Under the pieces are notes generated by a model. The model was not told the DNA's origin and did not search any database. It worked only from the letters and a program-made list of their open reading frames with translations. Below, one piece after another: positions 1 through 64,000 of a stretch of 64,000 bases of DNA. Source of the stretch: Bacteroides coprosuis DSM 18011 (GTDB taxonomy: Bacteria; Bacteroidota; Bacteroidia; Bacteroidales; Bacteroidaceae); assembly GCA_000212915.1 (NCBI GenBank), contig CM001167.1:2844780-2908779 (forward strand), written 5' to 3'. The translations under genes and the position numbers were made by a program. Position 1 is the stretch's first letter; every line of letters starts with the position of its first letter.

Positions 1-1
1 C

Positions 2-298
2 GTTGAATACATTGACAAGAACATACCAAGGGAAAATTTAGCTATTCTAAATACTTGCATTGGGTCGTCTATTCGTAATTATGAGAATTTTTATTTGGAA
101 TGGACCAGACTAGAGTCAATAATAAAATATTATGATGACTTATCACTGTTGAAAATATTATTTGATAAAATAAATATTAATGATTTTAAGCTTGATACCA
201 TATATCTCAAAACTAGACAGCGGTGCTTAATAGCTATATCAGGTGAAAATATTGCTCCTTTTGAGAAAACCATAAATATAAAATATCAAAAAATATGA
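2..298 (+). CDS. Sfp-type 4'-phosphopantetheinyl transferase, C-terminal part (truncated by window start)
   Basis: The frame is open from the window edge, so the true start lies upstream; 98 residues are visible. The stretch NYENFYLEWTRLESIIKYY aligns by eye with the Sfp family segment around W-S-M-K-E-S-x-I-K, keeping the W, the metal-binding-type Glu and the downstream Lys, while the Lys just before the Glu is Leu. A later segment (IYLKT...CLIAIS) fits the last strands of Sfp. Such enzymes load the phosphopantetheine arm onto carrier proteins, and an ACP gene lies 3.6 kb downstream. The stop overlaps the next start (ATGA at 295-298), which implies translational coupling. The family call rests on a short C-terminal match and context. 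Confidence 0.6.
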   Translation, partial: VEYIDKNIPRENLAILNTCIGSSIRNYENFYLEWTRLESIIKYYDDLSLLKILFDKININDFKLDTIYLKTRQRCLIAISGENIAPFEKTINIKYQKI

Positions 299-747
299 AA
301 TTTGACGAATTAAAACCTGGAGATTTATTACCACATAGTGACTTTATGTTGCTAATAGATAAGGTGATCTATACAGATTATGAGAAGTCCATTACGACTG
401 CCAAGACAGTGAAAAAGAACGATATATATTTTAAGGGGCATTTTTCTGGATATCCAATACTTCCTGGAGTTTTTATTATTGAAATGATGTTTCAATCATC
501 CGGGATACTAAATAGATTAATTCAAGAAAGAAAAGTAAATATTAATAATACATCAGAAAAAAAAATTGGTAAAGCAGTTAAAATAAAATCTGCAACATTT
601 AAAAAAGAAGTTTTTCCAAATTCGACAATAATAATAAAGTCAGAAAAAAAATTTGATCTAATGAACTTTTCAGAATATAAAGCGGTAGCATATGTTGATG
701 ATGAGGAGATTTGTCAAGCTGAAATAATATTATCAATACAACAATGA
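295..747 (+). CDS. FabZ-like (3R)-hydroxyacyl-ACP dehydratase (hotdog fold)
   Basis: This 150-residue protein has the usual FabZ length. The signature GHFSGYPILPGV with His49, followed by Glu63 in IIEMMFQ, matches the FabZ/FabA catalytic His and acidic residue. The expected role is removal of water from a 3-hydroxyacyl-ACP to give a trans-2-enoyl-ACP. It overlaps both neighbours by ATGA (295-298 and 744-747), so it belongs to the acyl-chain operon with the ketosynthases, ketoreductase and ACP. No enoyl reductase is visible in the window, so double bonds might be kept in the product. That last point is inference, because a housekeeping FabI could act. Confidence 0.85.
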   Translation: MKFDELKPGDLLPHSDFMLLIDKVIYTDYEKSITTAKTVKKNDIYFKGHFSGYPILPGVFIIEMMFQSSGILNRLIQERKVNINNTSEKKIGKAVKIKSATFKKEVFPNSTIIIKSEKKFDLMNFSEYKAVAYVDDEEICQAEIILSIQQ

Positions 748-1910
748 AAAAGAAAGAAATTTACATAACAGGTTTAGGTACTTATTCACCTGCTGGATAT
801 GGTATCAGAGATACCTGGGAAAATATTGAAGATGGTAAAACAGGTATAACTAGACACTCTAGTTGGCTCAATCAGAATATAGAGAGTCATTTATATGGAT
901 TACCACCCGAAATCTCTTTTGAGAAAGAAATAGAGTGGAATGAGTTTTCTAAACCAACTAAATACTCGATGTATGGATTATTAGCATGTAAGAAAGCTAT
1001 AGAGGATGCAAATATAAATTTAGACAAACATTATAATGGCATAGGTATGGTTATAGAAACCTCAATGGGTTCTGCCTTTTCTGTAGAAGAATATTTATAT
1101 GATTTGTATGAAAAAGGGATATCTAAGATAAGCCCTATGAAGTTTACAAAAACTGTAACAAATACAGCAATTGGAGATATATCTCGTTTTTTCAAATTAA
1201 ATGGTCCTAGTTCTCTTTTATTAAATGAATGCAGTATTAGTCATGGAATAGATTTAATAGAAAAAGGTGTGGCTGATATTATTATCTGTGGAGGTATAGA
1301 CCACTATACAGATTATTATCTACTAAGTGAACAAGAGACAGGAGGATTAGTTGATAATAAATTTAGTTTGGACGAATGCATTGAAAATTGTAATGATACG
1401 AATCAAAAAGTGCTAGGAGAGGGTGCCTGTTTTATTGTATTAGAAAGTGGTGAGAGCATAGAGAAAAGAAAAATAAAACCTTATGCTAAAGTTATAGATT
1501 ATAGCTCGTCATTCGATTCTGAAAATGTTTTAGATTCGACTAAAAGGTCAATTACTGCTCTTAGAAGAAATATTAATACGATTAGTAAATCCTTAGAAAA
1601 GGATTCAAACATACTATGGATAAGTTCATTCCTTACTGATATACAGAGAAATGAAAGTGAACCAGTAAGCTTATTAGATAAGTTGTCCAATAAAAAAGTA
1701 GAATATATAAATCATAAGTTTTTCACAGGGGACATGAAGTCTGCGAGTAGTTTATTTGGAGTTCTAATAGCTTCTAAATATTTACAAGAATCTATGTCTG
1801 CTCAAGAAGATAATACCATAAATAATCAAAATCTAGATACAGCAATAATCAATACAGTGCAAGAAGGGGGAGGAAATACTTTATTCTTATTAGAGAAATA
1901 CAATAATTAA
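744..1910 (+). CDS. Ketosynthase homologue lacking catalytic histidines (chain-length-factor-like)
   Basis: This 388-residue FabF/KAS-fold protein keeps the N-terminal ITGLG start, a Cys163 in NECSISHG at the nucleophile position, IIICGGID, and GEGACFIVLE. The two active-site His motifs are missing: where FabF has AHGT there is ISSFLTD, and where FabF has GHTLGAAG there is TGDMKSAS. This resembles the non-catalytic KS-beta partner of type II polyketide or aryl-polyene systems, although classical chain length factors replace the Cys (often by Gln) and this one retains it. A complete ketosynthase is encoded two genes downstream, so a KS/CLF-type heterodimer is likely. It overlaps the dehydratase gene by ATGA. 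Confidence 0.75.
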   Translation: MKKKEIYITGLGTYSPAGYGIRDTWENIEDGKTGITRHSSWLNQNIESHLYGLPPEISFEKEIEWNEFSKPTKYSMYGLLACKKAIEDANINLDKHYNGIGMVIETSMGSAFSVEEYLYDLYEKGISKISPMKFTKTVTNTAIGDISRFFKLNGPSSLLLNECSISHGIDLIEKGVADIIICGGIDHYTDYYLLSEQETGGLVDNKFSLDECIENCNDTNQKVLGEGACFIVLESGESIEKRKIKPYAKVIDYSSSFDSENVLDSTKRSITALRRNINTISKSLEKDSNILWISSFLTDIQRNESEPVSLLDKLSNKKVEYINHKFFTGDMKSASSLFGVLIASKYLQESMSAQEDNTINNQNLDTAIINTVQEGGGNTLFLLEKYNN

Positions 1911-1922
1911 TAATATATGCAT

Positions 1923-2660
1923 ATGAAAACGATATTTATAACGGGTGGATCGAGAGGTATAGGCAAAGAATTAGTTTACAAGTTTGGGAAAAGTGGGCAT
2001 AAAATTTTTTTTACTTATAACCATTCTGAGATAGAAGCAAAAAAAATAGTTGACTTTTTCCAAGAGCGTAGTAACAATAACGTAGCATGTTTTAAATGTG
2101 ATCTTTCTGTTGAAGATGATGTTAAAAGTTTATTTAAAAATAATAAAGATTTATTTTCAACTATTGATGTTCTAATTAATAATGCTGGAATAACCAATAG
2201 GGAAGCTCAACATTTTTTATTGACAAGAAGTAGAGACTGGTGGCTTGTGTTAAACAACAATTTAAATTCAGTATTGAATTGTACGCGAAACTCTCTACCA
2301 ATAATGATAAGAAATAAGAAAGGTCGTATTATAAATATAACTTCTTTATCCGGCATAAAAGGGAATCCTGGACAGTCTGCATATGCTGCATCAAAAGCAG
2401 CAATTGTAGCATTCTCTAAATCACTTTGTAAGGAATTACAAAATACTGGTATCTGTATCAATTGTGTTGCTCCTGGATTTATTGAGACAGATATGTCAAA
2501 AGATGCTCCTAAAAGTTATTCTGAAGCACGGCTTGATAATAGTATTCTTAAGAGGATGGGAACTACTGAAGAGGTTTGTAATGTTATCAACTATTTAGCT
2601 ATTGATGCTCCTGATTATTTAATAAATCAAGAGATTATTATTGACGGTGGTATTGCATAG
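1923..2660 (+). CDS. FabG-like 3-ketoacyl-ACP reductase (SDR family)
   Basis: This is a 245-residue classical short-chain dehydrogenase: TGGSRGIG at residues 7-14 (NADPH-binding glycine motif), NNAG at 86-89, and the catalytic triad Ser141, Tyr154 and Lys158 in SLSG...YAASK. The C-terminus (NQEIIIDGG) is the usual FabG tail. It would reduce the 3-keto group formed by the ketosynthase. An ATG at 1917 in the same frame would add Met-His, but 1923 gives the standard MKTIFITGG start. It lies 12 nt after the CLF-like gene and 15 nt before the ketosynthase gene. Confidence 0.9.
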   Translation: MKTIFITGGSRGIGKELVYKFGKSGHKIFFTYNHSEIEAKKIVDFFQERSNNNVACFKCDLSVEDDVKSLFKNNKDLFSTIDVLINNAGITNREAQHFLLTRSRDWWLVLNNNLNSVLNCTRNSLPIMIRNKKGRIINITSLSGIKGNPGQSAYAASKAAIVAFSKSLCKELQNTGICINCVAPGFIETDMSKDAPKSYSEARLDNSILKRMGTTEEVCNVINYLAIDAPDYLINQEIIIDGGIA

Positions 2661-2675
2661 TAAAAGTATTATAAA

Positions 2676-3887
2676 ATGAAGAAAAGAGTAGTTGTAACTG
2701 GTTTAGGGATAATTTCTTCTTTGGGCAACTCATTAGAAGAAACAAAAATATCTTTAGAAAAAAACATTCGTAATTATTCGACGATACCGGATGAGAGGTT
2801 TTCGACTGATCACAAGTTCTACAGAAATAATAAGGGTTTCAGAATTGATCAGGACTTGTATGAATGTTTAAAAAATGAAGAAGTCTCATTATTATATCCA
2901 TTAGCGTCTAAATCTATCAAAGAGGCGTTAGATGACAGTAGATTAAGTATGAGAAATTTACAAGAGAAAAGATCAGGCTTGTGCTTAGGAACGTCGGTTG
3001 GTGCAAGCTATGTATTAATAGAACGAATTAAAAATAAAATATTTAAGAACGAAGATAACTTTTCATATGGGAAATACACTACTCCAGCCATGATAGGAAA
3101 AATCGCTTCAGATTTTAGATTAAATGGGAGTGTATCAACGATTTCAACAGCTTGTGCCTCTGGAACAAACTCAATAGGTAGGGCATTTGATTTAATTCAA
3201 AATGGGAGAGAAGACATCATGATTTGTGGTGGTCTAGATATTTTCACAGAATTAACGTATTCTGGATTCAATTCGTTATTCGCCATATCTAAAGATGTCT
3301 GCAAACCTTTTTCTGAGCAACGTGATGGGATGTCTTTGGGCGACGCATGCGCAATATTAATTCTAGAAACCTATGATTCAGCAAAAGCTAGAGGTGCTAA
3401 TATTTATGGAGAAATTAAGAGTTATTATACCTTAAATGAAGCCTACCATCCAACAGCTCCCCATCCTGATGGTGTTTATGCTTATAGTTGTATGAAAAAT
3501 GCCCTTCATTATGGAAATATAGCAATTGAAGAAGTAGACTATATAAATGCGCATGGTACTGGCACTGAAAAAAATGACATATCAGAACTTAAAGGGATGG
3601 ATCTTTTACTTCAAAATAAAGAAGTTAAAACTTATGCAAATTCTACTAAAGGATTTACAGGTCACACATTAGGGGCTGCTGGCAGTATAGAAGCTATTAT
3701 TAGCTTACTATCAATAAAAAATAACACGCTATATGCATGTAATAACCAAAACAGCTATTTGCATTCAGATAAAATTAAGTTCGTAGAAAAGAATATAGAG
3801 AATATACATATTAACGCATTAATATCAAATTCTTTTGGATTTGGAGGTAATATGGCGAGCATAGTAATAAAAAACATTAATAATTAA
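2676..3887 (+). CDS. Beta-ketoacyl-ACP synthase (FabF-type KS, catalytic subunit)
   Basis: This 403-residue protein has the full FabF catalytic set: Cys160 in STACASGTNS, His293 in NAHGTGTEKND and His330 in KGFTGHTLGAAG. It performs decarboxylative Claisen condensation of malonyl-ACP with an acyl chain. The PFSEQRDG motif is standard, but the following segment reads LGDACAILILE instead of the usual GEGAG form. It sits between the ketoreductase and the ACP. With the histidine-less homologue at 744-1910 it probably forms a heterodimer dedicated to this pathway rather than being the housekeeping FabF. Confidence 0.92.
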   Translation: MKKRVVVTGLGIISSLGNSLEETKISLEKNIRNYSTIPDERFSTDHKFYRNNKGFRIDQDLYECLKNEEVSLLYPLASKSIKEALDDSRLSMRNLQEKRSGLCLGTSVGASYVLIERIKNKIFKNEDNFSYGKYTTPAMIGKIASDFRLNGSVSTISTACASGTNSIGRAFDLIQNGREDIMICGGLDIFTELTYSGFNSLFAISKDVCKPFSEQRDGMSLGDACAILILETYDSAKARGANIYGEIKSYYTLNEAYHPTAPHPDGVYAYSCMKNALHYGNIAIEEVDYINAHGTGTEKNDISELKGMDLLLQNKEVKTYANSTKGFTGHTLGAAGSIEAIISLLSIKNNTLYACNNQNSYLHSDKIKFVEKNIENIHINALISNSFGFGGNMASIVIKNINN

Positions 3888-3892
3888 GTTTT

Positions 3893-4165
3893 ATGAAAAT
3901 GGAAAAAGAAGAAGTAAGAGTGAAAATCAAAGAGATCATTATTGAAACGCTAAATCTGAATATTGATATAGCTGATATTGATGATAATGCACCGTTATTT
4001 GGGACGGATAAAGAACCTGGATTATTTAGTAATTCTCTCTGTGTTTTGGAAGTAACATCTGCATTGGTTGGAGAGTTTGATGTTGAACCTTCATCATTCA
4101 ATAGTAAAAGTTTTGAAACTATATCATCTTTGACTGATTGTATTTATGATCAAATAAAGGGATAA
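3893..4165 (+). CDS. Acyl carrier protein
   Basis: This 90-residue acidic protein fits the ACP fold. The phosphopantetheine Ser48 lies in FSNSLCVLEV, a variant of the usual D-S-L motif with Asn before the Ser, followed by an acidic helix and the typical FDV...F..I..L C-terminal pattern. It begins 5 nt after the ketosynthase and is the last acyl-chain gene before the peptide genes. It is probably the dedicated carrier for this cluster, activated by the phosphopantetheinyl transferase encoded at the window start. A start at the next in-frame ATG (3899) is also possible. Confidence 0.85.
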   Translation: MKMEKEEVRVKIKEIIIETLNLNIDIADIDDNAPLFGTDKEPGLFSNSLCVLEVTSALVGEFDVEPSSFNSKSFETISSLTDCIYDQIKG

Positions 4166-4205
4166 ATAGTAGTATATAAAGTATTAATCATTAAAACTAA
4201 AAATC

Positions 4206-4313
4206 ATGCTAGAAGAACTAAACATCATCGAACTTGAAGAACGTTTCGAACCAGTAATGGCAATGGCTGATGCTGAAGCGTCTATCCAAATAGGAGAAGT
4301 AGTAATCCTATAA
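4206..4313 (+). CDS. Candidate precursor peptide 1 (35 aa)
   Basis: This short ORF encodes 35 residues, starting MLEELNI, continuing with ELEERFEPVMA and ADAEAS, and ending IQIGEVVIL. The first 26 residues match the next two peptides except Ile8 (Val in the others) and Met20 (Ile). From residue 27 on the sequence is unique to this copy. A conserved acidic N-terminus with a variable hydrophobic C-terminus is the layout of a leader and core peptide. There is no Cys, so a lanthipeptide or thiazole product is unlikely. It lies 40 nt after the ACP gene. Translation is inferred from the reading frame kept across three copies. Confidence 0.75.
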   Translation: MLEELNIIELEERFEPVMAMADAEASIQIGEVVIL

Positions 4314-4356
4314 TAAAATACTACAAATATAGCATTAATCATTAAAACCAAAAATC

Positions 4357-4461
4357 ATGTTAGAAGAATTAAACATCGTCGAACTTGAAGAACGTTTCGA
4401 ACCAGTAATGGCAATAGCTGATGCCGAAGCGTCAGCTGAAATGGAAAGTATAGCTATTTAA
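4357..4461 (+). CDS. Candidate precursor peptide 2 (34 aa)
   Basis: This is the second of three tandem short genes. It starts MLEELNI, shares the ELEERFEPVMA and ADAEAS segments, and ends AEMESIAI. Residues 1-30 are identical to peptide 3, and only the last four residues differ (SIAI against RVIP). Several differences between the copies are silent (for example GCT/GCC, GAA/GAG), which suggests the leader is held by selection. It lies 43 nt after peptide 1, behind the same upstream repeat (ATTAATCATTAAAAC followed by AAAAATCATG). Its function is not known. Confidence 0.75.
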   Translation: MLEELNIVELEERFEPVMAIADAEASAEMESIAI

Positions 4462-4504
4462 TAAATAGCATACAAATAGTATGAATAATTTAAAACCAAA
4501 AATC

Positions 4505-4609
4505 ATGTTAGAAGAATTAAACATCGTCGAACTTGAAGAACGTTTCGAACCGGTAATGGCAATAGCTGATGCCGAAGCGTCAGCCGAGATGGAAAGAGTT
4601 ATTCCATAA
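4505..4609 (+). CDS. Candidate precursor peptide 3 (34 aa)
   Basis: This is the third tandem copy. It starts MLEELNI and ends AEMERVIP, with residues 1-30 identical to peptide 2. The next feature downstream is a strong hairpin (4633-4662), then the M50 protease gene. The small change confined to the last four residues, in a peptide otherwise constant, is what is expected if the C-terminus is the released or modified product. It could be a modified natural product or a linear signalling peptide; the sequence does not settle which. Confidence 0.75.
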   Translation: MLEELNIVELEERFEPVMAIADAEASAEMERVIP

Positions 4610-4632
4610 ATGGCACACTACTAGTATTAATC

Positions 4633-4662
4633 ATAAGCTGGGGGGGAAGCCCCCTAGCTTAT
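4633..4662 (+). terminator. Strong intercistronic hairpin between precursor genes and protease gene
   Basis: Bases 4633-4645 pair with 4650-4662 in a 13-bp stem (one G-T wobble, six G-C pairs in the upper half) closed by a 4-nt loop, GAAG. No T tract follows; the M50 start codon is only 12 nt downstream. It may act as a partial attenuator or as a 3' stabiliser that keeps the peptide mRNA more abundant than the downstream enzymes. It is unlikely to be a full intrinsic terminator. Confidence 0.6.
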
Positions 4663-4674
4663 AAATAAATAATC

Positions 4675-5889
4675 ATGGAAAATATATTAAGAAATTATGA
4701 TTACGAGGTTAAGTCTATGGGTAATAGTGAGCACCTCTTATTATATAAAGAGAAATATTTTAGAATAGGGAGTACTATTTATAATATCTTAAAGAAAGCA
4801 AAGGTATCAAAAACTATTGAAGACTTAGCGTATGAAATAGACATCAAGGAGTTTACTACGAGTAAGCTAATTGAAATTATAAATAATAATATTATACCAA
4901 TATTTAATAAGGAATATGGTAATACTCAAAATCAGTTCATTAAAAATTATTGGTGGACAGGAGAATTGTTAGCGTCAAAGTATACGACGTATTTAGCAAG
5001 GCCTTTTAAGTTTTTTTTTAGAGAGCTATTTCCTTATGTTTTTATAGTATTATTAGTCTTAAATGCTTTTATATTCTTTGGTAATACGAATACCATTTTC
5101 TCTAATACTCAAAATTGTGAGATCCTTCAGATTATAATAGTTTATTTTTTGTTGTTTATAATACTTCTAATTCATGAATTAGGTCATATTGCAGCGTCTG
5201 CGTCTGAAAATCTTAGCCCTAAAAGTATTGGGTTTGGCTTTTATTTTTTTATGCCTATGATGTTTGTGAATTTGACAGATGCTTGGGTATTATCTAAAAG
5301 TGCGAGGGTTAAAATAAATTTAGCGGGTATAACGATGCAAATGGTTATCAATATGGTCCTTTATATTTGCTTGTTATTTGTACCCAATATATTTATTATT
5401 GGCATAATTAATAAATTAATGCTTGTTAATACAATTATAATTTTATTAAACTTAATTCCCTTCTTTAAATTTGATGGATATTGGATATTATCTGATCTCT
5501 CAAGAATACCAAATTTATTAATTGAATCAAATAAAAGAGTAATGAGTTACTTTGTCAAGAGGAGTCCTTTTAAGCCCATTAATGAACTAAGTATTTCACA
5601 AACTCAAAATATCTTTTTAACTATATATACTGCTCTGAGATTAGTATTTCTAGTAATGATGATAACTGTTGTGTTTATGTTTATAATATACAATATTATA
5701 AAGTCTTCATACTTTATAATGTCGTTATCAGATATGGAACTTAGTGTAAATAGTGTAATTGATATTTTAAAGCATATTGTATTATTTGTATTTGTATTTA
5801 TTATATGCAAGAAATATATACTTGCTATTTATCAGTTAATACGGAAAAAACAAAAAAACAAGAGTAATGGATATCAATTTGTCAAGTAG
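4675..5889 (+). CDS. M50 family membrane metalloprotease with N-terminal PqqD-like region
   Basis: This 404-residue multi-pass membrane protein has the zinc motif HELGH (His167, Glu168, His171) inside a membrane segment and the second M50 motif FKFDG (Asp267-Gly268). Residues 1 to about 90 are soluble and resemble the winged-helix, PqqD-like domain in putative peptide zinc metalloproteases of export systems. That fold is also the RiPP recognition element that binds leader peptides. Further membrane segments lie at about 118-136, 150-172, 218-262 and 315-385. It lies directly downstream of the peptide genes, so cutting or exporting those peptides is the natural inference. Confidence 0.85.
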   Translation: MENILRNYDYEVKSMGNSEHLLLYKEKYFRIGSTIYNILKKAKVSKTIEDLAYEIDIKEFTTSKLIEIINNNIIPIFNKEYGNTQNQFIKNYWWTGELLASKYTTYLARPFKFFFRELFPYVFIVLLVLNAFIFFGNTNTIFSNTQNCEILQIIIVYFLLFIILLIHELGHIAASASENLSPKSIGFGFYFFMPMMFVNLTDAWVLSKSARVKINLAGITMQMVINMVLYICLLFVPNIFIIGIINKLMLVNTIIILLNLIPFFKFDGYWILSDLSRIPNLLIESNKRVMSYFVKRSPFKPINELSISQTQNIFLTIYTALRLVFLVMMITVVFMFIIYNIIKSSYFIMSLSDMELSVNSVIDILKHIVLFVFVFIICKKYILAIYQLIRKKQKNKSNGYQFVK

Positions 5890-6616
5890 AAATTTATCAG
5901 AAAAAATAATTTTTCTTAATCCTATGGGAGTGGATAAAAGTTTTTGGTTAAATAGTATTCCAAAAGAGTTATATGAAAAGTATGATGTAGTTCTCTTTGA
6001 TTATCCTGGCTTCAACTCTCAATATATTTATCAAAAAACTATATCTGAAACTGCTGATTATATTTTCGATAAATACATTAGAGGCATAGATGTTCCGATA
6101 CATCTATGTGGATATAGTTATGGAGGAATGGTGGCACAAGAGTTATTGAAGAGAGATCTGAAAGAATTAAAATCAGTTATTTTAATAGCTACTCAGAATA
6201 AGTTGACGACTTATGATAAAGAACTCAATAAGCTATTAATTAATCTTTTCAACATTGATCTTTTACTTTTTTGTCGTCTGTTAGTTTTATTATCATATAA
6301 TCCTTCTTTCGTAAATGAAAACAAGATGTTTTACCTTCAAGTTTTTTCAAGTATAAAATTATCGCCAGAAATTGCTGAATGTATTACTCAGCAGTTAGAC
6401 CAAATGAGACAAGTAGATGAGATAAAGTTCCCTGTTTTAGATTGTTCAGCTTTGTATCTTTATGGAGAATTTGATCGTATGGTAAAAGATAATACTGCAA
6501 ATGGAATTAATCAATTGTTGCCTAATATTGAAGTTGTCAAATTCTCTAACTCTTCGCATATGATAGATAGTAGACTTATATTCAAAGAAATAATCAAATT
6601 TTTAAATAAAATGTAA
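5867..6616 (+). CDS. Alpha/beta hydrolase (thioesterase-like)
   Basis: This 249-residue alpha/beta hydrolase has Ser84 in GYSYGG (the G-x-S-x-G nucleophile elbow), Asp203 in YGEFDRM and His231 in NSSHMI, a complete catalytic triad in the right order. A lid-like hydrophobic segment sits at about 125-165. The gene starts inside the last 23 nt of the M50 gene in another frame, so the two are probably translationally coupled. In this setting it could act as a type II thioesterase on the ACP or as an esterase on the product. The sequence does not identify the substrate. Confidence 0.75.
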   Translation: MDINLSSRNLSEKIIFLNPMGVDKSFWLNSIPKELYEKYDVVLFDYPGFNSQYIYQKTISETADYIFDKYIRGIDVPIHLCGYSYGGMVAQELLKRDLKELKSVILIATQNKLTTYDKELNKLLINLFNIDLLLFCRLLVLLSYNPSFVNENKMFYLQVFSSIKLSPEIAECITQQLDQMRQVDEIKFPVLDCSALYLYGEFDRMVKDNTANGINQLLPNIEVVKFSNSSHMIDSRLIFKEIIKFLNKM

Positions 6617-6620
6617 AAAC

Positions 6621-7745
6621 ATGATAAACAAAAGAGAAATAAGAAGAGAAATTCTAGAAATTCTAAATAGAGAACTACAAAAGCTGTTGAATGAAAAAAT
6701 CAGGCAGAATGATTTAAAAAATTTTCATTTCATGTCTGCAAATATAGCTAAATTAATTCCAGAAATAGATTTAAAAGATCATTGGGATATTTATAGGAAT
6801 TTGCAAAAAATAAAATACTTAGAATCTGAGGTGTCCTTTTTTAATACATTTGATTTAGATGTATTTTTTGAAAACTTGGCTTCTGAAAAGTTTTGTAAAA
6901 AAACACCTTCAATTTATATTTCATATCATACAGGAGCATATAGATCTCTAATGTTAGCTTTTGTTAGATTTAATATAGATGTTGCAATTATCGTTGATAC
7001 TACTATTTATCCATTGGAGAGGATAGAAGGTGAACTCTTAAAACATTTTCAATTTGCAAAAGAAATATTTAAAGATTCTAATTCTAATTTTAAAGTGATT
7101 TCAGCAAATAACAAAAATACTGTTATTGAATTAATGCAAATTATAAAAAATGGGTATTCATTACTTACGTATATTGATTGGAATTCTGGGTATAATAATG
7201 ATAAAGGGGGAAATATTGAAGTTGATTTTTTTAATAGTAAATTAAGTGTAAAGCAGAGTATATCTTATTTGTCATATTATACTAAGACTCCGATTATACC
7301 TTGTATATCCTATTATGATGAAGAATTTGAGCCTAAATGGAACATGTTAAAACCTATACTTCCTGATAATCACACAGGAGTTAAAGAATATGCTTTTATT
7401 GCAACACAGCTTCTCTATTCACATTTAGAAGATATAATTAGAGATAATTTTTCTCAATGGAGAGGTTGGTTTCATATTCATAAATCAATTGTTTTTGGAG
7501 AGTCATTGGAAAATAAACAATATGATTTTGACATCAATGGGAATTATAATTTAGCGGAGGATGTTGGAACTTTTACAATAATAGGAGAACATTTTATATT
7601 TAATAAGACCTCATATAAGTTAATGAAGCTACCAGACCCTTTGTTTAATAGCATATCTACTATGGAACTTTTAAATAAACAAGTAATTGAGGCTTCAATT
7701 ATTAAGCAGCTATACGAAAGCAAAATGCTATGTAAGACTATATAA
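6621..7745 (+). CDS. LpxL/HtrB-like acyltransferase homologue
   Basis: This 374-residue protein resembles lipid A/lysophospholipid acyltransferases. SYHTGAYRS (His103) occupies the place of the H-x4-(D/E) catalytic motif, and IDWNSGYNNDKGG...VDFF at about 186-204, followed by SYYTKTPIIPCISYY at about 218-232, follows the HtrB pattern D-x-x-G...PFF...TGAPVVP. The acidic partner of His103 is Arg108 here. There is no clear N-terminal membrane anchor. An acyl-ACP-using transferase would be the obvious enzyme to move the chain from the ACP onto the peptide or a lipid. The family call is by eye; the acceptor is inference. Confidence 0.6.
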   Translation: MINKREIRREILEILNRELQKLLNEKIRQNDLKNFHFMSANIAKLIPEIDLKDHWDIYRNLQKIKYLESEVSFFNTFDLDVFFENLASEKFCKKTPSIYISYHTGAYRSLMLAFVRFNIDVAIIVDTTIYPLERIEGELLKHFQFAKEIFKDSNSNFKVISANNKNTVIELMQIIKNGYSLLTYIDWNSGYNNDKGGNIEVDFFNSKLSVKQSISYLSYYTKTPIIPCISYYDEEFEPKWNMLKPILPDNHTGVKEYAFIATQLLYSHLEDIIRDNFSQWRGWFHIHKSIVFGESLENKQYDFDINGNYNLAEDVGTFTIIGEHFIFNKTSYKLMKLPDPLFNSISTMELLNKQVIEASIIKQLYESKMLCKTI

Positions 7746-7796
7746 ATAAATCATAAATAGTTATAAGATTATGTGTTTTATCAAACTTTTTTTAAT

Positions 7797-8501
7797 ATGA
7801 CTTATGGATGTGTTAAATATACTAAAAAAAAACGAGATGACGTAAAAATTATATCTATAATAACTTACGTTTTTATTGCTATATTTTTTAGATATATTTT
7901 TACAGTAACTAAACCTGTAATTATAATCAAGTTTGTAGAAGATGGATTACTCTACGATATACTAACTGGCATAGGCCCATTTCTATCAGTTATAATAGTC
8001 TCGATTATATTTAAAAGGAAACTATTGTATAGTAATTTTGGAACGTCAAAGTTTAAAACAGTAATATCAATTTTAGTTCCTTTATTATTATTTTTCTTAT
8101 ACGATTATTTTGGAGTAAGTGTAAACTACACAAATTTTCTTATTGTAATAGCCTGTATCATATATTCTTTTTTTGAGGAGTATGGATGGAGAGGCTATCT
8201 ACAGTCTGAACTGATAGGGTTATCTTTTTTTGTAAGAATATCACTAATTACAATTATTTGGTTTATATGGCATTTGAATTTTTCGCTTTCTCTAAGTAAT
8301 ATGTTTTTTTTATTAGTATTATTCTTTGCTTCATGGGGAATTGGTAAAATCGCAATTAAAACACAATCAATTATTGTTTGTGCTTGTTTTCATGCAGTTT
8401 ATAATATTGCTTTAAATATTGAATTAAATATACATACATTGTCAATATTATTGATATGTATTGTGAGCTGGTTTATAATTTGGTATAAATTACAAATATG
8501 A
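7797..8501 (+). CDS. CPBP family (CAAX-type) intramembrane metalloprotease
   Basis: This 234-residue protein is nearly all membrane segments. It has the three CPBP motifs: EEYGWR (Glu127, Glu128, Arg132), IWHLNF (His159) and ACFHAVYN (His199, Asn203). These proteases cut prenylated or leader-bearing peptides, or act in bacteriocin immunity and processing. I chose ATG 7797; the frame extends upstream to a GTG at 7773. A 9-codon ORF in another frame (ATG 7771, stop 7798-7800) overlaps the chosen start as ATGA. It is the last gene of the cluster and a second candidate protease or an immunity factor. Confidence 0.8.
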   Translation: MTYGCVKYTKKKRDDVKIISIITYVFIAIFFRYIFTVTKPVIIIKFVEDGLLYDILTGIGPFLSVIIVSIIFKRKLLYSNFGTSKFKTVISILVPLLLFFLYDYFGVSVNYTNFLIVIACIIYSFFEEYGWRGYLQSELIGLSFFVRISLITIIWFIWHLNFSLSLSNMFFLLVLFFASWGIGKIAIKTQSIIVCACFHAVYNIALNIELNIHTLSILLICIVSWFIIWYKLQI

Positions 8502-8551
8502 TTTGACTCGTCATAGTTCGCTTTTATCATATTAGAGAAGTTATCAATATT

Positions 8552-9367
8552 CTAGAATATTTGTTCTTTAAAGAGTTCTACATATTTTCTAGAGACAGGA
8601 ATATATTTTTTGTAGTTTTTTAAATATACTTGATATCCGTTTGAATTACCTTTGGCCGATTCTAACTTATTTAGATTTATAATAAAAGATCTGTGACAAC
8701 GAAATATATTGGGATGATTTGTTTCATTTTCTACTGCACTCATAGTTGTTCGTATTGTCTTATTAACTATTTCATTGTTATAAAAATAATAAATACTAAC
8801 ATTATTTTTGTCAGCTTCCGCAAAAAGGAAATCGTTTAGTTTTATTTTCACTCCTTTTTCTCTGATCAATTGATTAGATATAACAATATCTAAATCTTGT
8901 TCTTCTGTTTCTGTATCTACTAAGCAATTTAATTCTTTCTTTAGATAGAAATTATATTTTACAACTACTAGTATACTAGCAGGAATTATTCCTATAAAAA
9001 ATGTAAAATATATGATACGTAAGAACAGTAAAAAGTTGAAATGGTAATCTAATAAGACAATAGAAAAAAACAGATAGTTAATAATCGTAATTAACAGGAT
9101 TAGACTCACTATATAAAGAATTTCAATTAAAATAGTCCATTTTTTCACTAATATTCCCAAATGTTTTTTTAGGATAAAATTGAAAAACAGCATACTTATG
9201 AATGTATTGGCTCCAAATCCGAAAGCTACTCCAATCTTACTTCCTTTATATAAATCAAAACCGAATGGTTCAAATATAAAAATAAACATGACAACAACAA
9301 TGCTTACTATAAAGACGGTGCTGAGTTTATGTTTAATAAAAGGGTATTTTCTTTTTATAAATAACAT
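8552..9367 (-). CDS. Membrane-anchored LytTR-type DNA-binding regulator
   Basis: This 271-residue protein has four predicted membrane segments (about 18-36, 45-66, 79-108, 112-140), a linker, and a C-terminal LytTR domain (about 165-271) with IFRCHRSFIINLNK and IPVSRKYVELFKE, standard motifs of this fold. There is no receiver domain, so any signal would come through the membrane part. LytTR proteins often control bacteriocin and quorum-sensing peptide genes. The gene is convergent with the cluster, its stop about 50 nt from the end of the CPBP gene. Regulation of the operon is inferred from position only. Confidence 0.85.
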   Translation of the reverse strand: MLFIKRKYPFIKHKLSTVFIVSIVVVMFIFIFEPFGFDLYKGSKIGVAFGFGANTFISMLFFNFILKKHLGILVKKWTILIEILYIVSLILLITIINYLFFSIVLLDYHFNFLLFLRIIYFTFFIGIIPASILVVVKYNFYLKKELNCLVDTETEEQDLDIVISNQLIREKGVKIKLNDFLFAEADKNNVSIYYFYNNEIVNKTIRTTMSAVENETNHPNIFRCHRSFIINLNKLESAKGNSNGYQVYLKNYKKYIPVSRKYVELFKEQIF

Positions 9368-9442
9368 TATATCTTAGTTTTAAGATGCAATAGATTAAAT
9401 GTGTAGATTATAATTTAAGTCTGTATAAATAAGCATTTAAGA

Positions 9443-9470
9443 CAAAAATAGACTTATTATTGCAAATATA
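9443..9470 (-). promoter_or_regulatory. Candidate promoter(s) of the LytTR gene
   Basis: On the minus strand two Bacteroidetes -7-like elements occur upstream of the LytTR gene: TATATTTG (9470-9463) and TATTTTTG (9450-9443). A TTTG at the ideal -33 spacing was not found for either, so this is a weak call. The rest of 9368-9600 holds no visible gene. Confidence 0.35.
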
Positions 9471-9658
9471 AACATTTAAAAGATATAATAGAGTTTGTAT
9501 TCCATAGTTTATTATTCTCTCCTTTTTCATATATTTACGTTTTATATTTCTTTAAAATGTGCAATACAATACGACAAGGTTCGCAAGAATCCTAGCCAAC
9601 TGGACTTGCTAACTTTACCTGCACAAACAGTTAAGGGATAACAAACTATCTTTATCCA

Positions 9659-9955
9659 ATGAAACAAAGAAAAGTCTACGACCGAGAGTTTAAAGAAAAC
9701 GCAGTCAAGTTAAGTTATGAAAGAGATAATATGACTCATTTTGCTCGTGAGTTAGGCATCTCAGTCAAGCAACTATATAGTTGGCGAAGCCAATACAAGA
9801 TCAAAGGCTCAGAGAGCTTTCCAGGCAATGGTAATACAGCTGTCAATGATGATGCTAAAGCGTTAGTTCAGCTCAAGAAAGAATATGTCCGCCTACAGCA
9901 AGAACATGAAATTCTAAAAAAGGCTATGGGTATCATTTCCAGGAGCGATCTGTAA
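9659..9955 (+). CDS. IS3-family transposase OrfA (helix-turn-helix)
   Basis: This 98-residue protein starts MKQRKVYDREFKENAV, typical for IS3 OrfA. It has a helix-turn-helix (HFARELGISVKQLYSWRSQ, about 26-44) and a C-terminal leucine-rich coiled-coil region (VQLKKEYVRLQQEHEILKK) used for multimerisation. It appears intact, but the partner OrfB is broken, so no active OrfAB fusion can form. Its A-rich segment near 9915-9925 (attctaaaaaagg) is a possible programmed slippage site in the ancestral element. Confidence 0.9.
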   Translation: MKQRKVYDREFKENAVKLSYERDNMTHFARELGISVKQLYSWRSQYKIKGSESFPGNGNTAVNDDAKALVQLKKEYVRLQQEHEILKKAMGIISRSDL

Positions 9956-10835
9956 TCTATCGATTCATAAATGAACATCGGGCTAGATAGCGGATTGAGA
10001 TGATGTGTCGAGTTTTAAAAGTCTCTCGCAGTAGTTATTACTATTGGCTTAGAGAACCTAAAAGCGAACGTAAAGAGCAAGTGAAGGCCTTAAAAGAAAA
10101 GATCCAATCAGCTTATTTTAAAGCCAAAGGACGCTATTGAAGTCCACGTATCAAAGAAGAACTATGTAGGACAGGGACAGAGGTGTCAAGACCAACAGTA
10201 GCTAAATATATGAAACAGATGGATTTGAAGAGTAAACTAGCTCGAAAGTTCAGAGTAACTACAGACTCCAATCACAAGGAGCCTGTGGCTGATAATATCT
10301 TGAATCAAGACTTTTTTCTTTTTCACCGTTAAAAAAATGTGTTTCGGATATCACTTACATTCCAACAAAGAACGGATTTTTGTATCTGACAATTGTAATG
10401 GACTTGTTCAATCGTGATATTATAGGCTGGAATCTAAGCTCAAGCATGACAACAAAAGATACTGTGCTAGCAGCAATTAACAAGACTACCATGCAATATC
10501 GTTTTGACGATGGAATGGTGTTTCACTCAGACAGAGGAGCTCAGTATGCTTCTAAAGCGACTCGAAACACATTGAAATCGTATAATAGTGTTCAATCAAT
10601 GAGTAGAGTTAGGAACTGCTGGGATAATGCTGTGGCAGAGAGTTTCTTCAAATCACTTAAAACAGAATTGATTTATGGAGCTAAACTTGTTGGAGCAAAA
10701 CAGATGAGAAATAGAATTTTTGAATACATTGAAATTTGGTACAGAAAACAAAGAAGGCATTCATACCTAGACTATCAAACTATTGAAGAGTTTAACAACC
10801 AATACAGAAAACAGAATATTAACAATGTCGCTTAA
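9952..10835 (+). pseudogene. Broken IS3-family transposase OrfB (DDE integrase)
   Basis: The reading frame starting around 9952 contains in-frame stops TAG 9988-9990, TGA 10138-10140 and TAA 10330-10332, plus a frameshift near 10310-10350. The fragments still read as OrfB: SRSSYYYWLREP, then SPRIKEEL, SDITYIP in a shifted frame, and an intact C-terminal piece from 10380 (residues MDLFNRDIIGW, FHSDRGAQY with the second catalytic Asp, and NAVAESFFKSLKTE with the catalytic Glu). At least four lesions show the copy is old. Confidence 0.9.
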
Positions 10836-10905
10836 CTATTTGTCCAAAAAAAGTTAGGAACTCCAAGTTTTGTATGCCTTCAAATTAGTAGTCATTTAGC
10901 CTTCA

Positions 10906-10955
10906 CTGCTACATTTTTTGACTGCTATGTTTTAGTGTAGCAGTTTATGTAGCAG
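10906..10955. repeat. Nested dyad between IS remnant and tRNA gene
   Basis: CTGCTACAT (10906-10914) pairs with ATGTAGCAG (10947-10955); inside it ACTGCTA (10921-10927) pairs with TAGCAGT (10938-10944). There is no T tract in the expected position. This may be a folded relic of an integrated element rather than a terminator. Confidence 0.5.
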
Positions 10956-11022
10956 AAAATGACCGATTGATAACTATCAAAAGGTATGGTTAAGCCTTCA
11001 CTCAGAAATGTCCATATACGAA

Positions 11023-11059
11023 GAAAGTCGTTGTAAACACCTGTTTTACAACGACTTTC
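11023..11059. repeat. 15-bp perfect inverted repeat upstream of IS side of tRNA-Ser
   Basis: Bases 11023-11037 pair perfectly with 11045-11059 around a 7-nt loop. On the minus strand this lies about 55 nt beyond the 3' end of tRNA-Ser and is followed by TTCG, so it could end the tRNA transcript, but a T tract is absent. It could also be a recombination or integration relic. Confidence 0.55.
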
Positions 11060-11114
11060 CTTTATTCTGAAGGCCTTTTTGAAAGGTTGTTTGAAACCTT
11101 ATTGATTCCTTCAC

Positions 11115-11202
11115 TGGCGGAGAGGGAGGGATTCGAACCCCCGGAGCCTCTCAGCTCAACGGTTTTCAAGACCGCCGCAATCGACCACTCTGCCACCTCT
11201 CC
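11115..11202 (-). tRNA. tRNA-Ser (anticodon TGA)
   Basis: On the minus strand the 88-nt sequence begins GGAGAGGTGGC and ends with CCTCTCCGCCA. The 7-bp acceptor stem, the anticodon loop CTTGAAA (anticodon TGA), a long variable arm typical of Ser tRNAs, a TTCGAATC T-loop and an encoded CCA end are all visible. The 3' end faces the IS remnant and peptide cluster, the orientation in which islands usually integrate at tRNA genes. Confidence 0.97.
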
Positions 11203-11242
11203 TTACACTTGTAAGTGCTTGCTTTTTCTCTCAAAAGCGTTG

Positions 11243-11273
11243 CAAAGGTACTAATCTTTTTTTTATATCCAAA
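11243..11273 (-). promoter_or_regulatory. Promoter of tRNA-Ser
   Basis: On the minus strand TTTG (11273-11270) is followed after 19 nt by TACCTTTG (11250-11243), matching the Bacteroidetes -33/-7 consensus with ideal spacing, about 40 nt before the tRNA 5' end. Confidence 0.75.
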
Positions 11274-11302
11274 CTTCTTGCAACTTTTTCTTCAAAAAAG
11301 TG

Positions 11303-11310
11303 TATTTTTG
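11303..11310 (+). promoter_or_regulatory. -7 element for mutS2
   Basis: TATTTTTG fits TAnnTTTG and lies 23 nt before the mutS2 start codon; no clear TTTG at -33. It is divergent from the tRNA-Ser promoter. Confidence 0.5.
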
Positions 11311-11333
11311 CAACACTTAAAGATTGAATATAG

Positions 11334-13829
11334 ATGATATATCCACATAATTTTGAACATAAAATAGGGTTTGAACAAATCAGAGATCTTCTTAAATTAA
11401 AGTGTTTAAGCACTTTAGGAAAAGACAGAGTTGATGAAATGATTTTCTCGAAAAACTTTGATGAAATAAATGAATATTTAGCTCAAACAAATGAGTTTCT
11501 TCAAATCATTCAAGAGAAAGTTAATTTTCCCGATCAGTTTTTCTTTGATGTTAGGCCATCCCTAAAAAGAGTTCGCATTGAAGGTATGTATCTCGAAGAA
11601 CAAGAGCTTTTTGACCTTAGACGTTCTTTGGATACGATTATTAAGATTGTACAATTCTTAAAAGAAATACCAGAAGATCATAAAGAAGATGAACTTCCCT
11701 ACCCTCATCTTAGCAAACTTGCTGGGGACATATTCACTTTCCCTAGAATTGTAAAGGCGATAGACCAGATTGTAGATAAATATGGAAAGATAAAAGATAA
11801 TGCTTCACCTGAACTATTAAATATACGTAGAGAACTAGCCAATACAACTGCAGGAATCTCTAGATCACTAAATAGAATACTTAAAGGTGCACAGTCTGAT
11901 GGCTATGTAGAAAAAGATGCTACGCCTACTGTCCGTGATGGCCGTTTGGTTATTCCTGTTGCTCCAGCTCTTAAAAGAAAGATAAGAGGTATAGTACATG
12001 ATGAATCTGCCAGTGGAAAAACCGTTTTCATAGAGCCTGCAGAAGTAGTTGAAGCTAATAATAGAATTAGAGAGTTGGAAGGGGAAGAACGAAAAGAGAT
12101 TATTCGCATACTTACTGATTTCTCAAGCCAGCTTCGCCCACTTGTAAATGAGATTTTATCTTCTTATGAGTTTCTTGCTGAAATTGATTTTATTAGAGCA
12201 AAAGCCCACTTAGCGAATGAGATGGAGGCAATTAAACCTACCATGAAGAATAACCCCATGATAAAGTGGGATACTGCTATCCACCCTCTTCTTCAAAAAG
12301 CTTTAGCAAAGCAAAACAAAAAAGCAATTCCTCTAGATATCGAACTAAATATTACCCAACGAATACTGATCATATCGGGACCCAATGCGGGAGGTAAATC
12401 TGTCTGCCTAAAAACAGTAGGATTACTTCAATACATGGTGCAATGTGGTATGCTTATTCCTCTCCACGAAAGTAGTGAGGTAGGAATCTTCAATAGTATA
12501 TTTATGGATATTGGTGATGAACAATCTCTTGAAGATGACTTAAGTACTTACTCTTCTCACCTTACCAACATGAAAGCTATGGTAAAAAATTGTGATGAAA
12601 ATAGTCTTTTACTGATTGATGAATTCGGGAGTGGAACAGAACCTCAAATTGGTGGAGCTATTGCAGAAGCTCTTCTTAAAAAATTTAATGAGCAAGGTAC
12701 ATATGGAGTGATTACTACTCACTACCAAAACCTAAAACACTTTGCCGAAGACCACCAAGGAATTATCAATGGGGCTATGTTGTATGATAGACATCATATG
12801 CAAGCTTTATTTCAATTAGAAATAGGCAATCCTGGTAGTTCTTTTGCGGTAGAAATAGCTAGAAAGATAGGGCTTCCAGAAGAAATTATAACTGATGCTT
12901 CAAATATTGTAGGTGCTGAATACATCAACGCTGATAAATACTTACAAGATATTGTTAGAGATAAGCAATACTGGGAACGAAAAAGAAGAAACATCCGCTT
13001 AAAAGAGAAGCAGATGGAGCAAACCATCGAAAAGTATTCGAAAGAAGTTGAGACACTTAATAAAGAGAAAAAACAAATTATTAGAGATGCCAAGCAGGAA
13101 GCAGAAAACTTACTCAAAGAGTCGAATGCCCGAATAGAGAATACAATCCGTTCTATAAAAGAGGCACAAGCTGAAAAAGAAAAAACAAAAGATGTTCGAC
13201 AAGATTTAGAGGATTTCAAAGAGAAAATAGCTCAAATTGATGCGCAAGAACAAAAAGATAAGATTGCCAAGAAAATGGAAAGACTTATCGAAAAGCAAGA
13301 GCGCAAAAAGAACAAGAAAAAGGAAACACCAAGTGCAAAAAGTCCTAGAGTAATAAAGGAAGAACCTATTCAAGTGGGTTCTCGGGTACGAATTAAAGGA
13401 CAACGCACAACTGGAGAGGTCTTAGAGATTAATGGCACCAATGCGACAGTTTTATTTGGGCAACTCAAGACTACTACAAAATTGAATAAGCTTGAAAAGA
13501 GTAATTCTACTCCTAAAGAAGAAACTACAGCTACGACCTTTATTAGTGGACAAACTCATGATAGCATGCACGACAAGAAGTTAAACTTCAAACAAGAAAT
13601 AGATGTTAGAGGCATGAGGGGAGATGAAGCCCTGCAAGCAGTAACCTATTTTATAGATGATGCCATACTTGTTGGTGTAAGTAGAGTACGCATCTTACAT
13701 GGCACAGGAACAGGTATATTACGCAGTTTAATTCGCGATTATTTATCGGGTATTGGAGGCGTTAAAAACTACCACGATGAACATGTTCAACTGGGTGGTT
13801 CGGGTATCACTGTTGTTGAGTTTTATTGA
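11334..13829 (+). CDS. mutS2: Endonuclease MutS2
   Basis: This 831-residue protein has the MutS2 architecture: N-terminal core and clamp helices, an ATPase domain with Walker A GPNAGGKS, LLIDEFGSGTEP as Walker B and signature region, and a switch His in TTHYQN. A long lysine/glutamate-rich coiled coil (about 540-670) follows, with a KOW-like segment (VGSRVRIKGQRTTGEV). The C-terminal Smr nuclease domain has DVRGMRGDEAL and HGTGTG. Known roles of the family are suppression of recombination and rescue of collided ribosomes. It has no mismatch-binding N-terminal domain, as expected. Confidence 0.97.
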   Translation: MIYPHNFEHKIGFEQIRDLLKLKCLSTLGKDRVDEMIFSKNFDEINEYLAQTNEFLQIIQEKVNFPDQFFFDVRPSLKRVRIEGMYLEEQELFDLRRSLDTIIKIVQFLKEIPEDHKEDELPYPHLSKLAGDIFTFPRIVKAIDQIVDKYGKIKDNASPELLNIRRELANTTAGISRSLNRILKGAQSDGYVEKDATPTVRDGRLVIPVAPALKRKIRGIVHDESASGKTVFIEPAEVVEANNRIRELEGEERKEIIRILTDFSSQLRPLVNEILSSYEFLAEIDFIRAKAHLANEMEAIKPTMKNNPMIKWDTAIHPLLQKALAKQNKKAIPLDIELNITQRILIISGPNAGGKSVCLKTVGLLQYMVQCGMLIPLHESSEVGIFNSIFMDIGDEQSLEDDLSTYSSHLTNMKAMVKNCDENSLLLIDEFGSGTEPQIGGAIAEALLKKFNEQGTYGVITTHYQNLKHFAEDHQGIINGAMLYDRHHMQALFQLEIGNPGSSFAVEIARKIGLPEEIITDASNIVGAEYINADKYLQDIVRDKQYWERKRRNIRLKEKQMEQTIEKYSKEVETLNKEKKQIIRDAKQEAENLLKESNARIENTIRSIKEAQAEKEKTKDVRQDLEDFKEKIAQIDAQEQKDKIAKKMERLIEKQERKKNKKKETPSAKSPRVIKEEPIQVGSRVRIKGQRTTGEVLEINGTNATVLFGQLKTTTKLNKLEKSNSTPKEETTATTFISGQTHDSMHDKKLNFKQEIDVRGMRGDEALQAVTYFIDDAILVGVSRVRILHGTGTGILRSLIRDYLSGIGGVKNYHDEHVQLGGSGITVVEFY

Positions 13830-13871
13830 TCTAAAAACACTCTAAATAATTGCTAGCCTCCTATATTACAT

Positions 13872-13879
13872 TATCTTTG
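13872..13879 (+). promoter_or_regulatory. -7 element for corA
   Basis: TATCTTTG matches TAnnTTTG and lies 26 nt before the corA start. A TTTG at -33 is not evident. Confidence 0.55.
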
Positions 13880-13905
13880 CTTACAAATAGTGTAATATAG
13901 GAGTT

Positions 13906-14943
13906 ATGAAAAACAATCTTCTAGTAGAACAATTAAGTTACAACGGAGAGGAACTTACACCTACAGCCGTACAACTTATTTCTTACTCACCCACTAGCTT
14001 CAACCAAAACGAAGTTGAACTTTGGGATAATGAAAGCATTCAATTTGATCCAAATACAACGTATTGGGTAAAGGTTGATGGATTAAATCAAATAGACACT
14101 ATTAGAAAAATAGCCGATAGAATTAATTTAAACTTTCTACTCACTCAGGATATTTTAAATATCAACCATCCTTCTAAAATAGAAGAATACGAAAACTTTC
14201 TTCTATTAGTCCTCAAATACTTCATTGTTGACGAAGATAGTGCTGAGTACATCCCTTTCCAGATATCCATTGTACTAGGGGATAATTACTTAATCTCATT
14301 TTCTGAAAAGAAACATCCTTTTATGGATGATATCATTAAAGCCATTGAGAATGATGTATTCCACATCAGAAAAAGAGGGGCTGATTACCTTCTAAGTGTA
14401 GTGATCAATAGTATTATAGGAAATCACACCAGCGCTATTCTTCAAATTAATGATTCACTTGATGATTTAGAAGATGACTTACTATCGTTTTCTACAAATA
14501 AAAATCTGGGAATAGAAATTCAAACAACACGAAAACAATATATCGCATTAAAGAAGGCCGATTTACCTCTAAAAGATCAATATGCTAGACTATTTAGAGC
14601 AAACAACAAACTCATTTCTCCTAAAAACAAAGCCTTCTTTAACGATGTGAATGATCATCTACAGTTTGTATTGCAAAATATAGATATCTGTAGAGAAACT
14701 TTAGCATCACTTGTCGACCTTTATATCTCCAATAATGATTTAAAAATGAATGATATAATGAAACGATTAACGATTGTTTCAACTATCTTTATACCACTCA
14801 CATTTCTAGTTGGAGTATGGGGTATGAATTTTTCATTTATGCCTGAACTAGATTGGAAATATGGTTATATAGTAGCATGGCTACTCATGATTGTTATTGG
14901 CATTATTATTTACATTTATTTTAAGATTAAGAAATGGTACTAA
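13906..14943 (+). CDS. corA: CorA-type magnesium/divalent cation transporter
   Basis: This 345-residue protein has the CorA layout: a large N-terminal cytoplasmic domain, a long stalk helix, then two C-terminal membrane helices. The signature GMN (residues 306-308, in VGVWGMNFSFMPE) closes the first helix and forms the pore entrance. The final segment YIVAWLLMIVIGIIIYIYF is the second helix, followed by a basic tail (KIKKWY). The protein should form a pentamer for Mg2+ uptake. The sdaA coding region begins about 70 nt later and may be cotranscribed. Confidence 0.93.
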   Translation: MKNNLLVEQLSYNGEELTPTAVQLISYSPTSFNQNEVELWDNESIQFDPNTTYWVKVDGLNQIDTIRKIADRINLNFLLTQDILNINHPSKIEEYENFLLLVLKYFIVDEDSAEYIPFQISIVLGDNYLISFSEKKHPFMDDIIKAIENDVFHIRKRGADYLLSVVINSIIGNHTSAILQINDSLDDLEDDLLSFSTNKNLGIEIQTTRKQYIALKKADLPLKDQYARLFRANNKLISPKNKAFFNDVNDHLQFVLQNIDICRETLASLVDLYISNNDLKMNDIMKRLTIVSTIFIPLTFLVGVWGMNFSFMPELDWKYGYIVAWLLMIVIGIIIYIYFKIKKWY

Positions 14944-15014
14944 AAAATTGCAGCAGTTGTGGTAACAGTTTAGGTAAGAATACGAATAACCTTAAACATA
15001 AAAACACTATTAAA

Positions 15015-16223
15015 ATGAAGTCTCTTAAAGAACTTTATCGTATTGGAACTGGTCCATCAAGTAGCCACACTATGGGCCCACGTAAAGCAGCAGAGCTATT
15101 CCTTGAAAAACACCCCTCAGCTAAAAGTTTTAAAGTAATCTTGTATGGTAGCCTTGCAGCTACAGGAAAAGGACACTTAACTGATGTTGCTATTATTGAC
15201 ACTTTACAACCTAGAGGTACTGTAGAACTTGAATGGAGATCGGATATTTTCCTTCCCTTTCATCCTAATGGAATGACCTTCAAAGCCTATGATTATGAAG
15301 GCAAAGAAATGGATGAGTGGACAATCTATAGTATTGGTGGTGGAGCTCTTGCAGAGGAAGGTGACCAATCTCATGTTGAAACTAAAGATGTCTATTCTAT
15401 GAGTAGCATGACTCAAATCTTAGAGTGGTGCGAACGAACTGGTAAAACTTATTGGGAGTATGTAAAAGAATGTGAAGATTCTGATATATGGGACTATTTA
15501 GCAGAAGTGTGGAAAACCATGCAAAACTCCATAGAAAGAGGTTTAAATGCAGAAGGAGTTTTACCTGGAGCACTTCATTTGCGTAGAAAAGCAGCTGCTT
15601 ATAATGTAAAAGCCTCAGGCTACACACGCTCTCTACGTTCAAGAGGTCTTATTTTTTCGTATGCATTGGCTGTTAGTGAAGAAAATGCTGCGGGAGGAGA
15701 AATTGTTACAGCCCCTACTTGTGGCTCATGTGGAGTAATGCCTGCAGTACTATACCACTTACAAAAGAGTAGAGATTTTACAGACACACGCATTCTTAGA
15801 GCTTTAGCAACTGGAGGATTAATCGGCAATATTGTGAAGCACAGAGCTTCAATTTCTGGAGCAGAAGTGGGTTGTCAAGGCGAAGTAGGTGTAGCCTGTT
15901 CTATGGCTGCTGCTGCAGCCAATCAACTATTTGGAGGAAGCCCTGCTCAAATTGAATACGCAGCAGAAATGGCGTTAGAACACCATTTAGGAATGACTTG
16001 CGACCCTGTATGCGGATTGGTTCAAATTCCTTGTATTGAAAGAAATGCTTTCGCAGCAGCTAGAGCATTAGATGCAAACATCTTCTCAACTTTCTCAGAT
16101 GGTATTCATCGTATCTCGTTTGACCATGTTGTGCAAGTGATGAAACAAACAGGACATGACCTACCTTCTCTATATAAAGAAACGAGTCAAGGCGGTCTAG
16201 CTCTTGACTATGAACCTATGTAA
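15015..16223 (+). CDS. sdaA: L-serine ammonia-lyase (iron-sulfur type)
   Basis: This 402-residue single-chain L-serine dehydratase converts L-serine to pyruvate and ammonia. The N-terminal beta-type domain has the start MKSLKELYRIGTGPSSSH, and the C-terminal alpha domain has GGEIVTAPTCGSCG and MTCDPVCGLVQIPC with the cysteines expected to hold the 4Fe-4S cluster. The frame is open upstream to 14934, overlapping the end of corA, but the family start is the ATG at 15015. A bidirectional terminator follows at 16237-16275. Confidence 0.95.
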   Translation: MKSLKELYRIGTGPSSSHTMGPRKAAELFLEKHPSAKSFKVILYGSLAATGKGHLTDVAIIDTLQPRGTVELEWRSDIFLPFHPNGMTFKAYDYEGKEMDEWTIYSIGGGALAEEGDQSHVETKDVYSMSSMTQILEWCERTGKTYWEYVKECEDSDIWDYLAEVWKTMQNSIERGLNAEGVLPGALHLRRKAAAYNVKASGYTRSLRSRGLIFSYALAVSEENAAGGEIVTAPTCGSCGVMPAVLYHLQKSRDFTDTRILRALATGGLIGNIVKHRASISGAEVGCQGEVGVACSMAAAAANQLFGGSPAQIEYAAEMALEHHLGMTCDPVCGLVQIPCIERNAFAAARALDANIFSTFSDGIHRISFDHVVQVMKQTGHDLPSLYKETSQGGLALDYEPM

Positions 16224-16236
16224 TTCAACATACTAT

Positions 16237-16275
16237 AAAACAAAATAGGCTCGCAATGCGAGCCTATTTTGTTTT
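16237..16275. terminator. Bidirectional intrinsic terminator between sdaA and the PepSY-like gene
   Basis: Bases 16237-16254 pair with 16258-16275 (18 bp, 3-nt loop). The GC-rich core GGCTCGC is flanked by A/T runs on both sides, so it can end both convergent transcripts. Confidence 0.9.
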
Positions 16276-16290
16276 ATTTAAGAATGATCA

Positions 16291-16728
16291 TTAGTGATCA
16301 ACACTTTTAAAGTTTCCTTTTCTGTCGAAAAGAAGAGACAAGTCACTTTGCAATTCAATATCATACTCTCCTTTAATCACTTCTATCTGCGTAATAAAAT
16401 CACCAGGAAAGTTCTTTTTAACATAAGAGTTAATATTAACAGGGATAAGAGCCTCAGGTATAGCATCTTCTTGACAATCCACTACAAACCAGACACCTTT
16501 ACTATCAAAAGTTACTTCATATCCATTAGTAAAGATTACCTCAAAAGATTTTGTTTCATAAATCTTATCATCTTCTTCAATTTTACTTATTTGAAGTTTA
16601 GGAAAATAAGTTTTTATAAAAGTTTGTGCCGCATTTGGCAGCTGGGACATATTTTGAGCATTTGCTCTTCCTGTAAAGAAAATGATTGTACTCAATACAA
16701 GTACAAAAACTGTTAACGTCTTTTTCAT
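16291..16728 (-). CDS. Exported PepSY-like protein (DUF2874-type)
   Basis: This 145-residue protein has an N-terminal signal peptide (MKKTLTVFVLVLSTIIFF, likely cut after RANA). The mature part shows two PepSY-like repeats, each with a short helix (AAQTFIKTYFP; INSYVKKNFPG) followed by strands (YEVTFDSKGVW; LSLLFDRKGNF), as in the beta-lactamase-inhibitor-like PepSY family common in Bacteroidales. It is probably periplasmic. No enzyme motif is present and its partner is unknown. The DUF4890-type gene lies 42 nt upstream on the same strand, so the two may be cotranscribed. Confidence 0.75.
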   Translation of the reverse strand: MKKTLTVFVLVLSTIIFFTGRANAQNMSQLPNAAQTFIKTYFPKLQISKIEEDDKIYETKSFEVIFTNGYEVTFDSKGVWFVVDCQEDAIPEALIPVNINSYVKKNFPGDFITQIEVIKGEYDIELQSDLSLLFDRKGNFKSVDH

Positions 16729-16770
16729 ATCTCTATATTTTAATAAATAGATAGCAAAGCGACATACTCA

Positions 16771-17226
16771 TTACTTTTCTAGAGCCTTTTTAATACCCTC
16801 TTCTACTCTTTTTTCGTATTCTTTATATTGTTTAGAGGTTAGTATTTTCTTCAATTCAGCTCTATAGCTAATAATATCCGCTTCTAAAGCTTTCACACGA
16901 ACTTCTCTATAAATAGTAGGTGTAGCTAAACAAGTGCTATCTGATATTAAACAAGCTTTACTCCTATTTTGTTTTCTTACATCATTTCTATCAAATCGGG
17001 TATCTCTATCTTTAGTAAACCACTTTTTATTTAACTCCATCAACTGATTTTTTTGATCTTCAGACAAATTATAGGTAGTAACCATTGCATCTGTCATACG
17101 CTGAGCACGCATTTCTATACGTTCAGTTTTATCAACCTGTTTTCTAGGAGTTCTTCTTCTATTTTGTGCATCAACTGTCGTACCTGCAATAAGCAGTACA
17201 GTCAAAACAAATATAACTCTTTTCAT
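16771..17226 (-). CDS. Exported DUF4890/Spy-CpxP-like small protein
   Basis: This 151-residue protein has a signal peptide (MKRVIFVLTVLLIAGTTVDA) followed by a basic, helical mature region. It has the LTxxQ-like elements of Spy/CpxP-related proteins: NLSEDQKNQLMELNKKW and ILTSKQYKEYEKRVEE. Bacteroidetes genomes carry many such DUF4890 proteins. A periplasmic chaperone or stress role is known for distant relatives only. Two cysteines (in KACLISDSTC) are close together and could form a disulfide. The call of the general family is fair; function is not established. Confidence 0.65.
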   Translation of the reverse strand: MKRVIFVLTVLLIAGTTVDAQNRRRTPRKQVDKTERIEMRAQRMTDAMVTTYNLSEDQKNQLMELNKKWFTKDRDTRFDRNDVRKQNRSKACLISDSTCLATPTIYREVRVKALEADIISYRAELKKILTSKQYKEYEKRVEEGIKKALEK

Positions 17227-17332
17227 AATTTTTATTGTTTTAAGTAAATAATTTTATCTGTTGCAACTACTATTAAGACTATAAAAAGACGAAAAGGTTT
17301 AATTAGGTATCAATAATTTTAAACGAACGAAA

Positions 17333-17372
17333 AAGAAAAGGGTGTAATTCTCACGAATTACACCCTTTTCTT
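17333..17372 (-). terminator. Terminator downstream of the DUF5606 gene
   Basis: An 18-bp perfect stem (17333-17350 with 17355-17372, loop TCAC) with GGGTGTAATTC core and A-rich/T-rich flanks lies 19 nt past the DUF5606 stop on the minus strand. Confidence 0.9.
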
Positions 17373-17391
17373 AGAAATGTATATCTAATCT

Positions 17392-17817
17392 TTACTTTTC
17401 TTCTTCTGAAGCTTCTTTTTCTTCTTCAATAAAATCAGTCAATCCATCTTCGATTAATGTATTGTACCAATTAATCAATTTTTTGATATCACTAGGGTAA
17501 ACACGATCTCTATCAAAGTTTGGAAGAACTTCCTCTAAATAGTTTTTCAACTCTTCAGCTGATGCTTTCTTAGGATTCAAAGTTACAGCTTTGCCATTTT
17601 CTTTTTCTTTCATAGCTTGGAAAACCTCCGCTAATGGAACCTCTGAATCAATGGTGTACATAGCGATATCACCAAGTGAAATTATTCTATCAGCAGCATA
17701 AGCTGGCATACGTTTCTTGTCTGGACTAATAGTTTCAACGATAAGCATATTCTTACCTTGAGAAACCATTCTGTATAAACCTGGTTTACCAGATATAGAT
17801 AAAATTGTCTTTAGCAT
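17392..17817 (-). CDS. DUF5606 family protein
   Basis: This 141-residue acidic protein, beginning MLKTILSISGKPGLYRMVSQG, matches the Bacteroidetes DUF5606 pattern: an N-terminal beta-rich part, then KASAEELKNYLEEVLPNFD and YPSDIKKLINWYN helices, ending in a Glu-rich tail. It has no signal peptide. Its biochemical role is unknown. It follows coaE on the same strand with a 97-nt gap that contains a TATTTTTG -7 element (17857-17850 on the minus strand), so it probably also has its own promoter. Confidence 0.8.
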   Translation of the reverse strand: MLKTILSISGKPGLYRMVSQGKNMLIVETISPDKKRMPAYAADRIISLGDIAMYTIDSEVPLAEVFQAMKEKENGKAVTLNPKKASAEELKNYLEEVLPNFDRDRVYPSDIKKLINWYNTLIEDGLTDFIEEEKEASEEEK

Positions 17818-17914
17818 AAATTCTATATTTACATTGTCTGTTTAGTTCACAAAAATAACACTACATCTTGAGAGTAGCAACGATAATATTAAGAGATTCT
17901 AACGATTAAGTCGG

Positions 17915-18502
17915 TTAAATGGTCTTTTTTAATTCTTGAAGTAAAAAAAGGACTTGTGGGAGGATTGCAATATTCCCATCGTTATAGACTAAGAAATCAG
18001 TCAACAAAAGTTTTTCTCTATCAGGAGTTTGAGCAGCAATCCTTTTTGCAATTAATTCTGCAGTGGATTTATCTCGTTTGATAGCCCGTTCCAAACGTAC
18101 CTCTTCACTAGCGTAAACCAGAATCGAATAATCTACTGCATTCTTGAACCCTGCCTCAAACAAAATAGCAGACTCTATTCCCACTATTGGACACTCTTGA
18201 TTTTTTTCGCACCATGTCAGAAAATCCTCTTTTACTCTTGGATGTACTATATCATTGATCTCTTTGGTATGCTCAGGTTTGGCAAATAGGTAATTAGCTA
18301 ATAATTTCTTATTTAACTGACCATCCAAATAAACTTGATTCCCCAACAAAGCTATCAGCGATTTTTTTATATGAGGATCTGAAACCATTAATTTCTTAGC
18401 TTCATCATCAGCTATGTAAATAGGTATGTCCAACACTTGCAGTATTCGAGAGACTACTGATTTTCCACTACCTATACCTCCTGTTATTCCTATTTTAATC
18501 AT
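17915..18502 (-). CDS. coaE: Dephospho-CoA kinase
   Basis: This 195-residue kinase starts MIKIGITGGIGSGKS, containing the P-loop, and has the expected IADDEAKK, HPRVK and ESAILFEAGF motifs of CoaE. It performs the last step of coenzyme A synthesis, ATP-dependent phosphorylation of dephospho-CoA. The frame extends eight codons upstream to 18526, but the start at 18502 fits the family and overlaps the YbbR-like stop by 8 nt. It forms an operon with yajC and the ybbR-like gene, an arrangement seen in Bacteroidales. Confidence 0.95.
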   Translation of the reverse strand: MIKIGITGGIGSGKSVVSRILQVLDIPIYIADDEAKKLMVSDPHIKKSLIALLGNQVYLDGQLNKKLLANYLFAKPEHTKEINDIVHPRVKEDFLTWCEKNQECPIVGIESAILFEAGFKNAVDYSILVYASEEVRLERAIKRDKSTAELIAKRIAAQTPDREKLLLTDFLVYNDGNIAILPQVLFLLQELKKTI

Positions 18503-19514
18503 TTGTTTGAGTAGTTTTCTTCTCAATTAAAAAATCTACATTCGTGGGCCAAACTCTAACTTTTTTAGCTTGGCTAGGTGCTTTGGTTATTTTTATTTGA
18601 TAGGTATCTCCCTCTAACGACCGTAAATCCCAATAATCAATATTAATAGCAAAATCTGCTTCAGAGATAGTATTAAACGAACGAGTACCAATTTGAAAGG
18701 TCACTTCAACATAAGATGGGAATGTTCTTAACATTTTATCTTGAGGGAAATTAATTCCACGTAAAGGAACTTTTACTGTTTTCTCAGTTACTATATCTGT
18801 AGGTAAATGCAGTATTACATAATTGGGAACAAACTTCACACCTTTCATATATTGCAAAGGGATTTTAATAGTAGTAGAGTCTGACAAGCCTAGCAGCTCA
18901 GTTTCTTCAGTAAAAGCAGTATCAACCTGATTTAATAAAGCCGAAGGAGCATAAATAGAGACTGAATCAGGTTCAAAAATAGTGTCCGTAACAAAATACT
19001 GCTGACTTGCTTCTATCTTTCCTCGAAAAGACACAGGAATACGTTTTCCTTTACCTTTTGCAAATATATATTCTAAAGAATCAGGTTGAATAGAAAGTAG
19101 CTTACTAGATACATTAAACTTTGACAAAATCTGCTTCTCAAGTACCACTGCTGAAAACTGGATATGATTCTGCTTTTGTTTTGCTAACTGTGAATAGTCC
19201 AACTCTATAGGAGGAAGTTTTCTGCTTAACTTATAATTCATCAAAACGGTGCCTTTATCACGAACACGTACAGATAAAGCACTAACAGGATCATTGGTTA
19301 ATACAATATTATCTGGCAAATTATTCAGATGCAATGGAATAGAAAAATCGGTATCATATTCTTCATTTAGGGTTTGTAAGAACCAAAAGCCTGAGGCAAT
19401 GAAGAAGAAGAATAAAAAAATAAAGAACTCTCTACTTTTTGGTTTAAGTAGAAAGTCCTTTATCTGTCTAAATATCTGTAGAAAGGTCTTTTTTATGTTC
19501 TGAGTATTGAACAT
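18495..19514 (-). CDS. YbbR-like domain protein
   Basis: This 339-residue protein has a basic N-terminus, one membrane segment (EFFIFLFFFFIASGFWFLQ, about 29-47) and an extracytoplasmic part with YbbR-like beta repeats (for example PDNIVLTNDPVSALSVRVRD and FPQDKMLRTFPSYVEVTFQI). YbbR proteins are known regulators of diadenylate cyclase in Firmicutes; in Bacteroidetes the partner is not adjacent here. It lies 17 nt after yajC and overlaps coaE. Confidence 0.8.
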   Translation of the reverse strand: MFNTQNIKKTFLQIFRQIKDFLLKPKSREFFIFLFFFFIASGFWFLQTLNEEYDTDFSIPLHLNNLPDNIVLTNDPVSALSVRVRDKGTVLMNYKLSRKLPPIELDYSQLAKQKQNHIQFSAVVLEKQILSKFNVSSKLLSIQPDSLEYIFAKGKGKRIPVSFRGKIEASQQYFVTDTIFEPDSVSIYAPSALLNQVDTAFTEETELLGLSDSTTIKIPLQYMKGVKFVPNYVILHLPTDIVTEKTVKVPLRGINFPQDKMLRTFPSYVEVTFQIGTRSFNTISEADFAINIDYWDLRSLEGDTYQIKITKAPSQAKKVRVWPTNVDFLIEKKTTQTND

Positions 19515-19531
19515 ATTACGTTACTCCTTTC

Positions 19532-19846
19532 TTATTTTTTTTCTGGAGTTGCAGCTGGTTTTGCAAATATAGAATTGACATCAATCAATATTTTTACACC
19601 ATTAGCTATCTGTAACTCTACAGTTTGTCCTTCAATATGTTTAATTGTTCCATAAATACCACCAGCGGTAATTACTTCTTGATTAACTTCTAGGGTTTTT
19701 CTAAAGTTAGAAATTTCTTTTTGCTTCTTATTTTGTGGACGAATCATGAAAAAGTAAATAATAAGAAACATTGCACCCAACATTATCCACATGGGCATGC
19801 TACTCTGGCCTGGAGCCGCTTGTAGTAAAACATTAATCAAATTCAT
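19532..19846 (-). CDS. yajC: Preprotein translocase accessory subunit YajC
   Basis: This 104-residue protein has one N-terminal membrane helix (MPMWIMLGAMFLIIYFFMI), then the diagnostic RPQNKKQKE motif and an SH3-like domain with GGIYGTIKHIEGQTVELQI. YajC associates with SecDF-YidC at the inner membrane. It is the first gene of the yajC-ybbR-coaE operon. A -7 element TACCTTTG (minus strand 19955-19948) lies about 100 nt upstream. Confidence 0.93.
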   Translation of the reverse strand: MNLINVLLQAAPGQSSMPMWIMLGAMFLIIYFFMIRPQNKKQKEISNFRKTLEVNQEVITAGGIYGTIKHIEGQTVELQIANGVKILIDVNSIFAKPAATPEKK

Positions 19847-20171
19847 ATATTTTCTTTTTTATAGTTTTAATATGTATTTATAAAGGCTTAAATATTACAA
19901 TAGAGCTTCGCTCAATTCTGAATTACAGCCTTATAAAAGCTATTAAACAAAGGTATAAATTATATTCGGTTTTACCAATTTGAAATAACACCATTATGGG
20001 CTCTCTTTCAAAGAAAACAGTGACTTTTTGCTACGTATCACCTCTAATTTTACGAGGAATGGATATTAAGAAAACCAGAATATAAGATAGAAACAGTCAT
20101 CTATAAAAAATGGAGTCTCCTATTTAAGAAAACTCCATTTTTATATTATCTATTGATATGATCTTCGCGAA
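19847..20171. other. Intergenic region between nusB and yajC
   Basis: No gene is seen. It holds the nusB terminator (20106-20142) and a candidate yajC -7 element TACCTTTG (minus strand 19955-19948), leaving a yajC leader of roughly 100 nt. A short dyad (TTTATAAAGGC...) is present but not convincing. Confidence 0.6.
20106..20142 (-). terminator. Terminator of nusB
   Basis: An 11-bp stem (20106-20116 with 20132-20142) with ACTCC/GGAGT core is followed on the minus strand by a T-rich run; it lies 30 nt past the nusB stop. Confidence 0.8.
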
Positions 20172-21098
20172 TTAATTCTTCATTAACTTACCTTCTTTTT
20201 TCAATTGATTTATAATTGAATCTAAAGTACCATTAATAAAACCTCCACTCTTATGAGTGCTATATAGTTTGGCTAAGTCTAAATATTCATTAAAAGTAAC
20301 ACTCAATGGAATATTTGGGAAACTCAATACCTCAGCAAGAGCACATTGCATTAAAACAACATCCATCAAAGCGATACGGTCCAACTCCCAGTTTTTAGTG
20401 TGGGTACCGATTAAACTTCGGTAATACTCTTCATTCTCTATAGCCTGACGTAAAAGACGCACAGCAAATTCTTGGTCTTCGTCATCTTTGTACTCTGGAA
20501 GTAAAGGCTGATCAGAACCTTTTTCAGCTTTAAATTTCTTGATTGTCTTGATAATAAAAGTGTCTACAATTTCCTTATCGTCATTCCAATATAAACTGAT
20601 GTCTTCTAATGAATCATCAAGCGTTTCGTTTTGACAAATAAAATTCTTGTATAACTTTCTCCACAGTTCACGGTCTTCTTGATAAGATGAGTCTTTAGAC
20701 TCCATATACTCTTTGTATAAAGGGGAATCTACAATCTTATCATAGATATCTTTTACTGCATTAAGATCATCGGTCCAAGATCTTTTTTGATTTTCACAAT
20801 AATCTTGTAGCATTTTATTGCTAGATAATTGAGCAATAAATTTGTTTTGAATAAATTTTAAATTTGGATTCAAATCTTCACGTGTAGGTGCCAATTTAGA
20901 TTTCGCCTTATCAATACGTTCTTGTGCATAATCTGTTACGGCTATCATAAGTAGAAGAAGATAATTGTAAAGATCGTGAGCTTTTGAAAGACTAAATAGC
21001 AATTCTTTCTCTGCTGCTTTTACTGTTTTATCACCGTTCTGATAGTATGCATATACTATTTGTATTAACTTAAGACGAATAAGAACTCTGTTAATCAT
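20172..21098 (-). CDS. nusB: Transcription antitermination factor NusB
   Basis: This 308-residue NusB is about twice the length of E. coli NusB, as usual for Bacteroidetes. The N-terminus (MINRVLIRLKLIQIVYAYYQ) and the C-terminal core (NWELDRIALMDVVLMQCALAEVL..IPLSVTFNEYLDLAKLYST, then GGFINGTLDSI) carry the family motifs. It binds boxA RNA with NusE in rRNA antitermination. The central part is a charged helical insertion. A -7 element TACTTTTG lies on the minus strand at 21144-21137. Confidence 0.92.
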   Translation of the reverse strand: MINRVLIRLKLIQIVYAYYQNGDKTVKAAEKELLFSLSKAHDLYNYLLLLMIAVTDYAQERIDKAKSKLAPTREDLNPNLKFIQNKFIAQLSSNKMLQDYCENQKRSWTDDLNAVKDIYDKIVDSPLYKEYMESKDSSYQEDRELWRKLYKNFICQNETLDDSLEDISLYWNDDKEIVDTFIIKTIKKFKAEKGSDQPLLPEYKDDEDQEFAVRLLRQAIENEEYYRSLIGTHTKNWELDRIALMDVVLMQCALAEVLSFPNIPLSVTFNEYLDLAKLYSTHKSGGFINGTLDSIINQLKKEGKLMKN

Positions 21099-21278
21099 AA
21101 TTGATATAATGTATAAATACTGTTATTAACGGGTAGCAAAAGTAGTTATTTTACATCAGTTTTCGTAGTAATTTCATTTTTTTTATACTTCATTTTTTAT
21201 TCTAGTCGATTTTCTTTTGAGAGTATCAAAAAAATATCGAATTTTGATGCCGATTATAAACTGACCTATTTTTAGAGA

Positions 21279-21680
21279 ATGGAAGACTTAAAGAAGACAA
21301 ATGGCCCTGCATTTAATGATAAGGAAATAATTTTCTCAAAAGCAATAAAAGCTGGAAAACGCATCTACTACTTAGATGTGAAGAAAAATAGAAAAGACGA
21401 ACTATTTTTAGCCATTACTGAAAGTAAAAAAATAATTACAGGTGAAGGGGATAGTGCTAAGGTTAATTTCGAAAAACATAAAATCTTTCTATATAAAGAA
21501 GATTTCGAAAAATTCACCAATGGCCTGCATGAAGCTCTATCCTATATTGAGGAAAAACAGGGGAAATTTATTCCTGAATCAGGGCTTTCAGAAACTGATA
21601 AATCACATAATTCTGAAGAATCATTAATGGTTGATGACGAATTGGGTGATAGTGAAATTAAAATTGATATCGACTTTTGA
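21279..21680 (+). CDS. PUR-alpha-like DNA/RNA-binding protein (DUF3276)
   Basis: This 133-residue protein matches DUF3276, a single PUR repeat protein: EIIFSKAIKAGKRIYYLDVKKNRKDE forms the first strands and HKIFLYKEDFEKFTNGLHEAL the strand and amphipathic helix. PUR domains bind single-stranded nucleic acid. The C-terminal 40 residues are acidic and probably disordered. It is divergent from nusB, with an intergenic gap of about 180 nt. Confidence 0.85.
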   Translation: MEDLKKTNGPAFNDKEIIFSKAIKAGKRIYYLDVKKNRKDELFLAITESKKIITGEGDSAKVNFEKHKIFLYKEDFEKFTNGLHEALSYIEEKQGKFIPESGLSETDKSHNSEESLMVDDELGDSEIKIDIDF

Positions 21681-21714
21681 GTAGATAAAAATTTGGAATC
21701 TGCAAAATAATAAG

Positions 21715-21722
21715 TAATTTTG
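21715..21722 (+). promoter_or_regulatory. -7 element for rplY operon
   Basis: TAATTTTG matches the consensus. It leaves a leader of about 90 nt before rplY containing small dyads (TCACA-TCG-TGTGA and ATTAAG...CTTAAT). Confidence 0.6.
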
Positions 21723-21819
21723 CACCGCTTTTTACAGCATATGCATGTGCATGGTCACATCGTGTGATGGTGAATTAAGCAGTAGTAACTTAATTTTAGA
21801 GTAACACAATTTAAAAGAA

Positions 21820-22422
21820 ATGAAAACAATTGAATTAAAAGGATCTGCTAGAGAGATAGCAGAACGCTCTTCAGACCAAACTAGAGCAATCAGAGAAATC
21901 CGTAATAACGGTGGTGTTCCATGCGTACTTTATGGAGGTGAAACAAATCATCACTTTACAGTAAAAGCTAGCGACCTTAGAGGATTAGTTTATACACCCG
22001 ACATCCATGTTGTAAATATTGACCTTGAAGGAAAACAGTTTATGGCTATTCTTCAAGACATCCAATTCCACCCAGTATCTGATAAGATTTTACACGTTGA
22101 CTTCAAAGAAATCAATGAAACTAATCCTATCGTAATGGAAGTGCCTATCAAACTTCAAGGTCTTGCTAAAGGTGTTAAAGCTGGTGGTAAGTTACAATCT
22201 CAAATGAGAAAACTTAAAGTTAGAGCTCTTTATACTAATATCCCTGAAAGATTAGTTATCGACGTTACTAAACTAGAACTTGGTAAAACTATCAAAGTGG
22301 GTGAAGTTAGCTTCGAAAACCTTGATATTTTAAATGCTAAAGAAGCAGTTATTTGTGCTGTAAGATTAACTCGTGCCGCTAGAGGTCTTGCAGGTACTGC
22401 ATCAGCAGACTCAGCAGAATAA
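21820..22422 (+). CDS. rplY: Ribosomal protein L25/general stress protein Ctc
   Basis: This 200-residue protein has the long (Ctc/TL5) form of L25: an N-terminal 5S rRNA-binding domain (about 1-95, with GGVPCVLYGGE and HVDFKEI) and the C-terminal beta domain (about 96-190, with VPIKLQGLAKGVKAGGKLQ). It belongs to the large ribosomal subunit and binds 5S rRNA. It is followed after 6 nt by pth and then the S4 protein gene, a typical Bacteroidales translation operon. Confidence 0.96.
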   Translation: MKTIELKGSAREIAERSSDQTRAIREIRNNGGVPCVLYGGETNHHFTVKASDLRGLVYTPDIHVVNIDLEGKQFMAILQDIQFHPVSDKILHVDFKEINETNPIVMEVPIKLQGLAKGVKAGGKLQSQMRKLKVRALYTNIPERLVIDVTKLELGKTIKVGEVSFENLDILNAKEAVICAVRLTRAARGLAGTASADSAE

Positions 22423-22428
22423 GAGTAA

Positions 22429-22995
22429 ATGAAATACTTAATAGTGGGTCTAGGAAATATTGGTACTCAGTACCATGAAACCCGCCACAATATAGGATTT
22501 ATGATGTTGGACGCTTTTGCAAAAGCGTCCAATGTTGTTTTTAGCGATAAGCGTTATGGTGCTGTAGCCACCACTTCTGTTAAGGGAAGACAGTTAATAC
22601 TACTCAAACCTTCCACTTATATGAATCTTAGCGGTAATGCTGTTCGTTATTGGATGCAACAAGAAAAGATTCCCTTGGAAAATATTCTTATATTAGTAGA
22701 TGACTTGGCATTGCCTTTTGGGACTTTACGTCTGAAAGGAAAAGGAAGTGATGCTGGTCATAATGGACTAAAGCATATTGCAAAAATCTTAGGGACTCAA
22801 AATTATGCTAGACTTCGCTTTGGTATCGGTAGTGAGTTTAGCAGAGGACATCAGGTTGATTATGTTTTAGAACATTTTAGTAATGATGAACTTAAAGAAA
22901 TTGATTCTAAAATAGAAACTGCATCAGATATTATTAAAAGTTTCTGCCTAGCAGGCATAGATATTACGATGAATCAATTTAATAAAAGAAAATAA
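22429..22995 (+). CDS. pth: Peptidyl-tRNA hydrolase
   Basis: This 188-residue enzyme starts [23 protein letters not shown], containing the catalytic His of the TRHN motif, followed by [12 protein letters not shown] and [21 protein letters not shown]. It releases tRNA from prematurely dropped peptidyl-tRNA. Length and motifs are standard. It lies between rplY (6-nt gap) and the S4-domain gene (10-nt gap). Confidence 0.97.
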
Positions 22996-23005
22996 ATTAA
23001 TAATT

Positions 23006-23428
23006 ATGGCTGAAGCACGATTAGACAAATGGTTGTGGGCAGTTCGCATTTTCAAAACACGCTCTATTGCAGCAGAAGCTTGCAAAAAGAATCGAGTATC
23101 TGTAAATGAAGCTCCTGCAAAAGCATCTAAAATGGTAAAACCGGGAGATATAGTTAGCGTACGTAAGCCACCCATAACCTATTCCTTCCAAATTTTACAA
23201 TCTATAGATAAAAGAGTTGGTGCAAAACTAGTTCCTGATATGATGAAAAACGTAACGCCTCCAGAAGAATATGAGGCATTAGAAATGACTCGTGTAAGTG
23301 GATTCGTTGACAGAGCTAAAGGAACAGGAAGACCAACTAAAAAAGATAGAAGAAGATTAGAAGAATTTATTGAACCCGCATTTTTTGGAGATATAGATGA
23401 TGGTTTCGATGATGGATTAGATTTATAA
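23006..23428 (+). CDS. S4-domain RNA-binding protein (Hsp15/HslR-like)
   Basis: This 140-residue protein starts with an S4 domain (ARLDKWLWAVRIFKTRSIA, then KKNRVSVNEAPAKASKMVKPGD) as in Hsp15, which binds stalled 50S subunits that carry nascent chains. After it comes a segment GFVDRAKGTGRPTKKDRRRLEEF typical of the longer Bacteroidetes form, and an acidic tail. It is the last gene of the rplY operon and is followed by a strong terminator. Confidence 0.9.
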   Translation: MAEARLDKWLWAVRIFKTRSIAAEACKKNRVSVNEAPAKASKMVKPGDIVSVRKPPITYSFQILQSIDKRVGAKLVPDMMKNVTPPEEYEALEMTRVSGFVDRAKGTGRPTKKDRRRLEEFIEPAFFGDIDDGFDDGLDL

Positions 23429-23450
23429 CTTCTACACTATATTAAATTTT

Positions 23451-23480
23451 AAAAAGGCTCAAATTTGAGCCTTTTTTTAT
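23451..23480 (+). terminator. Terminator of the rplY-pth-S4 operon
   Basis: The palindrome 23451-23476 (AAAAAGGCTCAAA and its complement) folds into a GC-containing stem followed by a run of T, 22 nt past the stop. Confidence 0.9.
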
Positions 23481-23603
23481 GCACAATCGTCACTAACTAC
23501 CCGATAATTCTATTTTTAACTCTGACACATAACAGTATATTTATTCCCTCTATAAATGTTATAAATATTCATTTTTTTGAATGTGAGAAATATGTATATA
23601 TTA

Positions 23604-23638
23604 TGACACCGACATGATGATGACATGACACCGACATG
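23604..23638. repeat. Dispersed intergenic repeat, copy A
   Basis: Two direct 13-bp copies of TGACACCGACATG, overlapping a near-palindromic 17-mer. Related blocks occur in opposite orientation at 41855-41904. A degenerate partial copy (CTGATATGATGCT) follows at about 23653-23665. Confidence 0.75.
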
Positions 23639-23763
23639 TTGCTATTTTAACCCTGATATGATGCTCTTTTAACCTTGAGAAGAAAATGAACGATTAAGAA
23701 CTACATATTTATGTAATGTTAAAACAAGTACGATTTATAAATCAAAGCGAACTATAGCAACAA

Positions 23764-23799
23764 AAAAGAGACTAACTCCAACTAGAATTAGCCTCTTTT
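23764..23799 (-). terminator. Terminator of gcvT
   Basis: A 12-bp stem (23764-23775 with 23788-23799; one U-G wobble in the minus transcript) ends in a T run on the minus strand, 19 nt past the gcvT stop. Confidence 0.85.
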
Positions 23800-23817
23800 A
23801 AAATTTATTTTCAGCTA

Positions 23818-24909
23818 TTAGTCCATTTTTCTAAATGGAGGTTTTACAATTCTTGCTTTTAATTTTCTATTACGAACTACAATGTAGATTTCTGTATCCA
23901 GAGCAGCATATTCTGTTTTAACATAACCCATACCAACACCGATTTTACGAGTTGGAGACATTGTTCCTGAAGTCACCTCTCCTATTTCATCGCCATCGGC
24001 ATTACATATTTTATATCCTTGACGAGGTACTCCTCTATCTTCCAATATAAATCCGATAAGCTTACGTGAAACACCTTCCGCTTTTTGTTTTTCAAGAATT
24101 GATCTACCTATAAAATCTTTTCCTTCGACAAACTTAGTAATCCATCCTAAGTTAGCTTCTAGAGGTGTAGTAGTATCAGACATATCATTTCCATATAGAT
24201 TGAAACCCATTTCTAAGCGTAAAGTATCTCTAGCTCCTAAGCCTACTGGCTTAATATCAAACTCTTTTCCTGCTTCAAATATGGCATTCCAGATTAGCAT
24301 AGCATGTTCTGGATAGAAATAAAGCTCAAATCCACCAGCTCCCGTATAACCTGTATTTGATACAATCACTTCTGGAGCACCTGCAAATTCACCAACAGCG
24401 AAAGTGTAATACTTCATATCTTTTAGATTGATAGAAGTCAGCTTTTGAAGAGTTTCAGTAGCCTTAGGACCTTGAACAGCCAACTGAGCCATTCTTGCTG
24501 ATGCATTTTCAAGCTCAGCTCCCATCGTATTTTGAGCAACACACCACTTCCAGTCTTTTTCTGTATTGGCCGCATTGACAACTAATAAATATTTGTCTTC
24601 TTCATATTTATAAACTAAGAAATCATCAATAATTCCCCCTTGCTCATTAATAAAACACGAGTATTGAATCTTTCCTACTTGAAGTTTCGATACATCATTA
24701 GACGTAACTCTCTGAAGAAAATCTAAAGCCTTATCTCCTTTAACCCATATTTCTCCCATATGAGAAACATCAAAGACTCCTACTCCATTACAAACAGTTA
24801 AATGTTCGTCAATGATTCCTTCATACTGAATAGGCATATTAAACCCTGCAAAATCGTGCATACTAGCACCTAATTCAATGTGGGTTTGCGTAAATGGTGT
24901 GGTTTTCAT
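23818..24909 (-). CDS. gcvT: Aminomethyltransferase (glycine cleavage system T protein)
   Basis: This 363-residue protein has the family motifs: [13 protein letters not shown] near the N-terminus, [15 protein letters not shown], folate-site elements, and [20 protein letters not shown]. It transfers the methylene group of aminomethyl-lipoyl H protein to tetrahydrofolate. The other gcv genes are not adjacent. pepT lies 30 nt upstream on the same strand, so the two probably share a transcript. Confidence 0.96.
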
Positions 24910-24939
24910 ATTATAATAGTTTTTAAAGTGAATTATAAA

Positions 24940-26163
24940 TTATCTGGAAGCTATACGCTGAACAAGCTCTATGATTACTTGAGTTGCTTTTTCCATATTG
25001 GGAATTGGTACAAATTCATATCTACCATGAAAATTTAACCCTCCTGCAAAGATATTGGGACAAGGTAACCCTTTGAATGATAGTTGAGCCCCATCAGTAC
25101 CTCCTCGAATAGCCTTAATATTTGGAGTTACTCCTACAGCCTTCATAGCCTCTGCAGCTAAGTCTATTATATGCATCATAGGCTCAATTTTCTCACGCAT
25201 ATTATAGTATTGATCTTTTAACACTAGAGCAACTGTACCTGCACCAAATTCAGAATTTAGTTTTTTAACAATCTCTTGAACTTTTGTTTTGCGACTTTCA
25301 AATTTTACTCGATCGTGATCTCTTATGATATAAGTCAAAGTTGTTTTATCTACGCCTCCTTCAATTCCTACCAAATGATAGAAACCTTCATATTTCTCTG
25401 TATGTTCGGGAGTTTCATGACGAGGAAACATAGATATCATTTGGTTAGCGAGAGTAATAGAGTTTATCATTTTATTCTTAGCATAACCTGGATGAACATT
25501 ACGTCCTTGAATAGTAATGACTGCCGAAGCTGCATTGAAGTTCTCAAACTCCAATTCACCAAGTTCACCGCCATCCATAGTATAACCCCATTCACAGCCA
25601 AACTTTTCTACATCAAATTTATGAGCTCCAAGACCGATCTCTTCATCAGGGTTAAAACCTATACGTATTTTACCATGCTTTATTTCAGGATGATTTATCA
25701 AGTATTCCATAGCAGTAACTATTTCTGCTATACCTGCTTTGTCATCAGCTCCAAGAAGTGTATGACCATTGGTTACAATTAAGTCTTCACCTTTATGAGC
25801 TAGTAGTTCTGGGAACTGATTAGGTGAAAGAATAATCTTACTTTCCTCACATAGAGTGATATCTCCACCATCGTAGCTTTTTACAATACGAGGAGTTACA
25901 TCTTTGCCCGACATATCAGGACTAGTATCTAAGTGAGCAATAAAACCTACTGTAGGTACTTCTTTTTCTATATTGGATGGAAGTGTAGCAAATAGATAGC
26001 TATTTTCATCGAGAGTGATCTCTGTTAGACCTAACTCTTCAAGCTCCTTCTTTAAGAACTCAGCGAAAACTCGTTGACCAGGGGTGCTAGGTGTAACACC
26101 TGAGTTTTCATCAGACTGAGTGTCGAAGCTTACGTACTTTAAAAAGCGTTCCGTAATTGTCAT
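24940..26163 (-). CDS. pepT: Peptidase T (tripeptide aminopeptidase)
   Basis: This 407-residue M20-family metallopeptidase has the zinc ligands in [17 protein letters not shown] and PDEEIGLG, and [19 protein letters not shown] with the C-terminal ligand region. It removes N-terminal residues from tripeptides in the cytoplasm. Length and start ([19 protein letters not shown]) fit the family. It is divergent from eno, separated by a 427-nt region. Confidence 0.96.
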
Positions 26164-27871
<1,708 letters not shown>

Positions 27872-27907
27872 TTATTTTTAAGTAAACTTCTAATATACTT
27901 TTCAATC

Positions 27908-27950
27908 AACCCCCTTGTACTTTCAATAGCATAAGGGGGTTACTTTTTTT
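27908..27950 (+). terminator. Terminator of eno
   Basis: AACCCCCTT (27908-27916) pairs with AAGGGGGTT (27933-27941), followed by TACTTTTTTT, 37 nt past the eno stop. Confidence 0.9.
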
Positions 27951-27990
27951 ATTATTTCTTTATCCTTCTATAATACTTATTATATTATAT

Positions 27991-28063
27991 TATCTTTGCA
28001 TTTATTGAGCGTGTTGCTCTTCGCAACTGGCTCGCACAAAGGCTTAGCCTTTACAAATGCGAG
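27991..28063 (+). promoter_or_regulatory. purL promoter and structured leader
   Basis: TATCTTTG (27991-27998) fits the -7 element. The following leader of about 100 nt contains an outer stem CTCGCA/TGCGAG (28031-28036 with 28058-28063) enclosing an inner stem AAAGGC/GCCTTT (28038-28043 with 28047-28052). It may be a regulatory fold; no known riboswitch class was recognised. Confidence 0.5.
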
Positions 28064-28106
28064 TAAGTGTAGATTCTTATATCTTAATCGTTAATTTTAT
28101 AACCGC

Positions 28107-31100
28107 ATGATTCTTTTTTTTAGAACTCCTAATGATTCGGTGATTGCTGTTGATTGCAATCAAGATTTACCACCAACTGACTGTAATAAACTGTGCTGGC
28201 TTTTTGGAGAAGCTGAGCTAGAAGGGAAAGAAACCCTCGAAGGTTATCTAGTAGGACCTCGGCCTGAAATGATTTCCCCCTGGAGTACAAACGCAGTAGA
28301 AATAACCCAAAATATGGGATTACAAGGAATAGAACGAATTGAAGAATTCTTTCCTGTAAAAGACAAGAACGCTGATTACGACCCTATGTTACAACATTTA
28401 TATGACGGGCTTAATCAGCGTATTTTTATTTCAAACCGTACACCAGAACCTATACAACACATTGAAAACATAGCTTCCTATAATGAAAAAGAGGGATTGG
28501 CTATGTCTCCTGAAGAGATTGAATATTTAAATCAATTAGAAAAAGACTTGGGCAGAAAACTAACAGATTCAGAGGTTTTTGGATTTGCTCAAATCAATTC
28601 AGAACATTGTCGCCACAAAATTTTTGGAGGAACTTTTATCATTGATGGGGAAGAGAAAGAATCTTCACTCTTTGATATGATCAAAAAGACAACCAAAGAA
28701 AATCCAAATCGTATTATTTCTGCATATAAAGATAATGTGGCCTTTGCAGCAGGTCCTAAAGTAGAACTTTTTGCTCCTGCCGACCATGCTAAATCTGACT
28801 ATTTTAAAACAAGTGAAGTAGAAAGTATTATCTCCTTAAAAGCTGAAACACATAACTTTCCTACTACTGTAGAACCATTTAATGGTGCTTCAACAGGTAC
28901 TGGCGGGGAGATTAGAGACCGTATGGCTGGAGGTAAAGGTTCTTGGCCAATTGCAGGAACAGCAGTATATATGACTTCCTACCCTAGATTAGAAGAAGGT
29001 AGAGAGTGGGAAAGTATTCTTCCTATTCGTAAATGGCTATACCAATCTCCAGAGGAAATTCTAATTAAAGCATCTAATGGAGCTTCCGACTTTGGAAATA
29101 AATTTGGACAACCTCTTATTTGTGGATCTGTACTTACTTTTGAGCACACTGAAAACAATGAAGTATATGGTTACGATAAAGTAATTATGCTTGCTGGAGG
29201 TGTAGGGTATGGTAGAAAAAGAGATAGCCTAAAAGGACAACCCGAACCTGGCAATAAGATAGTAGTATTAGGTGGTGATAACTACCGAATAGGTTTAGGT
29301 GGAGGCTCTGTTTCCTCTGTAGATACAGGTAGATACAGTAGTGGTATCGAGCTAAATGCCGTACAAAGAGCCAATGCAGAAATGCAAAAGAGAGCCAATA
29401 ATGTAGTTAGAGCCCTTACCGAAGAAGATAATAATCCGATCATATCCATTCACGACCATGGTTCAGCAGGACACGTAAACTGTCTATCTGAATTGGTAGA
29501 AGGTTGTGGTGGTTCTATAGATATGAGTAAGCTTCCTATTGGAGACAAAACACTTTCTGCCAAAGAAATCATAGCCAATGAGTCTCAAGAAAGAATGGGA
29601 CTGTTGATTGAAAAAGATTCAATAGAACACGTTAAAGCTATAGCAGAAAGAGAACGCGCTCCTATGTACATTGTAGGTGAAACAACAGGTGATGATCGAT
29701 TCTCATTTGTACAAGCAGATGGTGTTAAACCTTTTGATTTAGCAATGGATCAAATGTTTGGTTCGTCACCTAAGACTATAATGGAAGATAAAACTGTTGA
29801 AAGAACATACGAAATGCCAGCTTATGAGTTAAGTAAGCTGCACGATTATCTCACAGATGTTCTCCAACTAGAAGCTGTCGCTTGTAAAGACTGGCTTACT
29901 AATAAAGTGGACCGTTCGGTTACAGGTAAAGTAGCCAGACAACAATGCCAAGGAGAAATTCAATTACCACTGAGTGATTGCGGTGTTGTCGCACTGGATT
30001 ATACAGGTACCAAAGGGATTGCAACATCTATTGGTCACGCCCCACAAGCTGGATTGGCTAATCCAGAAGCTGGATCTATTCTATCCGTTAGTGAAGCTCT
30101 TACAAACTTAGTATTTGCTCCTTTAGTAGATGGACTTGATACCATATCATTATCAGCCAACTGGATGTGGCCTTGCCGTTCACAAGACGGTGAAGACACT
30201 CGCCTTTACTCTGCAGTACAAGCATTAAGTAATTTCTGTTGCGACCTAGGCATCAATGTCCCTACAGGAAAAGATTCTCTTTCAATGACTCAGAAGTACC
30301 CTGATGGAGATAAAGTTATAGCTCCCGGTACTGTTATTGTCTCTGCAATGGGAGAAGTATCCGATGTAAAACGAGTAGTATCTCCTGTATTAGTTAATAA
30401 TACTAAGACTTCTATTTACCACATTGACTTCAGCTTTGATAGCTTTAAATTAGGAGGATCAGCATTTGCTCAAAGTCTGGGTAAAGTAGGACAAGAGGTT
30501 CCAACTATTCAAGACTCTGAATATTTTAGAGATGCATTTACTGCTGTACAAGAACTGATCAGCAAAGGACATATCTTATCAGGTCATGATATTTCTGCAG
30601 GTGGATTAATTACAGCACTTCTCGAAATGTGCTTTGCCAATACAGAAGGTGGTATGGAGATAAATCTAGACAGTATTCCTGAAGATGATTTAATCAAAAT
30701 ACTCTTTGCTGAAAACCCAGGTATCCTAGTACAAATTGACGATAAAAAAGCATCTAGCATTCTAGATCTATTAGAAGAACAAGGTGTAGGAATCGTAAAA
30801 ATAGGTAAGCCTTCAGAAGAAAGACACATACTTGTCTCTAAAGCTGGTGCAACCTATCAGTTCGGCATTGATTATCTACGCGACGTATGGTATTCAACTT
30901 CATACTTATTAGATAAAGATCAATCGTTTAACGGAAAAGCTAAAGAACGTTACGAAAACTACAAAAAGCAACCTTTAGAATTTGCTTTCATGCCAAGCTT
31001 TACAGGCAAGTTATCCCAATATAAGCTCAAAGCATCTCGCACACATTTATCTGGTATTAAAGCAGCTATTATCCGAGAAAAAGGAACCAATGGTGAAAGA

Positions 31101-31811
31101 GAAATGGCCTATGCTCTGCATCTTGCAGGCTTTGATGTAAAAGATGTAATGATGACCGACTTAACCAGCGGCAGAGAAACTTTAGAAGATATTAATATTG
31201 TTGTTTTCTGCGGTGGATTCTCCAACTCAGACGTTTTAGGATCAGCCAAAGGTTGGGCTGGAGGAATACTTTTCAATGATAAAGCAAAAGAAACTATCAA
31301 ACGTTTCTATGAAAGAAAAGACACTCTTTCACTTGGTATATGCAATGGATGTCAACTAATGATAGAATTAGGACTTATTTATCCAGATCATAAAAAGAAA
31401 GTCAAGATGCTTCATAACGACTCTCATAAATTTGAATCATCATTCCTGGGTGTTACTATCCCCACAAATCGTACAGTGATGTTTGGATCATTAAGTGGAA
31501 GTAAATTAGGTATATGGGTAGCTCATGGCGAAGGAAAATTTGATTTACCTTATGAACAAGAGAAATATAATATTGTAGCTCAATATAGCTATGATGAATA
31601 TCCTGCCAATCCGAATGGATCCAAGTATGCTACCGCAGCTGTTGCTAGCAATGATGGTCGTCACATCGCTATGATGCCTCACTTAGAAAGAGCTATATTC
31701 CCATGGCAAAACGCATTCTATCCGAATGACAGACGAAAATTTGATCAAGTTACTCCATGGATTGAGGCATTTGTAAATGCAAGAGAATGGATTGAGAAAA
31801 ACAAAAAGTAA
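28107..31811 (+). CDS. purL: Phosphoribosylformylglycinamidine synthase (single-chain PurL)
   Basis: This 1234-residue enzyme is the large form that fuses linker, synthetase and glutaminase domains. Synthetase motifs include FGFAQINSEHCRHK, KAETHNFPTTVEPFNGASTGTGGEIRD and SGHDISAGGLI. The C-terminal class I amidotransferase has the nucleophile Cys in LGICNGCQLM. It converts FGAR, glutamine and ATP to FGAM in purine synthesis. The upstream leader is structured, which could allow regulation. It is followed by a terminator at 31839-31871. Confidence 0.97.
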   Translation: MILFFRTPNDSVIAVDCNQDLPPTDCNKLCWLFGEAELEGKETLEGYLVGPRPEMISPWSTNAVEITQNMGLQGIERIEEFFPVKDKNADYDPMLQHLYDGLNQRIFISNRTPEPIQHIENIASYNEKEGLAMSPEEIEYLNQLEKDLGRKLTDSEVFGFAQINSEHCRHKIFGGTFIIDGEEKESSLFDMIKKTTKENPNRIISAYKDNVAFAAGPKVELFAPADHAKSDYFKTSEVESIISLKAETHNFPTTVEPFNGASTGTGGEIRDRMAGGKGSWPIAGTAVYMTSYPRLEEGREWESILPIRKWLYQSPEEILIKASNGASDFGNKFGQPLICGSVLTFEHTENNEVYGYDKVIMLAGGVGYGRKRDSLKGQPEPGNKIVVLGGDNYRIGLGGGSVSSVDTGRYSSGIELNAVQRANAEMQKRANNVVRALTEEDNNPIISIHDHGSAGHVNCLSELVEGCGGSIDMSKLPIGDKTLSAKEIIANESQERMGLLIEKDSIEHVKAIAERERAPMYIVGETTGDDRFSFVQADGVKPFDLAMDQMFGSSPKTIMEDKTVERTYEMPAYELSKLHDYLTDVLQLEAVACKDWLTNKVDRSVTGKVARQQCQGEIQLPLSDCGVVALDYTGTKGIATSIGHAPQAGLANPEAGSILSVSEALTNLVFAPLVDGLDTISLSANWMWPCRSQDGEDTRLYSAVQALSNFCCDLGINVPTGKDSLSMTQKYPDGDKVIAPGTVIVSAMGEVSDVKRVVSPVLVNNTKTSIYHIDFSFDSFKLGGSAFAQSLGKVGQEVPTIQDSEYFRDAFTAVQELISKGHILSGHDISAGGLITALLEMCFANTEGGMEINLDSIPEDDLIKILFAENPGILVQIDDKKASSILDLLEEQGVGIVKIGKPSEERHILVSKAGATYQFGIDYLRDVWYSTSYLLDKDQSFNGKAKERYENYKKQPLEFAFMPSFTGKLSQYKLKASRTHLSGIKAAIIREKGTNGEREMAYALHLAGFDVKDVMMTDLTSGRETLEDINIVVFCGGFSNSDVLGSAKGWAGGILFNDKAKETIKRFYERKDTLSLGICNGCQLMIELGLIYPDHKKKVKMLHNDSHKFESSFLGVTIPTNRTVMFGSLSGSKLGIWVAHGEGKFDLPYEQEKYNIVAQYSYDEYPANPNGSKYATAAVASNDGRHIAMMPHLERAIFPWQNAFYPNDRRKFDQVTPWIEAFVNAREWIEKNKK

Positions 31812-31838
31812 TCCTAACCTTTATTTTATATTTTTTAT

Positions 31839-31875
31839 TCAGGGAAGACTATCGCAAGAGGTCTTCCCTGATTTC
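31839..31875 (+). terminator. Terminator of purL
   Basis: TCAGGGAAGAC (31839-31849) pairs perfectly with 31861-31871, followed by a T-rich stretch, 27 nt past the stop. Confidence 0.85.
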
Positions 31876-32061
31876 TTTGTACTAAACCATAGACAAGCCT
31901 ATAAAAATCTCAGAGACCTACTAGTATATCTGGAAAACGCATCTAGAAGGAGTTCTATAGTTACTTAATCATTAAACATTTGTAAAAATTTAGTGGTAAT
32001 ATAAATTAATAAAATCTAATCATTAATTTTAAAAAGATATCTTTTTTGAGAAGAGCATAAA

Positions 32062-32093
32062 TTTGTCTTTGATGCTATTTTTTTTTAGTTTTG
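32062..32093 (+). promoter_or_regulatory. Promoter of the hybrid regulator-chromate transporter operon
   Basis: TTTG (32062-32065) and TAGTTTTG (32086-32093) are separated by 20 nt, close to the Bacteroidetes -33/-7 spacing, 54 nt before the start codon. Confidence 0.6.
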
Positions 32094-32147
32094 TAAGACA
32101 TACAATAGTCAGTTTTGGGAAACTCCCCAATATAACACCCAACTATT

Positions 32148-35100
32148 ATGAAGAGACTTATACCCGTACTCTGTCTCCTTTTTTTATCAATAATAACACA
32201 AGCACAGTCCTACACCTACCTAGGTGTTAACGAAGGATTAAGCCACAGACATGTCTATAGCATACAAAAAGACAGCAAAGGTTATATGTGGTTTCTTACT
32301 TATGAAGGAGCTGATAGATTCAATGGAGCAGAGTTTAAACACTATAATTTTTTCCTTGATGGACATAAACTAAATTCATCAACACACTTAAAAAATCTAT
32401 TTTATTCTCCCGATAATATTTTATGGCAAATAGGTTCTGATGGCAAAGTTTTTCAATACAACAACTATTCTGATGAATTTGAGTTATTTTATACTTATCC
32501 CAACGAGTCTAACGAAACAACGATACTCGATTTTAGCGATATTGATGAGAATAATAGAATATGGATGGCCTATCAAGGAAACTTACACATTTACAACTAC
32601 CAAAAACGTAAAGAAGTAAGTATTACTCAACATCCCCTTTATGCAGCAACTAGCATCGAACAACTACAAGGGGACTCATATGCTATAGGTACTACACATG
32701 GCGTATTTTTAGCCGAAATAAGAAATGATTCTCTTCAACTAACTACCAATTCGTTATTAATAGAAAAGCTTCCTATGCGTATAGAACAACTCTACTATCA
32801 TAAGGAAAGCAACTCTTTGATAATCGCCACTCTTAGGCAGGGATTGTTTATTTACGATATTGAAAAAGGTACATTATCCTCGCAGCTTGATTTACAAACA
32901 ACTAGTGTTAATAAAATGACACACTATAACGAGGATGAAATTCTTGTTGCGACCAATGGAGCTGGTGTGTTTCTACTAAATGTAACTAAACAAACACTCC
33001 AACCATATATCATTGCAGATTATGATAGCCCCAATGGAATGAATGGGAATAACATCAAAGATATTTTTTTAGATGAGAGTGATCGAATTTGGATGGCAAA
33101 TTATCCCGAGGGTATTACTATACGGAATAACCAGAATATGAACTACGAATGGATCAGACATATTCCAAAACATTCGCAATCTCTTATTCATGATGAGGTA
33201 AATTGTATTTTAGAGGACAAGGATGATGATTTATGGTTTGCAACAACCAACGGCATTAGTTTATATCATACAAAAACTGATCGCTGGGAATCTTATTTAT
33301 CTTCCTATAACCAGGAGTTAACAATCAATAACCATATGTTTATTTCTTTATGTGAAGTAAGCCCTGGTATTATATGGGTAGGAGGATACAATTCAGGAGT
33401 ATATGAGATCAATAAGCACACACATAAATCGAAATTATTATTATCTAATCAACTCCAGCAAATTAATCAACCCGATAAGTGTATCCGTGCTATTGTAAAA
33501 GATAAAGACAACTCGATTTGGGTAGGTGGTTATTACAATTTGAAACAAATAAATATAGGAAATGAGCGTATTCGCTATTTTAATGACTTAAACTCCATTA
33601 CTACTTTAGTAGAAAAAGATGCATCTAGTATTTGGGTAGCTTCAGCCAAAGGGTTATACATTTTAGAGAAGAAATCGGGTAATAGCAGAAAAATAGATTT
33701 ACCCATCATTTCTCCTTTTGTTCATACACTTCATCAAGACAAAACAGGAAACTTATATATTGGAACAAACGAAGGCTTACTAATCTTCGACCCTAAAAGT
33801 GGTATATTTAAGCATTTTCATAAAGAAAACTCATTCTTGATTTCAAATATTGTTCGTTCTATTGTTACCGATAAGGATGATAATTTTGCTTATTTAGCCA
33901 CAGACAAAGGTCTTTCAAAATTAAATCTAGAGGATCTAAGTTTCCAAAACTGGACTAAAGACCAAGGTTTACTCACTACTTTCTTCAGTGGTAATACAGG
34001 TATCCAACTTAAAAATGGTGATTACCTCTTTGGTAGTGCAAATGGAGTAGTTCGGTTTGGGCAAAACAGTAAAGTTCAATCGGGCTACAACTCTAAAATG
34101 ATTTTAGAGGAACTAATAGTTAATCAACAAGTCATTCATCCAACAGACAACAATACTGTTTTAAATGCTCCACTTAACGAAGTAGATCATATAACCCTAA
34201 AATTTAAAGAAAACAACGTTTCAATAAAAGTAGGCTCAATAAATTATGATTATCCATCTAATATTCTTTATACATGGAAAATGGATGGACTTTATGATAA
34301 GTGGAGTTTACCTACCGAAGAAACCAAGTTCAACTTTACAAATCTGAATCCAGGTACTTACAAATTTACTGTCAGAGCCATACCCCGAGATAACTCTAAA
34401 GAGGTATTAGAAGAAAGAGTTATCCATATTGAAGTTTTAAATCCTTATTGGTGGAATGTGTTAGCCAAAACAATGTATCTACTAATAATCGTAGGCTTAT
34501 TAGTATTAATTACTCGTTACTTCATACAAAGAAGTGAAAAAAAGTTAGTAGACCATACTAAACAGTTCTATTATAACACGGCTCATGACATTAAGGTACC
34601 TCTAAGATTAATAAAAGAGCCTCTTCAAGAAATCCACGAAAAAGAACAACTATCACCTAATGGCTTGAATAACTTACGAGTGGTTCTTAGAAACCTAAAC
34701 ACTCTATTAGCTCAAAATGATAATGTTATTAATTACGAAAGAATGCAGAAGAATAAAAACAAACTTTACCTCTCCGAACATAATCTTTCGCACCTAGTTG
34801 ATCGAATCATAAAACAAACACTACCGATTGCCGAACTCAAGCAGGTAAGTATAAAACTAGAAAACACACTAGAAGAAGACTTATTGGTGTGGATTGATAA
34901 AGATAAAATTAAAGCGATCTTTAATAATCTATTAAATAATGCCATTGAGAAGACACCAGACTTTAAGTCGGTAAAGCTACAAATGGGTATGGATACTGAT
35001 TCTTGGTTCTTTGAAGTTAACCATGAAGGAGACCTTATTCCAGAGGAGCAATTAAACAGCTTAAAAGATGGAAAATGCCTAGATGATGCTATCTATGGCA

Positions 35101-36140
35101 ATACGGAAGCTCAAAAAGAATTAGGTCTTCGCTTAGTTTGTCAACTAGTTAAAGTACACAATGGTACTGTTAGTTTAGACAGCAATAAAGAGAGCGGAAC
35201 TACCTTTAGAGTTAATTTACCTTTCTACCATAAAAGTATGGCATATGAGGCACCTAAAGAAGAACACAAAACTATTCTTAAACTACCTCCAGTCATCCAT
35301 AGACTGCCGATACTTAAGAAAGGAACCCCTATTAATCACAAAATATTAAACAATCACGATTTTGTTAATGATGGCAGAAAGCCAACCGTTCTTTTAGCCG
35401 AAGATGACGCTACATTGCAAGCCGAAATCATTAATAATTTATCAGACGATTATATTATTGAAACAGCGAAACTAGGACATGATGCTATCCATATGGCAAA
35501 AGAACTACGCCCAGATATAATCATTTCTAGAATGTATTTTCAAGACATGAAGGGTACAGAACTTTCATTAACACTTAAAGGAGATATTGAAACCTCACAT
35601 ATTCCGATTATCCTATTAACAGATAAGAATGATGAGAAGCATATCTTAAAAGGATTGCAAAATGGAGCCGATGAATACATCCTAAAACCTTTTAATTATC
35701 GAATTTTAAAGGCTTCAATGGCAAATTTATTGGCAAATAGAGCCTTACTAAGAGATAAATACGCTAGTTTAGAAATTCAAGAACCAATAGATTGCATACA
35801 CTGTTCTACTAATCTAGACTGGAAGTTTATTGCTACCGTAAAAGAAAAGGTGGAAGAACATATGTCGGAAGCCGATTTTACTGTCGATAAGCTATGTGCT
35901 ATTTTAAATATGAGTAGAACAAGTTTCTACAATAAATTGAAAGATTTAACGAACAAAACACCGTCAGATTATATACGACTCATCAAATTAAATCATGCCG
36001 CACTACTCTTAAAAAGTCAAGAGTTTACAATTGCAGAAATAGCAGAAAAGACAGGGTTTAATGATGCTAAATACTTTAGAGAAGTATTTAAAAAGCATTA
36101 TAATATGACACCATCAAAATATGCTAAAGAAAACTCATAA
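32148..36140 (+). CDS. Hybrid two-component sensor/AraC-type regulator with a receiver lacking its aspartate
   Basis: This 1330-residue protein has a signal peptide (MKRLIPVLCLLFLSIITQAQ), a periplasmic Reg_prop propeller region, a Y_Y_Y domain (about 690-760), one membrane helix (about 770-790), a HisKA box with His813 (NTAHDIKVPL), an ATPase domain with N box NNLLNNAIEK, a receiver (about 1085-1200) and a C-terminal AraC helix-turn-helix. In the receiver the acidic pair (AEDD), the Thr and the Lys (LKPF) are kept, but the phosphoacceptor position in IIISRMYF is Arg1128, and the G1 region of the ATPase is degenerate. It overlaps the first chromate transporter gene by 1 nt. Confidence 0.93.
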   Translation: MKRLIPVLCLLFLSIITQAQSYTYLGVNEGLSHRHVYSIQKDSKGYMWFLTYEGADRFNGAEFKHYNFFLDGHKLNSSTHLKNLFYSPDNILWQIGSDGKVFQYNNYSDEFELFYTYPNESNETTILDFSDIDENNRIWMAYQGNLHIYNYQKRKEVSITQHPLYAATSIEQLQGDSYAIGTTHGVFLAEIRNDSLQLTTNSLLIEKLPMRIEQLYYHKESNSLIIATLRQGLFIYDIEKGTLSSQLDLQTTSVNKMTHYNEDEILVATNGAGVFLLNVTKQTLQPYIIADYDSPNGMNGNNIKDIFLDESDRIWMANYPEGITIRNNQNMNYEWIRHIPKHSQSLIHDEVNCILEDKDDDLWFATTNGISLYHTKTDRWESYLSSYNQELTINNHMFISLCEVSPGIIWVGGYNSGVYEINKHTHKSKLLLSNQLQQINQPDKCIRAIVKDKDNSIWVGGYYNLKQINIGNERIRYFNDLNSITTLVEKDASSIWVASAKGLYILEKKSGNSRKIDLPIISPFVHTLHQDKTGNLYIGTNEGLLIFDPKSGIFKHFHKENSFLISNIVRSIVTDKDDNFAYLATDKGLSKLNLEDLSFQNWTKDQGLLTTFFSGNTGIQLKNGDYLFGSANGVVRFGQNSKVQSGYNSKMILEELIVNQQVIHPTDNNTVLNAPLNEVDHITLKFKENNVSIKVGSINYDYPSNILYTWKMDGLYDKWSLPTEETKFNFTNLNPGTYKFTVRAIPRDNSKEVLEERVIHIEVLNPYWWNVLAKTMYLLIIVGLLVLITRYFIQRSEKKLVDHTKQFYYNTAHDIKVPLRLIKEPLQEIHEKEQLSPNGLNNLRVVLRNLNTLLAQNDNVINYERMQKNKNKLYLSEHNLSHLVDRIIKQTLPIAELKQVSIKLENTLEEDLLVWIDKDKIKAIFNNLLNNAIEKTPDFKSVKLQMGMDTDSWFFEVNHEGDLIPEEQLNSLKDGKCLDDAIYGNTEAQKELGLRLVCQLVKVHNGTVSLDSNKESGTTFRVNLPFYHKSMAYEAPKEEHKTILKLPPVIHRLPILKKGTPINHKILNNHDFVNDGRKPTVLLAEDDATLQAEIINNLSDDYIIETAKLGHDAIHMAKELRPDIIISRMYFQDMKGTELSLTLKGDIETSHIPIILLTDKNDEKHILKGLQNGADEYILKPFNYRILKASMANLLANRALLRDKYASLEIQEPIDCIHCSTNLDWKFIATVKEKVEEHMSEADFTVDKLCAILNMSRTSFYNKLKDLTNKTPSDYIRLIKLNHAALLLKSQEFTIAEIAEKTGFNDAKYFREVFKKHYNMTPSKYAKENS

Positions 36141-36682
36141 TGAATCCGTATCTACAATTATTTAGAATTTTTTTCAAAATAGGAGCATTTACAATAGGTG
36201 GAGGTTATGCTATGGTCCCTATTATAGAGGACGAAATAGTAACAAAACGAAAGTGGATATCACAAGAGGAGTTTGTGGATTTACTTGCGATAGCGCAATC
36301 TGCTCCTGGCATTTTAGCTGTAAATATATCCATCTTTATAGGGTACAAGTTAAAAGGGATTAAAGGTTGTTTTGTGACAACTCTGGGTTCTGTACTTCCA
36401 TCTTTTCTCATCATATTGATGATTGCAATGTTTTTTCAAGCTTTCAAAGACAATATATATGTTGAGAAAATGTTTAAAGCCATTCGTCCTGCAGTAGTTG
36501 CTTTAATTGCTGCACCAACTTTTTCTATGGCTAAAACAGCAAAAATATCTATTTACAATGTATGGATTCCAATTGTATCAGCCCTCTTGATATGGCTTAT
36601 GGATGTCTCTCCTATTTGGATTATTGTGGCTGCAGGCGTGTTAGGTTTTGCATGGGGTCAAATTAAAAAAAATAAAGCATGA
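36140..36682 (+). CDS. Chromate transporter, half-size ChrA (first half)
   Basis: This 180-residue membrane protein is a single CHR domain: FKIGAFTIGGGYAMVPIIEDEIV, then QEEFVDLLAIAQSAPGILAVNISIFIGYK. Short-chain CHR proteins act in pairs, and the second half follows with an ATGA overlap (36679-36682). The start codon overlaps the stop of the hybrid regulator by one base (TAATG). The known family role is chromate efflux; other anions are possible in a gut anaerobe. Confidence 0.9.
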   Translation: MNPYLQLFRIFFKIGAFTIGGGYAMVPIIEDEIVTKRKWISQEEFVDLLAIAQSAPGILAVNISIFIGYKLKGIKGCFVTTLGSVLPSFLIILMIAMFFQAFKDNIYVEKMFKAIRPAVVALIAAPTFSMAKTAKISIYNVWIPIVSALLIWLMDVSPIWIIVAAGVLGFAWGQIKKNKA

Positions 36683-37239
36683 TTACACTATACTTTGAAT
36701 TGTTCTACACCTTTTTTAAAATTGGGTTATTTGGATTTGGAGGTGGTTATGCCATGCTTTCTATGATCCAAGGAGAAGTTGTTACACATTACCAATGGCT
36801 CACACCACAAGAATTTACAGACATAGTAGCAATCAGTCAGATGACTCCTGGACCAATAGGTATTAATGCTGCTACCTACGTAGGATACACAGCTACAGGA
36901 GGGAGCATATTAGGTTCTATAGTTGCTACTTTGGCTGTTGTTTTTCCCTCCTTTATACTTATGCTCTTAATCAGTAAGTTCTTTTTAAGATATAGTAGCC
37001 ACCCTACTGTAGAGGCTATATTTAGTGGATTAAGACCTGCGGTGGTTGGACTTTTAGCTTCTGCAGCTTTAGTCTTAATGGATAAAGAAAACTTCTCTTC
37101 ACCACAACTAGATATGTATTCTTTTATCTGTAGTATTGCTATTTTTGCATTAGCATTTTTCTTCTCAAAGTCCAAATACAAAATAAACCCTATACTACTC
37201 ATAATTATATGCGGAGTGATAGGGCTTATTATCTATTAA
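36679..37239 (+). CDS. Chromate transporter, half-size ChrA (second half)
   Basis: This 186-residue CHR domain protein has FKIGLFGFGGGYAMLSMIQGE and PQEFTDIVAISQMTPGPIGINAATYVG, parallel to the first half. Together they replace the fused two-domain ChrA. The gene overlaps the first half by ATGA and ends 15 nt from the convergent GHL10 gene stop, with no visible terminator in between. Confidence 0.9.
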   Translation: MITLYFELFYTFFKIGLFGFGGGYAMLSMIQGEVVTHYQWLTPQEFTDIVAISQMTPGPIGINAATYVGYTATGGSILGSIVATLAVVFPSFILMLLISKFFLRYSSHPTVEAIFSGLRPAVVGLLASAALVLMDKENFSSPQLDMYSFICSIAIFALAFFFSKSKYKINPILLIIICGVIGLIIY

Positions 37240-37254
37240 CAATAAAGTAAAATA

Positions 37255-38760
37255 CTATAGAGACACTTTCTTTCTCTTGTATTTAGACTCATTATGTAAT
37301 CGGTCTAAAGCTGTAACTACATAAGTATATTTTTTCTGACCATCCACATAAGGCAACTTATAGAACTCATTGGGTGTAATGGCTACAATATGAGAAGGAT
37401 CTTCTAGGTCTATCTTCTGCCCCCTTTCAAAACGATAAATCACGTAGCGTATAGCCTCATCCATTAATGTTTTTGCCTTTGGTGCTGTCCAGAATAACAT
37501 ATATCCATCTATCGTCCAAAGACTTTTAACTTTACGAACAGATTTTGGAGCTTTATCATCCATAAAATCAAATACAGGTACAAGGGAAGGATATTTATTA
37601 TATTCAGATACTAAAGCATCTAAATATCTACCTTCATTGGCTACTACAGATGTAGCAGGCCACTGACAACTACCACCGACAGACTGATATGAACGCTGAA
37701 TACGCATTTTCAGAGGTAATTGGTTCATATTTGGATTGTTGGGATCAGCATGCTGAATAGTATTTGGAACAGATTGTCCAATAAAAAGTGGACGATTACT
37801 GCTGTTTTTAGCCCACCAATCTACTAAAACTTGATAATCTGCAACTGGATGTCCTACATGCCAATAGATTTGAGGAATATTATAATCTACCCAACCTTTA
37901 TTGACCCATAATAAGACATCAGCATATAAATCATCGTAGTTTTGTAAGCCATTGGTTCTACTTCCAAATGGATTAGAGCGTTCATTTCTATAGATCCCGA
38001 AAGGACTTACACCGAATTTAACCCATGGTTTAATCTCTCTTACGGTCTCATGAATTTGCTTAATCAACAGATTCACGTTATCCCTTCTCCAGTCACCCTT
38101 ATTTGTATATGCAGAGCCTAACCTTCTAAAACTAGGATCATCATTAAACTCCATCCCGTCTTTAGGATAAGGATAAAAATAATCATCCATGTGTATCGCA
38201 TCGACATCATATCTATTTACAATATCACTTACAATGCTACAAATGTAATTTCTATTTTCTTGAAGGGCTGGATCAAAAAACAATTGATTTCCATATTGAA
38301 TAAAACGCTCGGGGTACTTTATATAGGGATGAGAATAAGCTAACTCTTTATTTATATTCATCATAGCTCTGTATGGATTTATCCATGCATGTAATTCCAT
38401 ACCTCGCTTATGACATTCTTCTACCATAAAAGCCAAAGGATCCCAATAAGGATTAGGTGCTTTCCCTTGTTGTCCAGTAAGAAATCTACTCCAAGGTTCT
38501 AAGTTGGATTCATAAAGGGCATCACCTTCAGCTCTAATCTGAAAAATAACAGCATTCATGTTTGCTTTTTTTAAAGCATCTAATTGATTCAGTAAACGCT
38601 GTTGTGCTTGTGCTGTAGATAAACCTTGAAATTGTCCATTAATAATCTGTATCCAACCCGCTCTAAACTCTCGTTTCGGATACTTTTGAGCCAGTAGATC
38701 TCCAGAGAATCCGAATATCAAAAAAATAATCAGTATAAAAAAAGGTATTTTACTCTTCAT
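37255..38760 (-). CDS. GHL10/DUF187 family glycoside hydrolase-like protein
   Basis: This 501-residue protein has a signal peptide (MKSKIPFFILIIFLIFGFSGDLLA) and a COG1649-type TIM-barrel: RAGWIQ, AVIFQIRAEGDALY, VEECHKRGMELHAWINPYR and a likely acidic active-site segment VDAIHMDDYFYP. The C-terminal 100 residues form a beta-sandwich, fibronectin-like part. It probably acts on a cell-envelope or dietary glycan outside the cytoplasm. A paralogue is encoded at 42901-44385. A -7 element TATATTTG lies on the minus strand at 38791-38784. Confidence 0.88.
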   Translation of the reverse strand: MKSKIPFFILIIFLIFGFSGDLLAQKYPKREFRAGWIQIINGQFQGLSTAQAQQRLLNQLDALKKANMNAVIFQIRAEGDALYESNLEPWSRFLTGQQGKAPNPYWDPLAFMVEECHKRGMELHAWINPYRAMMNINKELAYSHPYIKYPERFIQYGNQLFFDPALQENRNYICSIVSDIVNRYDVDAIHMDDYFYPYPKDGMEFNDDPSFRRLGSAYTNKGDWRRDNVNLLIKQIHETVREIKPWVKFGVSPFGIYRNERSNPFGSRTNGLQNYDDLYADVLLWVNKGWVDYNIPQIYWHVGHPVADYQVLVDWWAKNSSNRPLFIGQSVPNTIQHADPNNPNMNQLPLKMRIQRSYQSVGGSCQWPATSVVANEGRYLDALVSEYNKYPSLVPVFDFMDDKAPKSVRKVKSLWTIDGYMLFWTAPKAKTLMDEAIRYVIYRFERGQKIDLEDPSHIVAITPNEFYKLPYVDGQKKYTYVVTALDRLHNESKYKRKKVSL

Positions 38761-38939
38761 TGCTTATTTTAATTAGTTCGCAGCAAATATATACTTTTAT
38801 TACCTCTTTTCATTATAAAAAGTAAAAACTGCAAACACTTTATACTATGTAACTTGTTTATTAAAGCAATTAGCATATTATAAGAAGTTTAATAAAAATC
38901 TACTTACTCAATTATGGGTAAAAAGAGGTACAAAAACAT

Positions 38940-38947
38940 TAACTTTG
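38940..38947 (+). promoter_or_regulatory. -7 element for uvrA
   Basis: TAACTTTG matches TAnnTTTG, 26 nt before the uvrA start; no clear -33 element. Confidence 0.5.
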
Positions 38948-38973
38948 CATTTCAATCAAAAAGAAGGAACTAA

Positions 38974-41754
38974 ATGGCCGAAGGGAACTATATATCAATT
39001 AAAGGAGCTCGTGTAAACAACCTGAAAAATATAGATGTTGATATTCCTAGGAATAAACTTGTGGTTATTACTGGGTTATCAGGTTCTGGAAAATCATCTT
39101 TAGCTTTCGATACATTATATGCTGAAGGGCAGCGTAGATATGTAGAGAGCTTATCAAGTTATGCACGTCAGTTCTTAGGTAGAATGAGTAAACCTGAATG
39201 TGACTTTATAAAAGGTATTCCTCCTGCTATTGCCATCGAACAAAAAGTAAATAGCAGAAACCCAAGATCAACAGTGGGTACATCTACCGAAATATATGAA
39301 TATTTAAGACTATTATATGCCAGAGTAGGCAAGACATACAGTCCTATCAGTGGTAAAGAAGTTAAGAAACACTCTATGAATGACATCGTAGAATGTATGT
39401 TGTCTTACCCAATAGGTACAAAATTTACAATTCTTACCCCTGTCCTTGTACGCCAAGATCGTACTTTGGAGGAGCAGTTGGAAATGGATCTAAAACAAGG
39501 ATTTAACCGAGTAGAAGTCAACGGAGAAATTATTCGTATTGATGCTTATACCCCCAACTCACAAGACCAAGTACATCTATTAATCGATCGAATGAAAGTC
39601 GATAATAGTAAAGATACAATTAGTAGATTAACAGATTCTGTAGAAACTGCATTGTATGAGGGTGCAGGAAATTGTATTCTTCGATTCTTCCTTCCCAACG
39701 GAGAAAATATCACTCATTCATTTAGTAATAAGTTTGAAGCTGATGGCATTGAGTTCGAAGAACCCACCGATCAGATGTTCTCCTTCAACTCCCCCATTGG
39801 TGCATGTCCTGAATGCGAAGGTTTTGGTAAAGTTATGGGCATAGACGAACACCTTGTTATACCCAACAGAGCATTATCTATTTACGAAAATGCAGTATTT
39901 TGCTGGAGAGGTGAAAAGATGAGTGCATGGAAAGATAAACTGATCAGCAATGCAGATAAGTTTGGTTTTCCAATATTTACACCCTATTATGAACTCACAG
40001 AAGAACAAAAAAACATTCTATGGGAAGGTAATCAATATTTTGAAGGGATCAATGATTTCTTCAGTATGCTGAAAGAAAACCAGTACAAGAAACAGTACCG
40101 TATTATGCTTTCTCGCTATAGAGGAAAAACAACTTGTCCTAAATGTAAAGGCACTCGCTTAAAACCTGAAGCAAATTATGTTAAAGTTGGAGGTTTGAGT
40201 ATTACTAAATTAGTAGATAAGCCAATAAACGAACTTAGCCTATTTTTTAAACATCTAGAACTCTCTGAATATGAATTGAAGGTTGCTACTAGAATATTGA
40301 CTGAAATTACTAGCCGCATCCAGTTCCTTATTGATGTTGGTTTGGGTTATCTTACTCTAAATCGATTAAGCAACTCTCTCTCGGGAGGAGAAAGCCAAAG
40401 AATAAACCTAGCTACCTCATTGGGTAGTAGCCTCGTAGGTAGTTTATACATTCTAGATGAACCCAGCATCGGTTTACACAGTAGAGATACTGATAAACTT
40501 ATTAATGTACTAAAACAGCTAAGAGATCTAGGCAACACAGTAGTTGTTGTAGAACACGATGAAGAAATAATACGGGCAGCCGACTATATCATTGATATAG
40601 GTCCGAAAGCTGGTAGGCTAGGTGGTGAAGTTGTTTACGAAGGAGATATGAATAACTTGCAACCCAATAGTAATAGTTATACAGTAAAATATCTTCTTGG
40701 GGAAGAAACGATACCCGTACCTCAACACAGAAGGCCTTGGAATAATTATATTGAGATTAAAGGAGCTAGAGAAAACAACCTTAAAGGTATTGATGTAAAA
40801 TTCCCTCTTAATGTAATGACTGTAGTTACAGGTGTTTCTGGCTCGGGGAAAAGTACCTTAGTACAAGATATATTCTTTAGAGCATTAAAAAGACAACTCG
40901 ATGAGTACACAGATAGACCAGGAGAGTTTACTGAGTTGACAGGTGATATAAAGTTACTAGATAACATCGAGTTTGTAGATCAGAACCCCATAGGGCGTTC
41001 ATCTCGTTCTAATCCAGCCACATACTTAAAAGCTTATGATGAAATTCGTAAGTTATGGGCTAACCAACCTCTTTCTAAGCAAATGGGATATAAACCAGGT
41101 TTCTTCAGTTTTAATAGTGAAGGAGGAAGATGTGAGGAGTGTAAAGGTGATGGAACCATTACAGTGGAAATGCAATTTATGGCCGACCTTGTTTTGCAAT
41201 GTGAATCATGCCACGGCAAACGCTTCAAGCAAGACACTTTAGAGGTTATGTATCATGGAGTAAATATTTACGATATTTTACAAATGACCGTAAATCAAGC
41301 TATTGAGTTTTTTGAGAAGAATAAAGAGCCCAAGATTGTGAAGAAGCTCAAACCTCTCCAAGATGTTGGCTTGGGTTACATTCGCCTAGGACAATCTTCT
41401 TCTACTCTATCGGGAGGTGAAAACCAACGTGTCAAGCTAGCTTTTTATCTAAGTCAGGAAAAAGCTAAACCTACATTATTCATCTTTGATGAGCCTACAA
41501 CAGGACTTCACTTTCATGATATCAAAAAACTATTAGAAGCTTTTGATGCTTTGATCCTAAGAGGTCACACTGTCTTAATCATTGAACACAATATGGATGT
41601 GATCAAGTGTGCAGATTATATTATTGATTTAGGACCAGATGGAGGAGATAAAGGTGGTGAACTAATAGCCACTGGCACTCCTGAAGAAATAACTCAATAC
41701 CCTAAAAGCCACACTGGATATTTCTTAAAAGAAAAACTAGAAAACAAAGAATAA
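38974..41754 (+). CDS. uvrA: Excinuclease ABC subunit A
   Basis: This 926-residue DNA damage sensor has two ABC ATPase modules: Walker [10 protein letters not shown] near residue 34 and GVSGSGKST near 625, with signatures LSGGESQR and LSGGENQR. Zinc-binding CxxC pairs are present ([32 protein letters not shown]). It recognises lesions and loads UvrB in nucleotide excision repair. Length is standard. It is followed by a terminator at 41766-41802. Confidence 0.98.
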
Positions 41755-41765
41755 AAAACAGATAC

Positions 41766-41802
41766 AAAACGGAGGTAAGCACATATAACTTACCTTCGTT
41801 TT
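41766..41802 (+). terminator. Terminator of uvrA
   Basis: A 14-bp stem with one G-U wobble (41766-41779 with 41789-41802) ends in a T run, 12 nt past the stop. Confidence 0.85.
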
Positions 41803-41854
41803 TATATGTTACTCAACAAGATACCAGTCATTCATGCCAGAGATGATAAAGCAT

Positions 41855-41904
41855 CATATCGGTGTCATGAGATTGCTTTGACACCGACATGTCATCATCA
41901 TGTC
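41855..41904. repeat. Dispersed intergenic repeat, copy B
   Basis: It contains an inverted variant (41855-41867, complement of TGACACCGATATG), a direct TGACACCGACATG (41879-41891) and the 17-mer CATGTCATCATCATGTC (41888-41904), the exact reverse complement of 23611-23627. Confidence 0.75.
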
Positions 41905-41994
41905 AGGGATCTAGTTAGTACTTGCCTAAGACTTACAATAAGAAATTCAAGCACAACTCTCTTTTTTTACTTTATTTCAAGAGACCACTAATAG

Positions 41995-42034
41995 AAAAAT
42001 GGTCAATCCAAAAGACTTTAGATTGACCATTTTT
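41995..42034 (-). terminator. Terminator downstream of the outer membrane beta-barrel gene
   Basis: A 14-bp perfect stem (41995-42008 with 42021-42034) with GGTCAATC core and T run on the minus strand, 22 nt past the stop. Confidence 0.85.
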
Positions 42035-42055
42035 AGTTTCTATTTATGTGATAGA

Positions 42056-42541
42056 TTAAAAATAAAAGCTAAAACCTATCTTCAATCCAATCTTTGAGTT
42101 ATCACTATCTTTCACACTCAAATCCCAATATACTGCTGGTTCAATAGTAACTGTTTTACTCAAGAAATAAGCATAACCAGCTTCTAATAAAAAAGCAAAG
42201 TCATTAGTCTTATCCATATGTTTGTACTGAATACTACTCAACTGCAAACCACCACTTAGGTAGATTCCAATATTATCAAAATAATACCTTGTTTTAGCAG
42301 CTAGCTTATATTTATCCACAGGACTAGACCAGTCACCACCTAGATCTGCTAAAACTGCCCAATTATCTTGTAAAAAATAACCGCCGCCCACTTCAAAACC
42401 AAAGTGTCCTTTTGATCCACTACTATATGATAAATCTAGACCAGTAATAGAAGTATTAACAATAAATTTACCTTCTTCAAACTGAGCACTTGCTCCAATA
42501 GTTGTTAGTAAGCAAACAACTAGTAATAATAATTTCTTCAT
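42056..42541 (-). CDS. Outer membrane beta-barrel protein
   Basis: This 161-residue protein has a signal peptide (MKKLLLLVVCLLTTIGASAQ) followed by alternating beta strands (HFGFEVGGGYFL, YYFDNIGIYLSGGLQL, VTIEPAVYWDLSV) and a C-terminal strand ending in aromatic residues (IGFSFYF), as expected for an OmpX/OmpW-size eight-strand barrel. No specific function can be read. It lies 3 nt after the small membrane protein gene on the same strand. Confidence 0.75.
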   Translation of the reverse strand: MKKLLLLVVCLLTTIGASAQFEEGKFIVNTSITGLDLSYSSGSKGHFGFEVGGGYFLQDNWAVLADLGGDWSSPVDKYKLAAKTRYYFDNIGIYLSGGLQLSSIQYKHMDKTNDFAFLLEAGYAYFLSKTVTIEPAVYWDLSVKDSDNSKIGLKIGFSFYF

Positions 42542-42544
42542 ATT

Positions 42545-42778
42545 TTATTTTTTATCAGGGTTACCCATCTCTTTTTCTCGCTCTTGTGCATATTTCTCTT
42601 TCTTACGAAGCACAAACCATAAAATTAAGATGATTAAATAAGAAAAGCCAATAGTCAGATACTCTTCCATTGTATTTTGTCTTTCTACAAAAACTAAAAA
42701 ATAGAAGGCAACTAATGTGGTATAAATTAACAGCGCTCCTACTATCCAATTTGATTTTTTCCTTTTCTTTTTCATCAT
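42545..42778 (-). CDS. Small membrane protein of unknown function
   Basis: This 77-residue protein has two predicted membrane helices (WIVGALLIYTTLVAFYFLVF and EYLTIGFSYLIILILWFVL) joined by a short loop, with lysine-rich ends, so both ends probably face the cytoplasm. It is not recognised as a known family. It forms an operon with the beta-barrel gene. A -7 element TATCTTTG lies on the minus strand at 42810-42803, divergent from the one at 42865-42872. Confidence 0.65.
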   Translation of the reverse strand: MMKKKRKKSNWIVGALLIYTTLVAFYFLVFVERQNTMEEYLTIGFSYLIILILWFVLRKKEKYAQEREKEMGNPDKK

Positions 42779-42864
42779 TTATACATATTATATCTTAACC
42801 AACAAAGATACAAAGGCATTAATTATATTCTTACACTTTCATGTATAAAAGTGAGAAATCTATT

Positions 42865-42872
42865 TATCTTTG
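42865..42872 (+). promoter_or_regulatory. -7 element for the second GHL10 gene
   Basis: TATCTTTG, 28 nt before the start codon at 42901, in a divergent promoter region. Confidence 0.55.
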
Positions 42873-42900
42873 CCTTATACAATGACTTAATACATTCTTT

Positions 42901-44385
42901 ATGATCAAGAAAACAACCTATATATTACTCCTTTTACTTTCCCTAGGAACATTTGTTTCAGCACAACCCAAACAAGAAGTACGTGCTGCATGGATTACTA
43001 CTGCATATCGCTTAGATTGGCCTCAGACATTAGCTCAAACACCCTCTTCCATGAAGCAACAACAGAGAGAGTTGATACAATTATTGGATCTTCTTAAAGA
43101 AGCTAATTTTAATACAATACTTTTTCAAGTAAGAGGACGTGGAGATGCTACCTATCCTTCAAAATATGAACCTTATAGTTCATCACTTACTGGTAGATTA
43201 AATGGAAATCCTGGATATGATCCACTCCAGTTTGCCATTGAAGAGTGTCATAAGCGAGGAATGGAACTGCATGCTTGGGTGGTGGGTATCCCCATAGGTA
43301 GTGTAAGTTTTCATAAAAGTTTAGGAGCCAAATCTCCTATTAAAAAAGAACCTAAGTTATTTGTCAGACAAGGATCTTACTGGTATCTAAACCCAGGTAA
43401 TCCACAATCAAAATATTATTTAGGTAAAATAGTAAAAGACATTGTTGAACGATATAATGTAGATGGTATCCATTTTGACTACCTCAGATACCCTGATCGC
43501 TCCGCCAAATTCCCCGACAATCAAGATTATCAGAAATATGGTAAAGGTGTGGATAAAGCTCAATGGAGAAGAGACAATATCACTCAGATACTTAGTCATA
43601 CCTATCACGAAATTAAAAGTGTAAAACCATGGGTTAAGGTAAGTACCTGCCCTATTGGCAAACATAGCGACACCAATCATTATTCTGCAAAGGGCTGGAA
43701 TGCCTACAATGAGGTGTACCAAGATGTATTTAAATGGCTTGAAATGGGTATTCAAGACCAAATATACCCTATGATGTACTTTAGAGGAAATAACTTTTAT
43801 CCTTTTGCCCTTGATTGGAAAGAGCAAAGCCAAGGAAGACATATTATTTCGGGACTAGGTATTTATTTCTTAGACGAAAAAGAAGGGAACTGGGCGAAAG
43901 AAGAAGTCCAGCGTCAACTTTATTTCGTGAGAGATAATCATTTAGAAGGACACGCTTTTTTTAGAGCTCAATTTTTAGCAGATGATACTAAAGGAGTTTA
44001 CTCCTCTCTCGTAAATAACCATTATAAGTATCCCGCTTTAATACCTGCAATACCTTGGCTTGACAAGATAGCTCCGAACAAACCTCAAAACTTAAAACTT
44101 AAAATTACGGAAGAATCGGCTATTCTATCTTGGAGTGAAAGTAAAGACAATGATGAGCAGAACAAGCCAACCTATATTATTTATCAATCAGACAAGCAAC
44201 CTGTCGATACATCTAAGGCTGAAAACATATTAGCAACATATATAAAAGGTACAAACTATGTCTATACTCCCATACTACCAATCAACAAGTATAAGTATTT
44301 TGCAGTTACAGCAATAGACCGATATGGAAATGAGAGTGAAGCTATTCAATTAGAATCCATGCATGATATTGAGATTGACGAGTAA
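42901..44385 (+). CDS. GHL10/DUF187 family glycoside hydrolase-like protein (paralogue)
   Basis: This 494-residue protein has a signal peptide (MIKKTTYILLLLLSLGTFVSA) and the same barrel motifs as the 37255-38760 protein: RAAWIT, TILFQVRGRGDATY, IEECHKRGMELHAW and VDGIHFDYLRYP. A C-terminal fibronectin-like domain (about 395-490) includes PQNLKLKITEESAILSW. The paired paralogues may attack related substrates. Its 3' end overlaps the end of the convergent ATP-grasp-like gene by 44 nt. Confidence 0.88.
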   Translation: MIKKTTYILLLLLSLGTFVSAQPKQEVRAAWITTAYRLDWPQTLAQTPSSMKQQQRELIQLLDLLKEANFNTILFQVRGRGDATYPSKYEPYSSSLTGRLNGNPGYDPLQFAIEECHKRGMELHAWVVGIPIGSVSFHKSLGAKSPIKKEPKLFVRQGSYWYLNPGNPQSKYYLGKIVKDIVERYNVDGIHFDYLRYPDRSAKFPDNQDYQKYGKGVDKAQWRRDNITQILSHTYHEIKSVKPWVKVSTCPIGKHSDTNHYSAKGWNAYNEVYQDVFKWLEMGIQDQIYPMMYFRGNNFYPFALDWKEQSQGRHIISGLGIYFLDEKEGNWAKEEVQRQLYFVRDNHLEGHAFFRAQFLADDTKGVYSSLVNNHYKYPALIPAIPWLDKIAPNKPQNLKLKITEESAILSWSESKDNDEQNKPTYIIYQSDKQPVDTSKAENILATYIKGTNYVYTPILPINKYKYFAVTAIDRYGNESEAIQLESMHDIEIDE

Positions 44386-45520
44386 CAGGACATAATGCTA
44401 AATACCCTTCTACAATTTTACCCTCTTTAATCACAAGAGGGTATTTTTTTTGCATCCGTAAATGCTGCTGATATAAAACATCCATTTTTTTAGAATAATC
44501 TATTTTATAAATACCCGTACTATTACAATCTATATATCTATGATACAATTGATGAGCTAGTATGCCCATATTCATTCTTAAATTCACTTCAACACAAGGA
44601 TGTATCCGAAAACAAGGGTAGCTTTCAAATTGACACACCATCATATCAACACCTAAACAACCTCTATAATCAGTTCCATAGAATTGTAATACTAGTTTTT
44701 CTATATCCCGTTGTATTTGCAGAAGAGCTTTTTTCAATCCATATTTTCTTTCTATATCTTCAAGAAAAGAGACATCAGAAATTAATTTATTACCTATATA
44801 AGCTCCATTAGCATTTGTCTCAAAGGAAGAATATCCAATAAAATGAATTTCACTAGAGGATATAATTTCAAACTCCATTGCAAAATCCAGTTCCTTAGAA
44901 TAGATCGGTTCTCCAATCGCTGAATCTTGCTGAGCAATGGTGCGATTAAACCATTTTAGAGCAGCCTCATCCAATCCTCTCCTACACCACTTTAGCCCCT
45001 TACCACTTCCTGAAATTGGAGCTTTTAATATAAAACTATCATTTACAGAATGAAAAGATTCTAAATCAGGCTTACTCATTAATATTTGTGAAGAACCACA
45101 GATAAAATCATATTTGGGTAAATGCTTCAAAAGACGAGCTGCCATATCTCGGCGAGTTAAGTGTCTAAGGGCAGATAAATAATCATCTGTTGGACAATAT
45201 GTATTTAATCCTAATTGCTTAAAAAATTTATTTATGGCTTTATTCCAGCCCCAGGGTGACAATTGTATATCACTTAGGTGAGAAGCCTCAGGATAAGTTA
45301 ATAAATCTACCTTTATAGGCAATATACTCTGTATCCACTCTAGATACTCGGTATTAGGATATGATTCGGCTAGAATAAGACTATCCTCTTCAGCATACCA
45401 TAGAGGCAATAAAGCCAAATCTTTTGCCAGCTTTCTCGCAGACTGAGGAGGCATATAATTTTCATCATTATTGGCTAAGGCTAAATCGGATTCTGGATTA
45501 AACAGATATAATCTTCTCAT
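44342..45520 (-). CDS. ATP-grasp-like protein of unknown function
   Basis: This 392-residue cytoplasmic protein begins MRRLYLFNPESDLALANN. The central FILKAPISGSGKGLKW looks like an ATP-grasp nucleotide-binding loop, and CLGVDMMV...HPCVEVNLRMNMG resembles the metal-binding C-terminal part of that fold. I infer a carboxylate-amine ligase-like enzyme; the substrate is unknown. Similar proteins appear conserved in Bacteroidales from memory. Its 3' end overlaps the convergent GHL10 gene by 44 nt. A -7 element TACTTTTG is on the minus strand at 45549-45542. Confidence 0.6.
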   Translation of the reverse strand: MRRLYLFNPESDLALANNDENYMPPQSARKLAKDLALLPLWYAEEDSLILAESYPNTEYLEWIQSILPIKVDLLTYPEASHLSDIQLSPWGWNKAINKFFKQLGLNTYCPTDDYLSALRHLTRRDMAARLLKHLPKYDFICGSSQILMSKPDLESFHSVNDSFILKAPISGSGKGLKWCRRGLDEAALKWFNRTIAQQDSAIGEPIYSKELDFAMEFEIISSSEIHFIGYSSFETNANGAYIGNKLISDVSFLEDIERKYGLKKALLQIQRDIEKLVLQFYGTDYRGCLGVDMMVCQFESYPCFRIHPCVEVNLRMNMGILAHQLYHRYIDCNSTGIYKIDYSKKMDVLYQQHLRMQKKYPLVIKEGKIVEGYLALCPVTRQSQYHAWILIE

Positions 45521-45679
45521 AAAAACAAATCAATTTTAGGGCAAAAGTACATCTAATATAATAGACTATAAACTATACTTAGCTGTAAATCGATAATATA
45601 GGTTGTTACTCTCTCAAAATCAGTCAAAATATCAGAACACAAGAGATCTATTAGATTAATATTATTTTGCAATGTCCAC

Positions 45680-45710
45680 TTTGCAATAACTAAAAATTAA
45701 AGTATATTTG
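45680..45710 (+). promoter_or_regulatory. Promoter of the AAA ATPase gene (possibly also nifJ)
   Basis: TTTG (45680-45683), 19-nt spacer, TATATTTG (45703-45710): an ideal Bacteroidetes promoter 26 nt before the start. TTTGCAAT/A occurs twice just upstream (45667 and 45680). Confidence 0.8.
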
Positions 45711-45736
45711 CCTCGTGTATAAAACTAAATTATAGC

Positions 45737-46915
45737 ATGGAATCATTCTACCGCACACACTACTATCTAATCGAGCATATCAATGCACCCATCAGAAGAG
45801 ATTTAATGGATGAAATTGACTGGAGTGATCGATTAATAGGTATAAAGGGAACACGTGGAGTGGGTAAAACTACTTTTCTATTACAGTATGCCAAAGAAAA
45901 ATTTGGAACAGATCGTTCTTGCTTGTATATAAACATGAACAACTTCTATTTTTCTGGGCATAGCTTAGTAGACTTTGCTGATGAATTCCAAAAACAAGGA
46001 GGTAAAGTTCTTTTAATTGATCAAGTCTTCAAATACGAAGATTGGAGTAAAGAACTTAAAAAATGCTATGATAGATTTCCAAACCTGAAAATAATATTTA
46101 CAGGATCTTCCGTAATGCGTTTAAAAGCAGAAAATCCTGAATTAAATAACATTGTAAAAAGTTATAATCTCAGAGGTTTCTCCTTTCGTGAATTCCTTAA
46201 CTATCAGACAGGTATGAAGTTTCAATCCTATTCTCTAGAAGAAATACTTACCTCACATGAAAAAATAGCCAAAGGGATTGTATCAAAAGTCAAACCTTTA
46301 GACTATCTTCAAGATTATCTTCATCATGGTTTCTACCCGTTCTTCTTAGAAAAGAGAAATTTCTCGGAGAACTTACTTAAAACTATGAATATGATGGTAG
46401 AAGTTGATATTTTACTGATAAAACAAATAGAACTAAAATATCTAGCTAAAATAAAAAAACTTCTTTACGCTTTAGCTGTTGATGGACCTAGAGCTCCAAA
46501 TGTGAGCCAATTAGCAAAAATAATTGAGACATCTAGAGCTACGGTAATGAACTATATTAAGTATCTTGCAGATGCACGACTGATCAACATGGTTTATCCT
46601 ATAGGAGAATCTTTCCCTAAGAAACCATCTAAAGTAATGATGCATAATACAAGTTTAATGTATTGTATTTACCCTATAAAAGTTGATGAATATGACATTA
46701 TAGAAACTTTTTTCGTGAATTGCATGTGGAAAGATCACTCTGTAAATCAAGGAAACAGACAAATCTCTTACATCATTGATGAAAAAATGCCATTTAAGAT
46801 TTGCTTGAAGGAGCAAATCCATAAAAACAACACTGATATCACCTATGCGGTGCATCAGTTGGAAATAGGTCATAATAATCAAATTCCACTTTGGTTATTT
46901 GGCTTTTTATATTAA
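45737..46915 (+). CDS. AAA ATPase of the AAA_14 type
   Basis: This 392-residue protein has Walker A GTRGVGKTT (Lys44), a Walker B-like VLLIDQVFKYEDW in which the usual Glu after Asp95 is Gln96, a sensor segment IIFTGSSVMRL, and a C-terminal winged-helix-like part (VSQLAKIIETSRATVMNYIKYL). These proteins are common in anaerobes but have no established function. The nifJ start is 28 nt downstream, so the two could be cotranscribed. Confidence 0.85.
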   Translation: MESFYRTHYYLIEHINAPIRRDLMDEIDWSDRLIGIKGTRGVGKTTFLLQYAKEKFGTDRSCLYINMNNFYFSGHSLVDFADEFQKQGGKVLLIDQVFKYEDWSKELKKCYDRFPNLKIIFTGSSVMRLKAENPELNNIVKSYNLRGFSFREFLNYQTGMKFQSYSLEEILTSHEKIAKGIVSKVKPLDYLQDYLHHGFYPFFLEKRNFSENLLKTMNMMVEVDILLIKQIELKYLAKIKKLLYALAVDGPRAPNVSQLAKIIETSRATVMNYIKYLADARLINMVYPIGESFPKKPSKVMMHNTSLMYCIYPIKVDEYDIIETFFVNCMWKDHSVNQGNRQISYIIDEKMPFKICLKEQIHKNNTDITYAVHQLEIGHNNQIPLWLFGFLY

Positions 46916-46943
46916 CTCAATTTTTCACTAAATAATATTAGTT

Positions 46944-49900
46944 ATGACTAAACAGAAGAAATTCATTACTTGTGATGGGAATCAAGCTGCTGCACATATA
47001 TCATATATGTTCACAGAAGTAGCTTCGATTTATCCTATTACTCCTTCTTCTACCATGGCTGAATACGTAGACGAATGGGCTGCGGCTGGTCGTAAGAATA
47101 TCTTCGACGAGACAGTATTGGTACAAGAAATGCAATCTGAAGGAGGTGCAGCAGGTGCACTTCACGGATCTCTACAAGCAGGAGCTCTTTCAACAACTTA
47201 TACAGCTTCACAGGGATTATTATTGATGATTCCTAATATGTATAAGATTGCTGGTGAACTACTACCTTGTGTATTCCACGTTTCAGCTCGTGCATTAGCT
47301 ACTCAAGCATTATCAATTTTTGGTGACCACCAAGACGTTATGGCTGCTCGTCAAACAGGCTTTGCTATGTTAGTACAAGGCTCTGTTCAAGAAGTTATGG
47401 ATCTTGCAGCGGTATCTCACCTAGCAACTCTTAAATCAAGAGTTCCATTTATGAACATTTTCGACGGATTCCGTACATCACACGAAATCCAAAAGATCGA
47501 AATGTTGGAAAATGAAGATTTAGCTCACTTGATAGATCAAGATGCTCTTAAAGAATTTAGAGAAAGAGCTCTTAATCCACACGAACCAGTAGCTCGTGGT
47601 ATGGCAGAAAACCCTGATGTATATTTCCAACACAGAGAATCAGCTAACAGTTTCTACGAAGCTGTTCCTGCAATCGTGGAAGAATATATGGCAGAAATCA
47701 CTAAGATTACAGGTCGTAAATATGGTCTATTTGACTATTACGGAGCTGAAGATGCTGATCGTGTTATCATTGCAATGGGCTCTGTTACAGAAGCTATTCG
47801 TGAAACAGTAGATCATCTAAATGCTAATGGAGAAAAAGTAGGTCTTGTAGCTGTACATTTATACCGTCCATTCTCTGCTAAACATTTCTTAGCTGCAGTT
47901 CCAAAAACAGCAAAACGTATTGCTGTTCTTGACCGTACTAAAGAACCAGGAGCTAATGGCGAACCTCTATACTTAGACGTAAAAGACTGTTTCTACGGAA
48001 AAGAAAATGCTCCAGTTATCGTAGGTGGACGTTATGGTCTATCTTCTAAAGATACTACTCCAGCACAAATCCTAGCAGTATACGAAAACTTAGGTTTAGC
48101 TATGCCTAAAAATCACTTTACTATTGGTATCGTTGATGATGTTACCTTCACTTCTCTTCCACAAGAAGAAGAAATCGCTCTTGGCGGTGATGGTATGTAT
48201 GAAGCTAAATTCTATGGTTTGGGTGCTGATGGTACAGTTGGTGCTAATAAAAACTCAGTGAAAATTATCGGTGACAACACAGATAAACACTGTCAAGCTT
48301 ATTTCTCATACGACTCTAAGAAATCAGGTGGTTTCACTTGTTCTCACCTTCGTTTTGGTAACGATCCTATTCGTTCCACTTACCTAGTAAATACACCAAA
48401 CTTCGTTGCTTGCCACGTACAAGCCTATTTAAGAATGTATGATGTTACTAAAGGTTTAAAACAAAACGGAACATTCCTTCTTAATACAATTTGGAGTGGT
48501 GAAGAATTAGCAAAACACTTACCTAACAAGATTAAGAGACTATTTGCTAAACGTAATATTACTGTTTATTATATCAACGCTACTAAGATTGCTCAAGAAA
48601 TTGGTCTTGGTAACCGTACAAATACAATTCTTCAATCTGCATTCTTCCGTATTACAGAAGTAATTCCAGTAGATCTTGCAGTAGAACAAATGAAGAAATT
48701 CATTGTGAAATCTTACGGACGTAAGGGTGAAGATGTTGTTAATAAAAACTATTCTGCTGTTGACCGCGGTGGTGAATACGAAAAACTAACTGTAGATCCT
48801 GCTTGGGCTAATCTTCCTGACGAAGAAGTTGAAACAAACAACGACCCAGCATTTATCAATGAAGTAGTTCGTGTAATCAACGCACAAGATGGTGACCTTC
48901 TTCCTGTATCTACATTTAAAGGTATAGAAGATGGTACATGGAAACAAGGAACAGCTGCTTACGAAAAACGTGGTGTTGCTGCTTTCGTTCCAGAATGGAA
49001 TCCTGAAAACTGTATCCAATGTAATAAGTGTGCTTATGTTTGTCCTCACGCATCAATCCGTCCATTCGTATTAGATGAAGAAGAACAAAAAGGTGCAAAC
49101 TTCCCATCATTAAAAGCTGTAGGTAAACAATTTAATGGCATGACTTTCCGTATCCAAGTAGACGTTCTTGACTGTTTGGGTTGTGGTAACTGTGCAGATG
49201 TATGTCCAGGTAATCCACGTAAGGGAGGAAAAGCTCTTGAAATGAAACCTCTAGAATCTCAATTGGAACAAGCTCCAAACTGGGAATATTGTGCAGATAA
49301 AGTGGGAACTAAACAACATCTAGTGGATGTAAAAGCGAATGTGAAGAACTCACAATTTGCAACTCCTCTATTTGAATTCTCTGGTGCATGTTCTGGTTGT
49401 GGTGAAACTCCATATGTTAAATTGATTACTCAATTATTTGGTGACCGTCAAATGGTTGCTAACGCTACTGGATGTTCATCAATCTACTCTGGTTCTGTAC
49501 CGTCTACTCCATACACAACAAACGAAAGAGGCGAAGGTCCAGCTTGGGCTAACTCTCTATTCGAAGATTTCTGTGAATTTGGTCTAGGAATGGAATTGGC
49601 TAATAGCAAAATGCGCGAACGCCTAGCAGACCTTATGACTAAAGCTCAATCTTGTGCTTCTTGCTCAGATGAACTTAAAGGTCTATTCCAAGAATGGATT
49701 GACAACAAAGACAATGCTGATAAGACAAAAGAACTATTTGATAAGATTGTTCCTCAAGCTGAAGCTTGTGGTTGCGATATCTGCAAAGACATTCTTGGTC
49801 TAAAACAATACATCGTTAAACGTTCACAATGGATCATCGGTGGTGATGGTGCATCATACGATATAGGTTTTGGTGGTCTTGACCACGTAATTGCTAGCGG

Positions 49901-50495
49901 TAAAGATGTAAACATTATGGTACTTGATACTGAAGTTTACTCTAACACTGGTGGACAATCTTCTAAAGCTACTCCTCTAGGAGCAATCGCTAAATTTGCT
50001 GCTTCTGGTAAGAGAGTACGTAAGAAAGACCTTGGTATGATGGCTACAACTTATGGCTATGTTTATGTTGCTCAAATTGCAATTGGTGCAAATCAAGCTC
50101 AAACATTAAAAGCTATTCGTGAAGCTGAAGCTTATCCAGGACCATCTCTTATTATTGCTTACTCACCATGTATTAGCCACGGTTTAAAAGCTGGTATGGG
50201 TAAAACTCAAGCAGAACAAGCTAAGGCTGTAGAATGTGGTTACTGGCACTTATGGAGATATAATCCAGAACTAGAAGCTGAAGGTAAGAATCCATTTGTA
50301 ATTGACTCGAAAGAACCTGAGTGGGATAAATTCCACGACTTCTTAATGGGTGAAGTTCGTTACCTATCAGTAAGAAAACAATATCCAAAAGAAGCAGAAG
50401 AACTATTTGCTGCTGCTGAAGAAAACGCTAAGTGGAGATACAAAAACTATGTCCGCATGGCTAATCTAGATTGGAATGGCGAAAAAGCTGAATAA
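46944..50495 (+). CDS. nifJ: Pyruvate:ferredoxin (flavodoxin) oxidoreductase, single chain
   Basis: This 1183-residue enzyme has the fused alpha-gamma-delta-beta order. The N-terminal pyruvate-binding domain begins with ITCDGNQAAAHISYMFTEVA and TYTASQGL. Two 4Fe-4S motifs follow, CIQCNKCAYVCPHA and CLGCGNCADVCPG, then an ACSGCGETPY cysteine pair and the thiamine diphosphate site (GGDGASYDIGFGG, NTGGQSSKATP). It oxidises pyruvate to acetyl-CoA and CO2, reducing ferredoxin, in anaerobic metabolism. Codon choice looks optimised for high expression compared with the AT-rich cluster at the window start. Confidence 0.98.
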   Translation: MTKQKKFITCDGNQAAAHISYMFTEVASIYPITPSSTMAEYVDEWAAAGRKNIFDETVLVQEMQSEGGAAGALHGSLQAGALSTTYTASQGLLLMIPNMYKIAGELLPCVFHVSARALATQALSIFGDHQDVMAARQTGFAMLVQGSVQEVMDLAAVSHLATLKSRVPFMNIFDGFRTSHEIQKIEMLENEDLAHLIDQDALKEFRERALNPHEPVARGMAENPDVYFQHRESANSFYEAVPAIVEEYMAEITKITGRKYGLFDYYGAEDADRVIIAMGSVTEAIRETVDHLNANGEKVGLVAVHLYRPFSAKHFLAAVPKTAKRIAVLDRTKEPGANGEPLYLDVKDCFYGKENAPVIVGGRYGLSSKDTTPAQILAVYENLGLAMPKNHFTIGIVDDVTFTSLPQEEEIALGGDGMYEAKFYGLGADGTVGANKNSVKIIGDNTDKHCQAYFSYDSKKSGGFTCSHLRFGNDPIRSTYLVNTPNFVACHVQAYLRMYDVTKGLKQNGTFLLNTIWSGEELAKHLPNKIKRLFAKRNITVYYINATKIAQEIGLGNRTNTILQSAFFRITEVIPVDLAVEQMKKFIVKSYGRKGEDVVNKNYSAVDRGGEYEKLTVDPAWANLPDEEVETNNDPAFINEVVRVINAQDGDLLPVSTFKGIEDGTWKQGTAAYEKRGVAAFVPEWNPENCIQCNKCAYVCPHASIRPFVLDEEEQKGANFPSLKAVGKQFNGMTFRIQVDVLDCLGCGNCADVCPGNPRKGGKALEMKPLESQLEQAPNWEYCADKVGTKQHLVDVKANVKNSQFATPLFEFSGACSGCGETPYVKLITQLFGDRQMVANATGCSSIYSGSVPSTPYTTNERGEGPAWANSLFEDFCEFGLGMELANSKMRERLADLMTKAQSCASCSDELKGLFQEWIDNKDNADKTKELFDKIVPQAEACGCDICKDILGLKQYIVKRSQWIIGGDGASYDIGFGGLDHVIASGKDVNIMVLDTEVYSNTGGQSSKATPLGAIAKFAASGKRVRKKDLGMMATTYGYVYVAQIAIGANQAQTLKAIREAEAYPGPSLIIAYSPCISHGLKAGMGKTQAEQAKAVECGYWHLWRYNPELEAEGKNPFVIDSKEPEWDKFHDFLMGEVRYLSVRKQYPKEAEELFAAAEENAKWRYKNYVRMANLDWNGEKAE

Positions 50496-50511
50496 TTAAA
50501 ATTCATATAAC

Positions 50512-50552
50512 AAAAAAGAGGGTGTGTCAAAAGGTCACATCCTCTTTTTTTT
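50512..50552 (+). terminator. Terminator of nifJ
   Basis: A stem of about 15 bp (50512-50526 with 50536-50550, one G-U wobble) followed by TTT lies 16 nt past the stop, just before the second IS remnant. Confidence 0.85.
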
Positions 50553-50629
50553 GTTTAAAAAGTGTCTAGTCCTAACATAGCGTTACAACAAAAAGATCAA
50601 TAGAATGAAATAATCAAAAAGTTAGTATG

Positions 50630-50993
50630 TTAAACGCACGCAAAAAGATTATACTTTATCCTTTAAATTGCAAGTAGTCGGTCAAGTTGAACGAGGAGAG
50701 CTCTCCTTAAGTGAGGCTCGCTTAAAATATGGAATCCAAGGACACAATACTATTCGTGTTTGGTTACAAAAATAGGATAACTTTGACTGGGAAAATCAAT
50801 GCCCCAATTATATGACAATAAGAGTAAAACTCAAACGATATTAGAATTAGAGCAAAAAATTAAGCTCCTAGAGAAGCAGAATGCAACTTTAGAACATAGA
50901 GCAGTCAGATCGGAAAGCTGCCATATTTGACATGATGATTGATATGGCTGAACAAGAATATAATATCTCTGTAAGAAAAAACTCCTTACCCGG
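50630..50993 (+). pseudogene. Broken IS3-family OrfA
   Basis: A readable stretch (YTLSFKLQVVGQVERGELS, then EARLKYGIQGHNTIRVWLQ) is the helix-turn-helix of an IS3 OrfA, ended by a TAG at about 50774. Downstream, shifted frames still encode pieces such as DMMIDMAEQEYNISVRK. Several stops and frameshifts are present, so no product is expected. Confidence 0.75.
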
Positions 50994-51023
50994 GTTGTCG
51001 ACCACTATAGTGAAAAAGAAGAA

Positions 51024-51905
51024 ATGAGCATTAGCTCAACCTGTAAACTTCTCGGGTATGATAGACAGGTTTATTATCGATCTAAAAAATCCTTTAAACA
51101 AAAACGACTAAGAGCATCAAAAGTGATTAATTTAGTCCAAGGTGTGCGCCAGATAATGCCACGTATAGGCACTTATAAGCTGTATTTCCTGCTTCAAGAA
51201 CCATTAAATAGACTTGGTGTAGGACGTGATAAGTTATTCTCTATACTTGCAGCTAATCATATGCTCATTATGCCTGAAAAGAATTATAAAATAACCACTA
51301 ACTCACATCATCGTTTTAGGAAATACAAAAATCTCATGAACTACTAGACATTAATCGTCCAGAACAAGTTTGGGTCTATGATATTACATATATTGGAGGT
51401 CGGGGTAACTATTATTTAAGTTTAATAACAGACGCTTATTCAAAGAAAATTATGGGATATAACCTATCTACTAGCTTGGGCACAGCAGGAAGTTTAAAGG
51501 CTTTAAATATGGCCAATAGAAATAGAATCTATAAAGAAAAAGAGTTGATACATCACTCCGATAGAGGTATACAGTATTGTAGTAATGAATATCAAAAGAA
51601 ACTAAGACAAATGAAAATAATACCCAGTATGACTGGAAGTTATAATCCCTATGCTAATGCAATTACTGAAAGAGTCAATGGTATATTAAAACAAGAATTT
51701 CTTTTAGAGAAATATAATGTTGATTTAAAAACAATGAAAATATTGGTCAAACAAGCTATTGAGATATATAATATATAATACACATAAACCGCATTACTCC
51801 TATAATATGAAAACTCCACAAGAAATGCACCTACAACAAGAGATTAAAATAAAAAAGTATAAAAAACAAAATCCAGCTGTAGAAGAATCTCTACAACTGG
51901 ATTAA
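51024..51905 (+). pseudogene. Broken IS3-family OrfB transposase
   Basis: Three frames carry consecutive parts of one integrase. 51024-51347 holds the N-terminal helical part (SSTCKLLGYDRQVYYRS). After a frameshift, the part around 51361-51778 has VWVYDITYIGG (first Asp), HHSDRGIQYCS (second Asp) and NAITERVNGILKQEF (catalytic Glu). A further shift near 51778 leaves PHYSYNMKTPQEMH to the stop at 51903-51905. Confidence 0.85.
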
Positions 51906-51952
51906 TAATTATATTTGTGAAATAAACTGTATCGTTTATTTAGGACGAGACA

Positions 51953-52485
51953 ATTAACTCCATTTCTTAATTTACACTTTTCACTCTTGAAACACTCTTT
52001 TGGGAAGGAATTCAAGTTCTAAAAATATTACAAGGATGAAAACAAATAAATAAATGTCCTTTTAAAGTTTTTGAGATATCTTACTAGTTTTCGAAGCTTA
52101 GAAGTTATAAGGTCACAGCAAATATACCAGAGTCCTTTTATATCGAAGATTTTCTCATGATTTATTCGAGTAGCTAATTATTAAAATACATTTATACTTA
52201 AATATAAAAAAGTAACCTTGATAAACAATTCTCCACTATGCCTATTATTATTAGTATCAAGGATAGTGTCACACTTTACCATAAAATCGACTCTTAAAAA
52301 GTTCAATTTATGAGTTTCAGGAAGTATAGCTTAGAAAACCATAGCTAAAAGAGAACTTAATACCTTCAAATATTACATTAATTAAGGGCAATTACTTTTA
52401 AAAAGTAATCCCGAATCATCTTTTTAAGATAACCCGGGACTTATGCTATATCTTTTATCTAATAGAGATAGTTTATAATACTCTT
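51953..52485. other. Intergenic region between the second IS remnant and tatC
   Basis: About 530 nt without a supported gene. The only structures seen are a palindrome (52391-52409) and the imperfect stem at 52403-52442 that may end the tat transcript. The region may be a relic of earlier insertions. Confidence 0.5.
52403..52442 (-). terminator. Possible terminator of tatA-tatC
   Basis: Arms 52403-52422 and 52426-52442 pair through AAGT, CCCG and ATCTT blocks with internal loops; a TTTTT run follows on the minus strand. The stem is imperfect. Confidence 0.4.
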
Positions 52486-53283
52486 TTACTCTTCTTCTAC
52501 TACTAGTTCTCTATCTTTTACCATTACAATACTAAGCTCATAAAGAAGATATAATGGAATTGCTACTACACTTAAAGTAAAAGGATCTCCTGTCGGAGTT
52601 ATTATTGCAGCTAAAATAACAATTATAACAGCTGCATGTCGTCTATATTTTTTTAGGAATGATTTATTTACGACACCCATAAGGGATAATAGCCAAGTTA
52701 ACAAGGGTAACTCAAAGGCTAAACCCATACAGAGTATAAGCATCATAAAATTGTCTATGTATGAATTTAGTGTCAGTTGATTCTCTATCGCTGTACTAAG
52801 TGTATAAGTTGATAAAAATCGTAAGGTTAAAGGAAAAACCATATAATAACCTAGCAAAACACCCAAAAAGAACATCATTGTTCCCATTAGCATAGCTCTC
52901 TTCACACCTTTCAACTCTCTTTCATAAAGTGCAGGTTTAATAAATTTCCACAACTGATAAATAAGATAAGGTGCAGATACTACTACACTCATCCAAAAAG
53001 CTGTAGAAATATGGACTAAGAAAGGGGCAACTAAGTTTATATTTATCAACTTAACAGAGAACTCTTGTGTAAAGAATTCATCTTCTAAACTTAGTTTTTC
53101 TCCAATCCAACGTAGTAAATCATAAAACACAAAATCATTACTACAGGGAGCTAAAATAACATAGTCAAAAATCCAAGGCATGGCTATAAAGAAACCAATA
53201 GCCAAAACCAACCAAACTCCTAAGACTTTAAATATTATTCGACGTAACTCTTCAAGATGATCCCAAAAGGTCATCTCCGCCAT
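52486..53283 (-). CDS. tatC: Twin-arginine translocase subunit TatC
   Basis: This 265-residue membrane protein starts MAEMTFWDHLEELRRIIF, the TatC N-terminal motif that contacts signal peptides, and has six predicted membrane helices with FLGVLLGYYMVFPL and GLAFELPLLTWLLSLMGVV. It forms the Tat receptor complex with TatA (and TatB-like function) for export of folded proteins. tatA lies 3 nt upstream. Confidence 0.96.
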   Translation of the reverse strand: MAEMTFWDHLEELRRIIFKVLGVWLVLAIGFFIAMPWIFDYVILAPCSNDFVFYDLLRWIGEKLSLEDEFFTQEFSVKLININLVAPFLVHISTAFWMSVVVSAPYLIYQLWKFIKPALYERELKGVKRAMLMGTMMFFLGVLLGYYMVFPLTLRFLSTYTLSTAIENQLTLNSYIDNFMMLILCMGLAFELPLLTWLLSLMGVVNKSFLKKYRRHAAVIIVILAAIITPTGDPFTLSVVAIPLYLLYELSIVMVKDRELVVEEE

Positions 53284-53286
53284 AAT

Positions 53287-53499
53287 TTATTTCTTTGAAT
53301 CGGTTTCATCAATATCGTCTTTCACTTTATTGATCTCATCTTTAGCTTCATTCACACCGTCCTTAAAGCTTTTTACTCCTTTTCCTAAACCCTTCATTAA
53401 TTCAGGAATTTTCTTGCCTCCGAATAATAAAAGAATTACCAAAGCAATAATAATCCACTCAGAACCAGATATAAACGCTAGTGTTGTAAATTCAAACAT
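53287..53499 (-). CDS. tatA: Twin-arginine translocase subunit TatA
   Basis: This 70-residue protein has one N-terminal membrane helix ([15 protein letters not shown]), the hinge [17 protein letters not shown] and an amphipathic, acidic C-terminal region, the standard TatA/E layout. Together with tatC it makes a two-component Tat system. A -7 element TATCTTTG lies on the minus strand at 53544-53537. Confidence 0.94.
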
Positions 53500-53584
53500 A
53501 TTAATAATGTATTTATGTTAGTTATCTAAATTTCAGCAAAGATAGAATATAACTACTTAAATCAAGACTTTATCTTCTATATTA

Positions 53585-56086
53585 TCAGTCTAGAAAGTAG
53601 ACTCTCTTCACTCTTGTTGAGATATTTGCCAGAATTTCATAAGGTATTGTACCTAACTTTTCAGCTAAAACTTCAGCTGGAAGATCATTGCCATAGATGA
53701 TAACTTCATCTCCTTCTTTGCAAGGGATATCAGTAACATCAATCATACTGACATCCATACAAATATTACCGATATAAGAAGCTTTCTGACCATTAACAAG
53801 GCAAAATCCGTTATGATTACCTAGCTTTCTATTAAGTCCATCTGCATAACCTATTGGAATGGCAGCAATACGTGAATTACGTGTTAATACCCCTTTCCTG
53901 CTATATCCTACAGTTTCAATTTTATCAAGATCTTTAATTTGAAGTATTGTCGTTTTTAAAGTATTCACATTCTTTAAAATAGGTTTATTGGAGGGATGTA
54001 CCCCATATAAGCCTATGCCTAAACGAACCATATCATAATGGGCTTCAGGAAAGCGCTCAATACCCGCAGAATTACAAATATGACGGATTATCTTATGAGA
54101 GAAAGCAGCTTGCAGTTCTGTCGCAGCTTTGTCAAATAAGCTTATTTGATCTTTTGTAAAGTCATCGAACACATCGGAATCGCTCCCTACTAAATGAGAA
54201 AATATTGATTTAGGGATTAACGCATTTTGATTTTTTAGGCGATTGACCAATTCAGGCATATCGTCTGCCATAAATCCTAGTCGATGCATACCTGTATCAA
54301 TCTTTATATGAATTGGGAAATTTGTTATTCCTTCTTTTTCAGCAGCATTCAATAGTGAGTCTAATAGATGGAAGCTATACACTTCGGGCTCAAGACTGTA
54401 TTGAAACATTTGTTTGAATGCAGAGACTTCGGGATTCATTATAATGATAGAGCTAGTTATTCCAACTTTTCTAAGTTCAGCACCCTCATCAGCCACAGCT
54501 ACACCTAAATAATCTACTTTACGATCTTGTAGAGTTTTTGCGACTTCATAAGAACCTGCACCATAAGCAGCAGCTTTAATCATACACATGATCTTTGTCT
54601 TAGGTTGCAACTGATCTCTATAATAGTTTAAATTATCTATCAGAGCATTTAAATCAACCTCTAGAATAGTTTCATGCCTCTTGAGTTCTATTTCTTCTAG
54701 AACTTTTTCAAAGCCAAAACGACGAGCTCCTTTCAATAATATACTTTCGTGATTAAATTTAATTCTACCTAGTTGAATAGCTTCAATCAAATCTGCAGTG
54801 TTATTGAAAAAATCTTTTTCTATAGTAGAAAATTTAGAAAACTCATTCATTAAATTCTTCCCTACTCCGATCAACCTCTGCACTTGCTTTGATGAGATAA
54901 GCTGTGACACTCTTCTATATAGAGTAGAAGTATTCTGACCTGTTTCCAATAAATCAGAAAGAATAAGAGTACGCTTTAATCCTTTTTGCAATGAACGACG
55001 ATAATGAAAATCAAGAGCTATATCCAAAGAAGATAAATCTGAATTATAGCTATCATTAATAATCAAACAATTATTTTTGCCTTCTTTTACTTCCAATCTC
55101 ATAGCAATAGGCTCAAGTTGTGCCATCCCCGCTCTAATCTGATCTGCTGGTATCATTAAGTATAAGCAAATAGCTAAGCACTGAATAGAGTTTTCAATGG
55201 AAGCCTCATCTATAAAAGGTATTTTATAATAATTATCTAAACCTAAATAGCGGAAAGAAATTGTTGTTTCATTCTCATCTTTTTGAATACCACTAATAAA
55301 AAGTGGTCGCTCCATATCATACCTACTCCAAGCTATCTCACGAGACGTAAGCATAGATTTAGACATACAATTAGATATCAAATCGTTATCTGCTTCATAG
55401 ATGACAACATCACAATGTTTAAATAGCTTCAACTTCTCCATACATTTTTCTTGCATAGAAAAGAAGTTTTCTTGATGCGCTCCACCTAGGTTAGTAAGCA
55501 CTCCTATTGTTGGACGTATCATACTTTCCAAAGCGCCCATCTCATCGGGTTGCGATATTCCTGCTTCTATTATAGCAACATCTGCATCACTGTGCATCTG
55601 CCACAAAGACAATGGCACACCTATCTGAGAATTGTAACTTCGAGGAGATCTCACTATCTTTTTCGAAGAAGCTAATATTTGATGAAGCCATTCTTTCACT
55701 ACAGTTTTTCCATTACTACCTGTAATACCTACTACTGGGCAATCAAATTGGGATCGATGGTAAGCAGCTAATTTCTGTAAAGCTTTAAGAGGGTTTTCCA
55801 CTTCTAAAAAATTAGCATCTGCATAAGGTGAAATTCCCCTAGATTGAAATTTAGCTAGTATTTGATTTTCGTAATTTGTTATCACAAAATTTCTGACCCC
55901 TCTGCTATATAAGTCTGCAATATATTTTGAACCATCACCTCTTGATGTTACCAATGCAAAAAACAGAGTTTCGTCGGGGAAGCTTAAAGATCTACTGTCT
56001 GTGAGCAACCAGTTTATAATAGTCTGATTATCACCAATTCTTTTGGCTTTAATTATTCTCGTAATTTCTTCAATTGTATATGACAT
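53585..56086 (-). CDS. murF-alr: Bifunctional MurF ligase/alanine racemase
   Basis: This 833-residue fusion is typical of Bacteroidetes. The MurF half (1 to about 455) has the P-loop GITGSNGKT and NDSYNSDLSSLDIAL. The racemase half (about 460-833) has the PLP Lys in MIKAAAYGAG, HRLGF, GYSRKGVL and the C-terminal IGNICMDVSMIDVT segment. It couples D-alanine supply to addition of D-Ala-D-Ala in peptidoglycan synthesis. It overlaps the GSCFA gene by 34 nt. Confidence 0.96.
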   Translation of the reverse strand: MSYTIEEITRIIKAKRIGDNQTIINWLLTDSRSLSFPDETLFFALVTSRGDGSKYIADLYSRGVRNFVITNYENQILAKFQSRGISPYADANFLEVENPLKALQKLAAYHRSQFDCPVVGITGSNGKTVVKEWLHQILASSKKIVRSPRSYNSQIGVPLSLWQMHSDADVAIIEAGISQPDEMGALESMIRPTIGVLTNLGGAHQENFFSMQEKCMEKLKLFKHCDVVIYEADNDLISNCMSKSMLTSREIAWSRYDMERPLFISGIQKDENETTISFRYLGLDNYYKIPFIDEASIENSIQCLAICLYLMIPADQIRAGMAQLEPIAMRLEVKEGKNNCLIINDSYNSDLSSLDIALDFHYRRSLQKGLKRTLILSDLLETGQNTSTLYRRVSQLISSKQVQRLIGVGKNLMNEFSKFSTIEKDFFNNTADLIEAIQLGRIKFNHESILLKGARRFGFEKVLEEIELKRHETILEVDLNALIDNLNYYRDQLQPKTKIMCMIKAAAYGAGSYEVAKTLQDRKVDYLGVAVADEGAELRKVGITSSIIIMNPEVSAFKQMFQYSLEPEVYSFHLLDSLLNAAEKEGITNFPIHIKIDTGMHRLGFMADDMPELVNRLKNQNALIPKSIFSHLVGSDSDVFDDFTKDQISLFDKAATELQAAFSHKIIRHICNSAGIERFPEAHYDMVRLGIGLYGVHPSNKPILKNVNTLKTTILQIKDLDKIETVGYSRKGVLTRNSRIAAIPIGYADGLNRKLGNHNGFCLVNGQKASYIGNICMDVSMIDVTDIPCKEGDEVIIYGNDLPAEVLAEKLGTIPYEILANISTRVKRVYFLD

Positions 56087-57054
56087 TGATTAATCTCCTT
56101 TCTAAACTCTAATTTCGTATTATTTCTTGATATTTGCTCCATTTTAATTACTAAATGTTCTAAAAAAGACACATAAGCTGGTGATTTAGGATTAGAGGGG
56201 CGATGTGCCATACTTTTTGATATTTGCTCACATTGAGATATTAAACTATCTGTATCTTTTAAAAAGAAAGTTTGTCTAAATTTTTCCCAGATATAATCTA
56301 CAGCTAAAAAAGAAGGATGAGCCATATCATCAGCAAAAAAACGATAATCTCTCAACTCATCAAGTACTATCTCATAAGAAGGAAAATAAAAAACAGAATC
56401 TGGAAACAATTGCTCCAATGCATCAATCGCGAGTAATAAAGTAGCTTTACTCAATTGATTTTGATGTAATCCATCGCTAATATGACGAATCGGACTTACT
56501 GAAAAAATAATTTTTAACTGAGGAGATATCTCTTGTATATTTTTAATAAGAGTTTTATAAACCTCGACAATTTCAGGCACACTCAGTTTCTCTCTACGAA
56601 ATTGTTTATTAGGAACTTTATGGCAATTCGAAACCACCGCCCCATCTTCTATTCTTTTATATACCCAAGCTGAGCCAAACGTGATAAACAAGTAGTCTAA
56701 ATTGTGTAATTTTTCACGAATCTGTTGTAACCTTGAGTTGATCTTATCAAGAATATCTTCTTTCCTCAACGCAGAAAAAGATCCATGATGCATCCAGCTA
56801 TGCCACTCCCCATTATATAAAAACAAATCATCTTCTAAGTATAGCTTTTCACTACACATCTCTCTAATTGCTGTTTCTATAGACAAAGGATTATACAAGA
56901 CACCATAAGGATTCACAGTGCAATCAAGCTTTGCCTGAACTAATTTATCTCCTATATGTTCTGAAAAACAGGAACCTAGACTAAGAATAGAATGATTGTG
57001 ATTAATCTTGGGATATTCTTTTGATTTAATTTCAACTGGAGTTCTTAAATTCAT
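56053..57054 (-). CDS. GSCFA domain protein
   Basis: This 333-residue protein has the family signature in SLGSCFSEHIG (about 26-36), FITFGSAWVYK and FSVSPIRHISDG, consistent with an SGNH/GDSL-like hydrolase fold; a His and Asp in DDMAHPS may complete the active site. The function is not established; family members are often next to murF-alr in Bacteroidetes, as here, with a 34-nt overlap. A -7 element TATTTTTG lies on the minus strand at 57082-57075. Confidence 0.85.
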   Translation of the reverse strand: MNLRTPVEIKSKEYPKINHNHSILSLGSCFSEHIGDKLVQAKLDCTVNPYGVLYNPLSIETAIREMCSEKLYLEDDLFLYNGEWHSWMHHGSFSALRKEDILDKINSRLQQIREKLHNLDYLFITFGSAWVYKRIEDGAVVSNCHKVPNKQFRREKLSVPEIVEVYKTLIKNIQEISPQLKIIFSVSPIRHISDGLHQNQLSKATLLLAIDALEQLFPDSVFYFPSYEIVLDELRDYRFFADDMAHPSFLAVDYIWEKFRQTFFLKDTDSLISQCEQISKSMAHRPSNPKSPAYVSFLEHLVIKMEQISRNNTKLEFRKEINQCHIQLKKLRE

Positions 57055-57257
57055 TTTTTACTAGTATTATAGTACAAAAATAGTTACTTATTCTTGATTA
57101 GAATATTATTTTAATAAACAGACTTATTATTAATCTATTAATTCATAATTAAGCATAGAATAGAATAAAGAATTATCATTATTCGCATTTTATACCTACT
57201 TTTGAGTTTACCTTGGAGTTTGCAAACTACAAAATAGACTATTTACTCTTTCTTTTG

Positions 57258-57265
57258 TAGCTTTG
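57258..57265 (+). promoter_or_regulatory. -7 element for dxs-trkA-trkH
   Basis: TAGCTTTG, 19 nt before the dxs start codon, in the region divergent from the GSCFA gene. Confidence 0.55.
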
Positions 57266-57284
57266 CACAATAACATTTTGAAGA

Positions 57285-59189
57285 ATGGAAAAGAAGTCAA
57301 AATATAGCTTACTCGATAATATATCTTCTCCATACGATCTACGTAAATTAAACTTAGATCAACTAGAGCAACTTTGTGCTGAATTACGTGAAGACATCAT
57401 TGATGAGCTTTCTTGTAATCCTGGACATTTCGCAGCTAGTTTAGGAGTGGTAGAATTAACAGTTGCACTACACTACATTTTTAATACTCCTTATGACCGA
57501 TTAGTATGGGATGTCGGGCATCAAGCGTATGTTCATAAAATTTTGACCGGTAGAAAAGACATCTTTTATACCAACAGAAAATTTAAAGGCATTAAGCCAT
57601 TCCCTTCTCCTGATGAGAGTGAATATGACACTTTCACCTGTGGCCATGCATCCAACTCTATATCTGCTGCCTTAGGAATGTCAGTAGCTGCACGTCAGAA
57701 AGGGGAATTAGACAGACATATTGTTGCCGTAATCGGAGATGGATCTATGAGTGGTGGATTAGCTTTTGAAGGCTTGAATAATGCTTCTTCTATACCAAAC
57801 AACTTGCTTATCATTCTTAATGATAATGATATGTCCATTGATAAAAGTGTAGGTGGCATGAAGCAATATCTCGTAAACCTGACTACTTCTCAACCTTATA
57901 ACCAAGTGAGATATCAAGCAGCGAAGGTTTTACGAAAAATGAATATTTTAAACGACGATCGTAGAAATGCCTTAATACGTCTAGGTAATAGTTTAAAATC
58001 CGTAGCCATGCAGCAGCAGAATATATTTGAAGGCTTGAATATTCGCTACTTTGGACCAATTGATGGTCATGATGTAAAAAATATAGCCCGAGTACTTAGA
58101 GACATAAAGGAGATGGAAGGTCCTAAACTTTTACACCTCCATACGATTAAAGGAAAAGGCTTTGAGCCTGCCGAAAAACATGCTACAATATGGCATGCTC
58201 CAGGAAAGTTTAATCCTATAACCGGAGAAAGAATTGTATCTGACACAAGTGGTTTAGCTCCTAAATTTCAAGATGTTTTTGGTCATACACTACTTGAACT
58301 AGCAGAAAAAAACAACAAAATCATTGGAGTAACACCCGCTATGCCTTCTGGTTGTTCTATGAATATAATGATGAAATCAATGCCCGAAAGAGCATTTGAT
58401 GTGGGGATAGCAGAAGGACATGCTGTAACCTTCTCAGGAGGAATGGCAAAAGATGGATTGCTTCCTTTTTGCAACATTTACTCATCCTTCATTCAACGTG
58501 CTTATGATAACATTATTCATGATGTAGCAATATTAAAACTGCCAGTGGTACTCTGTCTAGATAGAGCAGGTTTAGTGGGAGAAGATGGTCCAACACATCA
58601 TGGTGCTTTCGATTTAGCATTCCTACGCCCTATCCCTAATTTAACAATTTCCTCACCGATGGATGAGAAAGAGTTAAGAAGGCTCATGTATACAGCTCAA
58701 CTTCCCGACAAAGGTCCTTTTGTTATACGTTATCCGCGTGGTAGAGGTGTTTGTCCGAATTGGAAATGTGAGTTAGAAGAAATTACTATTGGAACAGGTA
58801 GAGAGATAATAAAAGGGACAGATTTAGCTGTTATCACTTTAGGACCAATCGGAAATAGTGCACAAAACGTGATTGAAAAATTAAATAATGAAGGAAATCA
58901 TATTGCTCTTTATGACTTACGTTTTTTAAAGCCTCTTGACCAAGACTTATTACATCAGATTGGACAAAATTTCAAGAAGATTATAACAATTGAAGATGGA
59001 GTAATTAAGGGTGGTATGGGTACTGCTATACTTGAATTCATGGCAGATAATAGTTATACTCCATCCATATACCGAATGGGTATTCCCGATGAGTTTATAG
59101 AACATGGTAGTGTAAATGAACTTTATAAAGTGTGCGGATTAGACGAGGATTCAATCCATGCTACAATTGTAAACAAACTAGCTGACTAA
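57285..59189 (+). CDS. dxs: 1-deoxy-D-xylulose-5-phosphate synthase
   Basis: This 634-residue thiamine diphosphate enzyme has [14 protein letters not shown], the cofactor motif [24 protein letters not shown], and the transketolase-like [15 protein letters not shown] with a C-terminal domain. It makes DXP from pyruvate and glyceraldehyde 3-phosphate, the first step of the MEP isoprenoid pathway. It is followed after 21 nt by trkA. Confidence 0.97.
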
Positions 59190-59210
59190 ATTAGTAGTAT
59201 TATAAAATAA

Positions 59211-60551
59211 ATGAAAATTATTATAGCAGGCGCTGGGGCTGTAGGAACGCACCTAGCCAAACTGTTGTCTAGCGAAAAGCAAGATATTATTCTATTGGAT
59301 GAAGATGAGGAAAGACTTGAATCTCTTAATTCAAATTTTGACCTCATGACTATTGTTGGATCTCCTACTTCTATCAAGGGTTTGGAAGAAGCTGGAGTAA
59401 AATCAGCAGATTTATTTATAGCAGTTACTCCTGATGAAAGTCGTAACATGACTGCTTGTATGTTAGCCTCCAATCTTGGCGCATTTAAAACAGTTGCTCG
59501 TATAGATAATTACGAATATTTATTACCTAAGAACAAAGCATTTTTTAAAGAACTAGGAGTAGACTCACTAATCTACCCCGAAATGCTTGCCGCTAAAGAA
59601 ATTGTATCTTCAATGAAGATGAGCTGGGTTCGTCAATGGTGGGAATTCTGTGGAGGAGCCTTAATCCTTCTTGGTGTAAGAATTAGAGAAAATGCCGAAT
59701 TGGTAAACACTACATTAATAGAACTAGGAGCAAATGAAATACCTTTTCACATTGTAGCAATAAAAAGAAAACAAGAAACTATTATTCCTCGAGGAAAAGA
59801 CACTATACAACTAGATGACATTGTGTATTTTACCACTACAAAAAAATACATACCCTATATTAGAAAAATAACTGGGAAAGAAGAATATCCAGATGTCCGT
59901 AATGTTATGATTATGGGAGGAAGTAGAATAGCTGCTCGTACGGCCCAATATGCTCCTGAATATATGAACATCAAAATTCTAGATACTAATATAGAGAGAT
60001 GCAATCGCTTATCTGAAGCACTAGATAATAAAATACTGATATTAAACGGAGATGGAAGAGATGTTGATCTACTTCTTGAAGAAGGTATCCACAATACAGA
60101 AGCATTTATAGCCTTAACAGGAAACTCGGAAACTAATATTCTTGCTTGTCTATCAGCAAAACGTTTAGGTGTAGCAAAAACTATAGCTGAAGTAGAAAAT
60201 GTTGATTATATCAGTATGGCTGAAAGCTTGGATATTGGAGCGGTAATCAACAAAAAGTTCATTGCAGCTAGTCATATTTATCAAATGATGCTCGAAGCTG
60301 ACGTTTCTAATGTAAAGTGTCTCACTTTTGCGAATGCTGATGTAGCTGAATTTATTGTAAAGCCAGATGCTAAAGTAACGAAGAAACTAGTAAAAAATTT
60401 AGGTTTCCCCAAAGGATTTACGGTAGGTGGGCTGATTCGTGAAGGAGAAGGCATATTGGTGAATGGAGACACACAGATACAAGCAGGTGATCACGTTGTA
60501 GTATTCTGCCTCAATACAATGATTAAGAAAATAGAAAAATTCTTCAACTAA
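59211..60551 (+). CDS. trkA: Trk potassium uptake regulatory protein TrkA
   Basis: This 446-residue cytoplasmic protein has two RCK/TrkA_N units: IIAGAGAVGTHLAKLL with an acidic strand end (LLDED), and a second VMIMGGSRIAARTAQY in which the glycine motif is less canonical. Each is followed by a TrkA_C domain. It gates the TrkH channel in response to NAD(H)/ATP. trkH begins directly after its stop, so the two form one transport operon with dxs. Confidence 0.96.
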   Translation: MKIIIAGAGAVGTHLAKLLSSEKQDIILLDEDEERLESLNSNFDLMTIVGSPTSIKGLEEAGVKSADLFIAVTPDESRNMTACMLASNLGAFKTVARIDNYEYLLPKNKAFFKELGVDSLIYPEMLAAKEIVSSMKMSWVRQWWEFCGGALILLGVRIRENAELVNTTLIELGANEIPFHIVAIKRKQETIIPRGKDTIQLDDIVYFTTTKKYIPYIRKITGKEEYPDVRNVMIMGGSRIAARTAQYAPEYMNIKILDTNIERCNRLSEALDNKILILNGDGRDVDLLLEEGIHNTEAFIALTGNSETNILACLSAKRLGVAKTIAEVENVDYISMAESLDIGAVINKKFIAASHIYQMMLEADVSNVKCLTFANADVAEFIVKPDAKVTKKLVKNLGFPKGFTVGGLIREGEGILVNGDTQIQAGDHVVVFCLNTMIKKIEKFFN

Positions 60552-60552
60552 A

Positions 60553-62001
60553 ATGATCAATACGAAATTAATCCTACGAATCATAGGAGTTCTACTACTC
60601 ATAGAATCTGCTATGCTTTTATGTAGTACAGCCGTATCTTTTTTCTATCAAGAAGATGATCTTAATAGTTTCCTTTTAACAACAGGTTTAACTGCTGCTT
60701 GTGGTGCAATACTAACTTTACTAAGTAAAGGAGCTGAAAAATACTTGGGACGCAGAGATGGATACTTTATAGTAAGCATCTCATGGATTATCGTTTCTTT
60801 ATTTGGTATGATCCCTTTTTATCATAGTGGATATATTCCCACTATTACAGATGCCTTTTTTGAGACTATATCAGGAGTTAGTAGTACTGGCAGCACTATT
60901 CTAGACAACATAGAAGAATTTCCTCATGGACTACTTTTCTGGCGTAGTATGACGCAATGGATTGGAGGACTGGGAATCATATTCTTCACTATAGCAGTAT
61001 TGCCCTTATTTGGAGTTAGCAGTATTCAGCTCTTTGCTGCTGAATCATCTGGCCCAACACATGACAAAGTTCATCCAAGAATTAGTGTTACGGCTAAGTG
61101 GATATGGTCTATCTACGCAGGAATGACTATAATAGAAACCTTTTTACTCTGTGCAGGAGGAATGACTTTTTTCGATAGTATCTGCCACGCATTTGGTACA
61201 ACAGGAACTGGAGGATTCTCTACTAAACAAACGAGCATAGCCTTTTATAATTCACCTTATATTGAATATGTTATCTCCTTTTTTATGATTCTATCTGGGG
61301 TAAATTTCACTATTCTACTCCTATTTGTTACTGGGAAATTTCAAAAGGTAATTAAAAACTCAGAACTGAAATATTATCTAGGCTCAGTTTTAGTCCTAAC
61401 TCTTGTTATAACAGTAGGTTTATACTACACATCTAATTACGGATTGGAAGAAGCCTTTAGAAAAGCTATTTTTCAAATAGGCTCAATCCATACATCAACA
61501 GGTTTTGCTACAGATAACTATATGAATTGGAATCCATTTTTATGGGGCATCTTATTTATTCCAATGATTATAGGAGCGTGTGCGGGGAGCACCTCTGGTG
61601 GCTTTAAATGCATTCGTATTGTTATCTTATCCAAGATCACAAAAAACGAATTTAAGCGAATCATACACCCCAATGTAGTGCTAAGAGTAAAGGTAAATAA
61701 TCAAATATTACCCAATACTGTCCAAAGTACGGTCTTAGCATTTAGTTTTATCTTTATTATCATTGTATTATTTTCAACTCTTTCACTTATGGCTATGGGA
61801 GTGGAGTTTTTAGAATCTTTTGGAGTTGTTATTTCTAGTATTAGTAATATGGGACCTGGATTCGGGAAATTTGGACCTGATTTTTCTTGGAGCGCATTAC
61901 CTCAGACAGCAAAATGGATATCTTCATTCTTAATGCTGTGTGGCCGTTTAGAATTATTTACCATACTATTACTATTTACACCTTCCTTTTGGCGTGGGTG
62001 A
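60553..62001 (+). CDS. trkH: Trk potassium uptake channel subunit TrkH
   Basis: This 482-residue membrane protein has the four P-loop-type filter regions of TrkH/KtrB, including GVSSTGSTIL, GTTGTGGFST and SIHTSTGFATD, and the intramembrane glycine segment GACAGSTSGGFK. It takes up K+ together with TrkA, encoded 1 nt upstream. It ends 13 nt from the convergent PqqD-like gene. Confidence 0.96.
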   Translation: MINTKLILRIIGVLLLIESAMLLCSTAVSFFYQEDDLNSFLLTTGLTAACGAILTLLSKGAEKYLGRRDGYFIVSISWIIVSLFGMIPFYHSGYIPTITDAFFETISGVSSTGSTILDNIEEFPHGLLFWRSMTQWIGGLGIIFFTIAVLPLFGVSSIQLFAAESSGPTHDKVHPRISVTAKWIWSIYAGMTIIETFLLCAGGMTFFDSICHAFGTTGTGGFSTKQTSIAFYNSPYIEYVISFFMILSGVNFTILLLFVTGKFQKVIKNSELKYYLGSVLVLTLVITVGLYYTSNYGLEEAFRKAIFQIGSIHTSTGFATDNYMNWNPFLWGILFIPMIIGACAGSTSGGFKCIRIVILSKITKNEFKRIIHPNVVLRVKVNNQILPNTVQSTVLAFSFIFIIIVLFSTLSLMAMGVEFLESFGVVISSISNMGPGFGKFGPDFSWSALPQTAKWISSFLMLCGRLELFTILLLFTPSFWRG

Positions 62002-62014
62002 GCTCTAAACAATC

Positions 62015-62371
62015 TTATCTAGCGCTTAGGAAGTCTATCAACTGATCTTTCTTTAATTGATAGAGATAAGTTACTATTCTTTCCTCATAGTCAACCTGAT
62101 TTTCAAAATGAGTGGCCAACTGAATAATAATCTTACGAATTGTACGATTTCCATCAATTAATTTCCATACTTCAGAACCATGAACATCTAACGGAACTTT
62201 AATCTCAGGAGATATTTTCTTGGGTAAAAAGTACTTATTCACCCATTTTGATTTGAATCTCAAAATACCCAACCGCACCCTTCCATCATCCATTATATAT
62301 GTAGAGATGTGACTTCTACGAATAGGAGTCACATCTAATATATTTATCTTATTATTACTCTTGCCAAACAT
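62015..62371 (-). CDS. PqqD-like small protein
   Basis: This 118-residue protein has a C-terminal PqqD-like winged helix (GSEVWKLIDGNRTIRKIIIQL, then YEERIVTYLYQLKKDQLIDF), after a basic N-terminal part (RRSHISTYIMDDGRV). PqqD folds usually recognise peptide leaders, but no peptide gene or modifying enzyme is next to it here. It overlaps the MFS gene stop by one base (TAATG), so the two are translationally coupled. Function unknown. Confidence 0.75.
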   Translation of the reverse strand: MFGKSNNKINILDVTPIRRSHISTYIMDDGRVRLGILRFKSKWVNKYFLPKKISPEIKVPLDVHGSEVWKLIDGNRTIRKIIIQLATHFENQVDYEERIVTYLYQLKKDQLIDFLSAR

Positions 62372-63786
62372 TAGCTCTTTACATTAGGTTCTTCAAGACC
62401 ATAACCGTGCTTCTTATCCTCTGCTTTAAGCCATAAGCCTAATATACATGCAAAGATACCACAAGATGCAAACACAAGCATTGCAGGGGTATAGTTATAA
62501 ACTCCATTATTAGCTATTAATACCTCTGCTGGATTAGATTTGTCTAAGACTACACCAATAATGATTGGGAATAACCACAATCCAAAATTCTGAATTAAAA
62601 AGACAATACTATAAGCTGAACCCAGATAAGTTTTATCAACTAAATGAGGTATAGAGGGCCATAGTGCAGCAGGAACCAAAGAGAATGATACCCCCAACAC
62701 AATAATTGCTGAGTATGCAACAAGTAAACTATTACTATCACCTTCTACAAAAGGATAAATAGCAAATGTCATATGACATACAAACACTAATATAGATCCA
62801 AAAATAAGCATAGTAGCACCTTTACCTTTCTTATCTAGGAACCAACCTAAAAGAGGTGTTAAGATCATAGCCCCAATTGGAAACCATGAAAACAATTGCG
62901 ACGCATCTGTAGTTGATAATCCTAAACGGTTTTCCAACATACTAGTTGCAAACTTTTGGAATGGGAAAATAGCTGCATAATAAAGTACACATAATAAAGC
63001 TGTAATGATATATACTTTATTAGTAAGTAGTTTTCCTAAATCACTCATTTTAAAACCTTCTTCAGGCTCTTCATCTAATTCTTTAGAAAGAGTAGAATCT
63101 TGAGAGTCCAACTTTTTATCCATTAAAGTGTAAACAAAGAAGGTTAAAAAACCAATACACAATAGTAAACAACAAACTGCAACAGGACGAACCACATCAG
63201 GAGTTCCTAAATTAGCAAAATAAGGAGATATCCAGAAAACAACAGCTACTCCCAAGCGAGCGATTGCCATTTCCAACCCCATAGCCAATGCCATTTCCTT
63301 ACCAGTAAACCATTTAACAATCGTTTTAGAAACTGTTATACCAGCCATTTCAATACCACAACCGAAGATAGCAAACCCTACAGATGCTAGTTTAGCAGCT
63401 GGTGGAAAAGATACAGCAAAGCTGTTCAGCAAATCATAAAGAGCATTATCTGCTCCAAACCAATCACTAATGGCATAAAGTTTAATACCTGCTCCAATAA
63501 GCATTATTATACAAGATAAAAGACCCGTAAAACGAATACCCATTTTATCTAGTATAATACCAGCGAAAAATAAGAAGAAAACAAAAACATTAAGAAAATA
63601 CTCCGAGCTAGCAAAAGTTCCGTAAACCTCGGGAGTCCATCCCTTCTGTTGCTCTAAAAGAGTTTGCAATGGTGATAATACATCAACAAACATGTAAGCA
63701 AAGAACATGGTTAATGCAACGAGAATCAATGCTGACCACCTAAGCACGGATGATTCTCTCATAGTTTCGTGAGAAATTTTATTCAT
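62371..63786 (-). CDS. MFS transporter
   Basis: This 471-residue protein has about 12 membrane segments in two halves. The loop after helix 2 (ILDKMGIRFTG) and the matching FLDKKGKGATM in the second half follow the MFS D-x-x-G-R/K pattern, and a charged cytoplasmic loop of about 30 residues (KKLDSQDSTLSKELDEEPEE) separates the halves. The substrate cannot be read; the overall pattern resembles organic-anion or sugar-phosphate type members. It is coupled to the PqqD-like gene. Confidence 0.88.
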   Translation of the reverse strand: MNKISHETMRESSVLRWSALILVALTMFFAYMFVDVLSPLQTLLEQQKGWTPEVYGTFASSEYFLNVFVFFLFFAGIILDKMGIRFTGLLSCIIMLIGAGIKLYAISDWFGADNALYDLLNSFAVSFPPAAKLASVGFAIFGCGIEMAGITVSKTIVKWFTGKEMALAMGLEMAIARLGVAVVFWISPYFANLGTPDVVRPVAVCCLLLCIGFLTFFVYTLMDKKLDSQDSTLSKELDEEPEEGFKMSDLGKLLTNKVYIITALLCVLYYAAIFPFQKFATSMLENRLGLSTTDASQLFSWFPIGAMILTPLLGWFLDKKGKGATMLIFGSILVFVCHMTFAIYPFVEGDSNSLLVAYSAIIVLGVSFSLVPAALWPSIPHLVDKTYLGSAYSIVFLIQNFGLWLFPIIIGVVLDKSNPAEVLIANNGVYNYTPAMLVFASCGIFACILGLWLKAEDKKHGYGLEEPNVKS

Positions 63787-63815
63787 TTTATATACAATTA
63801 GAAGTGTCTTAAAAC

Positions 63816-63854
63816 AATTATGGCTGTAACACGTTTCGTATTACAGCCATAATT
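63816..63854 (-). terminator. Hairpin between the C-terminal gene fragment and the MFS gene
   Basis: A 14-bp perfect stem (63816-63829 with 63841-63854), followed on the minus strand by TGTTTTAAG, lies 39 nt past the stop at 63893. Confidence 0.75.
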
Positions 63855-63892
63855 TAAGTTATAATTTTTTACTTTACAAGTACACATCAAAC

Positions 63893-64000
63893 TTATTCTG
63901 CAGAATCTGATTCAGCAGGAGTTGTTGCTTCTGATGAATTCTCGATTGGAGTTTCATTTACAGTAGTTGAAACGCCCTGATCTTGGAAGTTATAAGGATT
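63893..64000 (-). CDS. C-terminal end of a truncated gene (possibly secG)
   Basis: The minus-strand frame is open from the window edge to the TAA at 63895-63893, giving 35 residues that begin NPYNFQDQGVS and end ATTPAESDSAE. The Ser/Thr/Glu-rich, low-complexity tail is like the C-terminal ends of Bacteroidetes SecG proteins, and a secG gene before this type of MFS gene is familiar from memory. The visible part is too short to confirm the identity. Confidence 0.35.
   Translation of the reverse strand, partial: NPYNFQDQGVSTTVNETPIENSSEATTPAESDSAE

Follow-up and report, generated by a model that had tools for sequence, protein, structure and literature searches.

The locus opens a 64,000-nt stretch of DNA (the window, from whose first letter unlabelled coordinates are counted) and consists of genes that all lie on the + strand, with neighbors that overlap or are separated by short gaps (Table 1). 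The co-directional operon reported by the first-pass annotation is thus present, but the pathway is not complete within the window: the operon begins approximately 2.1 kb upstream, where its first genes encode a small protein and an acid-activating ligase. Conservation extends to a TonB-receptor/DUF2141/TPR unit that lies beyond this start. The AMP-ligase matches aryl as well as fatty acid ligases, with NCBIfam scores far below cut-offs. The phosphopantetheinyl transferase (PPTase) matches the NCBIfam AusB PPTase model (5.7e-9) and Pfam ACPS (0.083), both below cut-off, and has a relative in L090 at 4e-21. Toward the other end of the operon, the alpha/beta hydrolase is possibly a thioesterase for editing or release, and the CPBP protease, which may start at the ATG at 7797 instead of 7773, has relatives at the equivalent position in both L019 and L020. 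The LytTR membrane protein directly downstream, a possible regulator of the cluster, has an equivalently placed relative in L019 (3e-102). Mobile genes are found near the operon.

Table 1. Features of the operon and its flanks
Feature	Position	Strand	Remarks
Upstream operon part	L004 16674-19078		138-aa protein, AMP-ligase, PPTase of 200-214 aa
4'-Phosphopantetheinyl transferase, 3' end	2-298	+	full gene L004 18434 or 18476 to 19078
FabZ-type 3-hydroxyacyl-ACP dehydratase (DH)	295-747	+	Pfam FabA 2.3e-19
Chain-length-factor-like KS homologue (CLF)	744-1910	+	alignment; both active-site His lost
FabG-type ketoreductase (KR)	1917-2660	+	Pfam adh_short 1.2e-53; NCBIfam 3oxo_ACP_reduc 1.9e-68, below cut-off
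FabF-type ketosynthase (KS)	2676-3887	+	Pfam ketoacyl-synt N and C; alignment; Cys-His-Lys-His intact
Acyl carrier protein (ACP)	3893-4165	+	NSL at phosphopantetheine site; NCBIfam PRK09184 2.9e-6, below cut-off
Precursor peptide 1	4206-4313	+	leader MLEELNIIELEERFEPVMAMADAEAS, conserved; tail IQIGEVVIL
Precursor peptide 2	4357-4461	+	leader near-identical to peptide 1; tail AEMESIAI
Precursor peptide 3	4505-4609	+	near-identical leader; tail AEMERVIP
Strong 13-pair hairpin	4633-4662	+	between last precursor and M50 gene
M50 site-2-type intramembrane protease	4675-5889	+	predicted N-terminal RRE-like domain, residues 1-78 (about 4675-4908)
Alpha/beta hydrolase	5867-6616	+	Pfam Abhydrolase_1 7.4e-11, Thioesterase 8.8e-7
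LpxL/PatA-fold acyltransferase (predicted)	6621-7745	+	C-terminal winged domain about 7539-7742, tentatively RRE-like
CPBP/Rce1-type intramembrane protease	7773-8501	+	Pfam Rce1-like 1.4e-11
Membrane LytTR regulator (possible)	8552-9367	-	Pfam LytTR 4.3e-19; directly downstream of operon

The first part of the operon holds the genes for an acyl chain. One of its two KS homologues had been described as histidine-less, and this is borne out by alignment, as both active-site histidines are absent from the CLF and the second homologue keeps the full Cys-His-Lys-His set. The CLF has relatives in Bacteroides graminisolvens (2e-153) and Flavobacteriaceae strain Hp32 (8e-103), and among the four CLFs aligned it is the only one to retain a Cys near the active-site position. 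The genome contains only three KS-family genes, two of them in this operon. Relatives of the dehydratase occur in L021, L024, L026, L034, L076, L089, L090, and L091. The ACP has no Pfam match and weak NCBIfam support, and clear relatives of it are found in both other complete clusters (3e-39 in L089 and 4e-30 in L090). Neither an AT nor an enoyl reductase is present among the operon genes. The AmcH, AmcF, AmcE, and AmcB models of a cispentacin-type pathway match the ligase, KS, CLF, DH, and ACP, every score being far under its cut-off, and this assignment was rejected.

The three small peptide genes stand in tandem as first annotated, and each encodes an ELEERFE-type leader followed by a variable tail of 8-9 residues that differs between the copies; tandem precursors are also found in L019 and L020. 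For peptide 3, the ATG at 4505 is more likely the start than that at 4481, judged by the conserved leader. Over 16 leader codons compared with B. graminisolvens there are 5-6 synonymous changes and 0-1 non-synonymous changes, an excess that shows the small ORFs to be translated and held under purifying selection, contradicting the possibility, raised with the first-pass annotation, that they are not. The peptides end in VVIL, SIAI, and RVIP, with no C-terminal Thr; they contain no Lys and no Cys, Arg occurs in the tail of peptide 3 only, and an acyl acceptor residue is not obvious. Between the last precursor and the M50 gene, the stretch 4610-4675 folds at -24.1 kcal/mol (z -4.27). The corresponding precursor-protease gaps gave z -3.67 or lower in six of the seven folded, those of L022, L034, and L050 in part only; the exception, L034, has no hairpin (z 0.48), and its folded stretch includes part of a further peptide gene. 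The hairpin may act to set an expression ratio.

The M50 protein scores under the Pfam cut-off of 27.2 (23.0 bits, 5.6e-5) and reaches 100.5 against a cut-off of 300 for the NCBIfam model daptide_HExxH (1.1e-28). Its HExxH and C-terminal DG motifs are intact and are invariant in all 11 M50 proteins aligned. The predicted structure beyond residue 78 resembles SpoIVFB (Z 10.1) and the site-2 protease 3b4r (Z 9.4), the latter also matched by Foldseek (prob 1.00). Residues 1-78 match the sactipeptide enzyme 5wgg (CteB; Z 7.8), TbiB1 with its leader (6.9), TigE (6.6), PqqD (6.5), heterocyclases (5.5-6.0), and MccB (5.7), with McbBCD also among the matches, and Foldseek matches the protein to TruD, 4v1u, and ThcOx. 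Comparison with PqqD by hhalign, using 30 sequences after removal of 8 opposite-strand readings, gave 1.4e-4 versus 0.021-0.33 for control segments. Winged response-regulator domains also score on these residues (NsrR 5.7, ArlR 5.4). As modelled, residues 1-78 fold like the RiPP-recognition elements (RREs) of CteB, TbiB1, PqqD, and TruD. PqqD-like leader binding had been anticipated, and an RRE-like domain is predicted; the anticipation needs amending as to its place, since the model puts it on the M50 protein itself.

The acyltransferase model (pLDDT 89.6) superposes on mycobacterial PatA (Z 21.1, rmsd 3.0, 234 aligned) and on LpxM (Z 20.4, rmsd 4.0, 259 aligned). The catalytic motif of LpxL, LpxM, and HtrB is HX4(D/E), E127 being named for LpxM. 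In an alignment of the window protein with 40 relatives, made from 60 ORFs in 58 loci with 20 near-copies omitted, the histidine is kept in 41/41 and the classical acid in 0/41, position 108 being R in 38 and Q, Y, or K in one each. Membership among the lipid A acyltransferases was therefore rejected, as the fold is shared yet the motif is absent. Relative to LpxL, LpxM, and PatA, with which it has the predicted fold and the invariant histidine in common, the family replaces the acid, lies in a RiPP context, and adds a C-terminal winged domain. A PDB sequence search with the family profile returned two designed proteins and nothing else. Residues 307-374 resemble residues 1-82 of MccB, its peptide clamp, weakly (Z 4.6 over 66 residues, rmsd 3.2), and hhalign to PqqD is likewise weak (E 0.003, probability 10). 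MccB, at rank 48, is the sole RRE-like entry among the best 50 structure matches, which include no PqqD-family chain, and is outranked by five ribosomal-oxygenase entries (NO66, MINA53; Z 5.6-6.2, ranges 1 to 373 or 374). We tentatively regard this modelled domain as RRE-like, with a weak likeness to the MccB clamp.

The first-pass annotation proposed looking for the same gene set in other Bacteroidetes, and it does recur in B. graminisolvens and Hp32, each cluster being divided between two contig ends. The peptides of the window follow immediately on the ACP, with the M50 gene next in line, and in these two relatives both junctions are found, on separate contig ends. Related sets of PKS, LpxL-like, and ELE-leader-peptide genes are present in L021/L092, L024, and L034. 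At class level the CLF search found 1/395 genomes at E <= 1e-30, its own only; the M50 search at order level found 3/247, its own and two other RiPP-like contexts recognized by eye, one with a terpenoid-like gene (L008) and one with a YcaO-like gene (L009). The LpxL-like protein, which was the more useful search handle, was found in 2/101 family genomes and, at 1e-15, in 3/395 phylum genomes, its own included in both counts; the two further genomes listed for the genus both lack a match to it.

Acyltransferase relatives were gathered from 58 loci, drawn from two short peptide patterns and so not a census, and 53 of them have a small peptide gene near the acyltransferase or in the same cluster. 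This figure comprises 43/58 loci with a leader motif within 5 kb, always on the same strand, counted with two leader patterns written after some peptides had been seen, and ten added by reading, without a control (L021, L029, L031, L033, L040, L041, L046, L049, L059, and L067). No small peptide gene was seen in L026, L044, L062, L073, or L076; of these, L026, L062, and L073 are on short contigs or break off near the gene or cluster. The M[KN]KxFxI pattern has 39 hits among near small ORFs versus 0/4553 among far ones, and the ELE pattern has 15 far hits, each of them a peptide of the L021, L028, or L050 cluster. Tandem small-ORF counts are weakly informative (12/58 loci versus 8/92 control windows), so the leader-motif count was used instead.

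The pairing of acyltransferase and small peptide genes extends over about a dozen named genera. At most of these loci acyl-chain genes are absent, so that the linkage of acyl and peptide genes on which the first-pass annotation relied is only partly kept among relatives. Conversely, L076 and L026 have chain genes and the acyltransferase, with no precursor in the stretch examined (21 kb for L076). Six acyltransferase loci also contain arginase-family proteins, which were scanned because they adjoined M50 genes; ORF maps of the remaining six M50 loci (the window, L019, L020, L028, L069, and L074) show no arginase-family gene. Grasp-with-spasm pairs, below model cut-offs, occur in L028 and L050, LanB in L021, L026, and L076, and LytTR proteins adjoin the acyltransferase in L017 and L018. 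In the family tree, which has long branches at L067, L070, L044, L071, and one L034 row, the KS/CLF-linked acyltransferases form one side of a branch (90/87; 0/500 shuffles). L070 has a KS, an ACP-like ORF, and a KR 5-9 kb downstream, and counting it as chain-linked gives two changes instead of 1, still with 0/500 shuffles.

We consider it probable that the operon encodes a dedicated lipidated-RiPP pathway, in which the LpxL-like enzyme acylates a leader-bound peptide with a chain made by the operon's own KS/CLF, and the leader is removed by the M50 protease. The acylated ribosomal peptide proposed at first is upheld to the extent that the chain genes and the peptide genes are conserved together as a unit; the transfer, chain identity, acceptor, and other chemical steps, like the biological role, are what we infer. 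The upstream AMP-ligase would load a starter acid onto the ACP, already activated by the PPTase, and the KS, His-less CLF, KR, and DH would extend it using host malonyl-ACP; as the operon lacks an enoyl reductase, the chain should be (poly)unsaturated. The ELEERFE leader would dock on the M50 protein, through its RRE-like domain, and probably also on the similar domain of the LpxL-like enzyme, which would pass the chain from the ACP to the Ser before the variable tail or to a new N-terminus. Such transfer to a peptide is supported by the tie between the acyltransferase family and small peptide genes in many genera. The M50 protease would then cut the leader within the membrane, and the CPBP protease would perhaps make a second cut or trim. 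Handling of the product at the outer membrane would fall to the TonB/DUF2141/TPR unit, and regulation to the LytTR protein.

The product may have a different role: instead of an antimicrobial or a surface compound, it would be a short acylated pheromone that the membrane LytTR protein senses. The chemistry would be the same, and we see this as a real but minority possibility. LytTR genes lie beside the window operon, in B. graminisolvens, and beside the acyltransferase in L017 and L018, and the tails are very short and vary between tandem copies. Against this, no LytTR gene was seen in Hp32 on its 5.5-kb contig L020, membrane proteins of the LytTR type often act as regulators in this phylum, and tandem variant cores are typical of antimicrobials also. 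Rather improbable, in our estimate, is an aryl-polyene/flexirubin-like pigment or lipid, with the LpxL-like enzyme acylating a membrane lipid and the peptides being an independent RiPP or signal. The enzyme types equal those of the E. coli APE cluster (PMC8253772), and L076 has chain genes and the acyltransferase with no precursor seen; yet L076 itself has an adjacent LanB, most family members lie near small peptide genes without chain genes, the placement of the peptides between ACP and M50 is kept at both junctions in B. graminisolvens and Hp32, and the acyltransferase has its tentatively RRE-like winged domain. We think it quite improbable that the peptides receive ordinary fatty acids of primary metabolism and that KS/CLF synthesis serves a different product. 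Chain genes are indeed missing at most family loci, and primary metabolism supplies the acyl group of the selidamide phaeornamide (PMC9505594), but the KS/CLF-linked acyltransferases cluster in the tree and the operon layout is conserved. Two unrelated adjoining operons, a reading that an accessory locus with nearby mobile genes and an acyltransferase unmatched in the two other same-genus genomes listed might invite, have a negligible chance and are largely refuted by overlapping genes and an order common to Bacteroidaceae and Flavobacteriaceae.

The proposed lipidated-RiPP pathway has points in common with several known systems. Lipolanthines and goadvionins have a different enzymology, with macrocycles made by lanthionine or avionin enzymes, none of which is present among the operon genes scanned; here, type II KS/CLF synthesis would be joined to LpxL-like transfer. 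Both families are RiPPs hybridized with polyketides (PMC9505594). The selidamides phaeornamide and kamptornamide are likewise ribosomal lipopeptides, and in phaeornamide an arginase makes Orn, which is then acylated (PMC9505594, PMC12703449), a route to which the arginase-linked members of the LpxL-like family suggest a likeness. However, the selidamide acylating enzyme is a GNAT and the phaeornamide precursor belongs to the NHLP family, whereas here ELE-leader precursors accompany a predicted PatA/LpxM-fold enzyme and an M50 protease, and the window operon adds dedicated chain synthesis and lacks an arginase. Selidamide membership was rejected on the predicted fold. Selidamides bear their fatty acyl group on a Lys or Orn side chain, and the window peptides contain no Lys. 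Daptides have an RRE-recognized ELExMEAP leader motif, tandem precursors, and an RRE-fused M50 leader peptidase, MpaP (PMC10036551), so that such a peptidase and an ELE-type leader are common to both, but membership was rejected as there is no invariant C-terminal Thr, the M50 score is far under the cut-off, and the operon genes scanned include no aminotransferase or Fe-dependent alcohol dehydrogenase, the SDR present being FabG-like. Aryl polyene and flexirubin clusters, whose products are polyene carboxylates built on an aryl starter, share the KS, CLF, KR, DH, ACP, and acid-activating ligase. The E. coli APE cluster is reported to have a KS, CLF, KR, DH, ACP, acyl-ACP synthetase, and lysophospholipid acyltransferase, and the cited description lists no peptide gene (PMC8253772), whereas peptides and proteases are present here and neither RND/LolA-type transport genes nor any other exporter was recognized among the genes looked at. 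DAG-RiPPs of the dyb cluster, in work that includes Bacteroidota, are lipidated by the general lipoprotein pathway on an N-terminal Cys (PMC12636315), a residue that the window peptides lack.

Since chain genes are absent from most acyltransferase and peptide loci, we read them as an optional supply module. We lean slightly, and as a whole, toward a broader reading in which the LpxL-like proteins are a widespread, unrecognized class of RiPP N-/O-acyltransferases with a built-in leader-binding domain, whose interchangeable partners across Bacteroidota are M50, arginase, grasp-with-spasm, or lanthionine chemistry, where the window clade's own KS/CLF gives a ribosomal peptide a dedicated polyunsaturated chain and two intramembrane proteases excise the peptide within the membrane. 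No description of such a pathway was found in an open-licence paper library, which omits most subscription papers. If true, this acyltransferase family, unrelated to GNAT enzymes, would help in mining genomes for ribosomal lipopeptides and would supply peptide-lipidating enzymes. The window clade would contribute a dedicated chain-building set, which is carried by the type strain Bacteroides graminisolvens DSM 19988, a direct test case.

The gene set that the first-pass annotation had named is present, but the operon is not complete in the window, as it starts about 2.1 kb before the window, which opens inside it. After the phosphopantetheinyl transferase (PPTase) come the chain genes, in the order dehydratase, CLF-like protein (chain-length factor, a ketosynthase (KS) homologue), ketoreductase (KR), KS, and ACP, then three tandem peptides, an M50 protease, an alpha/beta hydrolase, an LpxL-like acyltransferase, and a CPBP protease. 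The claim of a histidine-less homologue beside an intact KS is borne out by alignment, in which the KS keeps its Cys, His, Lys, and His and its partner lacks both His. Only three ketoacyl-synthase matches occur in the organism's own genome, two of them in this operon. Upstream lies a divergent unit encoding a TonB-dependent receptor, a DUF2141 protein, and a TPR-like protein. The LytTR regulator directly 3' of the operon is kept in B. graminisolvens, and further LytTR proteins adjoin the acyltransferase in two other loci, L017 and L018.

Features of the operon, its surroundings, and related loci (L-numbers are DNA stretches of other loci; L004 is own-genome DNA including the region upstream of the window)
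Feature	Position	Remark
First operon gene, 138-aa protein	upstream of window	no Pfam or NCBIfam match
AMP-dependent ligase, 462 aa	upstream of window	Pfam AMP-binding 6.9e-22
PPTase	after ligase, crossing window start	weak matches
Three tandem peptides	window 4206-4313, 4357-4461, 4505-4609	common leader MLEELNI(I/V)ELEERFEPVMA(M/I)ADAEAS
Strong 13-pair hairpin	window 4633-4662	between last peptide gene and M50 gene
Membrane LytTR regulator	window 8552-9367 (-)	
LytTR regulator, B. graminisolvens	L019 4062-4916	
IS3-like transposase ORFs	window 9659-10835	adjoin cluster; read by eye
Stand-alone PqqD-like protein	window 62015-62371 (-)	Pfam PqqD 8.3e-6; adjoins MFS-like gene; no RiPP context among listed ORFs
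RteC gene	L004 12065-12763	on other side of cluster
TonB-receptor-like and DUF2141-like (and TPR-like) genes with chain genes	L004 12810-16064 (-); L089 1887-5147; L090 27-2651	
Same TonB/DUF2141 genes with chain genes	L076 11322-14231; L091 13648-16753	by eye
Two tandem peptides	L018 8871-9237 (-)	same protein sequence; upstream of acyltransferase
Second Arcicella acyltransferase cluster	L091 5818-7434	with chain genes, small ORFs, radical SAM gene
M50 protein of same type	L009 9321-13349 (-)	in YcaO-like cluster; by eye
M50 protein of same type	L008 7736-10824	adjoins terpenoid-like gene; by eye

The three small peptide genes are real, as had been proposed. Over 16 leader codons, synonymous differences from two B. 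graminisolvens peptides prevail (5-6 against 0-1 non-synonymous), and the window peptides diverge from one another in the final 8-9 residues after the common leader. A Ser directly precedes this variable tail in all nine complete peptides read by eye (three in the window, two in L019 from B. graminisolvens, and three in L020 and one in L090, both from Flavobacteriaceae Hp32). Stable folds (z -3.67 or lower) were found in six of seven precursor-protease gaps folded from the window and its relatives, and no such fold came from the ACP-to-peptide gap, which served as the control. The hairpin is consistent with more precursor than enzyme expression.

A pattern scan with four LpxL-like proteins over 84,980 species genomes yielded 58 loci, and the same gene set was found in B. 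graminisolvens (strain DSM 19988) and Hp32, at two contig ends each. In B. graminisolvens, L019 begins at a contig edge and reads peptides-M50-hydrolase-acyltransferase-CPBP-LytTR. The rest of the set was located by a profile search of that genome at a second contig edge, where TPR-DUF2141-TonB is divergent from a chain operon (138-aa homologue-ligase-PPTase/dehydratase-CLF-KR-KS-ACP, with PPTase/dehydratase read as a single ORF) whose last element is MLEELNIVELEERFEPVVAA. In Hp32 the set is likewise spread over L090 and L020; here there are two ACPs, and TonB-DUF2141-TPR is co-directional with the operon. We infer that the two halves adjoin in both genomes. The genes of the cluster are conserved together, and the TonB/DUF2141/TPR unit perhaps serves uptake, surface display, or immunity. 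Chain genes, acyltransferase, and peptides with the ELE leader pattern (as in ELEERFE) occur in other arrangements in L021/L092, from a MAG labelled Thalassovita whose contig we suspect to be Bacteroidota, in L024 (Saprospiraceae), and in L034 (Chitinophagales); M50 and arginase are present in the first and last of these. The acyltransferase also accompanies chain genes in L026, L076, and L091. LanB lies near the L026 and L076 clusters and L021, and a radical-SAM gene near L091.

Across the 58 loci, which are not a census, 43 have a small ORF with one or the other of two leader patterns no more than 5 kb from the acyltransferase, on the same strand every time (30 near ORFs with ELE, 39 with M[KN]KxFxI). 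Among small ORFs farther off, none of 4553 had M[KN]KxFxI, and the 15 with ELE all belong to the peptides encoded in the L021, L028, and L050 clusters. Reading added ten loci with variant peptides upstream of the acyltransferase or in the same cluster, for 53 of 58; in the other five, no peptide gene was seen by pattern or reading. Judged by its gene neighborhoods, this family of acyltransferases resembles a RiPP family. It extends beyond Bacteroidota in at least one isolate, Thalassotalea loyana (L070), and L028 and L050 also carry grasp-with-spasm-type maturases (scores below cut-offs). When 42 acyltransferases were placed in a maximum-likelihood tree, a single branch (90/87) set apart the 11 from chain-gene loci, and none of 500 label shuffles needed as few changes; counting L070 as chain-linked gives two changes and still 0/500. 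This grouping points to an enzyme adapted to the special chain; by itself it is no proof of acyl transfer to the peptide, which is predicted.

Six of 12 M50-bearing loci (L022, L034, L050, L070, L071, and L092) have, next to the M50 gene, an arginase-family protein extended at its N-terminus by about 100 residues; in Bacteroidota and Thalassotalea these proteins are candidates for peptide arginases. Arcicella has one such cluster (L022) beside that of L091. Precursors read by eye carry an Arg-Cys motif at five of the six loci and Lys-Cys in L034. For the selidamide phaeornamide, acylation is described as following the formation of Orn by an arginase (PMC9505594), and by analogy the arginase-bearing loci point to acylation on the side chain of Orn.

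In the acyltransferase model (pLDDT 89.6), residues 17-334 can for the most part be aligned with PatA (Z 21.1) and LpxM (Z 20.4). All 41 sequences compared keep His103, Gly105, Asp186, Trp280, and Trp283; at position 108, the site of the LpxM-type acid, 38 have Arg and one each has Q, Y, or K. Residues 307-374 form a small winged domain, the sole RRE-like (RiPP-recognition element) match of which is the N-terminal 82 residues of MccB, a peptide clamp (Z 4.6, rmsd 3.2, 66 residues; a Z this low is possible by chance). The C-terminal profile matches PqqD weakly (E 0.003, probability 10; controls 0.021 and 0.064). The M50 model (pLDDT 80.6) resembles SpoIVFB (Z 10.1) and site-2 protease (Z 9.4) in its membrane part. 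Its residues ~1-78 match the sactipeptide enzyme 5wgg (CteB; Z 7.8), TbiB1 with leader (6.9), TigE (6.6), PqqD (6.5), heterocyclases (5.5-6.0), MccB (5.7), McbBCD (5.5), and ThcOx (4.8), as well as response-regulator winged domains (5.4-5.7). Compared with PqqD, the N-terminal profile scores 1.4e-4 (probability 52). On these models, the putative RRE-like domain is clearer in the M50 protein than in the acyltransferase.

In the proposed pathway, a starter acid is probably activated and the chain extended without enoyl reduction, after which the LpxL-like enzyme would probably move it onto the leader-bound precursor. The RRE-bearing M50 protease probably cuts off the leader, with a second cut possible by CPBP. 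In the window clade, the chain may be accepted by the Ser before the variable tail or by the new N-terminus. The nearest tested precedent for leader and protease is the daptide system, in which an ELExMEAP leader is bound by an RRE and removed by an RRE-dependent intramembrane peptidase (PMC10036551).

The acyltransferase occurs in two of 101 family genomes, including its own, and is absent from both other same-genus genomes listed. GC content stands at 0.27-0.32 in the window's first 10 kb, rises to 0.36-0.37 in the following 6 kb, and returns to 0.32-0.33 after that, and mobile genes lie nearby (RteC and transposase-like ORFs). The cluster was likely acquired horizontally.

Ribosomal lipopeptides (selidamides, lipolanthines, goadvionins, and DAG-RiPPs) and KS/CLF pigments are already known. 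In searches of an open-licence library, neither a RiPP acyltransferase of LpxL/PatA type nor one fed by KS/CLF was found described, and a term search of the text of a Bacteroidales RiPP survey gave no "acyltransferase", "ketosynthase", or "graminisolvens" (PMC10352776). The LpxL-like enzyme family has apparently gone unrecognised so far, and the cluster is real and conserved, a novel form of lipidated RiPP biosynthesis with predicted chemistry.
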